DNA of 64,000 nt from Lachnospiraceae bacterium (GTDB lineage Bacteria; Bacillota; Clostridia; Lachnospirales; Lachnospiraceae): the NCBI GenBank assembly GCA_016282915.1, contig JAEELW010000036.1, forward strand, positions 1 through 64,000. Direction: 5' to 3'. How positions within the stretch are numbered: position 1 is the first letter of the stretch; the number at the start of each line of letters is the position of its first letter. Under the pieces are notes generated by a model. That model had not been told where the DNA came from. It saw only the letters and a list, made by a program, of their open reading frames with translations, and did not search any database. The position numbers were made by a program, and so were the translations under genes. Of this stretch, positions 1 through 64,000 are shown in pieces.

Positions 1-1205
1 CACTCTCACAACGGATCACGGTATATCTGATCAGCGCGCTGATCGTCGGACTGACAGCGGCTTTTTTCCTGCTGCCTCACAGGGACTTTTCCGAAAATGA
101 AAACCGTAAGCTCGCGTCCCTGCCGGAGTTCAGCCTCAAGACACTGCAGAGCGGCCGGCTCACCGGCGGCCTGAAGGATTATGCCGCGGATCATTTTCCG
201 CTCAGGGATGAATTTCTCGGGATGATGAGCGCTGCGCTCCGGAATTCCGGCCGGAAAGAGATCGGCGGCGTATACCTGGCGAAGGACGGGGCTCTGATCA
301 ATGCCTATGCGGAACCGAGATATGTGGAGAAGGATATCACGCAATGGACGAGGCTTGCGCAGAATGTGGAGCAGGCAAAGCTTTATCTGATGCTGGTACC
401 AACGGCAGTGAGTACTGAAAAAGACAGTCTTCCCGCCGGCGCGCCCGACTATGCGGCGCAGGAACTATACCTTGCGGGAAAAGGATCAGGGGAGTATCCG
501 GCAGCGGTACAGCAGCAGACCATCGATGAGATCTATGCCGCCATGCCGCAGGAAGTGAGCTGCGTGGATGTCGCTTCGGTGCTGAAAGCCGATGCGGCCT
601 GGACGAGGGAGGCCGGCGCGGAGTCAGCGGCGGCACGGCGGGTCTATTACCGCACGGATCATCACTGGACCACCTACGGCGCCTATCTGGGCTATGCGGC
701 CTTCTGCGAAAGCGCCGGGCTTCAGCCGGATCCGCTTCCGGATTTTGAGGCGGAGACAGTGGCGGCGGATTTCCGCGGGACGATATGGTCGAAGCTCTGC
801 GATCCGTATTTTGCGGGGGAAGAGATCGTGATCCGTAAGCATCCGGACTGGAAGCTTACGGTGCGCTATGAAGATACGAAGACGGAGAGCGACAGTCCCT
901 ACAGCCTCGGATATGCAGACAAAAAAGACAAGTATTCGCTCTTTCTCGATAACCAGCATACGCTGGTCACCATCACGAACGATGCGGTGGAGGAAGGCGC
1001 CATCGCCGTGGTCAAGGACAGTTATGCGAACTGCTTTGTCCCGTATCTTCTGAACCATTATCATACGGTCTATGTTTTTGATACGCGTTATTACCGGGGC
1101 GGACCCTCCGCTTTCATCAATGAGCATCCCGAGATCACGGAGGTCCTGATCCTTTATAATATGGGGACTCTGGACAACGATACCGGGATCGGGGGCATAT
1201 ATTAG
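1..1205 (+). CDS. DHHW-family (AlgX/AlgJ-like) protein, 5' truncated
   Basis: The frame is open from the window edge, so the gene starts upstream; the ORF-track ATG at 222 is internal. The visible part (about 400 residues) opens with a hydrophobic segment (VYLISALIVGLTAAFFLL), then the FSENENRKLASLPEF and DYAADHFPLRDEF blocks usual at the start of DHHW proteins. The family signature RTDHHWTTYGA lies further on. Relatives are membrane-anchored SGNH-like proteins that often accompany an MBOAT O-acyltransferase and act in acetylation of surface polysaccharide. An MBOAT gene would be expected just left of the window but cannot be seen. Family assignment is firm; substrate is unknown. Confidence 0.88.
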   Translation, partial: LSQRITVYLISALIVGLTAAFFLLPHRDFSENENRKLASLPEFSLKTLQSGRLTGGLKDYAADHFPLRDEFLGMMSAALRNSGRKEIGGVYLAKDGALINAYAEPRYVEKDITQWTRLAQNVEQAKLYLMLVPTAVSTEKDSLPAGAPDYAAQELYLAGKGSGEYPAAVQQQTIDEIYAAMPQEVSCVDVASVLKADAAWTREAGAESAAARRVYYRTDHHWTTYGAYLGYAAFCESAGLQPDPLPDFEAETVAADFRGTIWSKLCDPYFAGEEIVIRKHPDWKLTVRYEDTKTESDSPYSLGYADKKDKYSLFLDNQHTLVTITNDAVEEGAIAVVKDSYANCFVPYLLNHYHTVYVFDTRYYRGGPSAFINEHPEITEVLILYNMGTLDNDTGIGGIY

Positions 1206-1251
1206 AAAGGATGCTGCTCAACACACCGGCCCGCAGTCACGCACACTAGTT

Positions 1252-1345
1252 CCTGTTTAGTGAGCGATAGCGAACTTAGCAGGACTGCGTACAGAGGAGC
1301 GTAGTGCGCGGCTAGGGACGAAACAGCAGCCGCACTTCACGCGCG
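1252..1345. repeat. structured intergenic element with three consecutive imperfect hairpins
   Basis: This stretch between the DHHW gene and the PAS chemoreceptor has no gene. It shows three stems in a row: CCTGTTTAGT (1252-1261) with ACTTAGCAGG (1274-1283), 8 of 10 matched; GCGTAC (1287-1292) with GTGCGC (1304-1309), one G-U pair; and AGTGC-gc-GGCT (1303-1313) with AGCCGCACT (1328-1336). The style resembles dispersed palindromic repeats of Lachnospiraceae intergenic DNA, but no second copy was noticed in this window, so repeat status is an inference. Confidence 0.4.
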
Positions 1346-1368
1346 AATAGGAAAACATGCTGTTTTTG

Positions 1369-1397
1369 TTGGTATTATCCAAAAAATATGATAAAAT
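1369..1397 (+). promoter_or_regulatory. sigma-A type promoter for the PAS-PAS chemoreceptor
   Basis: TTGGTA (1369-1374), a 17-base spacer and TAAAAT (1392-1397), in AT-rich DNA upstream of a strong AAGGAGGGG ribosome binding site. An alternative -10, TATAAT, sits at 1397-1402. No sigma-28 flagellar promoter pattern was seen. Confidence 0.5.
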
Positions 1398-1442
1398 ATA
1401 ATTTAGTCTACGTAAAAATACACAAATAGAAGGAGGGGCATT

Positions 1443-2861
1443 ATGTTCGGAGGATCGAAAGCGGCGCAGGAAAGGGAATACAATGCACGGATCTCGGAAC
1501 TGGAGCAGGAGATAGAAGGGCTGAAAGAGAAACTGGCATTCAGTGCGACCGAGCTGGAAGCGGTCAATGTCAGCACGCATCTGGGGATCTGGAAATGCTT
1601 TTATGATGAGAAGGGAAATCAAAAAGGCGTATTTTATACCGATGAGTTTCGGAGAATGCTCGGTTTCAGCAAGCAGGAATTGCCCGATACACTGGATTCC
1701 CTGGGAAATATCATCCATCCGGAAGATACGGAGATAGCCTTCAGTGCATACGGGGCGGCTGCGGGGGACAAATCCGGCCGTACGAAATACGATGTGGATT
1801 ATCGTATCAAAACGAAACATTCCGGATATAAATGGTTCCATGCGGCAGGAGAATGCCTGCGCTGGCCGAACGGCAATCCCCGGGAGTTCATCGGGACTTT
1901 TTCAGATATCGATGAACAGAAAAAGAATGCCGAGATCTTTGAACATGATTCCAGACGTCAGATCGCAGTTGATAAAATGATGCTGGAAGGCAGCTGGAGC
2001 ATGGATCTTACAAAATACGCGATCGATGATCCGAGATCGCCGATGGTCTATTCCGCGCAGTTCAAGAAGATCCTCGGTTTTAACGAACATTCCCCGGAAT
2101 TTCCGGATATCATGCAGTCCTGGATCACAAGGATCCACCCGGATGATGTGCCGGGAGCGTCCGCAGCGATGGGTAAGCAGCTTGCGGATCCCAGCGGAAG
2201 TTATGTTTTTGATATGGAGTACCGGATCCGGCATAAGAACGGTGAGTATGTATGGGTGAGAGCCTCCAGTTATGTGGTATGGGAGGGAAGGGTGCCCGTC
2301 ATGGCTGCCGGTACCATACTGGATATTACGGAACAGAAAAAGAATAAGGTACGCTTCGAACAGGAAATGGAGCCGAATATCGATTCGCTCCGGTCCGGTA
2401 TCGCCGAGATCGCCGGAAATGTAGAGAAAGCGACCAATCAGATGCAGGAAGTGTCCGTGAGGCAGGAAGAACTTACGGAAGCAGCAAATGTGATCGAGGA
2501 AGCGGTAAGCGCCTCCATGGAGATCATCGGCAGTATCCAGGATATTGCCAGCCAGACAAATCTCCTTTCCCTGAACGCCTCCATAGAGGCTGCCAGAGCC
2601 GGAGATGCGGGCAGGGGCTTTGCTGTGGTGGCCCAGGAGGTGCGTACGCTTTCCGATTCTTCAAAGGAAACCACGGAGCATATCTCCCAAAAGCTTATGA
2701 ACGTGAATACCTCTGTTAAAGATATCCTCACAAAGATCCGGATGATCAGTGAAAGCATCTCGAAAGAGACGGAAGAGATGAGCACCATCAACGCGACCAT
2801 AGAGGAACTTCACGCCTCCGCCGATCTGATCGCCCAGATGGCAAAGACCCTGTACAATTAA
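1443..2861 (+). CDS. soluble methyl-accepting chemotaxis protein with two PAS domains
   Basis: The 472-residue protein starts with a short charged coiled coil ([14 protein letters not shown]), then two PAS domains of the PAS_3 type (about residues 40-160 and 170-300). Each ends in the typical GT-DI-EQKK block before a short receptor signalling domain. The signalling hairpin core reads [21 protein letters not shown], the conserved CheA/CheW contact. There is no membrane segment, so this is a cytoplasmic receptor, probably sensing an internal ligand or redox state through PAS. Start ATG 1443 follows AAGGAGGGG at good spacing. It has its own promoter and terminator. Ligand and cofactor cannot be read from sequence. 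Confidence 0.93.
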
Positions 2862-2870
2862 ATGATCCTG

Positions 2871-2915
2871 AAGAAACGGTTCATCCTTGCGTTCTGTGAG
2901 GATGAACCGTTTCTT
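2871..2915 (+). terminator. strong hairpin downstream of the PAS chemoreceptor
   Basis: A perfect 17-bp stem: AAGAAACGGTTCATCCT (2871-2887), an 11-base loop, and AGGATGAACCGTTTCTT (2899-2915). The stem begins 9 bases after the stop codon. The following bases (GTGTGTCTGTG) are not a classic T-run, but strength and position argue for a terminator. Confidence 0.75.
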
Positions 2916-2975
2916 GTGTGTCTGTGAAAACTGTTCACACATGATATGCAAACAGCAGCTGATTTTTTACAATGC

Positions 2976-3004
2976 TTGATTTTCGCGAGGATTTGTAATA
3001 AAAT
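2976..3004 (+). promoter_or_regulatory. promoter of the ptb-buk operon
   Basis: TTGATT (2976-2981), 17-base spacer, TAAAAT (2999-3004), in the gap between the upstream hairpin and ptb. It leaves a leader of about 60 bases, ending in an AAAGGAGC ribosome binding site. Confidence 0.65.
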
Positions 3005-3071
3005 GGTGAAGATTTTGAGAAACTGTATGCGTAAGGCAGTGACATCATAAAGCAGGTAAAGGAGCAAAGAG

Positions 3072-3989
3072 ATGAGCAAGAGTTTTGACGATCTGTTATC
3101 AAAGGTAAGCAGCGTAAGCCGCAAGAAGGTTTCCGTAGCGGTGGCGCAGGACGGTCCCGTACTGGAGGCTGTGGAAGAAGCGAGAAAGCGCGGCATCGCC
3201 GACGCCATCCTTGTAGGTGATAAGGACAAGATGGAGCCCATCGCGAAAGAACTGGGCATCGATCTTTCCAACTTTGAAGTAGTGGATGTAAAGGATGATA
3301 TCGAGGCAGCAACAAAGGCTGTGGAACTGGTACATACCGGCAAGGCGGATATGTACATGAAGGGCCTGATCGATACAAAGAATTTCTTAAAGAGCGTGTT
3401 GAACAAGGAAGTGGGCCTGCGTACCGACAAGACCCTCTCCCATGTGTGCGTATTTGAGATGAAGGGACGCGAAGGTCTGCTCTTCCTTACGGATGTGGCG
3501 TTCATCCCCTATCCTACGTTGGAGGACAAGGTAGCCATCATCGAGAATACCGTGGACATCGCACATGCCTGCGGCATCGAGTGCCCGAAGGTGGCACCCG
3601 TGGCAGCAGTGGAAGTGGTGAATCCCAAGATGCCCGTTACCGTGGAAGCGGACGAGCTGACAAAGATGTGCGAGGAAGGAAAGATCACGGGCTGCATCGT
3701 GGACGGACCTCTTTCCCTGGATATCGCCATCGATCCCGAGGCGGCGCAGCATAAGGGTGCTTCCGGCCGCAAGATCACCGGTGACGCGGATGTGATCCTC
3801 TTCCCGGATATCCATGCGGGCAATCTTGTCTACAAAGCGCTGACACATCTCGTGGACTGCAAGAACGGCAATATCATGACCGGCACCAAGGCGCCCGTCA
3901 TCCTCACTTCCCGTTCCGATTCCAAGGAAGTAAAGGTGAATTCCCTTGCCCTGGGCGCGATCGTTGCAGAGCATCTCAAAAATTCATAA
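3072..3989 (+). CDS. ptb: phosphate butyryltransferase
   Basis: Converts butyryl-CoA and phosphate to butyryl-phosphate and CoA, the first half of the Ptb-Buk butyrate route in the cytoplasm. The 305-residue length is that of the family, and the whole protein reads as a PTA_PTB domain (e.g. DMYMKGLIDTKNFLKS, GASGRKITGDADVILFPDI). Start ATG 3072 follows AAAGGAGC. The next gene, 31 bases downstream, is butyrate kinase, which rules out the phosphate acetyltransferase alternative in practice. Own promoter upstream; likely co-transcribed with buk, secA and prfB. Confidence 0.95.
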   Translation: MSKSFDDLLSKVSSVSRKKVSVAVAQDGPVLEAVEEARKRGIADAILVGDKDKMEPIAKELGIDLSNFEVVDVKDDIEAATKAVELVHTGKADMYMKGLIDTKNFLKSVLNKEVGLRTDKTLSHVCVFEMKGREGLLFLTDVAFIPYPTLEDKVAIIENTVDIAHACGIECPKVAPVAAVEVVNPKMPVTVEADELTKMCEEGKITGCIVDGPLSLDIAIDPEAAQHKGASGRKITGDADVILFPDIHAGNLVYKALTHLVDCKNGNIMTGTKAPVILTSRSDSKEVKVNSLALGAIVAEHLKNS

Positions 3990-4020
3990 ATGAATGCCTG
4001 AAAAATAAAGGAGAAAAGAT

Positions 4021-5085
4021 ATGGCAAAATTACTGATCATCAATCCCGGCTCCACCTCCACCAAGATCGGTGTTTTTGAGGATGAAGAGCTTCTGTTCGA
4101 AGAGACCCTTCGCCACTCCACGGAAGAGATCGCACAGTTTGCGACTATCGTGGACCAGAAGGATTTCCGTAAAAAGATCATCATGGATTTCATCGCCTCC
4201 AAAGGTGTGAAGACGGAGGATCTGGCGGCGGTCGTAGGCCGCGGCGGTATGCTCAAGCCCATTCCCGGCGGTACCTATCCGGTGAGCGATGCGCTGCTTG
4301 AGGATCTGAAGATCGGAAAACAGGGACAGCACGCCTCCAATCTGGGCGGCATCCTGGCACGGGAGATCGCCGATTCCGTCGGCATCCCTTCCTATATCGT
4401 TGATCCGGTAGTCGTGGACGAGCTGCAGCCTCTGGCCAGATATTCCGGCCATCCCGAGCTGCCGCGCACCAGCGTTTTCCACGCACTGAATCAGAAGGCG
4501 GTGGCAAAGCGCTATGCGAAGGAGCAGGGAAAGAGCTATGACAGCCTGCGTCTCATCGTGGTACATATGGGCGGCGGCGTTTCCGTGGGTGCCCATGTGG
4601 GCGGCCGTATCGTTGATGTGTTCAACGCCCTGGACGGCGACGGCGCATTCTCGCCGGAGCGCAGCGGCGCGGTACCTCCCGGAGCACTGGTAAAGCTCTG
4701 CTTCTCCGGAAAATATGATGAAAAGACCATTTATAAGATGCTGGTGGGTAACGGCGGTTTCAATGCCTATGTGGGTACGAACGATGCCCGCGTGGTAGAG
4801 GAAAAGATCGCCGCGGGTGATGAGAAGGCAAAGGAAGTATACGAAGCCTTTACCTATCAGGTATCCAAGAATATCGGCGCTCAGGCAGCCGTGCTGGAGG
4901 GGAAGGTGGATCAGATCATCCTTACCGGCGGCATTGCCTATTCCAAGGCTGCGGTGGCAGCGATCCGTGCTCGTGTGGAATGGATCGCGCCCCTTACGGT
5001 GTATCCGGGCGAGGACGAGCTGCTGGCGCTTGCGCAGGGCGGGCTGCGTGTATTGAACGGCGAAGAAAAGCCGATGGAGTATTAA
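4021..5085 (+). CDS. buk: butyrate kinase
   Basis: Transfers phosphate from butyryl-phosphate to ADP, giving butyrate and ATP. The 354 residues form an acetokinase-family ASKHA fold: N-terminal [11 protein letters not shown] phosphate loop, and the central [12 protein letters not shown] and [11 protein letters not shown] blocks typical of Buk. Start ATG 4021 follows AAGGAGAAAAGAT. With ptb it makes a full butyrate-forming energy module, a known alternative to the butyryl-CoA:acetate CoA-transferase route in Clostridia. secA starts 3 bases after its stop. Confidence 0.95.
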
Positions 5086-5088
5086 AGT

Positions 5089-7674
5089 ATGAGTCTGTTC
5101 GACAAGATCTTCGGGACCCACAGTGAGAGGGAACTGAAGCGTATCAAACCGCTGGTAGACAGGATCGAGGGCATGCGTGACAGCATGATGGCCCTGTCGG
5201 ATGAGGAGCTGCGTGGCAAGACCGCGGAGTATAAGAAGCGTTTTCAGGAAGGAGAAAGTCTGGATTCGCTCCTGCCGGAAGCTTTTGCCACCGTGCGTGA
5301 AGCCGGACGCCGAGTGCTCAATATGGAGCACTTCCGCGTACAGCTCATCGGCGGCATCATTCTGCATCAGGGACGTATCGCCGAGATGCGTACCGGTGAA
5401 GGTAAAACCCTGGTATCCACCCTGCCGGCCTATCTGAATGCGCTGGAAGGCAAGGGCGTGTGCATCGTCACCGTCAACGATTACCTGGCGAAGCGTGACG
5501 CGGAGTGGATGGGACAGATCCACGAATTCCTCGGGCTGAAGGTCGGCGTGATCCTTAACGACATGAAGTCCGACGAGCGGCGGGAAGCCTACAACTGCGA
5601 CATCACCTATGTGACCAATAACGAGCTGGGTTTCGACTACCTGCGTGACAACATGGTCATCTATAAAGAGCAGCTGGTGCAGCGCGGTCTTCACTACGCC
5701 ATCATCGACGAGGTGGACTCGGTGCTCATCGACGAAGCCCGTACCCCGCTGATCATTTCCGGTCAGAGCGGTAAGGCGACGAAGCTTTATGAAGTGTGTG
5801 ATGTGCTTGCCAAGCAGATGAAGCGCGGCAAGGACGAGGAGATGATCTACAAGCTGGATGCCGTCATGGATTCCATGATGGGCACCAAGAAGGAAGAGGA
5901 AGAAGAGACCGGCGACTTCGTCCTGAACGAAAAGGACAAGAACGTGACCCTGACTTCCCGCGGTGTGGATCGTGTGGAGAAATTCTTCCACATCGAGAAC
6001 CTTGCCGATCCGGAAAACAGCGAGATCCAGCATAATATGATCCTGGCGCTGCGTGCCAATTACCTGATGTTCAAGGATCAGGATTACGTGGTGGATGATG
6101 ACAAGGTCATCATCGTGGATTCCTTTACCGGCCGTCTCATGCCGGGACGCCGCTTCTCCGACGGCCTGCATCAGGCCATCGAGGCAAAGGAGCATGTAAA
6201 GATCAAGCGTGAATCCATGACGCTGGCCACCATCACCTTCCAGAATTTCTTTAATAAATTCGAGAAAAAAGCCGGTATGACCGGTACGGCTCTGACGGAG
6301 GAACAGGAATTTCGTGATATCTACGGTATGGACGTTATCACGATCCCGACCAACAAGCCCATTGCCCGTATCGACCAGAACGACTGCGTATACAAGAGCC
6401 GAAAGGAAAAGCTGCACGAGATCGTGGAACGCATCAAAGAAACGCATGCGACGGGGCAGCCCATCCTGGTGGGTACCATCAATATCGATGCTTCCGAGGA
6501 ACTGAGCCGCCTGCTCACGAAGGAAGGCATAAAGCATAACGTGCTGAATGCGAAGTTCCATGAGATGGAAGCCGAGATCGTGGCGGACGCCGGTATCCAC
6601 GGAGCCGTTACCATCGCAACCAACATGGCCGGCCGTGGTACGGATATCAAGCTGGATGAGGAAGCCCGCGCCGCAGGCGGTCTGCTGATCATCGGTACCG
6701 AGCGTCATGAATCGAGACGTATCGACAACCAGCTGCGAGGCCGTGCCGGACGTCAGGGTGACCCGGGTGAATCCGTATTCTATATCTCCCTTGAGGACGA
6801 TCTGATGCGCCTCTTCGGTTCGGAAAGGCTCATCGGGACCTTCAATGCACTGGGGATCCCCGAGAACCAGAGGATCGAGCACAAGATGCTTTCCAACGCC
6901 ATCGAGCGTGCCCAGAAGCGTATCGAGAACAACAACTTTTCACGAAGAAAGAATGTGCTGCAGTATGACCAGGTCATGAACGAGCAGCGTGAAGTGATCT
7001 ATGGCGAGCGTAAGCGCGTGCTGAACGGCGAGAGCATGCGGGATGTGGTCTACAAGATGATCACGGATATCGTTGAGGGTGCCGTGGATACGGTGGTCGG
7101 CGAGGACGGCGGTCCGGAAAGCTGGGATCTGAACGAGCTGAACAATCTCCTGCTGCCCATCATCCCCCTGGAGCCCATCACGAAAGAGCGAGCGGAGAAG
7201 AGAAAGAACGCTCTGATGCAGCAGCTCAAGGAAGAAGCGGTGAAGCTCTATGAGGCGAAGGAAGCCGAATTCCCCGAGCCCGAACAGATCCGTGAAGTGG
7301 AGCGCGTGATCCTCCTTCGTGTCATCGACCGCAAGTGGATGAACCACATCGACGATATGGATCAGCTGGAACGTGCCTCCGGCCTTGCGGGTATGGGGCA
7401 GAAGGATCCGCTGGCCGAATTCAAGATGAGCGCTTTTGATATGTTCTCCGCCATGGAAGCGGCCATCAAGGAAGATACCGTGCGTCTGCTCTTTGCCGTA
7501 AAGGTGGAGCAGAAGGTAGAGCGCGAACAGGTTGCCAAGGTGACGGGCACCAACAAGGACGAGACCCTGCAGAAGCAGCCCAAGAAGCGCGATGAAAAGA
7601 AGATCTATCCCAATGATCCCTGCCCCTGCGGCAGCGGTAAAAAGTATAAGAACTGCCACGGAAGGGGCATTTGA
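5089..7674 (+). CDS. secA: preprotein translocase ATPase SecA
   Basis: ATP-driven motor that pushes unfolded preproteins through SecYEG. The 861-residue length is typical. Landmarks: [10 protein letters not shown] Walker A near residue 100, the DEAD-helicase Walker [18 protein letters not shown] near 205, [10 protein letters not shown] in the second helicase domain, [11 protein letters not shown] arginine-finger region, and a C-terminal zinc-binding SEC-C motif ([14 protein letters not shown]). Start ATG 5089 sits 3 bases after the buk stop, implying translational coupling. The link to butyrate genes is positional only. Confidence 0.98.
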
Positions 7675-7677
7675 GTT

Positions 7678-8817
7678 ATGGTAGAACTGGACCAGATGAA
7701 GCTGGAGCTCATGCAGTATCAGGATACCCTGAAAGAGGTGCATGACTCTCTGGATATCGAGAACAAGAAAAAGCGCATCGAGGAGCTGGACATGGAAATG
7801 GCCGGCCCCGATTTCTGGAGCGATCCCGAGCGGGCCAACCGGCTCACCAGGGAAGCCAAGAATATGAAAGACAGCGTGGAGACCTGCGAGGGACTCCGGC
7901 AGAGCTTTGAGGATATCCAGACCCTGATCGAGATGGGCAATGAAGAAAACGATGCTTCCATGATCGAGGAAGTGCGTAAGGAGCTGGATGAATTTATCAG
8001 CGGCCTGGAGACCATACGTCTGCAGACACTGCTTACCGGGGAGTACGACGCCAACAATGCGATCATGAGGATCAATGCGGGCGCCGGCGGTACCGAAAGC
8101 TGTGACTGGGCCGGCATGCTCTTCCGTATGTACAGCCACTGGTGTGACAAGAAAGGTTTTTCGCTGGAGCTTCTGGACCAGCAGGACGGAGACGAAGCCG
8201 GGATCAAATCGGTGGACTTCCAGGTGAACGGCGAGAACGCCTACGGTTATCTGCGTTCGGAGCAGGGCGTGCACCGTCTGGTGCGCATTTCACCTTTCAA
8301 TGCCCAGGGCAAGCGTCAGACTTCTTTCGTATCCGTGGACGTGGTGCCGGAGCTTCAGGGGGATGCGGGCATCGAGATCAATCCCGACGATCTGCGCATC
8401 GATACCTACCGTTCCAGCGGCGCCGGCGGCCAGCATATCAACAAGACTTCCTCCGCGATCCGTATCACGCATCTGCCGACGGGCATCGTGGTGCAGTGCC
8501 AGAATGAACGCAGCCAGTTCCAGAACAAGGACAAGGCCATGGAGATGCTCCGCGGTAAGCTGCTGATACTTAAGCAGGCCGAGGAAGAAGCTAAGATGAA
8601 GGGCATTCAGGGCGACCTGAAATCCATCGCCTGGGGCAGCCAGATCCGTTCGTATTTCCTTCAGCCCTACCAGCTGGTGAAGGATCTGCGCACCGGCGAA
8701 GAGACCGGCAATGCGGATGCGGTGCTGGACGGCGATATCGACCGTTTCATCAATGCGTATCTGAAGAAAAAGAGCCAGGGCGCTCTGCTCGAGAACGTTT
8801 CGGACGAGGATATCTGA
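7678..8817 (+). CDS. prfB: peptide chain release factor 2, without programmed frameshift
   Basis: Terminates translation at UGA and UAA. The 379-residue protein has the SPF stop-codon recognition tripeptide (RISPFNAQGK) and the GGQ hydrolysis motif (SSGAGGQHINKT, about residue 250). secA-prfB linkage is common. Many bacteria carry an in-frame UGA near codon 25 that autoregulates prfB by frameshifting. Here the corresponding region (EVHDSLDIENKKKR) is read in one frame with no UGA, so that control is absent. Start ATG 7678 is 3 bases after the secA stop, with GGAAGGGG upstream. Confidence 0.97.
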   Translation: MVELDQMKLELMQYQDTLKEVHDSLDIENKKKRIEELDMEMAGPDFWSDPERANRLTREAKNMKDSVETCEGLRQSFEDIQTLIEMGNEENDASMIEEVRKELDEFISGLETIRLQTLLTGEYDANNAIMRINAGAGGTESCDWAGMLFRMYSHWCDKKGFSLELLDQQDGDEAGIKSVDFQVNGENAYGYLRSEQGVHRLVRISPFNAQGKRQTSFVSVDVVPELQGDAGIEINPDDLRIDTYRSSGAGGQHINKTSSAIRITHLPTGIVVQCQNERSQFQNKDKAMEMLRGKLLILKQAEEEAKMKGIQGDLKSIAWGSQIRSYFLQPYQLVKDLRTGEETGNADAVLDGDIDRFINAYLKKKSQGALLENVSDEDI

Positions 8818-8830
8818 GATATTGGAGAAA

Positions 8831-10435
8831 ATGAATACCACAGCCGGTAATGAAGAAAAATCCGCGCGGAAGCTATGGTTTGCTTCCGCCGTTTTTATAA
8901 TGGCTCTTACTCTGGGGATCGGGCTCTTCGTGTGCAGTAAAAAGCATGTTGAATTCTGTGATGAATCACTTAGTCTGGAATCGGCCAATGCGGTATGGAA
9001 GGAGCATATTTACGATGACTGGAACCGCTGGATGAGCGGGGAGGAGATCCGGAGCTATTATGCTGCAACGGATATAAATCCCCATCTGATCATCATCATG
9101 AAAAAACTCTGGGTGGATCATGTACCTTTCTATTTCTGGCTTTTGCGTTTTGCGTCGCTGCTTGCATACGGTAGTTCCTCCCCGTGGATCGGTATGGGGC
9201 TGAATCTTTTTTTAACCCTTCTGTTTGAACTGTGGCTGTTTGTTTCTCTCGGAAAGCGATACGGCGATGACCGGCGGGTGCTGATCGGAGCCGGGATCTT
9301 CTGTCTGCTGTTTTTCCTTACAATGCCTCTCTTTTTTTCGCAGCTGAATCTGATCCGTATGTATCTGCTCATCACTTTTGAATTGTGGATGCTGCTCTGG
9401 TATATGGGTGGCTGGTACATGGAAAAGGAGAAAAAGAAAAGGCAGTTTCCTTATGTGCTGACAGTGGCATGCGCCCTGATCACGCATTACCTTTTTCTGC
9501 CCTTTTTCGGTCTGCTCTGTATCTGTATTTTTCTTTCCCTGCTTGTAAAGGATCGGAAACGGATCCCTCAGTTTATCGGGATGAATGCTTCGGCAGCGAT
9601 CGTTTCCTGTATCCTGGATCCTTATTGGATCTACAGACTTTTTCGATACAATCTGATGGCACGCAGCGGCGGGGGAGCGGATAGCGGCAGCAGTTTCGGG
9701 AAGATACTGCTCCGGGTCATCAAGACTCTGGGAAGGGTACCGTTTTCAGAAAACTTTCCTTATTTTCCGGGCTTTCTGATCGCATGCCTGGTTTTGGCCG
9801 GAGCGCTTTTTCTTCTCTGGCGAAACGGACATAAGAAGCTTTTTTCCTATGTCATATTCGTTACGGCTGCGGATCTTTTCTATCTCTTTCTGGTCTACAG
9901 GATGAACGGCGGAGCAGGGCGTTACCATTGGCCGGCATCGGTAATATGGTTACTTCTGGTATATCTTTCGGCGATCGGGAGCTTTCTCTTTTTGCTGGGG
10001 AGAGCGGGAAAGGGCCGGTGGCCGGCGGTGCTTCCGGCGGCTGTGCTTGTACTGTTCCTGGGAATTAACCTGTACGGGAGCATCGGTCAGAAAATAGAAT
10101 TCCTGAATCCCGTATCCGTGGAAGAAGAGCTGGAGCGGCGTTATTCGGAAATTCCCTGGCTGGTCTACAGTCACGAGCATACGTATTATGAAGAGGGGGC
10201 TGCTTACAAATTCATGATCCCGGAAAGGATCTGCTTTATATCACCGGATCATCCGGCAGATACGGACTTTGTACTTCCGGAAGAATTTATTGTGGTGACC
10301 GGGGATGAATCGCTTCCGGAGGCGCTTGCTTATCTGGAAGAGCTTTCCGGCAGACGGTCCGTGCAGACGGAGGAAGCGCTCATGTGGGGGAGTATGGGGG
10401 CCTGGCACTATCGTCTGCGTTCAACGGCAGAGTAA
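8831..10435 (+). CDS. multi-pass membrane protein, GT-C (GT39/ArnT-like) glycosyltransferase-like
   Basis: About 534 residues with roughly ten hydrophobic segments. After the first membrane segment comes an extracytoplasmic acidic motif (EFCDESLSLES) placed like the catalytic Asp-Glu region of GT-C enzymes. NLIRMYLL later matches the RMY-L pattern of GT39-type proteins. These enzymes move sugars from lipid carriers at the outer membrane face. The track start is TTG 8822; I prefer ATG 8831, although the GGAG at 8824 is only 3 bases upstream. A second protein of this kind lies at 43249-44700. Acceptor and donor are unknown. Confidence 0.6.
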   Translation: MNTTAGNEEKSARKLWFASAVFIMALTLGIGLFVCSKKHVEFCDESLSLESANAVWKEHIYDDWNRWMSGEEIRSYYAATDINPHLIIIMKKLWVDHVPFYFWLLRFASLLAYGSSSPWIGMGLNLFLTLLFELWLFVSLGKRYGDDRRVLIGAGIFCLLFFLTMPLFFSQLNLIRMYLLITFELWMLLWYMGGWYMEKEKKKRQFPYVLTVACALITHYLFLPFFGLLCICIFLSLLVKDRKRIPQFIGMNASAAIVSCILDPYWIYRLFRYNLMARSGGGADSGSSFGKILLRVIKTLGRVPFSENFPYFPGFLIACLVLAGALFLLWRNGHKKLFSYVIFVTAADLFYLFLVYRMNGGAGRYHWPASVIWLLLVYLSAIGSFLFLLGRAGKGRWPAVLPAAVLVLFLGINLYGSIGQKIEFLNPVSVEEELERRYSEIPWLVYSHEHTYYEEGAAYKFMIPERICFISPDHPADTDFVLPEEFIVVTGDESLPEALAYLEELSGRRSVQTEEALMWGSMGAWHYRLRSTAE

Positions 10436-10541
10436 GTCTTTGGACATAAGAGGCAGCTGAAACAGGTAAGCTGATCAGAGTACCGGCCGCAGCCACGCAG
10501 CAGGCATGTGGCCCAGGCTGAAAAAAAGGCAGAGGAGAACA

Positions 10542-11399
10542 ATGGCACGCTGTAAAGTTTGTTTCCGGCATTGCGAGATCCCTGAGGGAGGGACCGGTTT
10601 CTGCGGGGCCAGGACCTGCAGGGACGGAGAAACAGTCCCGAAGTTTTACGGGAAGATCTCCGCGCTGGCGCTGGATCCCATCGAAAAAAAGCCCTTGAAT
10701 CATTTTCATCCCGGCTCCATGATCCTTTCGGTCGGAAGCTGCGGCTGCAATCTGCGCTGTCCTTTCTGCCAGAACAGCGGCATTTCCTGGTCGGAGCAGG
10801 CCCTTTCGGGACGGCGTATGCAGAGCTTCTCACCGGAGGAGCTGGTGCAGGCAGCCCTCTCCTGCAGGGAACGCGGCAATATCGGTGTGGCCTATACCTA
10901 TAACGAAGCGCTGGTATCCTACGAGTACGTGCGGGACTGTGCGCGTCTTGTGCACGAAGCCGGGATGGTGAACGTTCTTGTGACCAACGGCTGTGCGGAG
11001 AGTGCGGTGTTGGACGAACTGGAGCCTTATATCGACGCCATGAACATCGACCTGAAGGGCTTTACCGAGCGTTATTACCGGGAGGTGCTCGGAGGGGATC
11101 TTTCCATGGTGCTCGCCTTTATCGAAAAAGCGGCAGGCTTCTGTCACGTGGAGCTTACCACACTGATCATACCGGGGGAGAACGACAGCGAGGAGGAGAT
11201 GCGTGCGCTTTCCGGCTGGATCGCGGGACTGAAAAACGTATACGGGGCTGCGGACGGACGCAGTATCCCCCTTCACATATCCCGTTTCTTTCCTGCTTTT
11301 CATATGACGGACCGTGAAGCCACGGATGTTTCCCTGATCTATCATCTTGCGGAGCTTGCAAGGGAAAAACTCTTTTTCGTCCATACGGGAAACTGCTGA
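10542..11399 (+). CDS. amrS: AmrS-like (AmmeMemoRadiSam system) radical SAM protein
   Basis: A 285-residue COG1180-type radical SAM protein. The 4Fe-4S cluster motif CX3CX2C (CNLRCPFC, about residues 68-75) follows an N-terminal extra Cys set (CKVCFRHC, GFCGAR) seen in AmrS-like proteins. The rest fits the family, e.g. GVAYTYNEALVSYEY and NIDLKGFTERYYREVLGG. Start ATG 10542 is chosen over the track ATG 10506 because AGAGGAG lies 5 bases upstream. Relatives co-occur with Memo and AMMECR1 proteins, neither seen here. It is also related to pyruvate formate-lyase activating enzymes, so the target is uncertain. Confidence 0.85.
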   Translation: MARCKVCFRHCEIPEGGTGFCGARTCRDGETVPKFYGKISALALDPIEKKPLNHFHPGSMILSVGSCGCNLRCPFCQNSGISWSEQALSGRRMQSFSPEELVQAALSCRERGNIGVAYTYNEALVSYEYVRDCARLVHEAGMVNVLVTNGCAESAVLDELEPYIDAMNIDLKGFTERYYREVLGGDLSMVLAFIEKAAGFCHVELTTLIIPGENDSEEEMRALSGWIAGLKNVYGAADGRSIPLHISRFFPAFHMTDREATDVSLIYHLAELAREKLFFVHTGNC

Positions 11400-11573
11400 T
11401 CTTTACGCAGCTTCTGCTTTTTAGGTCCGGAATCGTACAGCCCGTGAGCACTTTCTGCAATTGCTGTTTTTTCGTGCACGGAAAACGTCATTTTGTGCCT
11501 GATCCGTCCATACGCCCGGAAAAAGAAGTAAAATAACGGAAAAGAGAAAAATGTTCCCGGGGAGGATAAGAAA

Positions 11574-11666
11574 ATGAAAAGAACACATATCACAGCAGTC
11601 TGCAGTTCGATCCTGCTGGCACTGACCATGATGGCGGGAGTGGCTCTTCTGATCCTGAGCCATTGA
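11574..11666 (+). CDS. 30-residue single-pass membrane microprotein
   Basis: Too short for the ORF track. ATG 11574 is preceded at 8 bases by a near-perfect GGGGAGG ribosome binding site. It encodes Met-Lys-Arg-Thr-His then an uninterrupted hydrophobic stretch (SSILLALTMMAGVALLIL) and ends Ser-His. The positive N-terminus and about 20-residue helix suggest a small inner membrane protein with an inside N-terminus. It sits alone in a 357-base gap between amrS and the DUF4190-like gene. A TAAAAT at 11529-11534 could be its -10. No homologue recognised. Confidence 0.5.
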   Translation: MKRTHITAVCSSILLALTMMAGVALLILSH

Positions 11667-11741
11667 ATATGCACAGGGGAAGCTTCCTGTGATCGTACGG
11701 AAAAATCCGGAATTCTGACTCTTTTTTTCCTTTTTATCCTG

Positions 11742-11750
11742 TGGTATAAT
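11742..11750 (+). promoter_or_regulatory. extended -10 promoter placing the start of transcription on an ATG
   Basis: TGGTATAAT is an extended -10 element. The hexamer ends at 11750, so the expected first transcribed base is about 11757, the A of the start codon of the next gene. The -35 region is T-rich with no clear match. No ribosome binding site lies between the -10 and the ATG. Confidence 0.55.
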
Positions 11751-11756
11751 CATATT

Positions 11757-12194
11757 ATGGATATGAACGGGCAGAACGGCGGACAGGGTATCCCGCCGCA
11801 GTATTATTATCAGCCGCACAGGCGTGGCAATGGAATGGCGACGGCATCGCTGGTATTTGCGATACTCGCCGTATGCTCCATCTGTACGGGGATCGGCCCG
11901 GTCTTCTTCGGAAGTCTGTCCATCGTCTTTGCACTGCTGTCCCGCGGGGGAGAACTCCGCTTTAAGGGAAATGCAAAGCTCTGTGCATGGCTGTCGGCCC
12001 TGAGCATACTGGCAGGCATCGTCCTGACGGGCGTGAGTGTCTACCGGATCAAATACGATCCGGCGATGAAAGCAGCGGTCGATCAGGCGTTTCAGCAGAT
12101 GTACGGTGTGGATTATGATGAGTTCACGGAAGAAATGCAGCATTATTACGAAACAGGTGAGATGCCGGATTTCATGAAGGATATGTATCAGTAA
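11757..12194 (+). CDS. small DUF4190-like membrane protein
   Basis: 145 residues: a polar Gln/Tyr/Pro-rich N-terminus (IPPQYYYQPHRRGNG), two hydrophobic helices (about 27-60 and 70-95) and an acidic Tyr-rich tail ending in KDMYQ. The arrangement fits DUF4190-type proteins of unknown function. The -10 element lies only 6 bases before the ATG, so the message may be leaderless; an in-frame ATG at 11763 would not give room for a ribosome binding site either. Downstream genes follow closely, so it may head a transcript running to the GH25 gene. Confidence 0.65.
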   Translation: MDMNGQNGGQGIPPQYYYQPHRRGNGMATASLVFAILAVCSICTGIGPVFFGSLSIVFALLSRGGELRFKGNAKLCAWLSALSILAGIVLTGVSVYRIKYDPAMKAAVDQAFQQMYGVDYDEFTEEMQHYYETGEMPDFMKDMYQ

Positions 12195-12226
12195 CAGCAG
12201 GGAAGCTATCCGGGAGGTTCAGACCT

Positions 12227-12772
12227 ATGACAGTAGGAAGGATCGGATACGGCGGGATGGACGGACATTTCGCTGCCATGCAATATATGAATATCGGAGG
12301 GACCGGGGAAGTACGCCGTGCTTCGGACGGGCAGCCGCTGGTGGATAAGAGCGGGCGGCCCCTGCCGGATGGCATGGATGAACGGCAGGCCAAGCGGCTC
12401 GGCAAGATGGAGTGTGAATCCTGCAAGAGCAGGAAATACCAGGACGGTTCGGATGAACAGGTGAGCTTTAAATCGGCAGCTGCGATCAAGCCCGAGGCGG
12501 CCGCGGCCAGAGTGCGCGGTCATGAGCAGGAGCATGTCGCCAATGCCTACGACAAAGCGGAACAGAAGGGCGGCAAGGTGCTCCGTGCCAGCGTTACGCT
12601 GAAATATGCCATCTGTCCGGAATGCGGCCGCAGCTACTGTGCCGGCGGCGTGACGGATACGGCGATCCGTTATCCGAAGGAACAGGAAAAGAAGATGAAT
12701 CCTTACGACAGGAATACCCTTGCCATGGGGCAGGAAGCGTTCCGCGGCAACAGACTGGATACGGCGGTATGA
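12227..12772 (+). CDS. SprA-like putative zinc metalloprotease
   Basis: 181 residues with an HExxH-type motif (RGHEQEHVANAY, about residue 98) typical of the SprA-related putative metalloproteases. Two Cys pairs flank it (CESCKS and CPECGRSYC), likely a second zinc site. There is no signal peptide, so it should be cytoplasmic. A ribosome binding site GGGAGG precedes ATG 12227. Its end overlaps the next gene by ATGA. Function of the family is not established; protease activity is inferred from the motif only. Confidence 0.65.
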   Translation: MTVGRIGYGGMDGHFAAMQYMNIGGTGEVRRASDGQPLVDKSGRPLPDGMDERQAKRLGKMECESCKSRKYQDGSDEQVSFKSAAAIKPEAAAARVRGHEQEHVANAYDKAEQKGGKVLRASVTLKYAICPECGRSYCAGGVTDTAIRYPKEQEKKMNPYDRNTLAMGQEAFRGNRLDTAV

Positions 12773-13506
12773 CGGAGAACATGGAAGAGATCAGGAATGC
12801 CGCGGAATTAAAAGCCAGTGCCAGGTCGTACCTGCAGGGAAGATATGTACAGGCGATCCCCGTGCATCTTCTTTTTTTGATACTCAGCGGAGCTCTTACT
12901 TCCGTCAATCTGCGGCTGAGCGGAGGAAGGGGAGCCTTATTCCTTCTGGCACAGGCCGGGATCCTGCTGGTGGGATCGGTGCTGGCCAGTCTTCTGCATT
13001 TCGGACTCAGCCGTTTTTACATGAACTTCTGCTGTGCTTTTCCCTATGATGCAGGGGATCTGTTCAAGGGTTTCAGTTTCCGTGACGACCGGCCGGTAAA
13101 GATCGCGCTGCTCTTAAATCTTGTGATGGTAGGCTGTGAGCTGCCGGCGATGATCCTTTATGCCGTGTATCTTTCCACCGGCATCATCTGGTTCATGCCC
13201 CTGGCTTCCCTGGCACTCTGTGTGGGACTTACCGTCTATACTGTTTATTATCTCGGCATGTCGCAGTGCTTTTATCTGCTCCTGGATTTCCCGGATAAGA
13301 AACTTGATGAGATCATCAGCATGTCACGCTGGCTTATGAAAGGACGGCGTTTCCGTCTTTTTTACCTGTATGTGAGCTATATTCCCTTATATCTGCTGGC
13401 GCTTTTAAGCTGCGGCATCGGCCTGATCTGGGTCCTGCCCTATGCTGAGACGTCTTATGTATGTTTTCATCTGAATCTTACCAGCGTTGCCGCATCGGGA
13501 CGCTGA
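12769..13506 (+). CDS. DUF975-family integral membrane protein
   Basis: 245 residues with about five or six membrane helices. The N-terminal motif LKASARSYLQGRY and the ISMSRWLMKGRR region are hallmarks of DUF975. Start ATG 12769 overlaps the preceding TGA (ATGA), implying translational coupling; the track start at 12622 lies inside the upstream gene. An alternative Met is at 12781. Function unknown. The GH25 gene begins 17 bases downstream, so an envelope role is plausible but only by context. Confidence 0.75.
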   Translation: MTENMEEIRNAAELKASARSYLQGRYVQAIPVHLLFLILSGALTSVNLRLSGGRGALFLLAQAGILLVGSVLASLLHFGLSRFYMNFCCAFPYDAGDLFKGFSFRDDRPVKIALLLNLVMVGCELPAMILYAVYLSTGIIWFMPLASLALCVGLTVYTVYYLGMSQCFYLLLDFPDKKLDEIISMSRWLMKGRRFRLFYLYVSYIPLYLLALLSCGIGLIWVLPYAETSYVCFHLNLTSVAASGR

Positions 13507-13523
13507 AATAATCCGGAGAGTAT

Positions 13524-14984
13524 ATGAGAAACGAAAATGATATGGACCAGACCGGTGAACTGGAAATGATCGATATTCACCAGAATCTGTCACGACGGGA
13601 AGCCACCGGGGAAGCGGAGGAACGCAGGACCGTGGTGAAAAAACGGCCGCCGCAGGATGACGTACCCAGGCAGAGGCCGCCGCAGCAGAGAACGGATGCA
13701 CCCCGTCAACGGCCACCGCAGCAAAGGGCTGCAGCGCCGCAGCAGAGAACGGATGTACCCAGGCAGCGGCCGCCGCAGCAGAGAAATGCACCCGCGCAGA
13801 AGGAAGAACCCCGCAGAAAACGCGGCGGAGGCGGGATGATCGTTTTCACGCTGATCTTCCTGCTCACACTGGGCGCTGCCGGCTATATGATCTACCGGCT
13901 GTATGATAAGCTGAATACGGAGCAGGAAGCCCGTATCGAGGCGGAGGAGGCCCTGGAGAATCTGAAGAAGGAAGTGGCGGTCCCTCCGGAGGAGATCATC
14001 CTGCTTCCCACAGGAGATGAGGATACGACAGCTTCGGAAGAGCAGGAGCCGGCGGAACAGTTCTATACCCATGAACTTGTGGAGCAGCTGCTTGCACAGG
14101 CCAGGGCCGGCGAAAGGGATGAGGGTGCAAAGGAGAAGGAAGAGCAGATCCGGGAGATGATCATGTATGCAGCGACCCGTGAGGGCGGCGGTCCCTCGAC
14201 GGCGGTACGTACCCTGGTCGATGACTATGCTTTCTACACGGTACCCGGCGGATACAGATTTCAGAAGCTGCTGGACGAAGTGCCACGGAATACTGTGGAC
14301 TGGGACGACCTGGTCCGGGACGAAGAAGACGATTCGATCCGATATATGCCGGGGGGAACGGAGCATTCCTGGCCCATGATCGATGTGTCGGCTTTCCAGA
14401 AGGAGATCGACTGGCAGGCCGTGGCGGATTCCGGTATAAAGTATGCCATGCTGCGGGCCGGCTTCCGCGGTTATTCCAAGGGAGCGGTCTTTGAGGATGA
14501 TTATATCGAGGCCAACCTGCAGGGAGCTACCGAAGCGGGGATAAAGGTCGGTGTTTATTTCTTCACGGAGGCCATCGATGTTGAGGAAGCGAAAGAAGAG
14601 GCGCAGCTGGTGATCGACAGGATACGCCCCTATCAGATCGACCTGCCCGTGGTGATCGATATCGAGCGTATCACGAACGATACGGCCCGTGCGGATCAGC
14701 TGGACAGGACGACCCGTACCGATGTGAGCCTTGCCTTTCTGGATGAGGTGGAAGCGGCAGGATACAGGCCCATGATCTATTGCGGGCTTTACACCTATTT
14801 TGAACAGCTGGATCAGAGCCGTATCTGGAAATACCCGCTCTGGTATCCTTATTATGAGCCGAAGTTCTATTTCCCCTATAAGGTGGTCTGCTGGCAGTAT
14901 ACGGACAAGGCAAAAGTGCCCGGGATCGACGGCGCCGTGGATATGAGCATATGGCTGGAGGATCCCATGGGAGGGAACTGGTAA
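13524..14984 (+). CDS. membrane-anchored GH25 lysozyme-like muramidase
   Basis: 486 residues. Order: a cytoplasmic Arg/Pro/Gln-rich N-terminus with repeated PRQRPPQQR units (about 40-95), one membrane helix (MIVFTLIFLLTLGAAGYMIY, about 110-130), a short coiled coil, a spacer of about 130 residues, then a GH25 domain from about 285 to the end. GH25 features: MIDVSAFQKEIDW, the catalytic-region DLPVVIDIER, and a final VCWQYTDKAKVPGIDGAVDMS. It should cut the glycan strands of peptidoglycan outside the membrane. A bidirectional terminator follows. Confidence 0.9.
   Translation: MRNENDMDQTGELEMIDIHQNLSRREATGEAEERRTVVKKRPPQDDVPRQRPPQQRTDAPRQRPPQQRAAAPQQRTDVPRQRPPQQRNAPAQKEEPRRKRGGGGMIVFTLIFLLTLGAAGYMIYRLYDKLNTEQEARIEAEEALENLKKEVAVPPEEIILLPTGDEDTTASEEQEPAEQFYTHELVEQLLAQARAGERDEGAKEKEEQIREMIMYAATREGGGPSTAVRTLVDDYAFYTVPGGYRFQKLLDEVPRNTVDWDDLVRDEEDDSIRYMPGGTEHSWPMIDVSAFQKEIDWQAVADSGIKYAMLRAGFRGYSKGAVFEDDYIEANLQGATEAGIKVGVYFFTEAIDVEEAKEEAQLVIDRIRPYQIDLPVVIDIERITNDTARADQLDRTTRTDVSLAFLDEVEAAGYRPMIYCGLYTYFEQLDQSRIWKYPLWYPYYEPKFYFPYKVVCWQYTDKAKVPGIDGAVDMSIWLEDPMGGNW
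13660..13790 (+). repeat. in-frame tandem repeat coding for PRQRPPQQR units
   Basis: Three to four imperfect copies of a 36-to-45-base unit (cccaggcagaggccgccgca type) inside the GH25 gene encode a basic, Pro/Gln-rich linker. Copy number could vary by slippage. Confidence 0.7.
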
Positions 14985-15038
14985 ATAAATTAAGGGAAAA
15001 CCAGGTCCGTCCCCATGGTTTTCCTGGTTTTCGCCACG

Positions 15039-15066
15039 AAAAAAGCGGCCATCGGGCCGCTTTTTT
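15039..15066. terminator. bidirectional terminator between the GH25 gene and ribU
   Basis: AAAAAAGCGGCC, loop ATCG, GGCCGCTTTTTT: a perfect stem with A-run and T-run that works on both strands between convergent genes. A second, weaker hairpin (GGAAAACCAG/CTGGTTTTCC) lies just before it at about 14994-15031. Confidence 0.92.
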
Positions 15067-15078
15067 GACTGTGAAGTT

Positions 15079-15846
15079 TTATTCCCCGGCTTCCTTGGTG
15101 ACCATGCGCCTCGGAGCGCTCTTTAAGATCGGACTGAGCTGTTTGTATATGGCGAGACAGATGATCGAATCGGCGGCGCCCTTGATCAGGTTGAGAGGGG
15201 CGACGCAGGCAACAACAAAGCTGACGATACCGCCGCTGGCAAGTGGATTGACCGCTGCGCCCATTTCGAGGATCGCATCCATGGGCATACCGTAGAGGGC
15301 GGCAAAAGCGGGCAGCAGATAGAGTGCGTTGAAGGCCGTTCCGAAGATGGTCATAACGAGCGTTCCGCTGATCAGAGCTGCTACCGCGGTCTTCTTCGTC
15401 TTTTTCAGTGCATAGATCATGCTCGCCGGCAGGATCAGGCTGCAGCCCACGGCAAAGTTGGCAAATTCACCGACAAAGGCGGTGCTCGTATTCTTCAGCA
15501 CCAGCTTGATCAGGACCTTCAGAAACTCCATGACCACGCCGGCCGCGGGACCGTAGGCAAAGCTGCCCACCAGCACCGGAAGCTCGGAAAAGTCCAGCTT
15601 GTAAAAGCCGGGAGCGAAGGGCATCGGGATCTCCAGCAGCATGATCACGCCCGAGAGCGCGGCAAACATCCCGCACATCACGATCTTGCGTGTCCCGAAG
15701 ACGCGGCCGCTCTCTTTGTTCTTTTTCCGCACCAGGAATTCAAATACGACGGCCAGCAGAAAGATGGCCACGATGATCGCCAGGATCCCGGCGACATAGG
15801 ACCAGTTTGCGGACAGATTTTCCAGTAAACTCTTTTTTTCTTCCAT
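15079..15846 (-). CDS. ribU: riboflavin ECF transporter S component RibU
   Basis: 255-residue membrane protein, the substrate-binding subunit of an energy-coupling-factor transporter. After a membrane helix and a charged segment comes the RibU-like core: RKIVMCGMFAALSGVIMLLE, LDFSELPVLVGSFAYGP and the conserved EFLKVLIKLVLK. It is preceded on the same strand by an FMN riboswitch, which independently points to riboflavin or FMN uptake. Start ATG 15846 has AGGAGG 9 bases upstream. The ATPase and T subunits are not in the window. Confidence 0.93.
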   Translation of the reverse strand: MEEKKSLLENLSANWSYVAGILAIIVAIFLLAVVFEFLVRKKNKESGRVFGTRKIVMCGMFAALSGVIMLLEIPMPFAPGFYKLDFSELPVLVGSFAYGPAAGVVMEFLKVLIKLVLKNTSTAFVGEFANFAVGCSLILPASMIYALKKTKKTAVAALISGTLVMTIFGTAFNALYLLPAFAALYGMPMDAILEMGAAVNPLASGGIVSFVVACVAPLNLIKGAADSIICLAIYKQLSPILKSAPRRMVTKEAGE

Positions 15847-16012
15847 TTTTCATATCCTCCTGAGATAAGTAAGTATGCCGTTTGCGACATGCCGCGTGAC
15901 AGCTGATCTTCCCGGGGCATTTACCGTAAAGATCACTATGCGTAACGCAGCGAAGCAGTGTGCAAACTCTCCGGCTTTTACTGTAAGGATATGCGAAGCG
16001 CTTTCCTGCAGT

Positions 16013-16041
16013 AAAAAAATCCCGTGTGCCAGCCACGGGAT
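16013..16041 (-). terminator. intrinsic terminator in the ribU leader (riboswitch expression platform)
   Basis: On the minus strand: ATCCCGTG, 7-base loop, CACGGGAT followed by TTTTTTT. It lies between the FMN aptamer and ribU, so transcription would stop here when FMN is bound. About 165 bases separate it from the ribU start. Confidence 0.85.
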
Positions 16042-16073
16042 GATGATACAGAACATATGAAAAAAGTCCTGCA

Positions 16074-16200
16074 GCTTCTCTCATCCAGACTTTGCAGCTA
16101 AAGCTGCTTCACTGTCGGTTCCGGAATCTCACCGGATCGGCCGCCAAAGCGGTTCGCGGACTGTACCGCCGGTGGGGAATCGCACCCCGCCCCGAAGTTT
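16074..16200 (-). ncRNA. FMN riboswitch (RFN element)
   Basis: The minus strand carries the conserved RFN blocks in order: GATTCCCCACCGGCGGTA, CAGTCCGCGAACCGC, GAGATTCCGGAACCGACAG and AAGTCTGGATGAGAG. The aptamer starts a few bases after the predicted transcription start and is followed by a terminator and ribU. Known biology: FMN binding lowers expression of riboflavin synthesis and uptake genes. Confidence 0.96.
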
Positions 16201-16209
16201 GCAGTAGTC

Positions 16210-16238
16210 ATCATACATCGGACGGAGAGGCTTGTCAA
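16210..16238 (-). promoter_or_regulatory. promoter of the FMN riboswitch/ribU transcript
   Basis: On the minus strand, consensus TTGACA (16233-16238), 17-base spacer and TATGAT (16210-16215). The predicted start near 16203 falls right at the 5' edge of the aptamer. Confidence 0.85.
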
Positions 16239-16312
16239 GTGCGGAAAGTCTCCGGATCAAAGCAACGGCCCACAGCTGTGCGGCAAGTGCGCGGCAGGGG
16301 GCCGGACAATAA

Positions 16313-16333
16313 CGGCGGAAAAGCATTCCGCCG
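16313..16333. other. perfect hairpin between divergent ribU and chemoreceptor promoters
   Basis: CGGCGGAA, loop AAGCA, TTCCGCCG: an 8-bp perfect inverted repeat in the divergent intergenic region, outside both predicted transcripts. It may be a protein-binding site or the end of an unseen transcript. The rest of 16239-16408 shows nothing I can identify. Confidence 0.35.
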
Positions 16334-16408
16334 CCTCCGCACTGTCAATATAATGGCTGAACTTTTTGTGCAATAATTACAAAAAGTCCGCACAACTTGG
16401 AAAAGTTT

Positions 16409-16437
16409 TTGACTGTTTTAATGATATGCAGTATAAT
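16409..16437 (+). promoter_or_regulatory. promoter of the dCache chemoreceptor
   Basis: TTGACT (16409-16414), 17-base spacer, consensus TATAAT (16432-16437). Confidence 0.85.
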
Positions 16438-16498
16438 ATACAGAACATCGGGAGACCATCGGGGATCCCGGAATTATATATGCAGGAGGAGAGAAAAT

Positions 16499-18574
16499 AT
16501 GGCATACACGAACAGAACGAATGTCTCATCCGGATCCGGAGGAAACGCCTCAAAGCTGAACATGCGTATCACGCTGATCCTTTTTACTCTGATCCCCCTT
16601 ATCGTGACCTCGGTCACCATCGGGATTGTTTCCGTCAGCAAGAGCAAAACGGAGATCAAGTCCTATACGCATGATTCCCTGGTCCAGGTGATCGAGGGTG
16701 TGGGTAATTCCTTCGATGCGATGGTGGAAACAAATAAGGATATCCTTAAGGCTTACTCCGTGGCACCGGTCCTGACGGAGGTTCTTCATAATCCGACGGA
16801 AGCAGCGAAAGCTTCCGCGCAGCAGTACACCCTTGATTATTTCGGGAAACTGGATGGCTGGGAGGGGCTTTATTTGGCAGACTGGAATTCGGTGGTGATC
16901 ACTCATCCCAATCCGGCGATCATAGGTGTTCCTCTCCGTGAAGGAGATTCACTGGCGGCCCTTCAGAATTCCATTCTTACCGCAAAGAACGGTGTGTATA
17001 ATACCGGTATCATGGTGAGCCCGGCATCCGGTGAGCTGATCATGTCCATGTACGTGCCGATCCTGGAAGAAGGGAATCCGATCGGTTATGTCGGCGGCGC
17101 TTTCTTTGTTTCGAAAATTGCGGATAAGCTTTCGGACGTTTCCGGTCTGGGGCTTAATTCGGCATACGTTTATTTTGTGGATTCCAAGGGCACGATGCTT
17201 CATCACCCGGACGCATCCAAAGTCGGAAATCCCGTGGAAAACGAGGCGGTGAAATCCCTTGTGAGCGGTCTGCAGCAGGGAAACAAGCCAGCACCGGACC
17301 TGATCGAATATGAATACAAGGGTGCCACCAAATACGCAGGATATTATATCGGGGATGAAGGGCATTACATTGCGGTACTGACTGCCGATGAGGACGATGT
17401 GCTTACGGGTGTGGGCGAGATCCGCACGACCATCATCATCATCTGCCTGACCTGCGTTATCCTTTTTGCGGTGATCGCACTCCTGATCGAGCGTGTGATC
17501 TCGGTTCCGCTCAAGAAGATCGCCGATTCCCTGAACGGGCTCAGCACCGGCGATGTGACGGTGGAATGCGATGCCCGCTCACATATCAGGGAGACGCTCA
17601 GCATATTAAATTCCTTCCATGTATTGAAGGAAGCTCTCGGGGGCTCCATGAGAGCCGTAAAAGATGCCGCAGGCGAACTGAACGGTTCGATCGTGAGCGT
17701 GGACGGTATGACCGGAAAGAATGCGGAGTCCATCTCGCAGATCAATTCGGCAGTCAACGAAGTGGCCGAGACTTCCCAGAGCGTGGCGGAAAGCGCGCAG
17801 ACCATGGCGGAGAAGGCGGTCAGCCTCGGAGAGAACATCGAGCAGCTTAACGATAATGTGCAGAACCTTTATAATGCGTCCCAGACCATCAAGAATGCCA
17901 ACAGCGATGCTACCGACTGCATGAGGTCCGTATATGCGGGTGCGAATGAATCCGTATCGGCAATGAAGGAGATCAGCGGCAAGATCGCCGAGACCAACTC
18001 GGCCATCGGTGATATCGGCTCTGCGATCCAGGCCATCGAATCCATTGCGGCCCAGACCAACCTGCTGTCCTTAAATGCGTCCATCGAGGCGGCACGTGCC
18101 GGTGAAGCCGGCCGCGGTTTCGCCGTGGTGGCGGACGAGATCCGCAGCCTGGCCGATTCTTCGGCCGAATCCGCAAAGGAGATCAAGCAGATCATCGAAA
18201 ACGTGATCGTGCTCTCCAACGGGACCGTCGATATCTCCAACCGTGTCTTTGAGGTGATCAGCCGTGAGCAGGCCGATATCGAACAGGCGCAGGAGAAGTT
18301 CAATATCCTTTCCGATTCGGTGGAGGCTTCCATCAGTGAGATCGAAACGATACGGCACATGGCGGGTACCCTGGACGGCATTAAGGTGGAACTGACCAAT
18401 GCGACCACCGATCTGGGAGCGATCTCCGAAGAACTGGGTGCATCCGCCCAGGAGGTGGCAGCTTCCTGCCAGAGCGTGAGCGAAGCCTGCGCCGATACAC
18501 AGGTTTCCACGGCGGAGATGAGAAAGGTCAACGAAGACATGAGCGAAGCGATCTCGTTCTTCAAACTGTCATAA
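16499..18574 (+). CDS. methyl-accepting chemotaxis protein with dCache sensor
   Basis: 691 residues. A first membrane helix (about 22-45) leads to an extracellular sensor of about 270 residues with dCache features ([42 protein letters not shown]). A second helix ([20 protein letters not shown]) is followed by HAMP and a long signalling domain with the [21 protein letters not shown] tip. dCache domains usually bind small molecules such as amino acids. Start ATG 16499 has AGGAGGA 8 bases upstream; the track start at 16397 overlaps the promoter. Ligand unknown. Confidence 0.94.
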
Positions 18575-18581
18575 AGATAAG

Positions 18582-18620
18582 GAACAGGGCAGAGGAGAGG
18601 AAACTCTCCTCTACTTGTTC
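18582..18620 (+). terminator. nested hairpin after the dCache chemoreceptor
   Basis: AGAGGAGAG (18591-18599), loop GAAA, CTCTCCTCT (18604-18612), enclosed by GAACA (18582-18586) and TGTTC (18616-18620). The stem is strong but is not followed by a T-run, so termination is plausible rather than certain. The -35 of the next promoter overlaps its right arm. Confidence 0.5.
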
Positions 18621-18643
18621 TCTGAAGTGTTTTCTGCTATAAT
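18615..18643 (+). promoter_or_regulatory. promoter of the YcxB-like/tsaE/tsaB gene run
   Basis: TTGTTC (18615-18620), 17-base spacer, TATAAT (18638-18643). Confidence 0.7.
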
Positions 18644-18723
18644 AGCGTCGGGTTTATACCCGGCGTTATTTTGTTGCGGCAAAAATCCGGCAGAAGTACA
18701 TTGCACGGGTGAAGGAGAGTCTT

Positions 18724-19380
18724 TTGGACGGAGTGGAAAACACGGAAGAAAAAGAGCCGGTGGAAGCGGCGGCAGGGGCGGAAGAAGCGCTTTCCGGCGG
18801 AGCCGGTACGGAAACGGAAGCAGCGGCTGCGGAGGAGAATGCAGTGGCAGCAGAGGAGCAGGAGAAGGTGCAGGAAGGGCCGGATCTCTCTTCGGAGGAG
18901 GCGGAACTGGAGCTGGAGATCCGGATGAATACCGGCGTGCTCTATGATTATCTCCTGCGTCATGTATATACTTCATTGAGCGGGCCTCTCGGGACCTGTC
19001 TGGGTCTGGCGGGGATCGCATATTTTGCATACAGCAGACAGATTCCCTATCTCGTGATCGGGATACTGCTGATCGTTTATCTGCCCTTCAGCCTCTGGCG
19101 AAGGTCGGCTACGCTGATGCTCACCAATCCGGCTTATAAGGAAGCTTTGCATTACCGCTTTTCGGAATCCGGATTTACGGTCTCACAGGGAGAAGTGAGC
19201 GGCAGCGTGAAATGGGAGCAGTGTACGAAAGCGGTTTCCACGGGAAAGAGCATCATCATATATACCGGAGCCAAAAACGCTTCGATCTTTCCGAGAAAGC
19301 AGATCGAGGGGGGCGCGGAGACGCTGATCGCCGTGATCGCCCGGCATATGGAGCCGAAGCGCATAAAGATAAGATATTAG
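18724..19380 (+). CDS. YcxB-like membrane protein with acidic N-terminus
   Basis: About 218 residues. A Glu/Ala-rich N-terminal region (about 1-60) precedes two adjacent membrane helices (about 85-125) and a soluble C-terminal domain matching YcxB-like proteins (FSESGFTVSQGEVSGSVKWEQ, IPRK-type FPRKQI end). I choose TTG 18724 because AAGGAG lies 6 bases upstream; the track uses GTG 18709, which has no ribosome binding site. tsaE begins on the next base after the stop. Function of the family is unknown. Confidence 0.7.
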   Translation: MDGVENTEEKEPVEAAAGAEEALSGGAGTETEAAAAEENAVAAEEQEKVQEGPDLSSEEAELELEIRMNTGVLYDYLLRHVYTSLSGPLGTCLGLAGIAYFAYSRQIPYLVIGILLIVYLPFSLWRRSATLMLTNPAYKEALHYRFSESGFTVSQGEVSGSVKWEQCTKAVSTGKSIIIYTGAKNASIFPRKQIEGGAETLIAVIARHMEPKRIKIRY

Positions 19381-19806
19381 ATGAAGGAATACAGGAGTAA
19401 AAGTGCCGCGGAGACCGCGGCTATAGCGGAAGAGATCGGCAGACATGCCGCAGCGGGAACGGTGCTGGCACTGAAAGGAGACCTGGGGGCCGGGAAGACG
19501 GTCTTTGCCCAGGGCGTGGCCAGAGGGCTCGGTATCGGCGAACCCGTGGATTCGCCGACCTTTACGATACTCAAGATCTACGAGGGAGGAAGGCTGCCGC
19601 TGTATCATTTTGACGTCTACCGTCTGGAAGACGGGGACGAGATGGCGGAGCTGGGGCTCGACGAATACCTGGACGGAGACGGGCTGTGCCTGATCGAGTG
19701 GGCGGAACTGGTCCGGGATATACTGCCGCCGGGGACGAAATATATCACCATCGAACGGGAGGAGGACGGCGATTTCGATCATCGCCGCATCAGGATAGAG
19801 GAATGA
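19381..19806 (+). CDS. tsaE: tRNA t6A synthesis ATPase TsaE
   Basis: 141 residues. P-loop GDLGAGKTVFAQG (about residue 33) and the following DSPTFTILKIYEG and YHFDVYRLEDGDE blocks are those of TsaE. It works with TsaB and TsaD to place threonylcarbamoyl on A37 of ANN-reading tRNAs. ATG directly abuts the preceding stop, and its own stop overlaps tsaB as ATGA. Confidence 0.96.
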   Translation: MKEYRSKSAAETAAIAEEIGRHAAAGTVLALKGDLGAGKTVFAQGVARGLGIGEPVDSPTFTILKIYEGGRLPLYHFDVYRLEDGDEMAELGLDEYLDGDGLCLIEWAELVRDILPPGTKYITIEREEDGDFDHRRIRIEE

Positions 19807-20513
19807 AGCTGATCGCGTTGGATTCCTCCGGAGGAGTTGCCTCGGTGGCACTGCTTACGGACGGAAAGCTTTTGGGCGAATACAGTATCGATCATAAGAG
19901 CACACATTCGCAGACGCTGCTGCCCATGCTTGAGGAGCTGTGCCGCCGCACGGATTATGACCCGGCGGAAAGCGATGCCATCGCGGTGGCCTCGGGCCCG
20001 GGTTCCTTTACGGGGCTCCGGATCGGCGCCGCGGCGGTCAAAGGCATGGCAATGGCGCTGAATATCCCGGTTCTTCCGGTGCCGACACTGGAGGGGCTTT
20101 GTTACCGTGCCATGGAATGGCAGGGGCTGATCTGTCCCATGATGGATGCCAGAAGGCAGCAGGTCTACAGCGGGATCTTCCGCTTCGAAAAAGGGAGCCT
20201 GATGAGTCTGTATCCTGCAGAAGCCCTTTCCGCGGAGGAACAGCTCCGCCGGCTCAATGAGGCGGGAGAGGCGGTATATCTTCTCGGTGACGGTACGGAT
20301 GCCTGCCGGGAGCTGATCGCTTCGGAACTGAAATGTGAGTATCGTATCGCCCCGCAGCCGCTCAGATATCAGAGTGCGGCAGCAGTCGGGCTGCGTGCGT
20401 CGGAACTGGGAGAAGCGGCCTTCGTTTCCGCAGCTGCCTTTGTTCCCGTATATCTGAGGAGAAGCCAGGCGGAGAGGGAACGGGAAGAGCGTCTTGCAGG
20501 AGAAGGCGCATGA
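19803..20513 (+). CDS. tsaB: tRNA t6A synthesis protein TsaB
   Basis: 236 residues. N-terminal KLIALDSSGGVASVAL and the central SGPGSFTGLRIG motif define TsaB, the scaffold paired with TsaD. Start ATG 19803 overlaps the tsaE stop (ATGA); the track start at 19686 lies inside tsaE. The stop overlaps rimI by ATGA. Confidence 0.95.
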   Translation: MKLIALDSSGGVASVALLTDGKLLGEYSIDHKSTHSQTLLPMLEELCRRTDYDPAESDAIAVASGPGSFTGLRIGAAAVKGMAMALNIPVLPVPTLEGLCYRAMEWQGLICPMMDARRQQVYSGIFRFEKGSLMSLYPAEALSAEEQLRRLNEAGEAVYLLGDGTDACRELIASELKCEYRIAPQPLRYQSAAAVGLRASELGEAAFVSAAAFVPVYLRRSQAEREREERLAGEGA

Positions 20514-20953
20514 GCGCTCTCTGTTTCCGGCCGATGCGGGAAGAGGATCTGGATGCGGTGACGGCCCTGGAGGCGGCAGCCTTCAGCCGGCCCTGGAAAA
20601 GGGAAGACTTTTCCTCGGCTCTGGAAAAAGAAGAGTATCTGTATTATGTGGCTGAAGAGGAGCGTATCCTCGGCGTGGCAGGCCTGATCTGTACTCCGCC
20701 GGAAGCGGATATCAGCAATGTATCCGTAGCGGAGGAAGCAAGACGCAGGGGGATCGCTGCCGGGCTTCTGAAGGTCCTGCTTTCGGAGGGACGAAAGCGC
20801 GGGATCCTGGATTTTACCCTGGAGGTGCGTGCTTCCAATGCTGCAGCCATAGCCCTGTATGAGGGGCTGGGTTTTATCTGCGAGGGCAGGCGGAAAGCTT
20901 TTTACAGCGCGCCCCGTGAGGATGCACTGATCTACTGGCTCAGGGAAGGCTGA
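20510..20953 (+). CDS. rimI: ribosomal protein bS18 N-alanine acetyltransferase RimI (GNAT)
   Basis: 147 residues, a GNAT acetyltransferase. The acetyl-CoA loop reads ARRRGIAAGLL and the C-terminal LEVRASNAAAIALYEGLGF is characteristic of RimI. Position between tsaB and tsaD is the usual one. ATGA overlap with tsaB. The exact acceptor protein cannot be proven from sequence. Confidence 0.92.
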   Translation: MSALCFRPMREEDLDAVTALEAAAFSRPWKREDFSSALEKEEYLYYVAEEERILGVAGLICTPPEADISNVSVAEEARRRGIAAGLLKVLLSEGRKRGILDFTLEVRASNAAAIALYEGLGFICEGRRKAFYSAPREDALIYWLREG

Positions 20954-21007
20954 GCCGGACGGGGGATGCCCCCGGCAAGATATCGTATTGAGGAGAGAAG
21001 AAGATCC

Positions 21008-21919
21008 ATGCTGGATGTGTGTCTTTTGGGGACAGGTGGGATGATGCCGCTGCCGAAGCGCTTTCTCACCGCACTCCAGGTCCGTTATAACGGTCTGAGC
21101 ATATTGATCGACTGCGGGGAAGGTACGCAGGTAGCCCAGCGTGCGGCGGGCTTCAGCGCCAATCCCGTGGGGATCATGTGTTTTACGCATTATCATGCGG
21201 ACCACATCAGCGGTCTGCCCGGCATGCTCCTTAATATGGGAAACGCGGAGCGTACGGAACCGCTTCTGATGATCGGTCCCAAAGGTCTGGAACGGGTGGT
21301 CTCCGCGCTGCGGGTGATCGCACCGGAGCTGCCCTTTGAGATCCGCTTTCATGAACTGACGGAAGCGGAAGAGAGTATCCCTCTGGAAGGCGGGCGCATC
21401 ATCGCGTTCAAAGTGAATCATAATGTGACCTGTTACGGCTACAGCATCGAGATCGACCGGCTGGGGCGTTTTGACGCCGCAGCGGCAAAGGCGGCGGGGA
21501 TCCCGCTGAAATACTGGAACCGCCTGCAGCACGGCGAGACCATAGATGAGGACGGGCAGCATTATACGCCCGATATGGTGATGGGGCCTGCCAGACGCGG
21601 GCTGAAGGTGACGTATTGTACCGATACAAGGCCGACGGAGAGCATCGTAAAGCATGCGGGCGGCGCGGATCTGTTCATCTGCGAAGGGATGTACGGAGAG
21701 GCGGACAAGCTTCCGAAGGCAAAGGAACACAAGCATATGATGTTTTGCGAAGCGGCACGGATCGCGGCGCAGGCGCAGCCGAAAGAGCTGTGGCTGACCC
21801 ATTTCAGCCCGGCCCTCTTTAAGGCGGAGCCTTATATGGATGAGGTGCGCAGGATCTTTCCCAATGCATATGCGGGGAAAGACGGAAAATGCGCGGAACT
21901 GAAGTTTGACGAAGCGTAG
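21008..21919 (+). CDS. rnz: ribonuclease Z (metallo-beta-lactamase fold)
   Basis: 303 residues. Starts LDVCLLGTGGMMPLP, typical of this rnz branch, with the zinc motif FTHYHADHISG and further ligands at the C-terminal TDTRP and THFSPA. It processes tRNA 3' ends in the cytoplasm, which fits its place among tRNA-modification genes. Start ATG 21008; AGGAGAG is 12 bases upstream, somewhat far. The track start 20966 adds residues absent from relatives. Confidence 0.92.
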   Translation: MLDVCLLGTGGMMPLPKRFLTALQVRYNGLSILIDCGEGTQVAQRAAGFSANPVGIMCFTHYHADHISGLPGMLLNMGNAERTEPLLMIGPKGLERVVSALRVIAPELPFEIRFHELTEAEESIPLEGGRIIAFKVNHNVTCYGYSIEIDRLGRFDAAAAKAAGIPLKYWNRLQHGETIDEDGQHYTPDMVMGPARRGLKVTYCTDTRPTESIVKHAGGADLFICEGMYGEADKLPKAKEHKHMMFCEAARIAAQAQPKELWLTHFSPALFKAEPYMDEVRRIFPNAYAGKDGKCAELKFDEA

Positions 21920-22561
21920 ATGAAGAAATACGTAAAGACAGTTATCATAATGCTGGTCGTGGTGGGGATCCTTGTGGGTTTCTATCTTTTCCTTTCGCGC
22001 CGTAACGAGCAGGAGACCTCCACGGAAGCGACGGCCGACCGCCAGGTGCGTGATATGACCGCGACACAGAAACTGATCGCGGAGGCGGCGTACAAACCTT
22101 ATCCGGTCACGCCCGTGCAGGTGCTGAAATATTATAACGAGATCCAGGTATGCTTTTATAACGAGGAATACTCCGAGGAAGAGCTGAAACAGCTGGGAAG
22201 TATCAGCCGCAGGCTCATGGATGACGAACTGGTGGCGCAGCAGACCGAGGAACAGTTCTATGCGCAGCTGAAACTGGATGTCGCCAATCTGAAAGCCCAG
22301 GGAGACCATGGGACAACGATCTATGATATCGAGGTGACCCCGTCCATGGATGTGGAATACTTCGATCATGAAGGGGATGAGTGTGCCAGACTGTACAATT
22401 CCTATACGATGAAGCAGATGATCGAAGGAAAGCTTTATTATCCCGTGATACGTTATGTCTATGTAATGCGCAGGGATAAGGAGGGCCACTGGAAGATCCT
22501 GGGCTTTAAAAAGGATGAGGAAGGGAGCAGCGGTACGGAGAAGCCGCTGGCGGGGTCTTGA
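21920..22561 (+). CDS. DUF6715-like single-pass membrane protein
   Basis: 213 residues. An N-terminal membrane helix ([21 protein letters not shown], about 5-25) is followed by a soluble domain with [16 protein letters not shown] and a C-terminal [18 protein letters not shown]. The N-terminus looks like an uncleaved anchor, so the domain is probably extracytoplasmic. It starts on the base after the rnz stop, and tsaD begins 1 base after its stop. I associate it with DUF6715, a small family of Clostridia; function unknown. Confidence 0.7.
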
Positions 22562-22562
22562 T

Positions 22563-23579
22563 ATGGTAAGGATACTGGCGATCGAATCTTCCTGTGATGA
22601 AACGGCAGCGGCTGTGGTAGAGGACGGCAGACGCGTCCTTTCCAATGTGATCAGCTCGCAGATCGAGACGCATGCGCTGTACGGCGGCGTGGTTCCCGAG
22701 ATCGCATCGAGAAGGCATACGGAATGCATCAATACCGTTACGGAGCAGGCTCTGGCGGAAGCGGGGCTTAAGCTTCCGGAGGTGGATGCGGTGGCGGTGA
22801 CCTACGGACCCGGACTGGTCGGGGCGCTGCTGGTGGGCGTATCCTTTGCCAAAGGCCTGGCGTTTGCGGCGGGAAAGCCGCTGATCGGCGTGCATCATAT
22901 CGAAGGGCATATCTGTGCCAATTTTATCGACCGGCCGCAGCTTGAGCCGCCTTTCCCCTGTCTGGTGGTATCCGGCGGTCATACGACGCTGGCGAGGGTA
23001 AAGGCATACGGGGAATATGAGATCCTCGGACGAAGCCGTGACGATTCGGCCGGCGAGGCTTTTGATAAGGTGGCCCGGGCAATAGGGCTGGGCTATCCCG
23101 GAGGACCGAAGATCGATAAGCTTTCGGACAGCGGCAATCCCGAAGCCATTGTCTTTCCGAGGGCGAAGGTGGACGGTTCGGTCTATGATTTTTCCTTCAG
23201 CGGCCTGAAATCGGCGGTGCTCAATTATTTAAACGGCTGCCGTATGGCCGGGACCGAAGTGAATGCCGCGGATGTGGCGGCTTCGTTCCAGAAGGCCGTG
23301 GTGGACGTGCTGGTGGGACATTCCATGCTGGCCCTGGAACAGGGCGGTGAAAAACGTTTTGCGCTGGCCGGCGGTGTGGCGGCCAACCGGCATCTGCGGG
23401 CGGCTTTCGAGCTGGCCTGCGCGGAGCGCGGCGTGGAGTTTTTCTGCCCGCCGCCGATACTCTGTACCGATAATGCGGCGATGATCGGCGCGGCGGCTTA
23501 TTTTGAATATGAGAAGGGGAATTTCAGCGGCCTTGACCTGAATGCCGTGCCGGGACTGCGGCTGGGAGAACGCGGATGA
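22563..23579 (+). CDS. tsaD: tRNA N6-adenosine threonylcarbamoyltransferase TsaD
   Basis: 338 residues. [17 protein letters not shown]-terminus, the metal-binding HHIEGH (about residue 110), and the C-terminal [13 protein letters not shown] and [12 protein letters not shown] motifs are all present. It is the catalytic subunit for t6A with TsaB and TsaE. Start ATG 22563 rather than the track start 22515. ispD overlaps its stop by ATGA. Confidence 0.97.
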
Positions 23580-24316
23580 AGACGGCAGCTGTGGTCCTGG
23601 CGGGAGGAAGCGGAAAACGGATGGGAGCGGAGGTGCCGAAGCAGTACCTTTCGCTTGATGGCCGGCCGCTTGTTTTTTATTCGCTTAAGGCTTTTGAAGA
23701 CAGCTTCATCGATACGGTGGTACTGGTGGTGACTGCGGGAGACGAGGACTACTGCCGCCGGGAGATCGTGGAACGATACGGATTTCGAAAGGTCGCGGCT
23801 GTCGTCAGCGGCGGAAAGGAACGTTATCATTCCGTGGCAAAAGGCGTGGAGGCGGTGGCGGAGGATGTTTCCTGGATCTTTATCCATGACGGGGCGCGGC
23901 CGTTTCTGAGCCGGGAGGTCCTTGAGAGGGCTTTTGAGGATGCGAAACGGAGCGGCGCCAGTGTTGTGGCGGTGCAGAGCAAGGATACGGTACGCCTGGC
24001 GGATGCGGAAGGTTTTGTGCGCGAGACGCCCCCGAGGGACGAGGTGTGGCAGATGCAGACGCCGCAGGTCTTTTCCGCGGAGCTTCTGCGCAGGGCCTGC
24101 CGGGAGCTTTCGGAAAAGGAAGGGGAGCTGCTTGCCAAAGGCATAAGGATCACTGATGACGCGATGATGGTGGAGCTTTTATGCGGGCAGCGGGCGCATT
24201 TGGTCACGGGCGACTATGAGAATATCAAGATCACCACACCCGGGGATCTGGAGTTTGCCGAAATGCTGATAAAACGGAGAAAGAACGCGGCAGACCGGGC
24301 TGGTAAAGGCTGGTAA
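23576..24316 (+). CDS. ispD: 2-C-methyl-D-erythritol 4-phosphate cytidylyltransferase
   Basis: 246 residues. Couples CTP to MEP in the non-mevalonate isoprenoid pathway. Nucleotide-binding N-terminus [30 protein letters not shown], and the C-terminal [15 protein letters not shown] are the IspD blocks. It ends the t6A gene run and overlaps tsaD by ATGA. A short direct repeat (ctggtaaagg twice) marks its 3' end. Confidence 0.95.
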
Positions 24317-24330
24317 AGGATGCAGGGGTA

Positions 24331-24339
24331 TGTTATAAT
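24331..24339 (+). promoter_or_regulatory. extended -10 promoter of the AAA+ gene
   Basis: TGTTATAAT, an extended -10 with consensus hexamer (24334-24339). The -35 position (TGGTAA, 24311-24316) is weak. Leader of about 35 bases. Confidence 0.6.
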
Positions 24340-24380
24340 ATTATGTCTCTGGTGACAGCACGAAAGTAAAGGATAATGCT

Positions 24381-26828
24381 ATGGATGATTTTATCAATCT
24401 CATGAGCGGTATGGGCGGCAGGGCGGATTACACGCTGGAAGAGATCGAGGCTGCCGAAAAAAGAATGAAGAAGAAGGGCGGGACGCTGCAGGAAAACCTG
24501 CAGGCTGTGAGAGGGCAGGCCTCTTCACCGCGCCCCGCGACCATGACGGAGCTTTTTGCCCAGCGGGTGAAGAGTGATAAGAAAGCGGCTGCCGCCGCCG
24601 CAAAGAGCAGCGACAGCGCGCTGAAGATCCTGGAAAAGAACCAGAAGGAGCTGGACCGGCAGCTGAAGGAACTGAACCGCAATCTCGCGGAGGATTTCGG
24701 TGTGGGGCCTGCGTCTTACGAGAGCCCGAAAGCCGGCGTGAGCAGCGCTGCCGCAGCGGCAAAGACGGAAAGCCTCCCGCAGGAGAAGGAGAAGCCGGCC
24801 GAGGCGGAGCTGCTGAGCGGAGACGCGGCCTATGCGGCTTTTGACGGGATCTCTGCCGTTCTGGAGCAGAGCGTCTACGGGCAGCAGGAGTTTCTTCGGA
24901 AGCTGGTGATCGCCTTCAAACGTCCGCTGGTATCGCCGCCGGAAGGAAAGCGCGCGCTCAATGCCATACTCCTTACGGGCCGTGAGGACAGCGGCAAGCA
25001 TGTGGCACTGGAGGCCCTGCTTGAAGAACTGAAAAAGCGCAGGATCCTTGCGAGCGCGGAACATAAGACCATCGATCTGGGCATCTATACCGATGCTTCG
25101 ATGGAAAAGATCTTTTTACAGGATATGTATTCTGCCCTGTCCGGTACGGCCGGGGTGATCGTTTTCGAGCATTTTGAGGAGTGTCATCCTTCTTTCCTCA
25201 ACCACGTGGGAGCGCTGGTGACGGAAGGGGCATTCCGGCTTTCCGAGCGCTATGTCATGCAGAAGGGGCAGCTGGTGAATGTACAGAATTCGCTGGCGCA
25301 GGAGACCGTGGGCGAACTGAACGCCCGCGGACGTTATCTCGTCTTTATCACCAACAAATCCCTGGAAAAAACTGCAGGTATCATGGGAGCGCCCTTTGTG
25401 GACGCCCTGGGTGATATCTGCGAGACCAGTGCACTGGACGACGGAGCCATCGGAAAGATCGCTTCGCGGGAAATGGAAGAACTGAAGAGCAGGGCCAAAG
25501 AGCAGTTCGGCTTTATCATAAACGCGGATGATGCTTTTCTGGCCTACAGTGCCGCAAGGAGCGGAAAGCAGGCAGGCGTTAAGGGCGTGCAGGATTTTTA
25601 CGATTCGGTGATGCGGGCTCTGGCACAGATGAAGCTGGAGGGAGATTATCCGAAGGATACGGAGCTTACGCTGAAGATGGAAGGGGATGTGCTCTGCGCA
25701 CTGCGCGGGGATGAGCGCATTGACCTGAGCGTATATCTGCCGAAGCGATTCCGCGGGGAGATCGATGAGATCCGCCGTGAGATGGACGCCATTGTGGGTC
25801 TTGCGGAGGTCAAGAAATATGTGCTGGGTCTGGAGGAGTATTACCGGGTACAGCAGCGCAGAGCCGAGGAAGGCTTAAAGACCGGCGAGGTCAACAAGCA
25901 TATGATCTTTACCGGCAGTCCGGGAACCGGCAAGACCACCATCGCGCGCATCATCAGCAAATATCTGAAGGCCATAGGGGTGCTCAGCGGCGGACAGCTT
26001 GTGGAGGTATCCAGAGCGGATCTGGTGGGTAAATTCGTGGGCCATACGGCGCCGCTCACGTCCAATGTGATCAATTCGGCCATCGGCGGCGTGCTCTTTA
26101 TCGATGAGGCATACAGCCTTTACCGCGGCAAGGACGACAGCTTCGGTCTGGAGGCCATCGATACGCTGGTGAAGGGCATCGAGGATCACCGCGACGATCT
26201 GATCGTGATCCTGGCGGGCTATTCCATGGAGATGCAGGAATTCCTGACCGCCAATTCCGGTCTGAAGAGCCGTTTCCCGAATGTGATCCATTTCCCGGAT
26301 TATACGGGAGAAGAGCTGCTGGCCATCGCCCGTTCCATCGCGTCCTCCAAGGGCTATACCATCGCCGAAGAAGCGGCAAAGCCTCTGACGGAGTATTTTG
26401 ATGAAGTGCAGGCCTTCCGTGCATCGGATGCCGGAAACGGCCGTATGGCAAGAAATATGATCGAAGCCGCCATCGTAAAGCAGTCGCGCCGTCTGGCCAC
26501 GGAGCCGGAAGGGGAGCTGTCCGTGCTGCTGCTTAAGGATTTTGAGGCGCTCTCGCAGTATCTTCCCGAGGAGGAGGCGGCTGAACTGCCGGAAGCACCG
26601 AAGGAGGAAGCGGAAGTACCGGGATATGAAAAAGAGGAGAACGCAGAGGAAGTGACGGCGGCAGCCGCGCCGCTGACGGAAGCAGCGGCGGAAGAAAAAG
26701 AAGAAGCCGAGGAGCTGACGGAAGTACCGGCGGAAGAAAGCCTGAAGCCGGAAGAGGGAGCTTGCGCAGAAAGGGAGAATGGGGAGGCGCCGGAAGAAAC
26801 ACCCGGCGGAAAGGATCACGAAAACTGA
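24381..26828 (+). CDS. AAA+ protein: degenerate ClpB-like module plus CbbX/SpoVK-like ATPase module
   Basis: 815 residues. An N-terminal helical region (1-165) rich in Ala/Lys leads to a ClpA/ClpB-type AAA_2 domain (about 165-440) whose P-loop is altered (TGREDSGKH) and whose Walker B reads VIVFEHFEECHPSFLN. The second AAA domain (about 465-720) is intact and CbbX/SpoVK-like: TGSPGTGKTTIAR, GGVLFIDEAYSLY, GYSMEMQEFL, SRFPN. A Glu/Ala/Pro-rich acidic tail of about 90 residues follows. The first domain probably no longer hydrolyses ATP. Client unknown. The next gene encodes a DUF3160 lipoprotein. Confidence 0.85.
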   Translation: MDDFINLMSGMGGRADYTLEEIEAAEKRMKKKGGTLQENLQAVRGQASSPRPATMTELFAQRVKSDKKAAAAAAKSSDSALKILEKNQKELDRQLKELNRNLAEDFGVGPASYESPKAGVSSAAAAAKTESLPQEKEKPAEAELLSGDAAYAAFDGISAVLEQSVYGQQEFLRKLVIAFKRPLVSPPEGKRALNAILLTGREDSGKHVALEALLEELKKRRILASAEHKTIDLGIYTDASMEKIFLQDMYSALSGTAGVIVFEHFEECHPSFLNHVGALVTEGAFRLSERYVMQKGQLVNVQNSLAQETVGELNARGRYLVFITNKSLEKTAGIMGAPFVDALGDICETSALDDGAIGKIASREMEELKSRAKEQFGFIINADDAFLAYSAARSGKQAGVKGVQDFYDSVMRALAQMKLEGDYPKDTELTLKMEGDVLCALRGDERIDLSVYLPKRFRGEIDEIRREMDAIVGLAEVKKYVLGLEEYYRVQQRRAEEGLKTGEVNKHMIFTGSPGTGKTTIARIISKYLKAIGVLSGGQLVEVSRADLVGKFVGHTAPLTSNVINSAIGGVLFIDEAYSLYRGKDDSFGLEAIDTLVKGIEDHRDDLIVILAGYSMEMQEFLTANSGLKSRFPNVIHFPDYTGEELLAIARSIASSKGYTIAEEAAKPLTEYFDEVQAFRASDAGNGRMARNMIEAAIVKQSRRLATEPEGELSVLLLKDFEALSQYLPEEEAAELPEAPKEEAEVPGYEKEENAEEVTAAAAPLTEAAAEEKEEAEELTEVPAEESLKPEEGACAERENGEAPEETPGGKDHEN

Positions 26829-26912
26829 GCCCGGGAAATGCGCAGCGGCTAAGGAGCATCGGGATAGAGAAAGGCCGGGACCCGCGGAGGAACGCGGATG
26901 AAAGGAGGAGCA

Positions 26913-29177
26913 ATGAAAAAGAGACTGGTGGCTGTCATATTGAGCATTGCCATGCTTTGTGCTTCCTGCGGATCGGATCCGCAGGTCGGTAAGGATACGC
27001 CGACACCGACGGCGGCAGCGGAGGCAGCGCCCACCGAAGTTCCGGCGGATGCCGGAAATGCCGGCATCAGCGGAGGAAAGATCGCTGCGGTCATGAACAA
27101 TATCGTGGTGCAGCGGCCGAAGCTTCTCGGGGATGTGCTGCAGGAATTCTGGGATCCCGCCCTGCAGCCCTCGATCGCGATGGATGCGGTGGCTTTGGAT
27201 CTCTCCAATGTGAAGTATTCCGGGCGTTTTGCGTATATGTTCAACGGGGAGTCGAAAGTCTATGCCCCCATGGCCGAAAAACTTAAGGAGAACCAGTTCT
27301 GCGTATTTCCGTCCCAGAGTTACAGTGAGTATTTCGATCTGTACGAATATAACCGTTATGCGGAGTTTCCCAATTTTGTGACGGTAGACTCGCTGATGCA
27401 TACCTATCATCTGTATTTCGCTTATCTTATGAGGCAGACGGAAAAATCGTATCTTGCGCCGGATCTGGCCGGACTGAGCAGGACCATGACGGATGTAAGC
27501 ATGCAGCAGTACAATGCCCTGAAGGGGACAGCCTGGGAAAGTGCTGCAAAGAGGGATGTGGCATATTTCTACATTGCGGCGCGTCTGCAGGATAAGAGCT
27601 ATGGGGCGCCCCTTCAGGACGCGGACTTTACGGCGCTTGTAGATGCCGAGCTGGAACGCATAGAGAGTGCTTCCGGGATCGGGACCTGCGGCATCACGGA
27701 AGACTACGAGGATTATACCCAGTACAAGCCCCGCGGCTATTATGAGGGTGACCCGCAGCTGGAAGACTATTTCCGTGCCATGATGTGGTACGGGCGTATC
27801 AACTTCCCCTGCGACGATATCGATATGATGCGCAGCGCTGCCCTGATCAGCAAGTGCATCGATGTGGGCGGCAGCAGTAAATGGTCCCGCATCTATGACG
27901 TGACCTCTTTCTTTGCGGGGGCTTCCGATGACCCCGGCTATTATGAGACCAGAGCGGTCTTTGAGGATGTATACGGCGGCGTTCCCGATACGCAGACGCT
28001 GGCGGGAGATGAGGGACAGTTTCAGACCTTCTGCGGAAAGCTGATCGGACTTCCGAAGCCGCAGGTCAATTCCGTGCCCGTGGATGACGGGGAGGATCCC
28101 GTAGTGCCGGGCTTCCGTTTCATGGGACAGCGTTTTACCGTGGATGCGGCTATCATGCAGCAGCTGATCTACAGCGCGGTAAAGGAAAATCCCGCACAGG
28201 ATAAGCGCATGCTTCCGGATACACTGGATGTGACGGCGGCTCTCGGTTCGAAGGTATCCCGGGATATCCTGAAGGAGCAGGGAGCGTTCGATTTTCAGAA
28301 TTATACGGAGAATATGGATAAGGTCTCGGCAGCATACAATAACGACGATCCGGCGATCTGGAACGCAAGCATCTATTCCGCATGGCTGAATACCTTAAGA
28401 CCGCTGCTTTCCGGCCGGGGGGAGGGCTATCCCCTGTATAAGCGTTCGGAGGAGTGGGAGAAGAAATCCGTAGAGACCTTTGCGGGTTCCTTTGCCGAGC
28501 TGAAGCATGATACCATACTTTATTCCAAGGCCGTGATGGCGGAAATGGGTGGCGGCGACGACGGAGAGATCGTGGATGACCGCGGATATGTGGATCCGGA
28601 ACCCGAGGTCTACAGCCGTTTTGCAGCGCTGGCCGGGCAGACCGCGGCGGGGCTGAAGGGCTATGGCATGCTGGCCGGAAAGGAAGAGGAAGATCTTTCA
28701 CGCCTGAAGGATATCGCAATGATGCTGCTGATGATCTCGGAAAAGGAACTGCGCTCCGAAGGTCTTACGGACGAAGAGTACGAATTTATACGCAGCTACG
28801 GCGGCGAGCTGGAACATTTCTGGCTCGAAGCCAATCAGGATAAAGTGGATGAACCGCTGTACAAGAGTGCGCAGGCACCCTGCCAGATCATCGCGGATAT
28901 CGCGACCGACCCCAACGGTGCGGTACTGGAAGTGGGTACGGGAAATGTTCATACCATGTTTGTGGTCTTCCCCATTGACGGGGAGCTGCATGTGGGAAGC
29001 GGCGGCGTGTACAGCTTCTACCAGTTTGCACAGCCGATGTCGGAACGCCTGACGGATACGGAGTGGCGGAAGATGCTGCAGCGCTGGTATCTGGATGACG
29101 ATATGAACCCGGTACAGAACGATACGGTTCCCGTCCAGCCCGGCTGGACGCAGAGCTATCGCGCAGAGGAACAGTGA
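26913..29177 (+). CDS. DUF3160-family secreted lipoprotein
   Basis: About 754 residues. Lipoprotein-like signal (KKRLVAVILSIAMLCASC) with the acceptor Cys after Ala-Ser; Cys at -3 is not the usual Leu. A Thr/Pro/Ala-rich linker follows. The long mature domain matches DUF3160 (EFPNFVTVDSLMHTYHLYF near the start; late AQAPCQIIADIATDPNGAVLEVG). Start ATG 26913 is preferred over 26898 because AGGAGG lies directly before it. The next gene overlaps its stop by GTGA. Function unknown; extracellular and lipid-anchored by signal. Confidence 0.85.
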   Translation: MKKRLVAVILSIAMLCASCGSDPQVGKDTPTPTAAAEAAPTEVPADAGNAGISGGKIAAVMNNIVVQRPKLLGDVLQEFWDPALQPSIAMDAVALDLSNVKYSGRFAYMFNGESKVYAPMAEKLKENQFCVFPSQSYSEYFDLYEYNRYAEFPNFVTVDSLMHTYHLYFAYLMRQTEKSYLAPDLAGLSRTMTDVSMQQYNALKGTAWESAAKRDVAYFYIAARLQDKSYGAPLQDADFTALVDAELERIESASGIGTCGITEDYEDYTQYKPRGYYEGDPQLEDYFRAMMWYGRINFPCDDIDMMRSAALISKCIDVGGSSKWSRIYDVTSFFAGASDDPGYYETRAVFEDVYGGVPDTQTLAGDEGQFQTFCGKLIGLPKPQVNSVPVDDGEDPVVPGFRFMGQRFTVDAAIMQQLIYSAVKENPAQDKRMLPDTLDVTAALGSKVSRDILKEQGAFDFQNYTENMDKVSAAYNNDDPAIWNASIYSAWLNTLRPLLSGRGEGYPLYKRSEEWEKKSVETFAGSFAELKHDTILYSKAVMAEMGGGDDGEIVDDRGYVDPEPEVYSRFAALAGQTAAGLKGYGMLAGKEEEDLSRLKDIAMMLLMISEKELRSEGLTDEEYEFIRSYGGELEHFWLEANQDKVDEPLYKSAQAPCQIIADIATDPNGAVLEVGTGNVHTMFVVFPIDGELHVGSGGVYSFYQFAQPMSERLTDTEWRKMLQRWYLDDDMNPVQNDTVPVQPGWTQSYRAEEQ

Positions 29178-29725
29178 CGAAGAAAAGACTGCTCGTCCTT
29201 ATCGCGATCCCGGCGGCTGCAGCAGTGATCGTGGCCGCTGTCTGCATTTTTCATGCAGCGGCTTATCCTTCCGGAGTGACATGGAGATCTTTTTCGCAGG
29301 AGCTCTCCGGGGGACGCAGGCTGGTGCTTTCAAAGAAAGCCTTACGCCTTGTTTCGGGGGAAGAGAGCTACTGGCAGACCGATGAAGCATGGCTCATTGA
29401 GGATGTGCTGGTCACGGATATCAACCGTGACGGTGCCGACGAGCTGCTTCTCCTTCTGTGGAAGCGGGGACGCTATGGAAAGCATAAACCCTCCTGGGTA
29501 GAGGAGGATGAAGATGAATGGTCGCAGCACATCTTTATCTACAGCCTGCCGGAAGGGACGGAGACACCGAAGCAGCTCTGGTGCGCATCGGATATCGGAC
29601 GTCTCGTGAAGCACTGGGAACCGGCGGAGGGCAGACCCTGGCTTCTGATCCTGGATGACGATAAAGGGGAAAGGACCTGGTGGATCTGGGATTCCTGGGG
29701 CCTGAAGAGCGTAGAACAAAAGTGA
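29174..29725 (+). CDS. membrane-anchored protein with DxNxDG-type metal loop
   Basis: 183 residues, GTG start overlapping the DUF3160 stop (GTGA). One N-terminal membrane helix (LLVLIAIPAAAAVIVAAVCIF), then an extracytoplasmic domain. It contains VTDINRDGADELLLLLWKRGRYG, a calcium-loop-like motif seen in FG-GAP/VCBS-style proteins, and an aromatic-rich C-terminus (RTWWIWDSW). Translational coupling implies it works with the DUF3160 lipoprotein at the cell surface. Family not named with confidence. Confidence 0.6.
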   Translation: MTKKRLLVLIAIPAAAAVIVAAVCIFHAAAYPSGVTWRSFSQELSGGRRLVLSKKALRLVSGEESYWQTDEAWLIEDVLVTDINRDGADELLLLLWKRGRYGKHKPSWVEEDEDEWSQHIFIYSLPEGTETPKQLWCASDIGRLVKHWEPAEGRPWLLILDDDKGERTWWIWDSWGLKSVEQK

Positions 29726-29794
29726 AGCAGACTGCCGCGCGGCCGTAAGGCCTGCGGGGAGCAGAGTAAAATGATCTATTAAGGAGAAAGTATC

Positions 29795-30889
29795 ATGAGC
29801 AAGGTAAAAGATTTTATGAAGCGGAAAGACATCGAGATCTCACTGAAACGCTATGGGATCGACGCCCTGGGAGCTATGGCACAGGGACTTTTCTGTTCGC
29901 TTCTGATCGGAACGATCATCAATACGGTGGGGACCCAGTTTAATATTTCGTTCCTGAAGGCGCCGGTGGCTACCATTGCCGGCACAGAATATACGGTAGG
30001 AGGTCTGGCATCCGCGATGAGCGGTCCGGCAATGGCCGTTGCCATAGGATACGCTTTGAAATGTCCGCCGCTGGTCCTTTTTTCGCTGGTCTCGGTGGGG
30101 TTTGCATCGAATGCCCTGGGAGGGACCGGAGGGCCGCTGGCGGTTCTCTTTGTAGCGATCCTTTCCGCCGAGCTTGGTAAGGTGGTGTCGAAGGAGACCA
30201 AGATCGATATCCTGGTCACGCCTCTGGTCACCATCGGCAGCGGTATCTTTTTCTCCTGGCTCATAGCACCGCTTCTGGGAGAGGCGGCGGATACGCTGGG
30301 TGTGGCAATCAAGTGGGCAACGGTGCAGCAGCCGCTGGTCATGGGTGTCGTGGTTTCGGTGATCGTGGGCATGGCGCTCACACTGCCCATATCTTCGGCA
30401 GCAATCTGTGCAGCCCTTTCCCTGACGGGACTTGCGGGCGGTGCCGCAGTTGCCGGCTGCTGTGCACAGATGGTCGGCTTTGCCGTGATCTCTTTCAGGG
30501 ACAACCGCTTCGGCGGGCTGGTCTCACAGGGCATCGGCACTTCGATGCTGCAGATGGGAAATATCGTAAAGAATCCGCGGATCTGGATCGCGCCTACGCT
30601 GGCTTCCGCCATTACGGGGCCGCTGGCGACCTGTGTTTTCAAGCTGGAGATGAACGGCCCGGCCATATCTTCGGGTATGGGGACCTGCGGACTGGTGGGC
30701 CCGATCGGCGTATATACCGGCTGGAGTTCTGCCATTGATGCCGGAACGAAAACGGCGATCACTGCGTTTGACTGGGTGTCACTGCTCCTGATCAGCATTG
30801 TTCTTCCCGCCGTGCTGTCCCTCATTTTCCATCTGATCGTGAAAAAGCTCGGCTGGGTGAAGGACGGCGATATGAAGCTGGCCGCATAA
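29795..30889 (+). CDS. PTS sugar transporter subunit IIC-like membrane protein
   Basis: 364 residues with about ten membrane helices. Opening ISLKRYGIDALGAMAQGLFCSLLIG and later GNIVKNPRIWIAPTLAS and GVYTGWSS fit the PTS_EIIC_2 family. There is no IIA or IIB domain in this protein or in its neighbours, so either soluble partners lie elsewhere or the protein is not phosphotransferase-coupled. AAGGAGAAAGTATC precedes ATG 29795. Substrate unknown. Confidence 0.8.
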   Translation: MSKVKDFMKRKDIEISLKRYGIDALGAMAQGLFCSLLIGTIINTVGTQFNISFLKAPVATIAGTEYTVGGLASAMSGPAMAVAIGYALKCPPLVLFSLVSVGFASNALGGTGGPLAVLFVAILSAELGKVVSKETKIDILVTPLVTIGSGIFFSWLIAPLLGEAADTLGVAIKWATVQQPLVMGVVVSVIVGMALTLPISSAAICAALSLTGLAGGAAVAGCCAQMVGFAVISFRDNRFGGLVSQGIGTSMLQMGNIVKNPRIWIAPTLASAITGPLATCVFKLEMNGPAISSGMGTCGLVGPIGVYTGWSSAIDAGTKTAITAFDWVSLLLISIVLPAVLSLIFHLIVKKLGWVKDGDMKLAA

Positions 30890-30996
30890 GCTGTCCTGTC
30901 CGGAAGTGCTGTGAGTGTATGCCGCGTTACTATTTTTGATAACAGATCCTGAGAGCATTTTATGTTACGGTGAGAAGAACGGGATAAGCGGAGAAG

Positions 30997-32883
30997 ATGT
31001 TAAATATTGAACTACAATCCTGCAGCCTGATCATGCTCCTGATCCTCCTCCTGATCTTTATCAGGGAGAAGGGTCTGGATTCTGTCAGCCGTCAGCGCTA
31101 CGAAAGGGCGCTGCTGTCCTGCATATTCTGTCTTACCATGGACATTTTGTCCGTTTATCTGATCTATGATGCTGTCTTTGAGGGCGGTTATGTGTTCTTT
31201 GCCCGTATCGTCTGCAAGTTTTATGTACTTCTGCTCATGTATCAGGCCTATCAGGGCTTTGTTTATGCCCTGGGGGATTATTTTACCGGAAAACGCCATC
31301 GGAAGCTGCGGCTGGTCTTCCGGATCTGGATCGTTGCCGGGCTGATCGCCGTCGTCATACTGCCGACGGATTTCTATATGGAAGGCATGGATGTATATTC
31401 CTATGGCCTGTCCAATTATGCGGCCTATTTTGTGGTCGGAGCCCTGATCATCACCTGTATTGTTATGACTGTTGCACATGTGGGTGTCACATCGGAAAGG
31501 CGCCGCTGGGCCATCCTTTTGTGGCAGGGCGGCTGGCTTGTGGCAGCCATCGTCCAGTTCATCTGTCCCACGCTGCTGATCTCCGGCTTTGCGGCCGCGA
31601 TGGGTATGGTACTGATCCATGCCGAGCTCGAGAATCCGAATGAAGGGATCGACCGCACAACGGGACAGTTCAGCGCCAATGCTCTGATCAGCTATGTCAC
31701 GGACCGTTATCTGCATGGTATGAGTTTTGCTTCCATGCATGTACGTCTGCGTTTCCTGAGCCGGAATGTGGATCTGGAGACTGTCCAGACCGTACTCCTG
31801 CGCTGTGCCAATTTCCTGGCCCAGTCTTCGGCGGTGAAGGTGTTTCGTATGACCGATGATACCTTTGTCGTTCTTATGAAGAATGCGGATGAACTGGAAA
31901 ATGAGTACCGGCGTATCTCGGACGGTATTGAAGCGGCTGTGGGACTGCCGCTGGAGTACAGCTTTATACGCATGCCGGACAGTGATATCGTGAATTCCGC
32001 AGAGGAGTATTTCCGCCTTCATCATTATTACGATAATCTGTTTACCGGAAGGATCTCGGAAGTGGTGGATAAAGCTGCGGTGGAGAGACTCAGACGCTAC
32101 GACCGTGTTCAGGAACTGGTCCGCAGTGCTCTGGATGACGGCAGGGTGGAAGTATATTTCCAGCCTTTCTACGAAGTGGCTACGAAGAGTTACACCTCCG
32201 CCGAGGCTCTGGTCCGTATCAATGACCGGGACGGAACCGTCATCAGCCCCGGTGAGTTCATAAGCATCGCCGAGGAAAACGGTCTGATCGTGCCGCTGGG
32301 GATCGAGATCTTCCGGCAGGTCTGTGAATTCCTTTCGGATGGCCGCGCAGCGGAAGCGGGACTGAAATCCGTTGAAGTGAACATTTCCGTGGCACAGTTT
32401 GACCGGGAGAATCCCGCAGAGTTTGTGATGAGGCTTCTGGATATCTATCATCTGGAACCGGGGCTGATCAATCTTGAGATCACGGAGACGGCCTCCAGTA
32501 TGGCCAGACAGCTTCTGATCAGCAATATGGAACGCTTGAGAGAAGTCGGCGTGAGTTTTTCACTGGATGATTTCGGTACGGGACGTTCCAATCTGGATTA
32601 CTTTGTGGAGATGCCCGTGGAAAGGGTGAAATTCGATTATTCGCTGACGCAGCAGTATCTGGATAATGACCGGGCCCACTGCGTGATCGAGAGTGTGGTG
32701 GAGATGGTGCATCACATGGGCCTGACGGTAGTATCGGAAGGCGTGGAGACAAAGGAACAGCTGGATGCCATGTGCGGTCTGGGCGTGGAGTTCATCCAGG
32801 GCTTTTATTTCTCGAAGCCGCTGAAGAGAGAGGAATTCATAACTTTCCTGAGAGAAAAGAACGGGAAGGGGAATGCGGGATAA
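30997..32883 (+). CDS. membrane-bound EAL-domain c-di-GMP phosphodiesterase with degenerate GGDEF
   Basis: 628 residues. About six or seven membrane helices in the first 210 residues form a sensor-like region. A degenerate GGDEF follows (MTDDTFVVLM in place of GGDEF). The C-terminal EAL domain keeps its catalytic set: AEALVRI (about 402), the NISVAQF Asn, EITETAS, DDFGTGRSN (about 523), VKFDYSL, SEGVET and QGFYFSKPL. It should hydrolyse c-di-GMP. TTGATA at 30936 with a weak -10 near 30960 may be the promoter. The methyltransferase gene overlaps its stop (TAATG). Confidence 0.92.
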   Translation: MLNIELQSCSLIMLLILLLIFIREKGLDSVSRQRYERALLSCIFCLTMDILSVYLIYDAVFEGGYVFFARIVCKFYVLLLMYQAYQGFVYALGDYFTGKRHRKLRLVFRIWIVAGLIAVVILPTDFYMEGMDVYSYGLSNYAAYFVVGALIITCIVMTVAHVGVTSERRRWAILLWQGGWLVAAIVQFICPTLLISGFAAAMGMVLIHAELENPNEGIDRTTGQFSANALISYVTDRYLHGMSFASMHVRLRFLSRNVDLETVQTVLLRCANFLAQSSAVKVFRMTDDTFVVLMKNADELENEYRRISDGIEAAVGLPLEYSFIRMPDSDIVNSAEEYFRLHHYYDNLFTGRISEVVDKAAVERLRRYDRVQELVRSALDDGRVEVYFQPFYEVATKSYTSAEALVRINDRDGTVISPGEFISIAEENGLIVPLGIEIFRQVCEFLSDGRAAEAGLKSVEVNISVAQFDRENPAEFVMRLLDIYHLEPGLINLEITETASSMARQLLISNMERLREVGVSFSLDDFGTGRSNLDYFVEMPVERVKFDYSLTQQYLDNDRAHCVIESVVEMVHHMGLTVVSEGVETKEQLDAMCGLGVEFIQGFYFSKPLKREEFITFLREKNGKGNAG

Positions 32884-34040
32884 TGGAACGTTTTACGATC
32901 ATCGCGCCCTGCCATTTCGGGCTGGAAGCGGTGCTGAAAAGGGAGATCACGGATCTGGGCTACGATGTGACGGCCGTTGAGGACGGCCGTGTGAGTTTTC
33001 TGGGCGATGCCGAGGCCATCTGCCGTGTCAATATCCATTCCAGGACGGCGGAGCGCCTTCTGATCAGCCTGGGCAGCTTTCATGCGGAAAGCTTTGAGGA
33101 CCTGTTCCAGGGAACAAAGGCTTTGCCGCTGGAGCATTATATCCCGAGGGACGGTCGTTTCTGGGTGGCCAAGGCCGCCAGCGTAAAGAGCGCGCTGTTC
33201 TCGCCCTCGGATATCCAGTCGGTCATGAAAAAAGCAATGGTGGAGCGTATGAAGGAGCACTACGGGATCTCTTATTTTCCCGAGACCGGTGCAGCGTTTC
33301 CGATGCGCGTATTTATCAAGAAGGATACGGTGACCCTCGGGCTGGATACCAGCGGGGACTCGCTGCATAAGCGCGGTTACCGGCTGCTTGCATCCAAGGC
33401 ACCGCTTGCGGAAAATCTTGCGGCGGCTCTGATCATGCTCACGCCCTGGCACAGCGACCGCATCCTTGTGGATCCTTTCTGCGGAAGCGGGACGATACCC
33501 ATTGAAGCCGCGATGATGGCAGCGCACATCGCACCCGGTGCAAGGCGCAGCTTTACGGCCATGCAATGGGAACATCTGGTGCCGCCTTCCTGCTGGAAAG
33601 ACGCAAAAGAAGAGGCGCTGGAGGAGGAAACACCGGAGGTGGAAACGGATATCCAGGGCTATGATCTGGATCCTGCCATGGTGCGTATCGCCAGGGATAA
33701 CGCGAAGCGCGTCGGAGTAGAGCGGCTCATTCATTTCCAGGCCAGGGATGTGGCGCAGCTTTCCCATCCGAAGCGTTACGGCTTTGTCATCACGAACCCG
33801 CCATATGGTGAACGTCTTGAGGAAAAAGAGGCTTTGCCGGTGCTTTATTCGACCATAGGAGAGCGTTTCCGCAGTCTGCAGGACTGGTCCATGTTTCTGA
33901 TCACTTCCTACGAACAGGCGGAACGTGACCTTGGAAGGAAAGCGGATAAACGGCGCAAGATCTATAACGGAATGCTCAAAACTTCCTTCCTTCAGTATAT
34001 GGGAGCAAAGCCGCCGCGGAGAGAGAATAATGAACGATGA
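32883..34040 (+). CDS. THUMP-domain class I SAM-dependent RNA methyltransferase (RlmL N-terminal-like)
   Basis: 385 residues. N-terminal ferredoxin-like/THUMP region (about 1-160) recognises RNA. The SAM-binding motif VDPFCGSGTIPIEAA (about 197) and catalytic ITNPPYGERL (about 300) mark an N2-guanine methyltransferase of the RlmL/Trm14 type. Start ATG 32883 shares its A with the EAL stop codon; the track start 32772 is inside the EAL gene. The target, probably 23S rRNA, is inferred from homologues. Confidence 0.92.
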   Translation: MERFTIIAPCHFGLEAVLKREITDLGYDVTAVEDGRVSFLGDAEAICRVNIHSRTAERLLISLGSFHAESFEDLFQGTKALPLEHYIPRDGRFWVAKAASVKSALFSPSDIQSVMKKAMVERMKEHYGISYFPETGAAFPMRVFIKKDTVTLGLDTSGDSLHKRGYRLLASKAPLAENLAAALIMLTPWHSDRILVDPFCGSGTIPIEAAMMAAHIAPGARRSFTAMQWEHLVPPSCWKDAKEEALEEETPEVETDIQGYDLDPAMVRIARDNAKRVGVERLIHFQARDVAQLSHPKRYGFVITNPPYGERLEEKEALPVLYSTIGERFRSLQDWSMFLITSYEQAERDLGRKADKRRKIYNGMLKTSFLQYMGAKPPRRENNER

Positions 34041-35028
34041 AAAGGAGCGGAAGCGGCTTCCGGCTGAAATAAAGGAGTTTCTGTTCATGTCGTTCCTGAT
34101 GGCGGGGCTTTGTGCGGCAGCCTTTGTGCTGCTCCTCCGGGATCCTGCGGAGGGAGAAGTTTTCCTGGAAAAACAGCCGCTGAAGGAGCAGGAGGCGGAA
34201 GAGGAAAAGACGGAGCTGAAGCTGTTATTAGAGCCCGGAAACGAGCCCTCGACCATACTTCTGCCATGGTCTGCCGCCGGGAAAGTCAGCTGCGACACTG
34301 CGGCGCGCAGGCTCGTTGTAAGCCTGCAGGGGGCAGAGGAGGAAGAACTGCCCCGGATCACTGCCGATCCGGAGCTTTTTGTTTCGGCCTCGCTTTACCG
34401 CAGCCCGGAGGAAAGCCTGTATGTTTTTGAGCTGCGCGACATGTGTGTTGCCAGCAGTGAGACCGTGACGGAAGGTTTAAAGATCCGCATGGTGCCGGTC
34501 ACGGAACTGGATCCCCACTGCTTCGTGCTGATCCTGGAATGCGGGAGCGATGCCGTAGCCGGGGAGCTTGCGCGGCGTGCGGATGAAAAGCTCGCGGAAA
34601 CAGGAGAGAATATCGTACTTCTCCGGCTGGGGGCGGAGAATGCAGCGCGGACGGCAGAGGAACGCAAAGCGCTGATCCAAAGCTGCGGCGCGGATGCCCT
34701 TATCCGGCTGGAGATGGCGGAAAAAAGCGTGAGAGGATCCGTGACACAGGCCTTTTGCAATACGCAGTATTATATCCCGGGCCTGGACAGCGTCGTGCTG
34801 GCGGATCTCTGTGAGAGCGGGGTGCTGGCGGAGATCGGCGGGCCGGCCGGAAATATAGCGGAACTGGCGGAAGACGATCCGCTGCGGGAACTGAAGCTTC
34901 CGGTCTGTGTGCTGCGGATTGGGAGAAGTGCCGCCGATGCGGAAAACGATGTGAAAAAGCAGAACGATTATCTGGAGAGGGCAGCGGCGGGACTTGCGGA
35001 TGCGATACGAAGAGCGGCAAGATATTGA
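34030..35028 (+). CDS. membrane-anchored protein, degenerate N-acetylmuramoyl-alanine amidase-like
   Basis: 332 residues. One N-terminal helix (EFLFMSFLMAGLCAAAFVLLL), a Glu-rich linker, a domain of about 100 residues, then a C-terminal part whose block order resembles Amidase_3: a GENIVLLRLGAENA strand, AARTAEERKALIQSCGADALIRLE, and a final PVCVLRIG. The zinc-binding His and Glu of true amidases are not visible, so it is probably not catalytic. ATG 34030 overlaps the methyltransferase end by 11 bases. The amidase link is tentative. Confidence 0.45.
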   Translation: MNDEKERKRLPAEIKEFLFMSFLMAGLCAAAFVLLLRDPAEGEVFLEKQPLKEQEAEEEKTELKLLLEPGNEPSTILLPWSAAGKVSCDTAARRLVVSLQGAEEEELPRITADPELFVSASLYRSPEESLYVFELRDMCVASSETVTEGLKIRMVPVTELDPHCFVLILECGSDAVAGELARRADEKLAETGENIVLLRLGAENAARTAEERKALIQSCGADALIRLEMAEKSVRGSVTQAFCNTQYYIPGLDSVVLADLCESGVLAEIGGPAGNIAELAEDDPLRELKLPVCVLRIGRSAADAENDVKKQNDYLERAAAGLADAIRRAARY

Positions 35029-35079
35029 AAACGTAGGAGAGACGAAGTAAAGCGGAGTTTGCGGAGGAGGAGTGATATC

Positions 35080-37461
35080 ATGGCAGACAGACCCAGGGGC
35101 AGAGAGAAAAATGTAAGCGGCAGCGGTGCCGGTGTACACCGCAGGGGCAGCGGCACGGGCGGCGGCCCCGTAGGCGGCGGGCATGGAGGATTTCCCGGCG
35201 GCGGAAGCGGTGGCGGTGGCTCCCACCGCAGCGGAGGAAGCGGCGGCAGCGGCGGCGGTGGTATGATCGGCATCATCATAGCAGTGGTGGTATTGCTTCT
35301 GGGCGGCGGCGGTCTGAGCGGTCTTTTCGGCAGTTTCGGCGGCGGCGACGACGGCATCTCGGACGATGGAGGGAGCATTCAGAGCAGCCAGGGCAGTTCC
35401 CAGGGAAGTTCACAGGGCAGTTCACTGGGGGGCGGCTTTGGCGGTCTTTCCGCGGCGCTTCTGGGAGGTTCTTCTTCCGGCTGGAGCGGATCATCCAACA
35501 GCGGCACGCTGAACCGTGATGTGGCGCCCGAAGCACGTATGAAATATACGGATATCCTCGGCGGCGGCAAGGATACCATCACGATGATGGTCTATATGTG
35601 CGGTACCGACCTGGAATCCAAATACGGCATGGGTACCAATGACCTGCGGGAGATGATGGCGGCGAGCCTTTCCGACAAGATCAACCTGATCGTCTATACC
35701 GGCGGCTGCAAGAGCTGGAAGACCAACGGTATTTCCAATAATACCCATCAGATCTGGCAGATCAAAGGCGGACGTATGTCGAAGCTGAAGGATAACGCCG
35801 GCAGCGGGGCTATGACGGAGCCCTCCAACTTAAGCAGCTTTATCCGTTACTGTACGCAGAATTTCCCGGCCAACCGCAATATGCTGATCTTCTGGGATCA
35901 CGGCGGCGGTTCCCTTTCGGGTTTCGGTTATGATGAGCTTTATTCCCGCAGCGGATCCATGTCCCTTTCGGGCATCAATACGGCACTGAAGGATGCGGGG
36001 ATCAAATATGACTTCGTGGGCTTTGACGCCTGCCTGATGGCAACGGTGGAAACGGACCTCTGCATCGCCAATTATGCGGATTACCTCATCGCATCGGAGG
36101 AAACGGAACCCGGTGTGGGCTGGTACTATACGGACTGGCTGAACGCACTGTCGAAAAATACTTCCATGCCGACCATCGAACTGGGGCAGATGATCGCCGA
36201 TGATTTCGTACGGGAATGCGAGCGGAGCTGCCGTGGCCAGAAGACGACCCTTTCGGTGGTGGACCTTGCGGAGCTTTCCCAGACCATCCCCGACGATTTC
36301 AAGGCCTTTTCCACGAGCACCGCAGAGCTGATCCGTGCGGATCAGTACATGCAGGTATCGGATGCCCGCAGCTCCAGCCGCGAATTTGCACAGTCTTCCG
36401 CCATCGATCAGATCGACCTGGTCCATTTCGCAAAGAACCTCGGGACCAAAGAGGCAGAGGCCCTGGCGGATACGCTTTTGAGCGCAGTCAAATATAACCG
36501 TACATCTTCAAATATGACGAATGCATACGGTATCTCGGTTTATTTTCCGTACCGCAAGAATTCCAAGGTGAACACAGCGACAAACCTCTACCAGCAGATC
36601 GGTCTGGATTCGGAATATTCCGAATGCATCCGTGCCTTTTCCGGCCTGCAGTCGGCGGGACAGGCAGCCGGTGGCGGACAGGATTCCTCTCCTTTCTCCA
36701 TGCTGAGCGGTCTTGGCGGCGATTCGATGCCGAGCCTGGACAGTATCTTAAACCTCATCTCGGGCATGGGCGGCGGAAGAGGCCTGAGCGAAGAGGAGAT
36801 GGCAGATTATATTTCCCGGAATCAGCTGGATCCCTCGCTTCTGACATGGAAGAAGGAAGGCTCGGACTATTGCATTCATCTTCCCGAGGAGCAGTGGAAG
36901 CTCGTGCATTCCGCGGATCTGTGCCTTTTTGTAGACGACGGCAGCGGCTATGTGGATATGGGCCGCGACAATCTTTTCTCGATCAGCGATCAGGGGGATC
37001 TGGTGGCGGATGTGGACGGCAGCTGGCTTTCCATCGGCCGTCAGCCCGTAGCCTATTACCATCTGGATACCGTGGAGGACGGAGACAGCTATACGATCAG
37101 CGGCCGCGTTCCCTGCATGGTGAACGGGGAGCGCATGAACCTGATCCTGCTCTTTACGGATGCGCAGCCGGCCGGCTATATCGCGGGATACACGCCCGAT
37201 TATGATGAGAGCGTGACCGAGACCATCGCCCGGGGGCTTATTGAACTGAAGGACGGCGATAAGGTGGATTTCCTCTGCGACTATTACAGCTACGGAGGAG
37301 CTTACCAGGACAGCTATATGCTGGGCGAACAGTGGGTGGTGAGCGGAACGCCGCAGATCAGCAATACCTATGTGGATGCCGGCTATATCGCCGCATACCG
37401 CTTTACGGACATCTATAATAACAGCTACTGGTCGGAGCAGCTTCCGGGAGGAGGAAAATGA
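35080..37461 (+). CDS. clostripain-family (C11) cysteine protease, membrane-anchored, Gly-rich N-terminus
   Basis: 793 residues. An N-terminal basic, Gly/Ser-rich segment (1-65), one helix (MIGIIIAVVVLLLGG), a second Gly/Ser/Gln-rich stretch (about 85-150), then a C11 domain: ITMMVYMCGTDLESKYG, His in FWDHGGGSLSGFGYD (about 272) and Cys in GFDACLMATVE (about 316). A C-terminal beta-rich region of about 270 residues follows. The domain should face outward and cut after basic residues. ATG 35080 has GGAGG 9 bases upstream. The next gene overlaps by ATGA. Confidence 0.88.
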   Translation: MADRPRGREKNVSGSGAGVHRRGSGTGGGPVGGGHGGFPGGGSGGGGSHRSGGSGGSGGGGMIGIIIAVVVLLLGGGGLSGLFGSFGGGDDGISDDGGSIQSSQGSSQGSSQGSSLGGGFGGLSAALLGGSSSGWSGSSNSGTLNRDVAPEARMKYTDILGGGKDTITMMVYMCGTDLESKYGMGTNDLREMMAASLSDKINLIVYTGGCKSWKTNGISNNTHQIWQIKGGRMSKLKDNAGSGAMTEPSNLSSFIRYCTQNFPANRNMLIFWDHGGGSLSGFGYDELYSRSGSMSLSGINTALKDAGIKYDFVGFDACLMATVETDLCIANYADYLIASEETEPGVGWYYTDWLNALSKNTSMPTIELGQMIADDFVRECERSCRGQKTTLSVVDLAELSQTIPDDFKAFSTSTAELIRADQYMQVSDARSSSREFAQSSAIDQIDLVHFAKNLGTKEAEALADTLLSAVKYNRTSSNMTNAYGISVYFPYRKNSKVNTATNLYQQIGLDSEYSECIRAFSGLQSAGQAAGGGQDSSPFSMLSGLGGDSMPSLDSILNLISGMGGGRGLSEEEMADYISRNQLDPSLLTWKKEGSDYCIHLPEEQWKLVHSADLCLFVDDGSGYVDMGRDNLFSISDQGDLVADVDGSWLSIGRQPVAYYHLDTVEDGDSYTISGRVPCMVNGERMNLILLFTDAQPAGYIAGYTPDYDESVTETIARGLIELKDGDKVDFLCDYYSYGGAYQDSYMLGEQWVVSGTPQISNTYVDAGYIAAYRFTDIYNNSYWSEQLPGGGK

Positions 37462-38090
37462 GGACCATTGTATTTGCTACATCCAATGAAGACAAGCTGA
37501 AGGAGATACGCGAGATCCTTCCGGAGGCGGAGCTTCTCACCATGGGAGGCATCGGTTTTCATGAGGAGATCGAGGAGAACGGGCAGAGTTTTGAGGATAA
37601 CGCGCTGATCAAGGCAAGGGCCGTGGCGGATTATATCCGCAAGGCGCGGCCGGATCTTTCGGACGCGCTGGTGCTTGCGGACGATTCGGGACTGGAGATC
37701 GATGCCATGGACGGGATGCCGGGAGTGCATTCCCACCGCTGGCTGGGAGAGCGCACTTACCGGGAGGCGATGGAGGACATCATCGCAAAGCTGGACGGAC
37801 TGCCCGATGAAAAGCGGGGCACACGTTTTGTATGTGCTATCGCTGCAGTGCTGCCGCGTACGGAAGATGCGGAGGAAGGCAGGGAACTGGTATTGCGCCG
37901 GACCGTGGAAGGCATCGTTGCCCGCAGTATCCGCGGAGAGGGCGGTTTCGGCTACGATCCCTTCTTTTACGTGCCGGAATATGGCTGCACCACGGCAGAG
38001 ATGAGCAGAGAGCAGAAAAATGCCATCAGCCACCGCGGAAAAGCCCTGCGGGCCATGCGGGAGGAACTGCTCCGGGAGGGTCTGCTTTGA
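37458..38090 (+). CDS. rdgB: XTP/dITP diphosphatase (RdgB/HAM1 family)
   Basis: 210 residues. Removes non-canonical purine nucleotides from the pool. FATSNEDKLKEI at the start, ENGQSFEDNALIKA, the DDSGLEIDAMDGMPGVHS catalytic block and GGFGYDPFFYVP are family signatures. ATGA overlap with the protease gene and TTGA overlap with the next gene indicate one transcript. Confidence 0.95.
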   Translation: MRTIVFATSNEDKLKEIREILPEAELLTMGGIGFHEEIEENGQSFEDNALIKARAVADYIRKARPDLSDALVLADDSGLEIDAMDGMPGVHSHRWLGERTYREAMEDIIAKLDGLPDEKRGTRFVCAIAAVLPRTEDAEEGRELVLRRTVEGIVARSIRGEGGFGYDPFFYVPEYGCTTAEMSREQKNAISHRGKALRAMREELLREGLL

Positions 38091-38566
38091 AGATCCTGGT
38101 GATCAGCGATACCCACGGACATATCGAGGCTCTGTCGGATGTGCTCGACATCGAGGGACAGCCGGATGCCGTGATCCATTGCGGGGATATCTGCGGGGAT
38201 GAAGAACGGCTTCAGAAACTGGCGGGATGCCCCTGTTATATGGTGGCGGGAAATATGGATTTTTCCTGGGGGCTTCCGAAGGCGGAGCTGGTGGAAGAGG
38301 AAGGCGTGACGATCTTTTTCTGTCACGGCCACCGGCTTGGAGTGAATTTCGATACGGAACTTTTAAAGGATGAGGCGCTGGCCTCCGGAGCGGATATCGC
38401 CCTGTACGGCCATACCCACGTGCCCGAGATCCATGAGGATGACGGACTGATCATCATGAATCCGGGATCATTGTGCTTTCCGAGACAGGCCGGACGTAAA
38501 AAGACTTACGGCACCATACTCCTGAAAAAGGGAGAGGCGCCGCGCTGCGAACTGCATGAATTATAA
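38087..38566 (+). CDS. YfcE/MJ0936-family metallophosphoesterase
   Basis: 159 residues. ILVISDTHGH metal ligands, HCGDICGDEE, VAGNMDF, CHGHRLG and the C-terminal YGHTHVPEI complete the calcineurin-like set. The start is TTG 38087, overlapping the rdgB stop as TTGA, with GGGAGGG 6 bases upstream; the track ORF begins too early at 37832. Physiological substrate unknown. Confidence 0.92.
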   Translation: MKILVISDTHGHIEALSDVLDIEGQPDAVIHCGDICGDEERLQKLAGCPCYMVAGNMDFSWGLPKAELVEEEGVTIFFCHGHRLGVNFDTELLKDEALASGADIALYGHTHVPEIHEDDGLIIMNPGSLCFPRQAGRKKTYGTILLKKGEAPRCELHEL

Positions 38567-38605
38567 GCAGGCATGTCGCGGGTGATATGTCTGCGACATG
38601 CCTGC
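38567..38605 (+). terminator. perfect hairpin after the phosphoesterase gene
   Basis: GCAGGCATGTCGC (38567-38579), 13-base loop, GCGACATGCCTGC (38593-38605): a 13-bp stem starting right after the stop codon. No T-run follows. Confidence 0.6.
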
Positions 38606-38623
38606 GCAGCAATTTCCCATACA

Positions 38624-38652
38624 GAAAAAAAGACGCTGAAGCTTCAGCGTCT
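38624..38652 (-). terminator. terminator of the NUDIX gene, overlapping its stop codon
   Basis: A perfect 22-base palindrome AGACGCTGAAGCTTCAGCGTCT (described as 11-bp arms, 38631-38652), followed on the minus strand by TTTTTTT. The NUDIX stop codon lies within the stem. Confidence 0.85.
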
Positions 38653-39258
38653 CTCGCGCCTGGCCAGGAGCCAGGCCATTACGTGAACGGACTGTGCGAA
38701 CAGCCCGTTTTTTATCATTTCTTCGATCTCACCGGTGGGATGGAGCTCCACGCTCAGGAACTCGGTCTCGTCCAGAACCTGGCCGGTAACGTGCCGGCAG
38801 TCCCTTGCCAGAAAGATATGGGCGGTATTGTCGGCGATGGTGGCGTTGGAAGGGATGCTCAGAAGATGTTTCCAGTCCTCCGAAATGTAGCCGGTCTCTT
38901 CGGCAAGCTCACGCTTGGCCGCCTCCAGAGCGCCTTCCGCATCTTCATAACCGCGTCCGGCACGGTATTCGCGTCCGTCCGTCCGTTCGATGCCGCCGGC
39001 GGGAAATTCCACCGTGATGCGGCGTATCCCCTGACGGAACTGGCGTACGCAGATGTACTGCCCATGTTCGTCTACCGGTACAACCACCGCATAATCCCGG
39101 CGGCTGTAGCTGTAATAGGGTTCAAAAACAGAGCCGTCGGGCATACGGTAGACCGAGCGCCGGAAATCGATCCACTGGTCTTCCACGATATGCTCGCGGC
39201 TCACTTCCTCCCATTCCAGGGAGGCGTTGATCTCTGCCTCGCTTTTCTTTTCCGCCAT
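38644..39258 (-). CDS. NUDIX hydrolase, ADP-ribose pyrophosphatase-like
   Basis: 204 residues. The NUDIX box core is AAKRELAEETGYI within an ADPRase-type setting (VRQFRQGIRRITVEFPAGGIE). A Gly/Arg insertion (DGREYRAGRGYED) separates the GGIE block from the box, longer than usual. Start is ATG 39258 or GTG 39261. It begins only a few bases after the small upstream gene, which should be co-transcribed. Substrate such as ADP-ribose is inferred from the family. Confidence 0.88.
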   Translation of the reverse strand: MAEKKSEAEINASLEWEEVSREHIVEDQWIDFRRSVYRMPDGSVFEPYYSYSRRDYAVVVPVDEHGQYICVRQFRQGIRRITVEFPAGGIERTDGREYRAGRGYEDAEGALEAAKRELAEETGYISEDWKHLLSIPSNATIADNTAHIFLARDCRHVTGQVLDETEFLSVELHPTGEIEEMIKNGLFAQSVHVMAWLLARRERR

Positions 39259-39261
39259 CAC

Positions 39262-39480
39262 TCAGAAAAGATTCTTTACGGCATTGACGGCACCGCTGAT
39301 CTTGTCGCTGGCCAGCGCACCCTTGACGCCGCTGACGATCTGGTCTTCCACGCCGTCGGGGATATCCACGCCGATGATACCTTCCACGGTCTTGACGGGA
39401 TCTTTCTGGAAGGATTCCAGGAGCTTGGGGTCACTCTTTACTTTGGTAACGATCTCATTGATCTTTGCTTTGATGTCCAT
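39262..39480 (-). CDS. 72-residue small protein resembling RiPP leader (Nif11/NHLP-like) peptides
   Basis: ATG 39480 has a perfect AGGAGG 6 bases upstream, so the protein starts DIKAKINEIVTKVKSDPKLL; the track start at 39534 is wrong. The SDPKLLESFQKDPVKTVEGIIG segment has the helical, DP-containing style of Nif11/NHLP leader peptides. A GGxxxA-like region and a Lys/Ala-rich end follow, with no Cys or Ser/Thr-rich core. No RiPP maturation enzyme is nearby. Similar small proteins occur in Clostridia; function unknown. Confidence 0.6.
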   Translation of the reverse strand: MDIKAKINEIVTKVKSDPKLLESFQKDPVKTVEGIIGVDIPDGVEDQIVSGVKGALASDKISGAVNAVKNLF

Positions 39481-39509
39481 AATGTACCTCCTGCGTTTTT
39501 TGGTCTGTA

Positions 39510-39534
39510 ATGATCCGCCATCCCGGCAGATCAT
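39510..39534 (-). other. imperfect hairpin between nhaC-like gene and small protein gene
   Basis: ATGATCcGCC (39510-39519), 5-base loop, GGCaGATCAT (39525-39534). One mismatch. It lies 12 bases after the antiporter stop and could be a weak terminator or processing site. Confidence 0.35.
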
Positions 39535-39546
39535 CCGTATAAAATT

Positions 39547-41100
39547 TTAATCGTTTTGTGTCGTTTTTTCAAGGGGAGATTCGCCACCCAGATTCTTTAT
39601 GATCAGCAGCACTCCGACCATCAGGGCCAGGGATAAGGGAAGCGTGATCAGCCAGTTGCGGACAAAGCCGGTGAGGACATAGCCGGCCAGGGAAACGCCT
39701 GCCGCCGTGAGTGCATAGGGCAGCTGCGTGGATACGTGCCGGATGTGGACACAGTCCGCACCCGCGGAAGCCATGATCGTGGTATCCGAGATGGGCGAGC
39801 AGTGGTCACCGCAGACCGAGCCTGCCATGCAGGCGGAGATGGAGATGATCATCAGCTCGTTCGAAGGGTCGCTCCCGAAGGCAGCCACTACGATAGGGAT
39901 CAGCAGGCCGAAAGTTCCCCAGGAAGTACCTGTAGCAAAAGAAAGGAAGGCGCCGATCAGGAAGACGAAAGCCGGCAGGAAGGACATCACCATACCGTTT
40001 TCCGCCACCTGGCCGACAAGACCGGCGACATAATCACCGGCGCCGAGCGAATCGGTCATGCTCTTTAAAGTCCAGGCCAGGGTCAGGATCAGAATGGCGG
40101 GAACCATGCTCTTAAAGCCCGCGGGGATGGTCTCCATGCATTCCTTAAAGCTGAGCACGCCGCTGATGAGATAGAAGAGGATGGTCAGGATCAGAGCCAC
40201 GGCCGAGCCGTAGACCAGACCCACCGAAGCATCGGAATTTGCGAAGGCATCCACGAAGCTTTCGCCTTCGAAGAAGCCGCCGGTATAGATCATGCCGATC
40301 ACGCAGCAGAAGATCAGGGTCAGGATGGGAAGGACCAGATGGATCACTTTTCCTTTATCGGAAACACGAAGAGCTTCGGGATCCTTCACATCGGTATCTT
40401 TCTTTTCCTTTTCATCGTTGGCTTCCGCTTTTCCTTTCCGGAGCATCTCCTCGGCCTTCTTCATGGGACCGTAATCAAAGCGGCCGATGCAGAGCACCAG
40501 CATCATGGCGATCGTAAGGAAAGCATAGAGATTGTAAGGAATGGCACGGATGAACAGGGCGAGGCCGTTCGTACCTTCCACAAAGCCGGTGACCGCCGCG
40601 GCCCAGGAGGAAATGGGGGCGATGATGCAGATCGGTGCTGCCGTCGCATCGATGAGATAGGCCAGTTTTTCGCGGGAGATACGGTTTTTATCCGTGATGG
40701 GCCGCATGACCGAGCCTACGGTCAGGCAGTTGAAATAGTCATCGATGAAGATGAGTACGCCGAGGGCGACAGTCGCAAGCTGGGCGCCCATGCGGGTCTT
40801 CACATGCAGTGAGGCCCAGCGCCCGAAAGCTGCGGAGCCGCCGGCGCGGTTCATCAGTATGACGATGCTGCCCAGGATCACCAGAAAGATCAGGATACCG
40901 ACATTCCAGGGATCGGAAAGCTGTCCGATCATCCCGTCGGAAAAAACATGTTCCAGCGCCGTGACCGGGTTGAACTCGGCGTAGAGCAGTCCGCCGCAGA
41001 CAATGCCGACGAACAGTGAAGAGTATACTTCTTTGGTGATCAGCGCCAGGATGATGGCGACGAGCGGAGGCAAAAGCGCCCAGATCGAGTTAATGAACAT
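39547..41100 (-). CDS. Na+/H+ antiporter, NhaC family
   Basis: 517 residues with about eleven or twelve membrane helices. NhaC blocks include LGVLIFIDDYFNCLTVGSVMRP, ATAAPICIIAPISSWAAA, FATGTSWGTFG and CMAGSVCGDHCSPISDTT. A charged cytoplasmic loop (KGKAEANDEKEKKDTDVKD) splits the halves. It would exchange Na+ (or an organic acid couple, as some NhaC proteins do) against protons. ATG 41100 follows AAGGAGGGG. Exact ions cannot be read from sequence. Confidence 0.9.
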   Translation of the reverse strand: MFINSIWALLPPLVAIILALITKEVYSSLFVGIVCGGLLYAEFNPVTALEHVFSDGMIGQLSDPWNVGILIFLVILGSIVILMNRAGGSAAFGRWASLHVKTRMGAQLATVALGVLIFIDDYFNCLTVGSVMRPITDKNRISREKLAYLIDATAAPICIIAPISSWAAAVTGFVEGTNGLALFIRAIPYNLYAFLTIAMMLVLCIGRFDYGPMKKAEEMLRKGKAEANDEKEKKDTDVKDPEALRVSDKGKVIHLVLPILTLIFCCVIGMIYTGGFFEGESFVDAFANSDASVGLVYGSAVALILTILFYLISGVLSFKECMETIPAGFKSMVPAILILTLAWTLKSMTDSLGAGDYVAGLVGQVAENGMVMSFLPAFVFLIGAFLSFATGTSWGTFGLLIPIVVAAFGSDPSNELMIISISACMAGSVCGDHCSPISDTTIMASAGADCVHIRHVSTQLPYALTAAGVSLAGYVLTGFVRNWLITLPLSLALMVGVLLIIKNLGGESPLEKTTQND

Positions 41101-41145
41101 ACGGATCCCCTCCTTGAATTTTTTTAACTCCCCTGCGGAGCGTTA

Positions 41146-41161
41146 TGGTATGAGAATACCA
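41146..41161. promoter_or_regulatory. inverted repeat upstream of the antiporter, possible operator
   Basis: TGGTAT-gaga-ATACCA: 6-bp arms, 4-base spacer, about 46 bases before the antiporter start codon. Position suits a repressor site; no regulator gene is adjacent. Confidence 0.35.
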
Positions 41162-41242
41162 ATTGCGTTTACTATATCATAAAAGTATCTTCTGTGCTAC
41201 TGCGGAAGCCCAAAATACAGCTGAGCCGGGTTTCTCCCATTC

Positions 41243-41271
41243 TTTACAGTGGCCGGCCGTCATGGTATAAT
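41243..41271 (+). promoter_or_regulatory. promoter of the hflK-hflC operon
   Basis: TTTACA (41243-41248), 17-base spacer, extended TGGTATAAT with consensus hexamer at 41266-41271. Confidence 0.85.
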
Positions 41272-41327
41272 GAGCATTGCGGTCTGCCGTGCGGCAGGGC
41301 CGTAATGCATTTTTTTGGGAGGAAAAG

Positions 41328-42272
41328 ATGAACAATCCTTTTGACAGAAAAGTTGTGGATACGGTACCGAAGTATCCCATCGGGAAGTATGTGCGCATCG
41401 CGATCATCGCCGTGATCCTGATCATCCTGGGTTACAGCTCGTTCTATAAAGTGACCGAGCAGCAGAACGCGGTAGTAACGATGTTCGGGAAGGTGATCCG
41501 CACCGATACCGCAGGTCTGTATTTCAAGATCCCGCTGATCCAGCAGGCGCATATCGTGGATGTGACGACCCACGGAACGGGTGTCGGCTATACCATCAGC
41601 ACCGAAGGACAGAATATCGCCGATCCCGGCAACGGTATCATGATCACCTCGGATTTCAACCTTCTGGATATCGATTTCTATCTGGAATACCGTGTTTCCG
41701 ATCCGGTAGCCTATCTCTACAGCTCCGACAACCCGGAGGAGATACTGAAAAACATCGCGCTCTCCAGCGTCCGTTCGGTCGTGGCGGATTACACCGTTGA
41801 TGAAGCAATGACCACCGCCAAGGGGCAGATCCAGGCGGAGGTGAAGGAGGATATGCTGCGGGAGCTCAATGAGCATAATATCGGCCTGACCGTGGTGAAC
41901 ATCACGGTACAGGACAGCGAACCGCCCACGGATACCATCAAACAGGCCTTTAAAGCCGTGGAAACGGCCAAGCAGGGAGCCGAGACCGCGCGGAACAACG
42001 CCCGGGCTTATCAGAACGAAAAGCTTCCCGGTGCCGAGGCGGACGCAGACAAGGTGGTACAGAATGCGGAAGCGGACAAGGCGGCCAGGATCGCCGAGGC
42101 CGAAGGCCAGGTGGTGCGTTTCAATGAAATGTACGAGCAGTATAAGCTGTATCCCTATATCACGAAGAAACGTCTCTTCTATGAGACCATGGAAGATCTT
42201 CTGCCCGGGCTGAAGGTGATCATCACCGACGGACATACGGAGACCATGCTGCCGCTGGAGAAATTCCAGTAA
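41328..42272 (+). CDS. hflK: FtsH protease modulator HflK (SPFH/stomatin family)
   Basis: 314 residues. One N-terminal membrane helix (YVRIAIIAVILIILGYSSFY), an SPFH domain (TEQQNAVVTMFGKVIRTDTAGLYFKIPL) and a charged coiled coil (about 215-275). With HflC it forms a membrane ring that limits FtsH proteolysis. ATG 41328 has GGGAGG 5 bases upstream; the track start 41277 overlaps the promoter start region. hflC follows after 27 bases. Confidence 0.92.
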   Translation: MNNPFDRKVVDTVPKYPIGKYVRIAIIAVILIILGYSSFYKVTEQQNAVVTMFGKVIRTDTAGLYFKIPLIQQAHIVDVTTHGTGVGYTISTEGQNIADPGNGIMITSDFNLLDIDFYLEYRVSDPVAYLYSSDNPEEILKNIALSSVRSVVADYTVDEAMTTAKGQIQAEVKEDMLRELNEHNIGLTVVNITVQDSEPPTDTIKQAFKAVETAKQGAETARNNARAYQNEKLPGAEADADKVVQNAEADKAARIAEAEGQVVRFNEMYEQYKLYPYITKKRLFYETMEDLLPGLKVIITDGHTETMLPLEKFQ

Positions 42273-42299
42273 GAGACGGAAAGGTAAAGGGAGAAAGAG

Positions 42300-43256
42300 A
42301 TGAAGAAAATGAAGATAAAAAAATCACTGATCATACTGATCGTAGTGCTGGTACTCGGACTGGTGGTCTTCGGTGCCTCCGTATATACCGTGGATTACAA
42401 TGATGTGGTGATCGTAAAGGAATTCGGACGTATCGTAAAACTGGAATCGGAGCCGGGCCTGCATTTCAAGGTGCCCTTCATCCAGGACACGCTGGCGATC
42501 TTTGACGGAAGCCGTATCTACGATATCCCGCAGAGTGATGTCATCACAAGGGATAAAAAGTCCATGATCGCGGACGACTACGTGATCTGGACCGTGGAGG
42601 ATGTGGTGAAGTATTACCAGACACTGGGCGGAGCGAGCGCCAGGGCGGAAGAACGAATCGATGCGGCGGTCTACAATGCGACCAAGAATACGATCTCTTC
42701 CATGACCCAGGAAGAGGTGATCGCGGCCCGCGGGATCACGCTGACCAACTTGATCACGGCGGAAGCCAATACCGATATGACGGGCTATGGCATCCGTATC
42801 CTTACTGCCGAGATCAAGGCTCTGGATCTGCCCGAGGATAATAAGGAAGCTGTCTACGAGCGCATGATCTCGGAACGCGGCAATATCGCTGCGGGTTATA
42901 CCGCAAAGGGTGAAGCCGAGGCACAGAAGATCCGCAACGAGACGGATAAAAATGTGACCATTACCCTTGCGAACGCAAAGAAGCAGGCGGAGACCCTGCT
43001 GGCGGAAGGCGAAGCGGAATACATGCGCATACTCTCGGAAGCCTATAACGATCAGGATAAGGCGGATTTTTACAATTTTCTCCGCAGTCTGGATGCACTC
43101 AGGGAATCGCTGAAAGGGGAGGACAAGACCCTGATCCTGGACCGGCAGTCGGAACTGGCGCGTATCCTTTACGGCGATCTGATCGACGAAGCGGAAACGC
43201 CGGAGCAGCGGACGATGCCTGTGGAAGAGGCAGTGGAAAAGGGAGAAGATGAGTAA
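42300..43256 (+). CDS. hflC: FtsH protease modulator HflC
   Basis: 318 residues. N-terminal helix (SLIILIVVLVLGLVVFGASVY) and SPFH domain (VIVKEFGRIVKLESEPGLHFKVPFIQ), ERMISERGNIAAGYTAKGEAEAQKI coiled coil typical of HflC, and an acidic tail. Partner of the preceding HflK; FtsH itself is outside the window. The next gene overlaps its end by 8 bases. Confidence 0.93.
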   Translation: MKKMKIKKSLIILIVVLVLGLVVFGASVYTVDYNDVVIVKEFGRIVKLESEPGLHFKVPFIQDTLAIFDGSRIYDIPQSDVITRDKKSMIADDYVIWTVEDVVKYYQTLGGASARAEERIDAAVYNATKNTISSMTQEEVIAARGITLTNLITAEANTDMTGYGIRILTAEIKALDLPEDNKEAVYERMISERGNIAAGYTAKGEAEAQKIRNETDKNVTITLANAKKQAETLLAEGEAEYMRILSEAYNDQDKADFYNFLRSLDALRESLKGEDKTLILDRQSELARILYGDLIDEAETPEQRTMPVEEAVEKGEDE

Positions 43257-44700
43257 GGAAAAAGGGGACGCCGTAAAAAAGGATACAAAACGCAGCATCC
43301 TCATACCGCTGATCGTGGTGGCGGTCTATGTCGCCGTACATGTCGTGCTGATCCTGAAGCATGAGATCTGGCGCGATGAAGCTTATGTCTGGGTCCTGGG
43401 AAAGAACGGCTCCCTTTCGGATACTTTAAAAGAGATGTCCCTGGTGGGGCATCCGGGGCTGTGGTTCTTTTATCTGCGCATCTTTGCGCTTATCGGCTTT
43501 CCTTTCCGTTATATCGGCTTTTTAAGTCTGATACCCATCGCTGCCGCACTGTGGATCCTTCTGCGCGATGCGCAGCTGTCGGTCCCGGTGCGTTTTCTTC
43601 TTTTTGTGAGTCCCCTCTTTATGTTTTTCAATGCGGTGGTCTGCAGGCCGTACTGTTTTTCCGTTCTCTTTCTGGTATTGCTGCTGCGCTGGTTTCCAGA
43701 GCGGGCGGAGAAGCCGGTCCGTTACTGTATCGCGGCGGCACTCCTGGCCCAGACTCATGTGGTCTTTGCGGGCTTCTGCCTGGGCATACTCATCGAACTC
43801 CGGGGCTATGGGAAAAAGAAAGGGAAAACGCCTTATGCCGCGATGGGCATCCTGCTCGCGGGACTGGCGGCCCTGACGCTGCAGCTGTGGCAGTGGGATC
43901 CGGAGAATACGACAAGACAGGTCAATCCTGAGACCCTGCTTGATAAATTCACGGTCTCGAATATACGGGAAGGTCTGGAATCCCTTTTTCTCTACAATAT
44001 CCGTTTTGTGGGCTGGTTCCTGCTCGCGCTGACGATCCTGCTCCTGGTCTATTTTTCACTGGCTGCCCGGCGGCATCGGGGAAAAGACCGATTCCGGGCC
44101 GTGATCCCCGCGGTCTATGGCGTGCTCTTCTTTATCGCGGTGGTCTGTTTTATCCGGCCGGTAGAGCATGAGCAGATGGGGATCTGTCTGCTGATGATCC
44201 TTTTCTTCCTTTTTGCCGCGTCTCTCACGGGCTTTAAGGGAAGCGGTACAAAAGAGCAGCTGCTGGCCTTCTGTTTTCTGGCACTCTTTGTACTCTCCGG
44301 CGCGCGTTATACGCTGAAGGGGGCCTGGCAGGATCTGACGCAGCCTTATTCCGGCAGTCTCGAAGCTGCGAAGGAACTGGAAGCGGAGCTTCCGGAGGGC
44401 GCGGTGCTGGCACTGGTGGAGGACCAGTCCATGGAGGCGCCTTATGCCTATCTTTCGGAAAAGCGCGGAGATATCCGTTATTATAATGTGGACCGGCAGG
44501 AGGATTACAGCTTTTACCGCTGGAAAGGCGGAAAGGCAGAGCCCGGGGAGCGTCTTGCGCGTCTTGCTGCGCTCGAAGGCAGCAGTGTTTATCTGCTGAG
44601 CAATAAGGCGCTGCCGGAAGAACTGGGGCAGGAGGCGGCTTTTCGGAGCAGCCGGCCCAGCAAATGGAACGAAGATTACTATTTATACCGTATAAGATAA
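43249..44700 (+). CDS. multi-pass membrane protein, GT39-like (second copy type)
   Basis: 483 residues, about ten membrane helices. The first extracytoplasmic loop has EIWRDEAYVWVLG, with Asp-Glu placed as in GT-C catalytic sites. VVCRPYCFSVLF fits the R-Y pattern after helix 4-5. The C-terminal part is soluble and ends RPSKWNEDYYLYRIR. Same architecture as the 8831-10435 protein, but low identity. Overlap with hflC suggests co-transcription. Lipid-linked sugar transferase is the best guess. Confidence 0.6.
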   Translation: MSKEKGDAVKKDTKRSILIPLIVVAVYVAVHVVLILKHEIWRDEAYVWVLGKNGSLSDTLKEMSLVGHPGLWFFYLRIFALIGFPFRYIGFLSLIPIAAALWILLRDAQLSVPVRFLLFVSPLFMFFNAVVCRPYCFSVLFLVLLLRWFPERAEKPVRYCIAAALLAQTHVVFAGFCLGILIELRGYGKKKGKTPYAAMGILLAGLAALTLQLWQWDPENTTRQVNPETLLDKFTVSNIREGLESLFLYNIRFVGWFLLALTILLLVYFSLAARRHRGKDRFRAVIPAVYGVLFFIAVVCFIRPVEHEQMGICLLMILFFLFAASLTGFKGSGTKEQLLAFCFLALFVLSGARYTLKGAWQDLTQPYSGSLEAAKELEAELPEGAVLALVEDQSMEAPYAYLSEKRGDIRYYNVDRQEDYSFYRWKGGKAEPGERLARLAALEGSSVYLLSNKALPEELGQEAAFRSSRPSKWNEDYYLYRIR

Positions 44701-44730
44701 ATTTCAGAAGCTGAAAAGCGGGAGGTTTTT

Positions 44731-46143
44731 ATGGGTGGATTTTTCGGAACGGCATTAAAGGAAGACTGTGTATTTGATCTGTATTTCGGTACGGATTATC
44801 ATTCCCATCTGGGAACCAGACGTGCGGGCATGGTGGTCTACGGGGAGAACGGTTTTAACCGTGCGATCCACAATATCGAGAGCGCACCCTTCCGGACCAA
44901 GTTTGACAAGGATACTCACGAGATGAAGGGTAATCTGGGGATCGGCTGCATCTCCGATTATGAGCCCCAGCCGCTGATCGTGCGTTCCCATCACGGGACC
45001 TATGCCATCACTACTGTGGGAAAGATCAACAATGCCGATGCACTCTGTGAGCGTATCATCAAAAACGGCAGCCACTTCATGGAGCTTTCCGGCGGTACCA
45101 TCAACGCCACGGAGCTGGTGGCCACGCTCATCAACCAGAAAGACAATATCATTGAAGGGATACAGTATGCCCAGTCCGAGATCGACGGCTCCATGTCCAT
45201 GATGCTGCTCACCTCAAAGGCGGTGTACTGTGCCCGTGACCGCCTGGGCCGTACGCCCGTGATCATCGGGAAAAAGGAGGAGGGCTACTGCGCCTCCTTT
45301 GAATCCTTTGCTTATCAGAATCTGGGATACAGCACCTTGCGGGAGCTGGGGCCCGGAGAGATCGTGGCCATGACACCCGAAGCGGTGCAGACCCTGGCAA
45401 AGCCCGGATCAAAGATGCGGATCTGTACCTTCCTCTGGGTCTATTACGGTTATCCTTCCTCGGTATACGAGGGAGTGTCGGTGGAAAAGATGCGCTACAA
45501 CTGCGGCGCAAGGATGGCGGCGCGGGATATGGAGAGAAAGACCGGCGCGGATATCGTAGCCGGAGTGCCGGATTCCGGTACCGCCCATGCGGTAGGCTAT
45601 GCGAATGCCTCGGGCATACCTTTCTCCAGGCCCTTCGTGAAATATACGCCCACCTGGCCGCGTTCCTTCATGCCCACGATCCAGTCCAAGAGAAACCTGA
45701 TCGCGCGCATGAAGCTTCTGCCGGTCCATGAGCTGATCGACGGGCACAGCATCCTTCTGATCGACGATTCCATCGTGCGGGGAACACAGCTTCGGGAGAC
45801 CACGGAGTTCCTGTACAAGAGCGGTGCCGAGGCCGTGCATGTGCGTCCGGCCTGCCCGCCCATCATGTTTGGCTGTAAGTACATCAATTTTTCTCGTTCC
45901 AATTCCGAGATGGAGCTGATCGCGCGCCGTGTGATCAGCCGCGAGGAAGGGGATGAGGTGAGCCGCGATATCCTGGAGGATTATGCCAATCCCGATTCCG
46001 ACCGCTACCACCGTATGCTGGAGGAGATCCGCAGGGAGATGGGCTTTACGAGTCTGGCCTTTAACCGTCTGGACGATATGATCGAGGCCGTAGGCATCGA
46101 AAAGGATAAGCTCTGCACCTACTGCTGGGACGGCAGGGAGTAA
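44731..46143 (+). CDS. amidophosphoribosyltransferase (PurF) paralogue lacking glutaminase residues
   Basis: 470 residues, full-length PurF architecture. The N-terminus reads MGGFFG where PurF has Met-Cys-Gly, so the catalytic Cys is missing. The RYxTxG region is CISDYEP and the HNGN region is TVGKINN, so the glutamine site is gone. The PRPP loop is intact (LLIDDSIVRGTQL, about residue 343). Cysteines matching the Bacillus-type 4Fe-4S ligands remain (RICTFLWVYY, MFGCKY, LCTYC). It may use free ammonia, a partner amidase, or do something else. GGGAGG precedes ATG 44731. Confidence 0.88.
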   Translation: MGGFFGTALKEDCVFDLYFGTDYHSHLGTRRAGMVVYGENGFNRAIHNIESAPFRTKFDKDTHEMKGNLGIGCISDYEPQPLIVRSHHGTYAITTVGKINNADALCERIIKNGSHFMELSGGTINATELVATLINQKDNIIEGIQYAQSEIDGSMSMMLLTSKAVYCARDRLGRTPVIIGKKEEGYCASFESFAYQNLGYSTLRELGPGEIVAMTPEAVQTLAKPGSKMRICTFLWVYYGYPSSVYEGVSVEKMRYNCGARMAARDMERKTGADIVAGVPDSGTAHAVGYANASGIPFSRPFVKYTPTWPRSFMPTIQSKRNLIARMKLLPVHELIDGHSILLIDDSIVRGTQLRETTEFLYKSGAEAVHVRPACPPIMFGCKYINFSRSNSEMELIARRVISREEGDEVSRDILEDYANPDSDRYHRMLEEIRREMGFTSLAFNRLDDMIEAVGIEKDKLCTYCWDGRE

Positions 46144-46161
46144 AACGCTACGGAGAAGGAA

Positions 46162-47028
46162 ATGCTTAAGGACCGGCGGATAAAAGGTGTACTCTGTATT
46201 CTTGCGGCGGCGCTGGGCTTTTCACTGATGACCTTTTTTGTAAGGCTGTCCGGCGATGTGCCCACGATGCAGAAGGCTTTTTTCCGGAATGCCGTGGCTG
46301 CGGTCATCACCATCATCCCGTTGCTGCGCTCGAAAGAGGGCTTCCGCATCAAAAAAGGCTGCTTTTCCGATATTGCCTTCCGCTGCATCTTCGGGACCAG
46401 CGGTCTGATCGCGAATTTTTACGCCATTGACCGTCTGGGCATCGCCGATGCGAATCTGCTGAACAAGCTTTCGCCTTTTTTTGCGATACTGCTGTCGATC
46501 CCCATCCTGAAGGAGAAGCCCTCCCTGACGGATATGATCGCCACGATAGCGGCTTTTACCGGCGCGCTGTTCATCATCCGGCCGGGATCCAATCTGCAGC
46601 TCGTCCCGGCCCTGATCGGTCTCTACGGAGGTTTTGGCGCCGGTACGGCTTATGTCTTTGTACGTAAGCTCGGAGGAAAGGGGGAGCGTACGCCGGTCAT
46701 TGTTCTGTGCTTTTCACTCTTTTCCTGCATGGTCACGGCGCCGGCACTGATCCTGGATTTTCATCCCATGAGTGCACAGCAGTGGCTGTTCCTGATCCTG
46801 GCCGGCTGCGGTGCGGCACTAGGGCAGTTTTCCATTACGACGGCTTACCGTTTTGCTCCGGCAAAGGAGATCTCGGTTTTTGATTATACACAGGTGATCT
46901 TTGCGGCGATCCTGGGAATGCTCTTCCTCGGGGAGCTTCCCGTGACACTCAGTATCATCGGATACGTTATCGTGATCGGGACCGCAGTCGTGCGCTGGCA
47001 GATCACGATGAGGAAACAGGAAGCTTAG
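46162..47028 (+). CDS. EamA-family (DMT superfamily) transporter
   Basis: 288 residues, ten membrane helices in two EamA repeats. GFSLMTFFVRLSGDVPTMQKAFFRN starts the first repeat; the second ends FDYTQVIFAAILGMLFLGELP, a typical signature. It exports or imports a small metabolite across the membrane; substrate unknown. It follows the PurF-like gene after 18 bases and may share its transcript. Confidence 0.9.
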   Translation: MLKDRRIKGVLCILAAALGFSLMTFFVRLSGDVPTMQKAFFRNAVAAVITIIPLLRSKEGFRIKKGCFSDIAFRCIFGTSGLIANFYAIDRLGIADANLLNKLSPFFAILLSIPILKEKPSLTDMIATIAAFTGALFIIRPGSNLQLVPALIGLYGGFGAGTAYVFVRKLGGKGERTPVIVLCFSLFSCMVTAPALILDFHPMSAQQWLFLILAGCGAALGQFSITTAYRFAPAKEISVFDYTQVIFAAILGMLFLGELPVTLSIIGYVIVIGTAVVRWQITMRKQEA

Positions 47029-47064
47029 CATTGAAACATCACGGCAGAAGAGACTGGAGGAAAG

Positions 47065-48414
47065 ATGGCGGACTGGGTAGTCGTAGTTGATGATGATGTT
47101 ACAAATCTGAAAGCCTCGGGACTGATCCTGGGTCATGCGGGGATGCGCGTTACGGCCCTTGCTTCCGGGAAGGCGCTGCTGGAATGCGTAAAAAAGAAAG
47201 GTGCGCCCTCGCTCATCCTTCTGGATATCAACATGCCGGAGATGGACGGCTTTGAAACGCTCAGAAAATACCGTGAGCTGGAGAAGGAAAAAGAGATCCC
47301 CGAGGTACCCGTGATCTTTCTGACGGCGGATGATGACAGCGCATCGGAGAGCCGGGGCTTTGACATGGGCGTTTCGGATTATATCCGCAAGCCCATCAAT
47401 CCGGATATCCTTGTGCGGCGTGTCGAGAATATCGTAAAGACGCACGGACAGATGCTCCAGTATGAGGAGAATGCGCGGATCGACAAGCTGACGGGCTTCT
47501 TAAACAAAGCGGCGTCAGAGGAACGTATCAGTGAACTGTGCGGAAGTGAAAGCGGCTGCCTGTGCATCGTGGATCTGGATTACTTTAAGCTGGTCAACGA
47601 TCTGTACGGCCATGATGCCGGGGATCAGGTACTGGGCGCGTTTGCACGGCTCATGAAAGACAGTCTGAAATACCGGGGGACTTTCGGAAGGTTTGGCGGC
47701 GATGAGTTCCTGATCTTCTGCCACGATATGACGAGAGAGTCGGAGATACGGCTTTATACGGAGACCATCAATGCGCGCATTCCCGAGGAAGCACGGCGTA
47801 TCCTGGGGGACAGGATGGAGATCCCGCTGGGAGTCTCCATCGGTGCCGTATTTGTGCCGGAGAACGGTACGGTCTTTGAAGAGCTTTTCCGGCTCTGCGA
47901 CAAAATGCTCTATGCCGTGAAAAAAGACGGGAAACATGGCTACCGCCTATATTCACCGTTTGCGGCGGGAGAGGATGCGAAAGAAAAGAGCGGCGAGATC
48001 AACCTGGATTCCCTGACGCAGATCCTGGAGGAGAGGGGAACCCCCCGGAATGCGATGTGGATCGGCCGGGAGGCCTTCGGGGATATCTACCGCTATATGA
48101 TCCGCTATATGAAACGCTACAAGGGAACGGCATATAAACTGCTGGTCACGGTGGAGTTTCCGGAGGCGAAAGGAAATACCGCGCTGAGCGCGGAGGAACG
48201 GGAAGCTGTTATGGAACACGTGCGTATGCTCCTGCAGCAGTCCCTTCGCAGCAGCGATATCATGATGCAGATCGGGGACGATCATTTTTTCCTGCTCCTT
48301 CCCGGGATCAGTCCGTTTTCCTTAAACGGGGTGCTGGAACGCATCAACAGCGGCTGGGAAAAAGAGAAAGACGCAGAACATATACGTCTGAAAATGGAAG
48401 CGGAGAGCATATGA
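47065..48414 (+). CDS. response regulator with GGDEF diguanylate cyclase and a degenerate GGDEF-like end
   Basis: 449 residues. Receiver domain (1-125): WVVVVDDD acidic pocket, phospho-Asp in LLDINMPEMDG (about 54), Lys in IRKPINP. GGDEF domain (about 150-300): FGRFGGDEFLIF at about 210, intact, so it should make c-di-GMP. The remaining 140 residues (DIMMQIGDDHFFLLLPG) resemble another GGDEF fold without the motif. GGAGGAAAG precedes ATG 47065. No histidine kinase gene is adjacent. Confidence 0.92.
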   Translation: MADWVVVVDDDVTNLKASGLILGHAGMRVTALASGKALLECVKKKGAPSLILLDINMPEMDGFETLRKYRELEKEKEIPEVPVIFLTADDDSASESRGFDMGVSDYIRKPINPDILVRRVENIVKTHGQMLQYEENARIDKLTGFLNKAASEERISELCGSESGCLCIVDLDYFKLVNDLYGHDAGDQVLGAFARLMKDSLKYRGTFGRFGGDEFLIFCHDMTRESEIRLYTETINARIPEEARRILGDRMEIPLGVSIGAVFVPENGTVFEELFRLCDKMLYAVKKDGKHGYRLYSPFAAGEDAKEKSGEINLDSLTQILEERGTPRNAMWIGREAFGDIYRYMIRYMKRYKGTAYKLLVTVEFPEAKGNTALSAEEREAVMEHVRMLLQQSLRSSDIMMQIGDDHFFLLLPGISPFSLNGVLERINSGWEKEKDAEHIRLKMEAESI

Positions 48415-48429
48415 TGCTGCCGGGATCTC

Positions 48430-48460
48430 AAGCGTTCCGATCGCGGAACGCTTATTTTTT
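48430..48460 (+). terminator. terminator of the REC-GGDEF gene
   Basis: AAGCGTTCC (48430-48438), 6-base loop, GGAACGCTT (48445-48453), then ATTTTTTTCC. It overlaps the stop codon of the convergent PAP2 gene. Confidence 0.9.
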
Positions 48461-49117
48461 TCCGGATGAGCGGCGGCTCCGGAGCCGGAAGACCAGGGCT
48501 GTGAGCTGGTAACTCACTTCGGCCAGCAGCACGCCGGAGAAGACATCGGCCAGCACGTGCTGTCTCATGGTAAGGGTTGAGAGGCACACCGCCAGCGCCA
48601 TCAGAACGGACAGAAGCTTATACCACAGAGGTATGGCCTTCTGGCTGCGGACGGCGATCACGCAGAACCAGCTGGTGAGACAGTGGATCGACGGGAAGAG
48701 ATTGTCATTGGGATCGAAATCATAGAGCCAGCGCGTTGCCGCGGCCCAGAAGCCGTCACCTTCGATAACGGGACGCGTCATCGTTGTGGGGATAGCCAGA
48801 AAGCAGATGCAGCAGACGATCTTGGCAGCGATCTCGGAGATCAGGAATTTCTTCGCCTCCCGTTCGTCATCCTGCAGGCAGGCGCAGGCATAGTTCGCAA
48901 CCCAGAAGGCATAGCAGCCCAGATAGATCGTGATGGTCCAGGGAAGGACAGGAAAGAAAGCGTCCGCCTCTATGGTCATATCATAGTGGTACATGTTCGT
49001 ATTAAAGATACGTGTACAGTTATATACCGTGAGATTTAAGGCGAGTGCCGAAAAAAGCCAGATATGTACGGTACTGTGAAAAAAGCGTTTTAAGCGTCTT
49101 CCGAGTTCCTGAAGCAT
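48452..49117 (-). CDS. PAP2-family membrane phosphatase
   Basis: 221 residues with five or six helices. The PAP2 motifs LFPSIHCLTSW and TMRQHVLADVFSG (His and Asp) are present; the first KxxxxxxRP motif appears as TTMTRPVIEG. It probably dephosphorylates a lipid phosphate such as phosphatidic acid or undecaprenyl-PP. Last gene of a minus-strand phospholipid operon; ATG 49117 is 1 base after the psd stop. Confidence 0.87.
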   Translation of the reverse strand: MLQELGRRLKRFFHSTVHIWLFSALALNLTVYNCTRIFNTNMYHYDMTIEADAFFPVLPWTITIYLGCYAFWVANYACACLQDDEREAKKFLISEIAAKIVCCICFLAIPTTMTRPVIEGDGFWAAATRWLYDFDPNDNLFPSIHCLTSWFCVIAVRSQKAIPLWYKLLSVLMALAVCLSTLTMRQHVLADVFSGVLLAEVSYQLTALVFRLRSRRSSGKK

Positions 49118-49118
49118 T

Positions 49119-49937
49119 TCAGATCAAAGCCTCCCCGATCCTTACGGGGATCTCGTCACCGTCTTTCTCCCGCATCGCGATGTCCGGGGACAGGGTGATG
49201 CGTTTTTTCGTTAATACGATGATCGTGGAACCGCCATATTCAAAGAAGCCCTTTTCCGTGCCGGCGGATACTTCCGCGGGCAGGGGTGAGAGCGGCTGAT
49301 TGGAGATCTTTCCCACCAGCATCGCGCCCACTTCCATCTGTACTACAGCGCCGAGTTCTTTATTCTTCATCACGATATATTCCCGGCTGTTTTCCGTAAA
49401 TACGGGGAATTTCTCCAGCGCCAGGGGGCGCACGCAGTGCAGTATGCCCGGGATCTTTCGGACGGCGGCGACAGTCCCGCCGGCGCAGAACTGATAGCGG
49501 TGGTAATGCGCGGGCGTAAGGCGGAAGATCAGGGCGCTGCCGCCGCAGAATGCCGCCGCCAGTTTTCTGCTGCGTAAAAGTCCGGCAAGACTGTAACGGC
49601 TGTTCTTGATCGAAAATACGCTGTCGCTGTCAATATCGGAAAGTGTCAGAAGCGCGTCGCAGGGAGAAACGAGCGGCGCATTGCACCTGATCTCAAAACT
49701 CTTTTTCTGTTTCCGTGTGAAAAAATCATTAAAAGAACGATAGCCCCCCTTCGGGACTACATAGCGTTTAAGCTCTATGCCGTTTTTCCGGATAAAAGGC
49801 CCGGTCATGGGTGCCGAAACGGCGGAAGAAAGGAATTTGGCACAAAAACGTGATAATGAAGGGGCTGTAAGCAGTTTCAGACACGCTCTCCCGGGACAGG
49901 TCCCGTAGAGAAAACGTATCGCTGCGGATTCTTTCAT
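49119..49937 (-). CDS. psd: phosphatidylserine decarboxylase
   Basis: 272 residues from ATG 49937, which overlaps the pssA stop as ATGA (track start 49949). Self-cleaving pyruvoyl enzyme: the FFEYGGSTIIVL motif (about 236) holds the Gly-Ser processing site. FNDFFTRK, HYHRYQFCAGG and LVGKISNQPLS are conserved blocks. It turns phosphatidylserine into phosphatidylethanolamine at the membrane. pssA immediately upstream confirms the pathway. Confidence 0.95.
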   Translation of the reverse strand: MKESAAIRFLYGTCPGRACLKLLTAPSLSRFCAKFLSSAVSAPMTGPFIRKNGIELKRYVVPKGGYRSFNDFFTRKQKKSFEIRCNAPLVSPCDALLTLSDIDSDSVFSIKNSRYSLAGLLRSRKLAAAFCGGSALIFRLTPAHYHRYQFCAGGTVAAVRKIPGILHCVRPLALEKFPVFTENSREYIVMKNKELGAVVQMEVGAMLVGKISNQPLSPLPAEVSAGTEKGFFEYGGSTIIVLTKKRITLSPDIAMREKDGDEIPVRIGEALI

Positions 49938-50578
49938 AACAGATCCCATCCCAGGAAGAGTACACCTAAAGCTTCAATGAGGCCCACGACGATCAGGCAG
50001 ATCTTGCCGATGACCTTCGGTTTTTTGATCTCGATGGGAAGAAGGAAACCGGTGCCTACAAGGATCAGCAGCAAAAGATAAGGGAACATCCCGCTGATCA
50101 CCTTTTTGCCTTCCAGCAGATAGACCACAGGCAGCACCACCGCAATGGTGGTCACGGGAACGCCAAAGAAGACGGAGCGTTTATCCGTTGTGGCTTTCTG
50201 ACGTTCCTCTTCACAGACATTATAGAATGCAAGCCGGATGAGGGCCGCGAGAACAAAGCATGCACCGATGATCCCGGCCATCAGGTTCTTGTCACAGATC
50301 ATATAGACGAAAAGGGCGGGGGCGACGCCGAAGCTCACCAGGTCGCTTAAGGAATCGATCTGGATCCCGAAACGCTTTTCCGCATCGCTTCTTTTCTTGT
50401 TGGTGGATGCGATGGCCCCGTCAAACATGTCGCAGAGACCGGAGATCATCAGAAAGATCAGGGAATCCCAGAAGCGGTAATTCAGCGCCATCAGGATCGA
50501 GACAAAGGCACAGATCATCCCCGTATATGTCAGTATCACCGTATAATTATAAAAGCCTATAGCCTTGGGTTTCTCCAT
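49934..50578 (-). CDS. pssA: CDP-diacylglycerol-serine O-phosphatidyltransferase
   Basis: 214 residues, six to eight helices. CDP-alcohol phosphotransferase motif: CDMFDGAIAS, then FGIQIDSLSDLVSFG, giving the D-x2-DG...G-x3-D-x3-D pattern; the Arg often following DGxxA is Ser here. AGGAG lies 7 bases before ATG 50578; the track ORF starts too early at 50791. It makes phosphatidylserine for Psd. Confidence 0.92.
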   Translation of the reverse strand: MEKPKAIGFYNYTVILTYTGMICAFVSILMALNYRFWDSLIFLMISGLCDMFDGAIASTNKKRSDAEKRFGIQIDSLSDLVSFGVAPALFVYMICDKNLMAGIIGACFVLAALIRLAFYNVCEEERQKATTDKRSVFFGVPVTTIAVVLPVVYLLEGKKVISGMFPYLLLLILVGTGFLLPIEIKKPKVIGKICLIVVGLIEALGVLFLGWDLL

Positions 50579-50589
50579 AATCATTCTCC

Positions 50590-51246
50590 TTATCTGATCA
50601 AACCGAATATGAGACTGTATGCCAGTATACACCAGGGTTTTCCCAGTATGATGATCCAGATGAATTTTTTTGCTTTCATCTTGATCAGACCCGAGAAATA
50701 ACACAGAAAATCGTCCGGAAACAGCGGCAGCAGCGTTGCGATAAAAAGGAAAAGTCCATAGGATTTCTTTTTCTCGATGATGCTCGACCATTTCAGGTAC
50801 TGCTTCTCGGGAAAGAAGGTGAGCACAACGTTCATGCCGAACTTTCTGGCGATATAATAGGCAGCGATCGAACCCAGGGAAATGCCGATGTAGTTACACA
50901 GAAAACCCGGAAACCATCCAAAGGCAATGGCACCGACAACACAGCCGGCGTAACCGGGAAGTATGGGTACGACCACCTGAAAGGCCTGAAAAACCGTCAG
51001 TATCAAAGGACCGGCCGGTCCGAAACCGGCGATGTATTTCTGAAAATCTTCGATCGAGGTAAGCTTCTGGCCGGCAAGCTCCTTTACGATAAGGCAGGTG
51101 ATCACGATCAGGATGACTATTGTCCAGATCTTTATTTTTTTCCCAAGTGCCAGCCGTTTTTCTTCCTGTTTTTCATCCTCCTGGAGCTGTTCGTTCTGCA
51201 GCGCTTCCGTCTGCTGCTGTTCGTCCAGGCTTTTTTCCTGCTGCAT
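50590..51246 (-). CDS. TVP38/TMEM64-family (DedA-like) membrane protein
   Basis: 218 residues. Gln/Glu-rich cytoplasmic N-terminus (1-35), then about five helices with AFQVVVPILPGYAGCVVGA and FGWFPGFLCNYIGISLGSIAAYYIARKFG, diagnostic of the VTT domain. C-terminal PLFPDDFLCYFSGL follows. Related proteins act in lipid scrambling or transport, which fits the pssA-psd neighbours. ATG 51246 has TAAGGAA upstream; the track Met at 51297 lacks a ribosome binding site. Confidence 0.88.
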   Translation of the reverse strand: MQQEKSLDEQQQTEALQNEQLQEDEKQEEKRLALGKKIKIWTIVILIVITCLIVKELAGQKLTSIEDFQKYIAGFGPAGPLILTVFQAFQVVVPILPGYAGCVVGAIAFGWFPGFLCNYIGISLGSIAAYYIARKFGMNVVLTFFPEKQYLKWSSIIEKKKSYGLFLFIATLLPLFPDDFLCYFSGLIKMKAKKFIWIIILGKPWCILAYSLIFGLIR

Positions 51247-51323
51247 ATCGAATTCCTTAATTGAAGAGTTCTGCCCCCCCTCCGGGCGGCGCATCATTCA
51301 CCGTCTGCCCGTATCCGATTACT

Positions 51324-51352
51324 TTTATATCATTTTTCACAGATTAAGACAA
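51324..51352 (-). promoter_or_regulatory. promoter of the TVP38-pssA-psd-PAP2 operon
   Basis: On the minus strand, TTGTCT (51347-51352), 17-base spacer, TATAAA (51324-51329). Confidence 0.7.
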
Positions 51353-51380
51353 CATTTTTATGTCATTTTTTCAAATTTTC

Positions 51381-51410
51381 TTTACATATAGCGTAAAACT
51401 GGGATAAAAT
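51381..51410 (+). promoter_or_regulatory. promoter of surE
   Basis: TTTACA (51381-51386), 18-base spacer, TAAAAT (51405-51410); divergent from the phospholipid operon promoter. Confidence 0.7.
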
Positions 51411-51439
51411 CATTCATGTTATGATTCGGAGGATAAGCT

Positions 51440-52156
51440 ATGAGAAGGATACTGATCACAAACGATGACGGGATCGGATCGGACGGGATCCTGCGTCTTG
51501 CGGAAGCCGCAAAGGAATTCGGGGAGCTGTGGGTGGTGGCTCCCGCCCATGAGCGGAGCGCGGCTTCGCATTGCATCACTCTGAGGGAGCCGCTGTATGT
51601 GAAGGAGTGCGATTTTCCCGTGAGCGGTGTCCGGGCTTTTTCCTGCAGCGGCATGCCTGCGGACTGTGTGCGTGTGGGGAGCCTTTCCGTGATGCCGGAA
51701 AAGCCCGACGTGGTGCTTTCCGGAATAAATTACGGATATAACGTGGCCAGCGACACGCAGTATTCCGCGACGGTAGGCGCGGCACTGGAAGGGGCGTTTC
51801 AGGGTTTCAATGCCATCGCCTTCTCCGAGGAATCGGTGCCCTGCCATGATACGACAGACGCCTATATCCGGGAACTCCTTGCGGAATACATCGATCGTGT
51901 GCCGGAGAGAAACAGCATCGTGAACATCAATATCCCGGGCTGCCCGCGCACGGAGTGCCGCGGGATACTCCGCGGCCGCATCACCTCCGCCGGCTCCTTC
52001 TATCATGACCGTTACAAAAAGCTCGGGGAAGAGGAGGACGGTACAGTCATTTATATGGTAGACGGGATCTATAATGAGGAAGCGGAAGAAGATACGGATT
52101 TCCGCGCGGTCGTGGATAAATACATCTCGGTGGGGATCGTAAGGAATCTCGGCTGA
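51440..52156 (+). CDS. surE: 5'/3'-nucleotidase SurE
   Basis: 238 residues. The N-terminal ILITNDDGIGSDGI gives the metal-binding Asp pair; VVAPAHERSAASHCIT and VLSGINYGYNVASDTQYSATVGAA complete the SurE site. It removes phosphate from nucleoside monophosphates in the cytoplasm. CGGAGGATAAGC precedes ATG 51440. Confidence 0.95.
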   Translation: MRRILITNDDGIGSDGILRLAEAAKEFGELWVVAPAHERSAASHCITLREPLYVKECDFPVSGVRAFSCSGMPADCVRVGSLSVMPEKPDVVLSGINYGYNVASDTQYSATVGAALEGAFQGFNAIAFSEESVPCHDTTDAYIRELLAEYIDRVPERNSIVNINIPGCPRTECRGILRGRITSAGSFYHDRYKKLGEEEDGTVIYMVDGIYNEEAEEDTDFRAVVDKYISVGIVRNLG

Positions 52157-52173
52157 GTGATCATACGGATACT

Positions 52174-53205
52174 ATGGGTGCGGAAGAGAGGAAAACAAAG
52201 GCGGATATCTCCGCGGCGATGAAACGTTACAATCTGCTCCGGGGGATACTCGCGGTCTGGATCGTCTTCGGCCATTGCAGCGATTACATGACGGTTCCGC
52301 CCGGGATCCTTTTCTGGGTAAAGCGCTTTAACCTGGTCTGTGTCGGCATCTTTTTTTTCCTTTCCGGCTTCGGGCTGGAACATTCCCTGCAGACGAAGAA
52401 GGACTATCTCCGCTTTTTCCTGCTGCGGAAATGCGGCGGGCTTTTTCTGATGGCGGTGGTCCAGTATATCTTTGGTGAGCTCGGCTGCTATGCCATGCAC
52501 TATTATGTACCTTATAAAAATATACGGGATCTGCTGCACCGTTTTGCGAGCGGTGTGAACTGGTTTGTCTGGGAACTGATGCTTTTTTATCTGCTCTTCT
52601 TCCTGACGGCGCGCTTTATAAGGCAGCGGCATATCCGCATGGGCGTGATGCTGATCCTCTGTATCGCCGTGATCGCAGTGCTGAGACGGATGGGAGCCGG
52701 AAACAGCTGGTATTACAGCAGCCTGGCTTTTCCCGCCGGGATGGGACTCCGGATCTGCCGGGATGAACTGGAGAAGCGCATACGTTTCTGGCCGGCAATA
52801 CTCATTCTTCTTTCCGCTGCAGCGCTTTTCGGGCTGCCCGCTTTTCTGATCAGAGACGACGGGCTGCTTTCCGTATACGGAAAGAATCTTTTCTGCGTAT
52901 TTACGGCGCTTTGCGGGACGGTGATCCTGACGAAGCTTCCGCTTAAGGGGAAGCTGCCGGCATTTCTTTCGAAGATCTCTCCCGAGATCTTTCTGTACCA
53001 GTTTTCGGCGGCGAGTTTTATGCTGATCTACGCACAGCACCATCGCTGGACGGAGCGGGGCTACGGCTTTGTGCTCTGCAACGTGCTGCTGACACTGGTC
53101 CTTGCGGTCGTCTTCTGCGGGCTGCGGCTCCTGATCACGAAAGGCTTCCGGAGGCTTCGTAAAAAAACGGATGGCGGTATGCATTCGGCGCAGGAGCGGA
53201 CATAA
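52174..53205 (+). CDS. acyltransferase family 3 membrane protein
   Basis: 343 residues, about ten helices. The R-x10-H pair of this family is present near the start (RGILAVWIVFGH), and FFFLSGFGLEHSL follows. Such proteins (OafA-like) acetylate sugars of surface polymers. The fold is clear, the acceptor is not. The final codons run into a large inverted repeat. Confidence 0.88.
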   Translation: MGAEERKTKADISAAMKRYNLLRGILAVWIVFGHCSDYMTVPPGILFWVKRFNLVCVGIFFFLSGFGLEHSLQTKKDYLRFFLLRKCGGLFLMAVVQYIFGELGCYAMHYYVPYKNIRDLLHRFASGVNWFVWELMLFYLLFFLTARFIRQRHIRMGVMLILCIAVIAVLRRMGAGNSWYYSSLAFPAGMGLRICRDELEKRIRFWPAILILLSAAALFGLPAFLIRDDGLLSVYGKNLFCVFTALCGTVILTKLPLKGKLPAFLSKISPEIFLYQFSAASFMLIYAQHHRWTERGYGFVLCNVLLTLVLAVVFCGLRLLITKGFRRLRKKTDGGMHSAQERT

Positions 53206-53260
53206 GAGCTGCCCGGCGACGTAATCCGCACTGCTGTCTTATGTCCGCTCCGTCGCCGGG
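53193..53260 (+). other. two overlapping, mutually exclusive perfect hairpins
   Basis: Stem A: GGAGCGGACATAAGA (53193-53207) with TCTTATGTCCGCTCC (53237-53251), 15 bp. Stem B: CCCGGCGACG (53212-53221) with CGTCGCCGGG (53251-53260), 10 bp. The order A-B-A'-B' with one shared base and no loop to cross stem A means the two cannot coexist. Stem A includes the stop codon of the acyltransferase gene. No T-run follows either stem. Confidence 0.75.
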
Positions 53261-53296
53261 AGCATATGCCGCTATGGAGGGAAAAATGCTTTCTTC

Positions 53297-53328
53297 TTGA
53301 AAAAGAGCGGGAATCGTGCTAATATAAT
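53297..53328 (+). promoter_or_regulatory. promoter of aspS
   Basis: TTGAAA (53297-53302) with TAATAT (53320-53325) at 17 bases, or the overlapping consensus TATAAT (53323-53328) at 20 bases. Confidence 0.6.
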
Positions 53329-53364
53329 ATGAATTTTCTGAAGTGAATGCGGGAGGAAATACGA

Positions 53365-55110
53365 ATGAGCGGGAAATACAGAACAGTTAAGCTGAACGAG
53401 ATCGGTGAGGACAGGATCGGACAGCAGGTGAAGCTGGCCGGCTGGATCGAGAATATACGCGACCATGGCGGCGTGTCCTTTGTCGATCTGAGAGATATGT
53501 ACGGCGTGGTACAGGTGGTGATGCGTGATACCTCATTGCTGGAAGGGCTGACGAGAGAGGACTGCGTGTCCATCGAGGGACCCGTACAGAAGAGGGATGA
53601 GGAGACCTACAATCCCAAGATCCAGAGCGGTACCGTGGAAGTGGAGGCGCAGAGCGTCGAGATCCTCGGCAAGGTATACCGGCAGCTGCCCTTCGAGATC
53701 ATGACCTCGAAGGAGACGCGGGAAGAGGTGCGTCTGAAGTACCGCTATCTCGATCTGCGTAATGCGAAGGTCCGGGATAACATGCTTTTCCGTTCGCAGG
53801 TGATCGCCTACCTCAGGCAGAAGATGACGGAGCTGGGCTTTGTGGAGATACAGACGCCGATCCTCTGCGCGTCTTCGCCGGAAGGCGCCAGGGACTATAT
53901 CGTTCCTTCCCGCAGATATAAGGGAAAGTTCTATGCGCTGCCCCAGGCGCCGCAGCAGTACAAGCAGCTGCTCATGGTCTCGGGCTTTGACCGCTATTTC
54001 CAGATCGCGCCCTGCTTCCGCGATGAGGATGCGCGTGCGGATCGTTCTCCCGGCGAGTTCTATCAGCTGGACTTTGAGATGAGTTTTGCCACCCAGGAGG
54101 ATGTGTTCGCGGTGGGCGAGGAGGTGCTGGAGGCCTGCTTTAGGAAGTTTGCGCCGGAAGGCTCGGAGGTGACGGCGGCACCGTTCCCGATCTATTCGTA
54201 TAAAGAAGCGATGCTGCAGTTCGGCACGGACAAGCCGGATCTGCGCAATCCGCTGCGCATCATCGATGTGACGGAGTTCTTCTCCCGCTGTACCTTTAAG
54301 CCTTTCCACGGCAAGACGGTGCGCGCCATCAACGTGCACAGCCAGATGAGCAAGGGCTTTCACGAGAAGCTCCTGAAATTTGCCCAGGGTATCGGTATGG
54401 GCGGTCTCGGATATCTGGAGGTCCAGGACGACTTAAGCTATAAGGGACCCATCGACAAGTTCATTCCGGACAATATGAAGAAAGAGATCCTGGAACTGGC
54501 GGGACTTTCTGCCGGAGATACGATCTTCTTCATTGCGGATAAGGAAAAACAGGCGAGTCTTTTTGCGGGCCAGATCCGCACGGAGCTGGGCGAGAAGCTG
54601 GAGCTCATCGAAAAGAACGCATACCGTTTCTGCTACATCAATGATTTCCCGATGTATGAATATGATGAGACGGAGAAGAAGATCGGCTTTACCCACAATC
54701 CCTTCTCCATGCCGCAGGGCGGCCTGAAAGCGCTGGAGGAAGAGGATCCGCTGACGATCCTGGCCTACCAGTACGATATCGTGTGCAACGGCGTGGAGCT
54801 TTCCTCCGGTGCCGTGCGTAACCACGATATGAAGATCATGGAGAAGGCTTTTGAGATCGCCGGTTATGACAAAGAGGTGCTGGCGGCAAAATTCGGTGCG
54901 CTCTATAATGCCTTCCAGTTCGGCGCTCCGCCTCATGCAGGCATGGCACCCGGCGTGGACCGCATGATCATGCTGCTCCGGAACGAAGAGAACATCCGAG
55001 AGGTGATCCCTTTCCCCATGAGCGGGACGGCGCAGGATCTGATGTGCGGTGCTCCTTCCGAGGTGACGGAGCTGCAGCTTCGTGAGACGCATATCAAAGT
55101 GAGGGATTAA
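53365..55110 (+). CDS. aspS: aspartyl-tRNA synthetase, bacterial type, probably non-discriminating
   Basis: 581 residues. Order: OB-fold anticodon domain (1-110), class II core with motif 2 ([19 protein letters not shown]) and a GAD insertion domain (about 290-420), then motif 3 ([12 protein letters not shown]). The anticodon domain has DHGG at the position where the non-discriminating Pseudomonas enzyme has His and the E. coli enzyme Leu. With gatC 3 bases downstream, charging of tRNA-Asn with Asp is plausible. ATG 53365 has GGAGG 8 bases upstream. Confidence 0.96.
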
Positions 55111-55112
55111 AG

Positions 55113-55406
55113 ATGGCAAATGTGATCAGTGACGAAACGATCGAGTATGTCGGTATCCTGTCCAAACTGAAGCTTAATGATGAAGAAAAGGAACGGGCAA
55201 AGAAGGATCTGGAAGAGATGCTCGATTATATCGACCAGCTGGGTGAACTGGATACGGAGGGCGTGGAACCCATGAGCCATGTGCACCCGCAGGTGAACCG
55301 CTTCCGCGAGGATGTGGTGACAAACGGGGATATGCGTGAGGATATCCTTGCAAATGCGCCGGAGGAACGCGACGGGGCTTTTGTGGTACCCAGGACTTTT
55401 GACTGA
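55113..55406 (+). CDS. gatC: Asp-tRNA(Asn)/Glu-tRNA(Gln) amidotransferase subunit GatC
   Basis: 97 residues. [22 protein letters not shown] and the [20 protein letters not shown] block are GatC features. It stabilises GatA. It starts 2 bases after the aspS stop but is separated from gatA by two unrelated genes, an unusual split of the gatCAB set. Confidence 0.95.
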
Positions 55407-55420
55407 CAGCAAGGCGGTAT

Positions 55421-56848
55421 ATGCGGGAAAATATCTCAATAGCATTATTGGTACTGATCAGTACGGCCGTGATCTGCTTCATCATCATTGAGGCATATGA
55501 TATCACGCGGCCGTACCGGGATAAGGAGGAGCAGAGCATTGTTTCGGCAAACGGAAGCACTGCTCCTGTTTTAGTTGCGGATAAGCAGGGAGGTGGGGAG
55601 ACACCGCTGCCTTCGCAGATCCCGGAGGGGCCGGAGCCGGCAAAAGCAGCGCAGCCTGCACCGTCAGGCGTGACGCCGACGCCCGTACCGGGAGCGGAGA
55701 AGGATACGGAGGAGCCGGAGCCGACCAAAGCGGCGCATCCCACGCCTACCGAAGGCGTTACACCGACGCCCATGGCCATGATACTGGATATGGATTACAA
55801 TTCCGATGTGGATGACGTGGCTGCGCTGCGTGTGGCGACCCAGCTGTGCCGTCACGGGAGGATCGAGCTGCGGGCCGTCATGGCTTCCACCGCAGGGGAC
55901 AAAGTATGCAAGGCGATGCATGCCCATCTGAATTACGACGGTTTCGGGGATGTGCCCGTAGGGATGGCGAAGGGAAATGTGGTGGCCGGTTCGCCTTACT
56001 GGAAGGATATGACTGACCAGCATTTTGCGATGCACAATTACCGGGTTTATGACAGTGTCGTTCTCTACAAGACGATATTGCGGGAATATGCCGCAAGGGA
56101 GAAGGAACGGCAGGAGAAACTGAAGCAGGAGGAAAAGGAGAGACAGCGGCAGGCGGAAGAAAACCTGCTTCCGGAGATCGAGGGGGAAGGCAATACCAGC
56201 GGAAATGACCGCCGCACCCAGGAAGAGAATGAGCGCCGGAAAAAAGCGGAAGAAGAGGCACAGGTGACCAAGGTACGGATCGTGACCACGGGCTTTCTTG
56301 TCAATATCGCAGCGCTCTTAAGCGACCCGGAGGGCTATGTGCTGGTACGTGATTATGTGGATTCCATCTGGATCACGGGCGGTGTATACCTGCAGGGAAA
56401 CGATTATAACTTCTGTTACACAAAGGAATGCGGGGAAGCGGCAAATTACGTTTCCGTACGCTGTCCCGTGCCGCTCGTATACAGCTCCAGCCTTTCCGTG
56501 GAGAATGAAAAAGGCATGATCAGCTGCGGCAGCAGCATCATGAAGACGGCGTCAAACCGGCTGGATCCGGTAGTGCTGGCATTTACCTGTTATGGAAAGG
56601 CCAATAATGTGAGCCTTATCGGCGGACGTATCGCCTGGGATCCGTTCTGTGTCTGGGCAGCTTCGCTTCCGCCCGAGGAGACGCATACGCATCTGGAACC
56701 CATCCATATGGCGCTGGATACTTCGGGCTGGAATGTGTTCAGCAGGAATCAGCCCGCCAACTGTCAGTTCATCGTGCGTGACAATGATGGTATGGGCTGG
56801 TATGCGGGGCAGCTGGATATGTGGATCGACGCGGGGTTAGCACGTTAA
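55421..56848 (+). CDS. membrane-anchored nucleoside-hydrolase-like surface protein
   Basis: 475 residues. N-terminal helix (ISIALLVLISTAVICFIII), a Pro/Thr-rich linker with a twofold repeat (about 65-120), then an inosine-uridine nucleoside hydrolase domain with ILDMDYNSDVDDVAAL metal motif. A Glu/Lys/Arg coiled-coil insert (about 225-285) interrupts the domain, after which TGFLVNIAALLSD and VDSIWITGGVY resume. The late catalytic DPFCVWAA is present in altered form (usual DP-A). It may act on extracellular nucleosides or bind them. Confidence 0.75.
   Translation: MRENISIALLVLISTAVICFIIIEAYDITRPYRDKEEQSIVSANGSTAPVLVADKQGGGETPLPSQIPEGPEPAKAAQPAPSGVTPTPVPGAEKDTEEPEPTKAAHPTPTEGVTPTPMAMILDMDYNSDVDDVAALRVATQLCRHGRIELRAVMASTAGDKVCKAMHAHLNYDGFGDVPVGMAKGNVVAGSPYWKDMTDQHFAMHNYRVYDSVVLYKTILREYAAREKERQEKLKQEEKERQRQAEENLLPEIEGEGNTSGNDRRTQEENERRKKAEEEAQVTKVRIVTTGFLVNIAALLSDPEGYVLVRDYVDSIWITGGVYLQGNDYNFCYTKECGEAANYVSVRCPVPLVYSSSLSVENEKGMISCGSSIMKTASNRLDPVVLAFTCYGKANNVSLIGGRIAWDPFCVWAASLPPEETHTHLEPIHMALDTSGWNVFSRNQPANCQFIVRDNDGMGWYAGQLDMWIDAGLAR
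55630..55772 (+). repeat. in-frame twofold repeat coding for the Pro/Thr linker
   Basis: Two copies (about 55630-55690 and 55713-55772) encode EP-KAA-P-P--GVTPTP units of the nucleoside-hydrolase-like protein. Confidence 0.65.
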
Positions 56849-56897
56849 GATATTGATCATTATTCAGGGACCGACTGGTCGTTGAACGTAGCTTTCA

Positions 56898-56926
56898 TTG
56901 ACAATATCGACGTTTTGCATTAAAAT
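56898..56926 (+). promoter_or_regulatory. promoter of the third chemoreceptor
   Basis: Consensus TTGACA (56898-56903), 17-base spacer, TAAAAT (56921-56926); leader of about 60 bases. Confidence 0.88.
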
Positions 56927-56991
56927 TATATCACTATCTTTGTCAGCGGGGTAAGAGGTACTCCGCAATTTTTTTCAAGGAGGAAAAGGAT

Positions 56992-58752
56992 ATGGGTTTT
57001 TTAAAAAACATCAGTGTACGAGTAAAACTATTGATCGTTTCAATCCCGCTGGCAGTTGCACTGATCTTTTCCGTGATCTTCATGGCGGTAGAGATCAGCG
57101 GCACCATGAAAGATGTGACAAACGTCTATTATGACATCCTCTATACGGTGAACAGCAAGCTGTTGAACGGTGACCGTGACTTTTACCAGTCCATGAAGGC
57201 GGCTATGCAGTATTATGATTTCATCAACGGGTTTACGGGAGCTCCCCCGGAATTTGCCCAGACACAGCTCCCCGGGGCAATGGAGGACTACGAGTCCAAC
57301 AAGAAACAGGTTTATGACAATGTTTCCAGTGCGGCGGAAGTGGCCAAAAAGAGTGAGAGCCTTTATACCGGGGTGAAATCCGCCAACGGCTATACCTATT
57401 CCTCGGCGGTGAGTGAGTTCAACGATAACATGAAGGCCTGGGAAGCGTCCTTCAACGTGAAGGATAATACCGGTGACTGGGAAGCTTTCCATAACACCTT
57501 CAGCACATCCCGCGACATGATCAATGAGATGCAGGAGATCACCGAGACCTGGGCAACGCAGGAATATGCGGCACTGACGAAGGAGATCCAGACCAAGGTG
57601 CTCATCATCGCGATCCTCTTTGCGATCCTGATCCTGGTACTGGGCGTGATCATTGTGGCCGTGATCCGTGGTATCCGCCGCGGTATTGAAGGCGTGACAG
57701 CCGATCTGGATGAACTTGCCAAAGGAAACCTTACCATCGAGCTGCCTGACGAAAGGACCCTGGGCACCGACGAGATCGGACGTATCCAGAAGAGCTCCAT
57801 CACCCTTTCAAAGAAGCTGCGTGAGGTGATGACACAGAGCCATAGGATGGCTGAGGAACTGACCGCCGCAGGAACGGATCTGGCGGATTCCGCATCCCAG
57901 GCATCCCAGGCCAGCGACCAGGTGACGGATGCCGTGACCGAGATCAGCAAGGGCGCCGTAGCCCAGGCCGAGAGCGTGGAGAACGCAGTGGGCAATACCG
58001 ACGAAATCGGAAAGAATATTGAAGCGATCACCGGAAATGTGAACGAGATGGACAGCTATTCCGAAGAGATGAAGGACGCCTGCGACAAGGCTATGGCATC
58101 ACTGGAGAAGCTGATCCGCCAGAGCGATGATGTGAAGGCTTCCGTGCGTGAGATCGGCGACACCATCAATTCCACGAACGAATCCGCAAAGACCATCAGC
58201 GCCTTTACCCAGGCGATCACCGATATCGCAACGCAGACCAACCTGCTTTCGCTGAATGCCTCCATTGAGGCGGCGCGTGCAGGCGATGCCGGCCGCGGCT
58301 TCGCTGTGGTGGCAGACGAGATCCGTCAGCTGGCCGATCAGTCCAGCGAGAGTGCGGACAAGATCAAGAGCATCGTGGAGCGCCTGCTTGCGGATTCCGC
58401 ATCCAGCGTGAGCGTGCTGGAGAAGCTGAACGAAAGCTTCGGTGTGCAGGGAGAACAGCTGGATTCCACCAAGGCAAACATGGTGAGCATGAGCGGTAAC
58501 GTGACCAGCGTGAAGGATACTTCCACAAGCATCAGTAAACAGGTCAGTGCACTGAATGAAGCAAAGAACAGCCTGATGGAGATCATCAGCGACCTCTCCG
58601 CCATCAGCGAAGAGAATGCGGCATCCACGGAAGAGACCAACGCTTCCATGGAGGAGCTGAATGCGACCTTTACGATCATCAGCGAGTCTGCTGTGAAACT
58701 GCAGGGACTTTCCACGGATCTTACCAGGACGATCAGCTACTTTAAGGTATAA
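56992..58752 (+). CDS. methyl-accepting chemotaxis protein with helical extracellular sensor
   Basis: 586 residues. Helix 1 ([21 protein letters not shown]), an all-helical extracytoplasmic sensor (about 35-200) of four-helix-bundle type, helix 2 ([23 protein letters not shown]), HAMP, and a signalling domain with the [21 protein letters not shown] tip. Distinct from the dCache receptor, so it senses a different signal. AAGGAGGAAAAGGAT precedes ATG 56992. It has its own promoter inside the gat region. Confidence 0.94.
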
Positions 58753-58768
58753 AATGATCCGGTGATAC

Positions 58769-58878
58769 GCAGGCAGGTACACGATGCCTGGAGCACCGGA
58801 GTTTCAGAGCTGCCGCCCGGCAGGAAGCAGATCCGGCATGGCGGCAGCTTTGTTGCGGTCAGCAGGCAGACGCTGACC
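58769..58878 (+). terminator. cluster of three hairpins after the third chemoreceptor
   Basis: CAGGCaggtacacgatGCCTG near 58769-58790, AGCTGCCGCC/GGCGGCAGCT (58808-58817 with 58840-58849) followed by TTGTTG, and GGTCAGC/GCTGACC near 58857-58878. The middle stem is the best terminator candidate. The rest of this 179-base gap holds nothing else visible. Confidence 0.5.
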
Positions 58879-58931
58879 GGATGATCACGGGGAGAAAGCT
58901 TTATCCCCGCTGTTATACGGGAGAGAGAGAT

Positions 58932-60374
58932 ATGGAACTGAAAGAACTTACGGCGGTGGAACTGGGAGAAAAGATCGCCGCAAAGGAAGTAAAGGTGCGG
59001 GAAGCACTGGATTCGGTCTTTGCGGAGATCGATGCGAAAGAGAGTGAGATCCACAGCTACATCACACTGGACAGGGAACGTGCCTACGAAAGGGCGGACA
59101 GGCTGCAGCAGCTGATCGACAGCGGTGAATGCAAAAGCCCTCTGGCCGGGGTTCCGGTGGCCATCAAGGACAACATGTGTACAAAGGGCCTGCTGACGAG
59201 CTGCGCGTCAAAGATCCTGGGTAATTTTGTCCCCACCTATACCGCGACGGCTGTGGAAAGGCTGGAAGCCGCGGGGGCCGTGATCGTCGGAAAGACCAAT
59301 ATGGACGAATTTGCCATGGGTTCCACCACCGAAACGTCCTATTACGGCGTGACCAGGAATCCGCGCGATACCGGGCGTGTGCCGGGGGGCAGCAGCGGTG
59401 GTTCCGCAGCGGCCGTGGCGGCAAACGAATGCTTTTATGCGCTGGGCAGCGATACCGGCGGATCCATACGCCAGCCTGCGGGTTATTGCGGCGTTGTGGG
59501 GATCAAGCCTACTTACGGAACGGTTTCGCGATACGGTCTGATCGCTTACGGTTCCTCGCTGGACCAGATCGGGCCGCTGGCAAAGGATGTGCGGGATGCG
59601 GCCGCGGTGCTGGAAGCGATCAGTGCTTATGACGAAAAGGATTCCACTTCGCTGGATCGTAAGGATACTTCGTTTACCGCGGCATTGAAAGAGGATGTAA
59701 AGGGACTGCGCATCGGGATACCGGCGGATTATTTCGGAGAAGGTCTGGATCCGGAGGTTGCGTCGGCCGTAAAGGCTGCTGCAAAGGCGCTTCAGGATGC
59801 GGGAGCCGTGGTGGAGGAATTCCCTCTTGCCCATGTGAAATATGCGATCCCTGCTTACTATACGATCGCAGATGCCGAGGCAAGTTCCAATCTGGAGCGC
59901 TTTGACGGTATCAAGTACGGTTATCGTACGGAAGACTATACGGATCTGCATGATATGTATAAAAAGACCCGCTCCGAGGGCTTTGGTACCGAGGTGAAGC
60001 GGCGCATCATGCTGGGAAGTTTCGTGCTTTCTTCGGGTTATTATGATGCCTACTATCTGAAAGCACTGAAGGTAAAGGCGCTGATACGGAAGGCTTTTGA
60101 TGAGGCCTTTGCGAAATATGACCTGATCATCGGACCGGTGGCACCCACGACGGCACCGAAGCTGGGCGAGAGCCTTTCCGATCCCATGAAGATGTATCTG
60201 GGTGATATCTATACCATTTCGGCCAACCTGGCGGGGATCCCGGGGCTGTCGATCCCCTGCGGAAAGGATGAGAACGGCCTGCCGATAGGGATGCAGATCT
60301 TTGGCGACTGCTTTAAGGAGGATCTGATCTTCCGGGCGGCGTATACCTACGAAAAGATCCGGGGAAAATTTTAA
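58932..60374 (+). CDS. gatA: Asp-tRNA(Asn)/Glu-tRNA(Gln) amidotransferase subunit GatA
   Basis: 480 residues, amidase-signature family. Catalytic Lys in VAIKDNMCTKG (about 78), the GGSSGGSAAAVAANE Ser loop (about 155) and nucleophile region GSDTGGSIRQPAGYCG are intact. It releases ammonia from glutamine for GatB. ATG 58932 is preferred over the track start 58881, with GGGAGAG upstream. A microprotein gene separates it from gatB. Confidence 0.97.
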   Translation: MELKELTAVELGEKIAAKEVKVREALDSVFAEIDAKESEIHSYITLDRERAYERADRLQQLIDSGECKSPLAGVPVAIKDNMCTKGLLTSCASKILGNFVPTYTATAVERLEAAGAVIVGKTNMDEFAMGSTTETSYYGVTRNPRDTGRVPGGSSGGSAAAVAANECFYALGSDTGGSIRQPAGYCGVVGIKPTYGTVSRYGLIAYGSSLDQIGPLAKDVRDAAAVLEAISAYDEKDSTSLDRKDTSFTAALKEDVKGLRIGIPADYFGEGLDPEVASAVKAAAKALQDAGAVVEEFPLAHVKYAIPAYYTIADAEASSNLERFDGIKYGYRTEDYTDLHDMYKKTRSEGFGTEVKRRIMLGSFVLSSGYYDAYYLKALKVKALIRKAFDEAFAKYDLIIGPVAPTTAPKLGESLSDPMKMYLGDIYTISANLAGIPGLSIPCGKDENGLPIGMQIFGDCFKEDLIFRAAYTYEKIRGKF

Positions 60375-60437
60375 TCTGGACGCTGCGGCGATCTGCTGCG
60401 GGCGGAAAGAGATATCAAAAGACAGGAGGAAAAAGGA

Positions 60438-60695
60438 ATGAAGAAGATCAAAGCTTATTTTGCGGATTTCGAGACGCCGGTGACGACTACCAGACGCGCG
60501 GTATTTTTCGAGATACTTGCAGCACTTCTGGGCGGTATCATCCTGGGGATACTCATCGCGCCTCCGAAGAAGGTGAGATTGGGATGCAACAACGGCAACA
60601 CGGTCATAAAAGGTGATAAGAAGGGTGAAGATCAGGACGGCTGTGAGTGCTGCTGCGAATGTGACTGCGACAGCAAAAAGGAAGAAGAGAAATAA
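60438..60695 (+). CDS. 85-residue membrane microprotein with Cys-rich tail
   Basis: ATG 60438 follows AGGAGGAAAAAGG. The protein has a soluble N-terminus (AYFADFETPVTTTRR), one helix (FEILAALLGGIILGILIA), a basic turn, and a tail with seven Cys (CNNGN..., then GCECCCECDCDSKKEEE) rich in Asp/Glu. The tail looks like a metal-binding or redox segment. It sits between gatA and gatB, 15 bases before gatB, so it should be co-expressed. No family recognised. Confidence 0.7.
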   Translation: MKKIKAYFADFETPVTTTRRAVFFEILAALLGGIILGILIAPPKKVRLGCNNGNTVIKGDKKGEDQDGCECCCECDCDSKKEEEK

Positions 60696-60710
60696 AAGGG
60701 AGAAAGACGG

Positions 60711-62147
60711 ATGTCCAGAGAGTACGAAACGGTCATAGGCCTGGAAGTTCATGTGGAACTTGCAACAAAGACCAAGATCTTCTGCGGCTGTTCCACGCAG
60801 TTCGGCGGTGAAGTGAATACCCACACCTGTCCGGTGTGTACCGGTATGCCGGGGTCCCTGCCCGTTCTGAACAAACAGGTGGTGGAATATGCCATTGCCG
60901 TGGGACTGGCAACAAACTGTGAGATCACGAGATACGGGAAGTTTGACCGTAAGAATTATTTTTACCCCGACAATCCGCAGAATTATCAGATCTCCCAGCT
61001 TTACCTGCCGATCTGCAGGAACGGAAAGGTAGAGATCGAGACCGAAAAGGGCGGAAAGAAATATGTGGGGATCCATGAGATCCACATGGAAGAGGATGCG
61101 GGAAAGCTGATCCATGATGAATGGGGCGATGTTTCGCTGGTGGATTATAACCGTTCCGGCGTCCCGCTGATCGAGATCGTTTCGGAGCCGGATATGCGCA
61201 GCGCCGAAGAGGTCATCGCTTATCTGGAAAAGCTCCGTATGTTCATCCGTTATCTCGGGGCTTCGGACTGCAAGCTGCAGGAAGGGAGTATGCGTGCGGA
61301 TGTGAATCTCTCCGTGCGGCCCGTGGGCGAGGAGAAATTCGGTACCCGTACCGAGATGAAGAACCTGAATTCCTTTACCTCGATCACTCATGCGATCGAA
61401 AATGAGAGAGAGCGTCAGATCGATATCCTCGAAAGCGGCGGCAGCGTGATCCAGGAGACGCGGCGTTTTGACGATAACAAAGGGGAATCCTATGCGATGC
61501 GCAGTAAGGAGGATGCCCAGGATTACCGTTATTTCCCCGATCCGGATCTGATCCCCGTACAGATCTCCGAAGAGTGGATCGAAGAGATCCGGAGCCGTCA
61601 GCCCGAATTCCGTCCCGAAAAGATGGCGCGTTACGCAAAGGAATACGGGATCCCGGAATACGATATCGGCATCATTACCGACAGCCGGCATATGGCCGAT
61701 CTTTTCGAAGAGGCCAGCCGCCTGTGCGGGCAGCCGAAAAAGGTTTCCAACTGGCTCATGGTGGAGACCCTGCGTCTTTTGAAGGAAAAGAATATGGATG
61801 CCGAGGATATCCGTATCTCCCCGCAGCATCTGGCTTCTCTGGTGGAGCTGACCGAGAAAAAGGTGATCAATTCCAGCGTGGCCAAGGAAGTCTTCGAGCA
61901 GATGTTTGAGGACGATACCGACCCCGTACGTTATGTAGAAGAAAAAGGACTGAAACAGGAAACGGACAGCGGAGCGATCCGCGCGATCTGCGAGCAGGTG
62001 ATCGCGGATAATCCCCAGTCCGTTGCGGATTATAAAGCAGGTAAAGAAAAGGCCATCGGCTTCCTGGTAGGACAGACCATGAAAGCCGCAAAGGGAAAAG
62101 CAGATCCGGGAACCGTAAACAGCCTCCTGAAAGAACTGCTGGGATAA
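60711..62147 (+). CDS. gatB: Asp-tRNA(Asn)/Glu-tRNA(Gln) amidotransferase subunit GatB
   Basis: 478 residues. ETVIGLEVHVELATKTKIFCGCST opening, TCPVCTGMPGSLPVLN zinc region, GKFDRKNYFYPDNPQNYQ and IHMEEDAGKL are GatB blocks. The C-terminal YqeY-like tail (about 330-478) binds tRNA. It activates and amidates the mischarged tRNA using ammonia from GatA. Confidence 0.98.
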   Translation: MSREYETVIGLEVHVELATKTKIFCGCSTQFGGEVNTHTCPVCTGMPGSLPVLNKQVVEYAIAVGLATNCEITRYGKFDRKNYFYPDNPQNYQISQLYLPICRNGKVEIETEKGGKKYVGIHEIHMEEDAGKLIHDEWGDVSLVDYNRSGVPLIEIVSEPDMRSAEEVIAYLEKLRMFIRYLGASDCKLQEGSMRADVNLSVRPVGEEKFGTRTEMKNLNSFTSITHAIENERERQIDILESGGSVIQETRRFDDNKGESYAMRSKEDAQDYRYFPDPDLIPVQISEEWIEEIRSRQPEFRPEKMARYAKEYGIPEYDIGIITDSRHMADLFEEASRLCGQPKKVSNWLMVETLRLLKEKNMDAEDIRISPQHLASLVELTEKKVINSSVAKEVFEQMFEDDTDPVRYVEEKGLKQETDSGAIRAICEQVIADNPQSVADYKAGKEKAIGFLVGQTMKAAKGKADPGTVNSLLKELLG

Positions 62148-62210
62148 GGCTTTTCATAAAGCACACCCACAGCCGCGCAAAGGAGTGCGCAGCATAATGA
62201 AGGAGATCGT

Positions 62211-64000
62211 ATGTCCCTGCGATTTGTGATCGGCGCCGCCGGCGCCGGAAAAAGCCGTGTGCTGCAGGATGAGATCATCGAACGCTCGCAGAAGGATAGC
62301 CGGCGGCAGTTTGTCGTAGTGGTACCCGAGCAGTTCACGATGCAGACACAGAAGGAAATAGTGGAGCGCCACCCGAGGCACGGCATCATGAACATTGATG
62401 TACAGAGCTTCGGAAGGCTCTGCTTTCGTATCGCGGACGAGGTGGGGGCGAAGGAGCAGAGCGTCCTGGACGATACCGGGAAAAATCTGATCCTGCGCCG
62501 TCTGGCCGGAAGCATGGAGGAAAAGCTGACAGCCATCGGCTCGGGCATCTGCCGCCGCGGTTCGATCCAGGAGATCAAGTCGGCGATCTCGGAATTCATG
62601 CAATACGGCATCGGACCGGAAGAGCTGGGCCGGCTGGCGGAATTTGCATCCGAAAAAAAGCTTCTTTCACAGAAACTGAAGGATCTGGGACAGATCTATG
62701 AGGCGTTTCTCCGCTATCTCGGAGAGCGTTTTATCACCAAGGAAGAAAAACTGGATATACTGGCGCAGAATATACGGAAGTCCCGTCTGCTGCGCGGAAG
62801 CATCGTGGCCTTTGACGGGTTTACGGGGTTCACACCTGTGCAGAACAATGTGATAAGAGAGTTGCTGTGCTGCTGCGAGGAAGTGATCGTCACGCTGATC
62901 CTGCCCGGGGAAGAACTGGAGAGCTATCGGGAAAATGCGGACGAACACCGTCTTTTTTCACTGAGCATGCGGACCATGCGCAGCCTGGAGCAGCTGGCGG
63001 AGGAAGCGGGGATCGGGCGGGGCGAAGATATCATCCTGAGCGGAGAGCCGCGGCGTTTTTCGACAAGCGCCCCTCTGGCCTTTCTGGAGAGGCATCTTTT
63101 CCGCGGGGATGATGCGGTCTTTACCGAAGATCCGGGAAAAGCGCTTACGGCCTTTGCGGCGAGGGATCCCGAGGAGGAGATGCGGGAGATCTTCCGCCGC
63201 ATACGGCGGCTGACGCTTACGGAAGCTTTTTCCTACCGGGATATCGCCGTGATCACCGGGGATCCGGAACGCTACGCCCCGTACGCGGAGGAGGCGGCAG
63301 CGGCCTGCGGCATCCCCTGTTTTATCGACCTGAACCGTAAGCTGGAGCACAATCCGTTTACGGAATTCCTCCGGAGCGCCCTCGAGTGCGTGGAGAGGGA
63401 TTTTGCCTATGAAAACGTGATGCATTTTCTTCGCTGCGGTATGAGCGGCCTCCCGGAGGAAGAGATCGATGCTCTGGAGAATTATCTCCTTGCCACCGGC
63501 GTGCGGGGTTATTCCGCCTGGAAGGAAAATTTTGTGCGCCGCCCCCGTTATATGCGCGACAGTGAAGCGGATATGGAGATCATCAACCGGGTGCGGGCGC
63601 GGGTGCTTACGCTGCTTTCGCCGCTGCTTGCGGCCGGACGGAAGGCAAAGGCGGAGGAATTTGCCGCAGCACAGTATGAGTTCATTGTTTCCGCAGGGCT
63701 CTATGAGCAGCTGGAGGCCTATGTCCGGAAGTTTGAAGAAGAAGGGGAGCAGGAGCGCGTAAAGGAATACAGCCAGGTTTACGAGCAGCTCTGCCGGCTG
63801 CTGGAACAGATCGCGGAGCTGCTGGCCGGTGAGAAGCTGGAGCTGAGGGAGTATACCGAGATCTTTCTGGCCGGCGTAGACGAGATCAAGCTGGGGGTCC
63901 TGCCCCAGGATGTGGACCGTGTCGTGCTGGGGGATGTGGAACGTACCCGTTTAATGCCGGTACGGGTGCTCTTCTTTGCGGGACTGAACGACGGGATCAT
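62211..64000 (+). CDS. addB: helicase-exonuclease AddAB subunit AddB, 3' truncated by window end
   Basis: Missing from the ORF track because it runs off the window; 596 codons are visible. ATG 62211 has AAGGAG 5 bases upstream. The N-terminal P-loop reads LRFVIGAAGAGKSRVL, followed by VVVVPEQFTMQTQKE, VQSFGRLCFRI and VAFDGFTGFTPVQ, all AddB-like. The inactive helicase middle includes DIAVITGDPERYAPY. The C-terminal nuclease and Fe-S Cys lie outside. AddAB processes double-strand breaks for recombination; addA would be expected downstream. Confidence 0.93.
   Translation, partial: MSLRFVIGAAGAGKSRVLQDEIIERSQKDSRRQFVVVVPEQFTMQTQKEIVERHPRHGIMNIDVQSFGRLCFRIADEVGAKEQSVLDDTGKNLILRRLAGSMEEKLTAIGSGICRRGSIQEIKSAISEFMQYGIGPEELGRLAEFASEKKLLSQKLKDLGQIYEAFLRYLGERFITKEEKLDILAQNIRKSRLLRGSIVAFDGFTGFTPVQNNVIRELLCCCEEVIVTLILPGEELESYRENADEHRLFSLSMRTMRSLEQLAEEAGIGRGEDIILSGEPRRFSTSAPLAFLERHLFRGDDAVFTEDPGKALTAFAARDPEEEMREIFRRIRRLTLTEAFSYRDIAVITGDPERYAPYAEEAAAACGIPCFIDLNRKLEHNPFTEFLRSALECVERDFAYENVMHFLRCGMSGLPEEEIDALENYLLATGVRGYSAWKENFVRRPRYMRDSEADMEIINRVRARVLTLLSPLLAAGRKAKAEEFAAAQYEFIVSAGLYEQLEAYVRKFEEEGEQERVKEYSQVYEQLCRLLEQIAELLAGEKLELREYTEIFLAGVDEIKLGVLPQDVDRVVLGDVERTRLMPVRVLFFAGLNDGI

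Follow-up and report, generated by a model that had tools for sequence, protein, structure and literature searches.

The locus and its PurF homologue

The window, a stretch of 64,000 nucleotides from a Lachnospiraceae bacterium, encodes a PurF homologue of 470 amino acids (P0001) on the forward strand at positions 44731-46143. PurF is the first enzyme of purine synthesis, and its product, phosphoribosylamine (PRA), is consumed by PurD; the textbook nitrogen donor of this committed step is glutamine. The protein begins with MGGFFG and is referred to here as the Cys-less form. The features of the locus are as follows.

44720..44725, + strand: ribosome-binding site GGGAGG, 5 bases 5' of the ATG, read from the sequence; supports the ATG at 44731
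44731..46143, + strand: Cys-less PurF homologue P0001, 470 aa; TIGR01134 194 bits; nearest solved structures B. subtilis PurF 1ao0/1gph
44731..44739, + strand: Met-Gly-Gly start, versus the N-terminal Cys-Gly of mature canonical PurF; C1 in 29/29 canonical and 0/181 Cys-less sequences
44731..45405, + strand: Ntn-type glutaminase domain, residues 1-225, predicted to be catalytically dismantled, still conserved (PF13537 38.8 bits; column entropy)
45013..45033, + strand: TVGKINN in place of the HNGN oxyanion/substrate motif; N104 replaced by V, I, T or L in 181/181, G105 kept in 92%
45424..45426, + strand: predicted Fe-S ligand Cys232, 181/181
45562..45579, + strand: pyrophosphate loop GVPDSG, intact; P280, D281, S282 and G283 invariant
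45640..45684, + strand: PRPP flexible loop KYTPTWPRSFMPTIQ; canonical K, Y, R, F and Q kept, new invariant insert P-T-W
45760..45786, + strand: PRPP loop IDDSIVRGT, intact; the canonical T after the loop is Q353 in 181/181
45874..45876, + strand: predicted Fe-S ligand Cys382, 181/181
46114..46125, + strand: predicted Fe-S ligands Cys462 and Cys465 (CTYC), 181/181

P0001 is PurF-like along its full length (match to B. subtilis PurF 1ao0, E = 1.7e-45) and approximately 32% identical to PurF. A profile search with the PurF equivalog TIGR01134 gave 194 bits, which is under the curated cut-off of 350. The AlphaFold2 model (pLDDT 83, pTM 0.80) has 1ao0 as its best PDB match (TM 0.81), and thus the overall fold is predicted to be that of PurF. 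Upstream of the ATG at 44731 there are ten in-frame sense codons (ISEAEKREVF) and then a stop, with no Cys codon that could serve after processing, as the first-pass annotation had stated. Sequencing error at the N-terminus, which that annotation had named as grounds for rejecting its reading, and a wrong start are both excluded because the Cys-less start occurs throughout the family, in 181 relatives that carry the same changes.

The former glutaminase half

Catalytic residues were compared between 181 Cys-less sequences, including some from near-identical genomes, and 29 canonical sequences from Clostridia, using canonical mature numbering. Gone from all 181 are C1 (present in 29/29 canonical sequences), R28, the entire H73-R75-Y76-T78-G80 block, N104 of HNGN and D129 of SDTE. 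The glutaminase features of TIGR01134 (N-terminal Cys, RYxTxG, HNGN and SDTE) are therefore missing, with C1, the RY block, N104 and D129 each found in 0/181. The first-pass annotation had read MGGFFG in place of the Met-Cys-Gly of PurF and TVGKINN in place of HNGN, and the losses of C1 and N104 that underlie these readings extend to all 181 sequences. It had also read CISDYEP as a rewritten RYxTxG; the block is indeed gone, but by deletion, and CISDYEP is the adjoining next sequence. In this half of the Cys-less alignment, no invariant or nearly invariant column is a Cys, so there is no shifted nucleophile. A catalytic Cys in a shifted position, which the first-pass annotation had named as refuting its reading, is thus not seen.

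The domain is nonetheless conserved. Mean column entropy across it is 1.09 in the Cys-less clade versus 1.36 in canonical PurF. New invariant residues are found in both halves of the Cys-less proteins, and those of the glutaminase half are Y23-H24-S25-H26-L27, R55, I74-S75-D76 and N125.

PRPP site and Fe-S ligands

The PRPP loop, the pyrophosphate loop and the flexible-loop catalytic residues of TIGR01134 are present in 181/181 sequences, with single positions down to 99%. Retained are DDSIVRGT, VPDSG, K311, Y314, R317, F319, R327 and K334 (one position at 99%). The four cysteines of the B. subtilis-type Fe-S site (C242, C388, C438 and C441, corresponding to C232, C382, C462 and C465 in the window protein) are kept in 181/181, and an Fe-S cluster is predicted from these ligands. 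The earlier claims of an intact PRPP loop IDDSIVRGT and of Cys at the four Bacillus 4Fe-4S positions thus extend to the 181 sequences. Residues 307-314 of the flexible loop were modelled by AlphaFold2 at pLDDT below 50, as expected because the loop orders only upon substrate binding. The Cys-less clade also has invariant changes in the PRPP site: the T after RGT is Q353, P307-T308-W309 is inserted, and R300-P301 is fixed. These residues could reflect a different acceptor.

Distribution and phylogeny

Of 150 sampled genera of Lachnospiraceae, the family of the window, 101 have Cys-less orthologues, as do about 100 of the 343 genomes sampled from the class Clostridia (nearly 30%). The form also occurs in 8/149 genomes of the phylum that contains Erysipelotrichaceae NK3D112, and in Bacteroidales and Peptoclostridium records. 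Full-length Cys-less proteins of the class score at least 538 bits against the window protein and canonical PurFs no more than about 190, and therefore the two forms are discrete. A tree built by a quick method from 72 Cys-less sequences and 29 canonical ones groups all Cys-less forms together, set off by a branch with SH-aLRT support of 100, in line with the suggestion that they make a clade. With midpoint rooting, each side of the root has a branch of 2.3 substitutions per site.

A recent, decaying duplicate is ruled out: the clade is long separated and lacks signs of decay, and its glutaminase half varies no more than that of canonical PurF. Neither is this a phage or plasmid trait. The phage set yielded one close match, which proved to be a bacterial purine operon, and matches among plasmids were to a megaplasmid and to circular Bacteroidales contigs. 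The phage-set entry (L185; MT836108.1, GenBank "Bacteriophage sp.") is probably a misassigned contig. Members of the Cys-less family can carry the plain annotation "amidophosphoribosyltransferase" in sequence records.

The literature covered, with subscription papers and preprints outside its scope, contains a crenarchaeal precedent and no description of the present bacterial family. The family is large and apparently undescribed so far; what is new here is the clade in bacteria, how widely it occurs, and the many cases of a genome with only the Cys-less form.

Gene neighbourhoods

In a distant subgroup the Cys-less gene (X) occupies the slot of purF in the purine operon, purE-(purC)-X-purM-(purN)-...-purD-purL. 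This order was found in about 14 of 40 distant loci, from many families, with L145, L150, L157, L163, L171 and L172 as examples (purE-(purC)-X-purM-(purN)-(purO)-AICAR transformylase-purD-purL). At two loci, L160 and L185, the purF slot holds a tandem pair, one gene Cys-less and the other canonical. Within the family of the window, one genome (G022) has canonical purF-purB-X-purA, with purB and purA confirmed by Pfam. Genomic context that points to a PurF-like role in purine synthesis is present as the operon slot and, as described below, in genomes where the Cys-less form is the sole PurF beside purD and purM, and is absent at the window locus.

No purine genes surround the window's gene, most Lachnospiraceae members lack conserved neighbours, and Rfam matches at the window locus were at chance level only, providing no riboswitch. 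The expectation of constant neighbours is borne out in the purine-operon subgroup and a few families, but not around the gene of the window.

Other neighbours were observed. Seven loci (L145, L150, L154, L157, L163, L171 and L172) mostly have a separate purO-type IMP cyclohydrolase beside an AICAR transformylase-like gene, as judged by eye. This arrangement is best known from archaea. In Peptoclostridium and two Bacteroidales records (L182, L183 and L184), pepT lies directly 3' of the Cys-less gene, followed in the Bacteroidales by gcvT; pepT is thus a neighbour common to more than one phylum. In family f50 (L142, L148, L174 and L176) the Cys-less gene adjoins a Mg-chelatase-like competence gene (comM type); of the four genera, at least three have an ispH-like gene (730-813 aa) on the opposite flank. 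Just upstream in the window (41277-43256) are two adjoining membrane-protease-regulator-like genes (HflK/HflC type by eye). A DMT/EamA-type transporter (46162-47028) begins 19 bases 3' of the Cys-less gene and recurs downstream of it in a few close relatives.

Genomes with the Cys-less form as the only PurF

We chose 41 genomes whose sole PurF-like match is the Cys-less form, and added two isolates, Bacterium C-53 and Erysipelotrichaceae NK3D112. None of the 41 encodes a PurF over the TIGR01134 cut-off, and 39 encode PurD and 39 PurM over the respective cut-offs (41/43 for each with the two isolates). Among 20 control Clostridia genomes without any PurF-like match, PurD was over cut-off in 0/20 (Fisher p = 4e-14 for PurD presence, with phylogeny ignored). 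One of the Cys-less-only genomes (G359) is a single contig of 99% completeness, and 13 genera of the window's own family are represented. PurD consumes phosphoribosylamine, and therefore Cys-less-only genomes with PurD contain some source of PRA. Both forms occur together in 86 of the 101 sampled carrier genera of Lachnospiraceae.

Proposed function

We consider it likely that the Cys-less protein is an ammonia-dependent 5-phosphoribosylamine synthase, with NH3 as the predicted acceptor and PRA as the predicted product. This is expected from the loss of the glutaminase and retention of the PRPP site, since an E. coli PurF in which Cys1 is substituted can no longer use glutamine but does accept ammonia (Mei and Zalkin 1989, cited in PMC3261824). 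The PurF lineage would have given up its glutaminase, and the Cys-less enzyme would pass free NH3 directly onto PRPP. As it is the sole PurF left in dozens of anaerobic bacteria, these probably make purines from free ammonia. We infer that the stand-alone member in the window acts like the operonic ones. The first-pass annotation had left three options: an ammonia-dependent enzyme, a regulator or a new phosphoribosyltransferase. The genomic context, namely the operon slot and the 43 sole-PurF genomes (41 with purD), argues strongly for the first.

The conserved residues of the former glutaminase half would be more than a purely vestigial domain needs, and this counts against the preferred reading. 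The domain may now be a scaffold, a channel wall or a ligand sensor. Its strong conservation could also indicate a docking or channel module, such that a PRA synthase is fed by a separate glutaminase in trans (PurQ- or PdxT-like) or by a neighbouring ammonia-releasing enzyme rather than by bulk ammonia. The two Bacteroidales records with pepT and gcvT beside the gene would fit such feeding, as GcvT releases ammonia. However, no extra glutaminase gene recurs beside the Cys-less gene in purine operons, and most neighbourhoods of the window's subgroup have nothing in common, which makes this alternative improbable.

We regard as similarly improbable a phosphoribosyltransferase that uses PRPP with another nucleophile, the stand-alone members, including that of the window, acting outside purine synthesis. 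The clade-wide invariant changes near the PRPP site (Q353, P307-T308-W309 and R300) are compatible with this, as is the presence of canonical PurF in 86/101 carrier genera. However, the same residues are invariant in stand-alone and operonic members, and the Cys-less form replaces PurF both in the purine operon and in the 43 genomes (41 with purD), 13 genera of the window's family among them.

Very unlikely is a regulatory pseudoenzyme, a sensor of PRPP or nucleotides that modulates canonical PurF, perhaps via mixed oligomers. Most carriers do have a canonical PurF, and the genes are in tandem in L160 and L185. However, in at least 43 genomes there is no canonical PurF on which it could act, so the general role cannot be pure regulation of that enzyme, and a sensor would not need the invariant PRPP-site and flexible-loop residues. 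It is scarcely credible that PRA arises non-enzymatically from ribose-5-phosphate and ammonia in genomes without canonical PurF, with the Cys-less gene incidental: such formation is documented in enterobacteria, but covers thiamine and not purine needs, as purF mutants require purines (PMC5348995), and it would leave unexplained both the Cys-less gene in the purF slot and the absence of purD from genomes without either PurF.

Canonical purF and nitrogen supply

The search for a second, canonical purF that the first-pass annotation had proposed found one in the window genome (G000:C75:11093-12433, 518.9 bits), with a complete glutaminase site. It lies in an ammonium/nitrogen-scavenging cluster (L251; G000:C75:4093-19433) with the order glutamine synthetase III - Amt::PII fusion - purF - gltB - gltD, based on Pfam. 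The encoded PurF groups with PurFs of other families and not with those of other sampled Lachnospiraceae.

Of 35 sampled genomes that have the two forms, 12 place canonical purF in a nitrogen cluster, 15 place it in a purine cluster and 8 have it at other sites. Of 23 genomes with canonical PurF alone, 22 have the gene in a purine cluster; the remaining one (G052) is an assembly of 84% completeness. Nitrogen-cluster placement is thus found in 12/35 versus 1/23 genomes (p = 0.009 on raw counts). Independent pairs gave no significance for this association; most cases are from one clade and represent few independent events, and therefore we treat the nitrogen-cluster link as a hypothesis only.

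The location of canonical purF suggests that the glutamine-dependent form serves under nitrogen scarcity. The two forms suggest a division of labour by nitrogen supply, although the link is phylogenetically weak. In genomes with both, the Cys-less enzyme would operate at high ammonia supply and canonical PurF under nitrogen shortage, on the model of AsnA and AsnB. A fuller scenario, which we offer tentatively, is that the ammonia-only clade is the sole purine entry in many anaerobic Firmicutes and that, where both forms are present, the glutamine-dependent PurF has moved to a GS-GOGAT-Amt nitrogen-starvation cluster in several lineages, so that the donor switches with ammonia supply.

Comparison with known systems

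If the proposed function is correct, about two thirds of sampled Lachnospiraceae genera (101/150) and nearly 30% of Clostridia genomes would have an ammonia-dependent route into purines, and some would have only that route. Metabolic reconstructions of gut and rumen anaerobes would change, and apparent purF gaps in purD-bearing genomes would be explained.

The Cys-less form shares with PurF (TIGR01134; B. subtilis 1ao0/1gph, Fe-S type) the predicted whole-length fold (TM 0.81), the PRPP and pyrophosphate loops, K, Y, R, F and Q of the flexible loop, the four Fe-S cysteines and, in the distant subgroup, the operon position. It differs in lacking the N-terminal Cys, RYxTxG, HNGN, D129 and the propeptide, in its identity (~32%) and in its score (194 bits against a cut-off of 350). 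Asparagine is made by ammonia-dependent AsnA and glutamine-dependent AsnB, which are unrelated to each other. The proposed similarity is the formation of one product from ammonia or glutamine depending on nitrogen supply; both forms here, unlike AsnA and AsnB, are homologues (of PurF).

The Cys1 mutant of E. coli PurF (Mei and Zalkin 1989, cited in PMC3261824) does not use glutamine and accepts ammonia, properties that are predicted for the Cys-less form. It is a laboratory mutant in which the other glutaminase residues are intact, whereas the Cys-less form is a natural family. The closest precedent is the crenarchaeal PurF', which is Cys-less, always accompanied by canonical PurF, and suggested by its authors, as an untested hypothesis, to depend on ammonia (Brown et al., 2011; PMC3261824). 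Based on the published description, PurF' resembles the bacterial clade in being PurF-like, in lacking the N-terminal Cys and in its link to purine genes. However, every Crenarchaeon in that study has canonical PurF, whereas at least 43 genomes here have the Cys-less form only (canonical PurF in 0/43). Because such strains exist, the 2011 hypothesis for Cys-less PurF can now be given a clean test.
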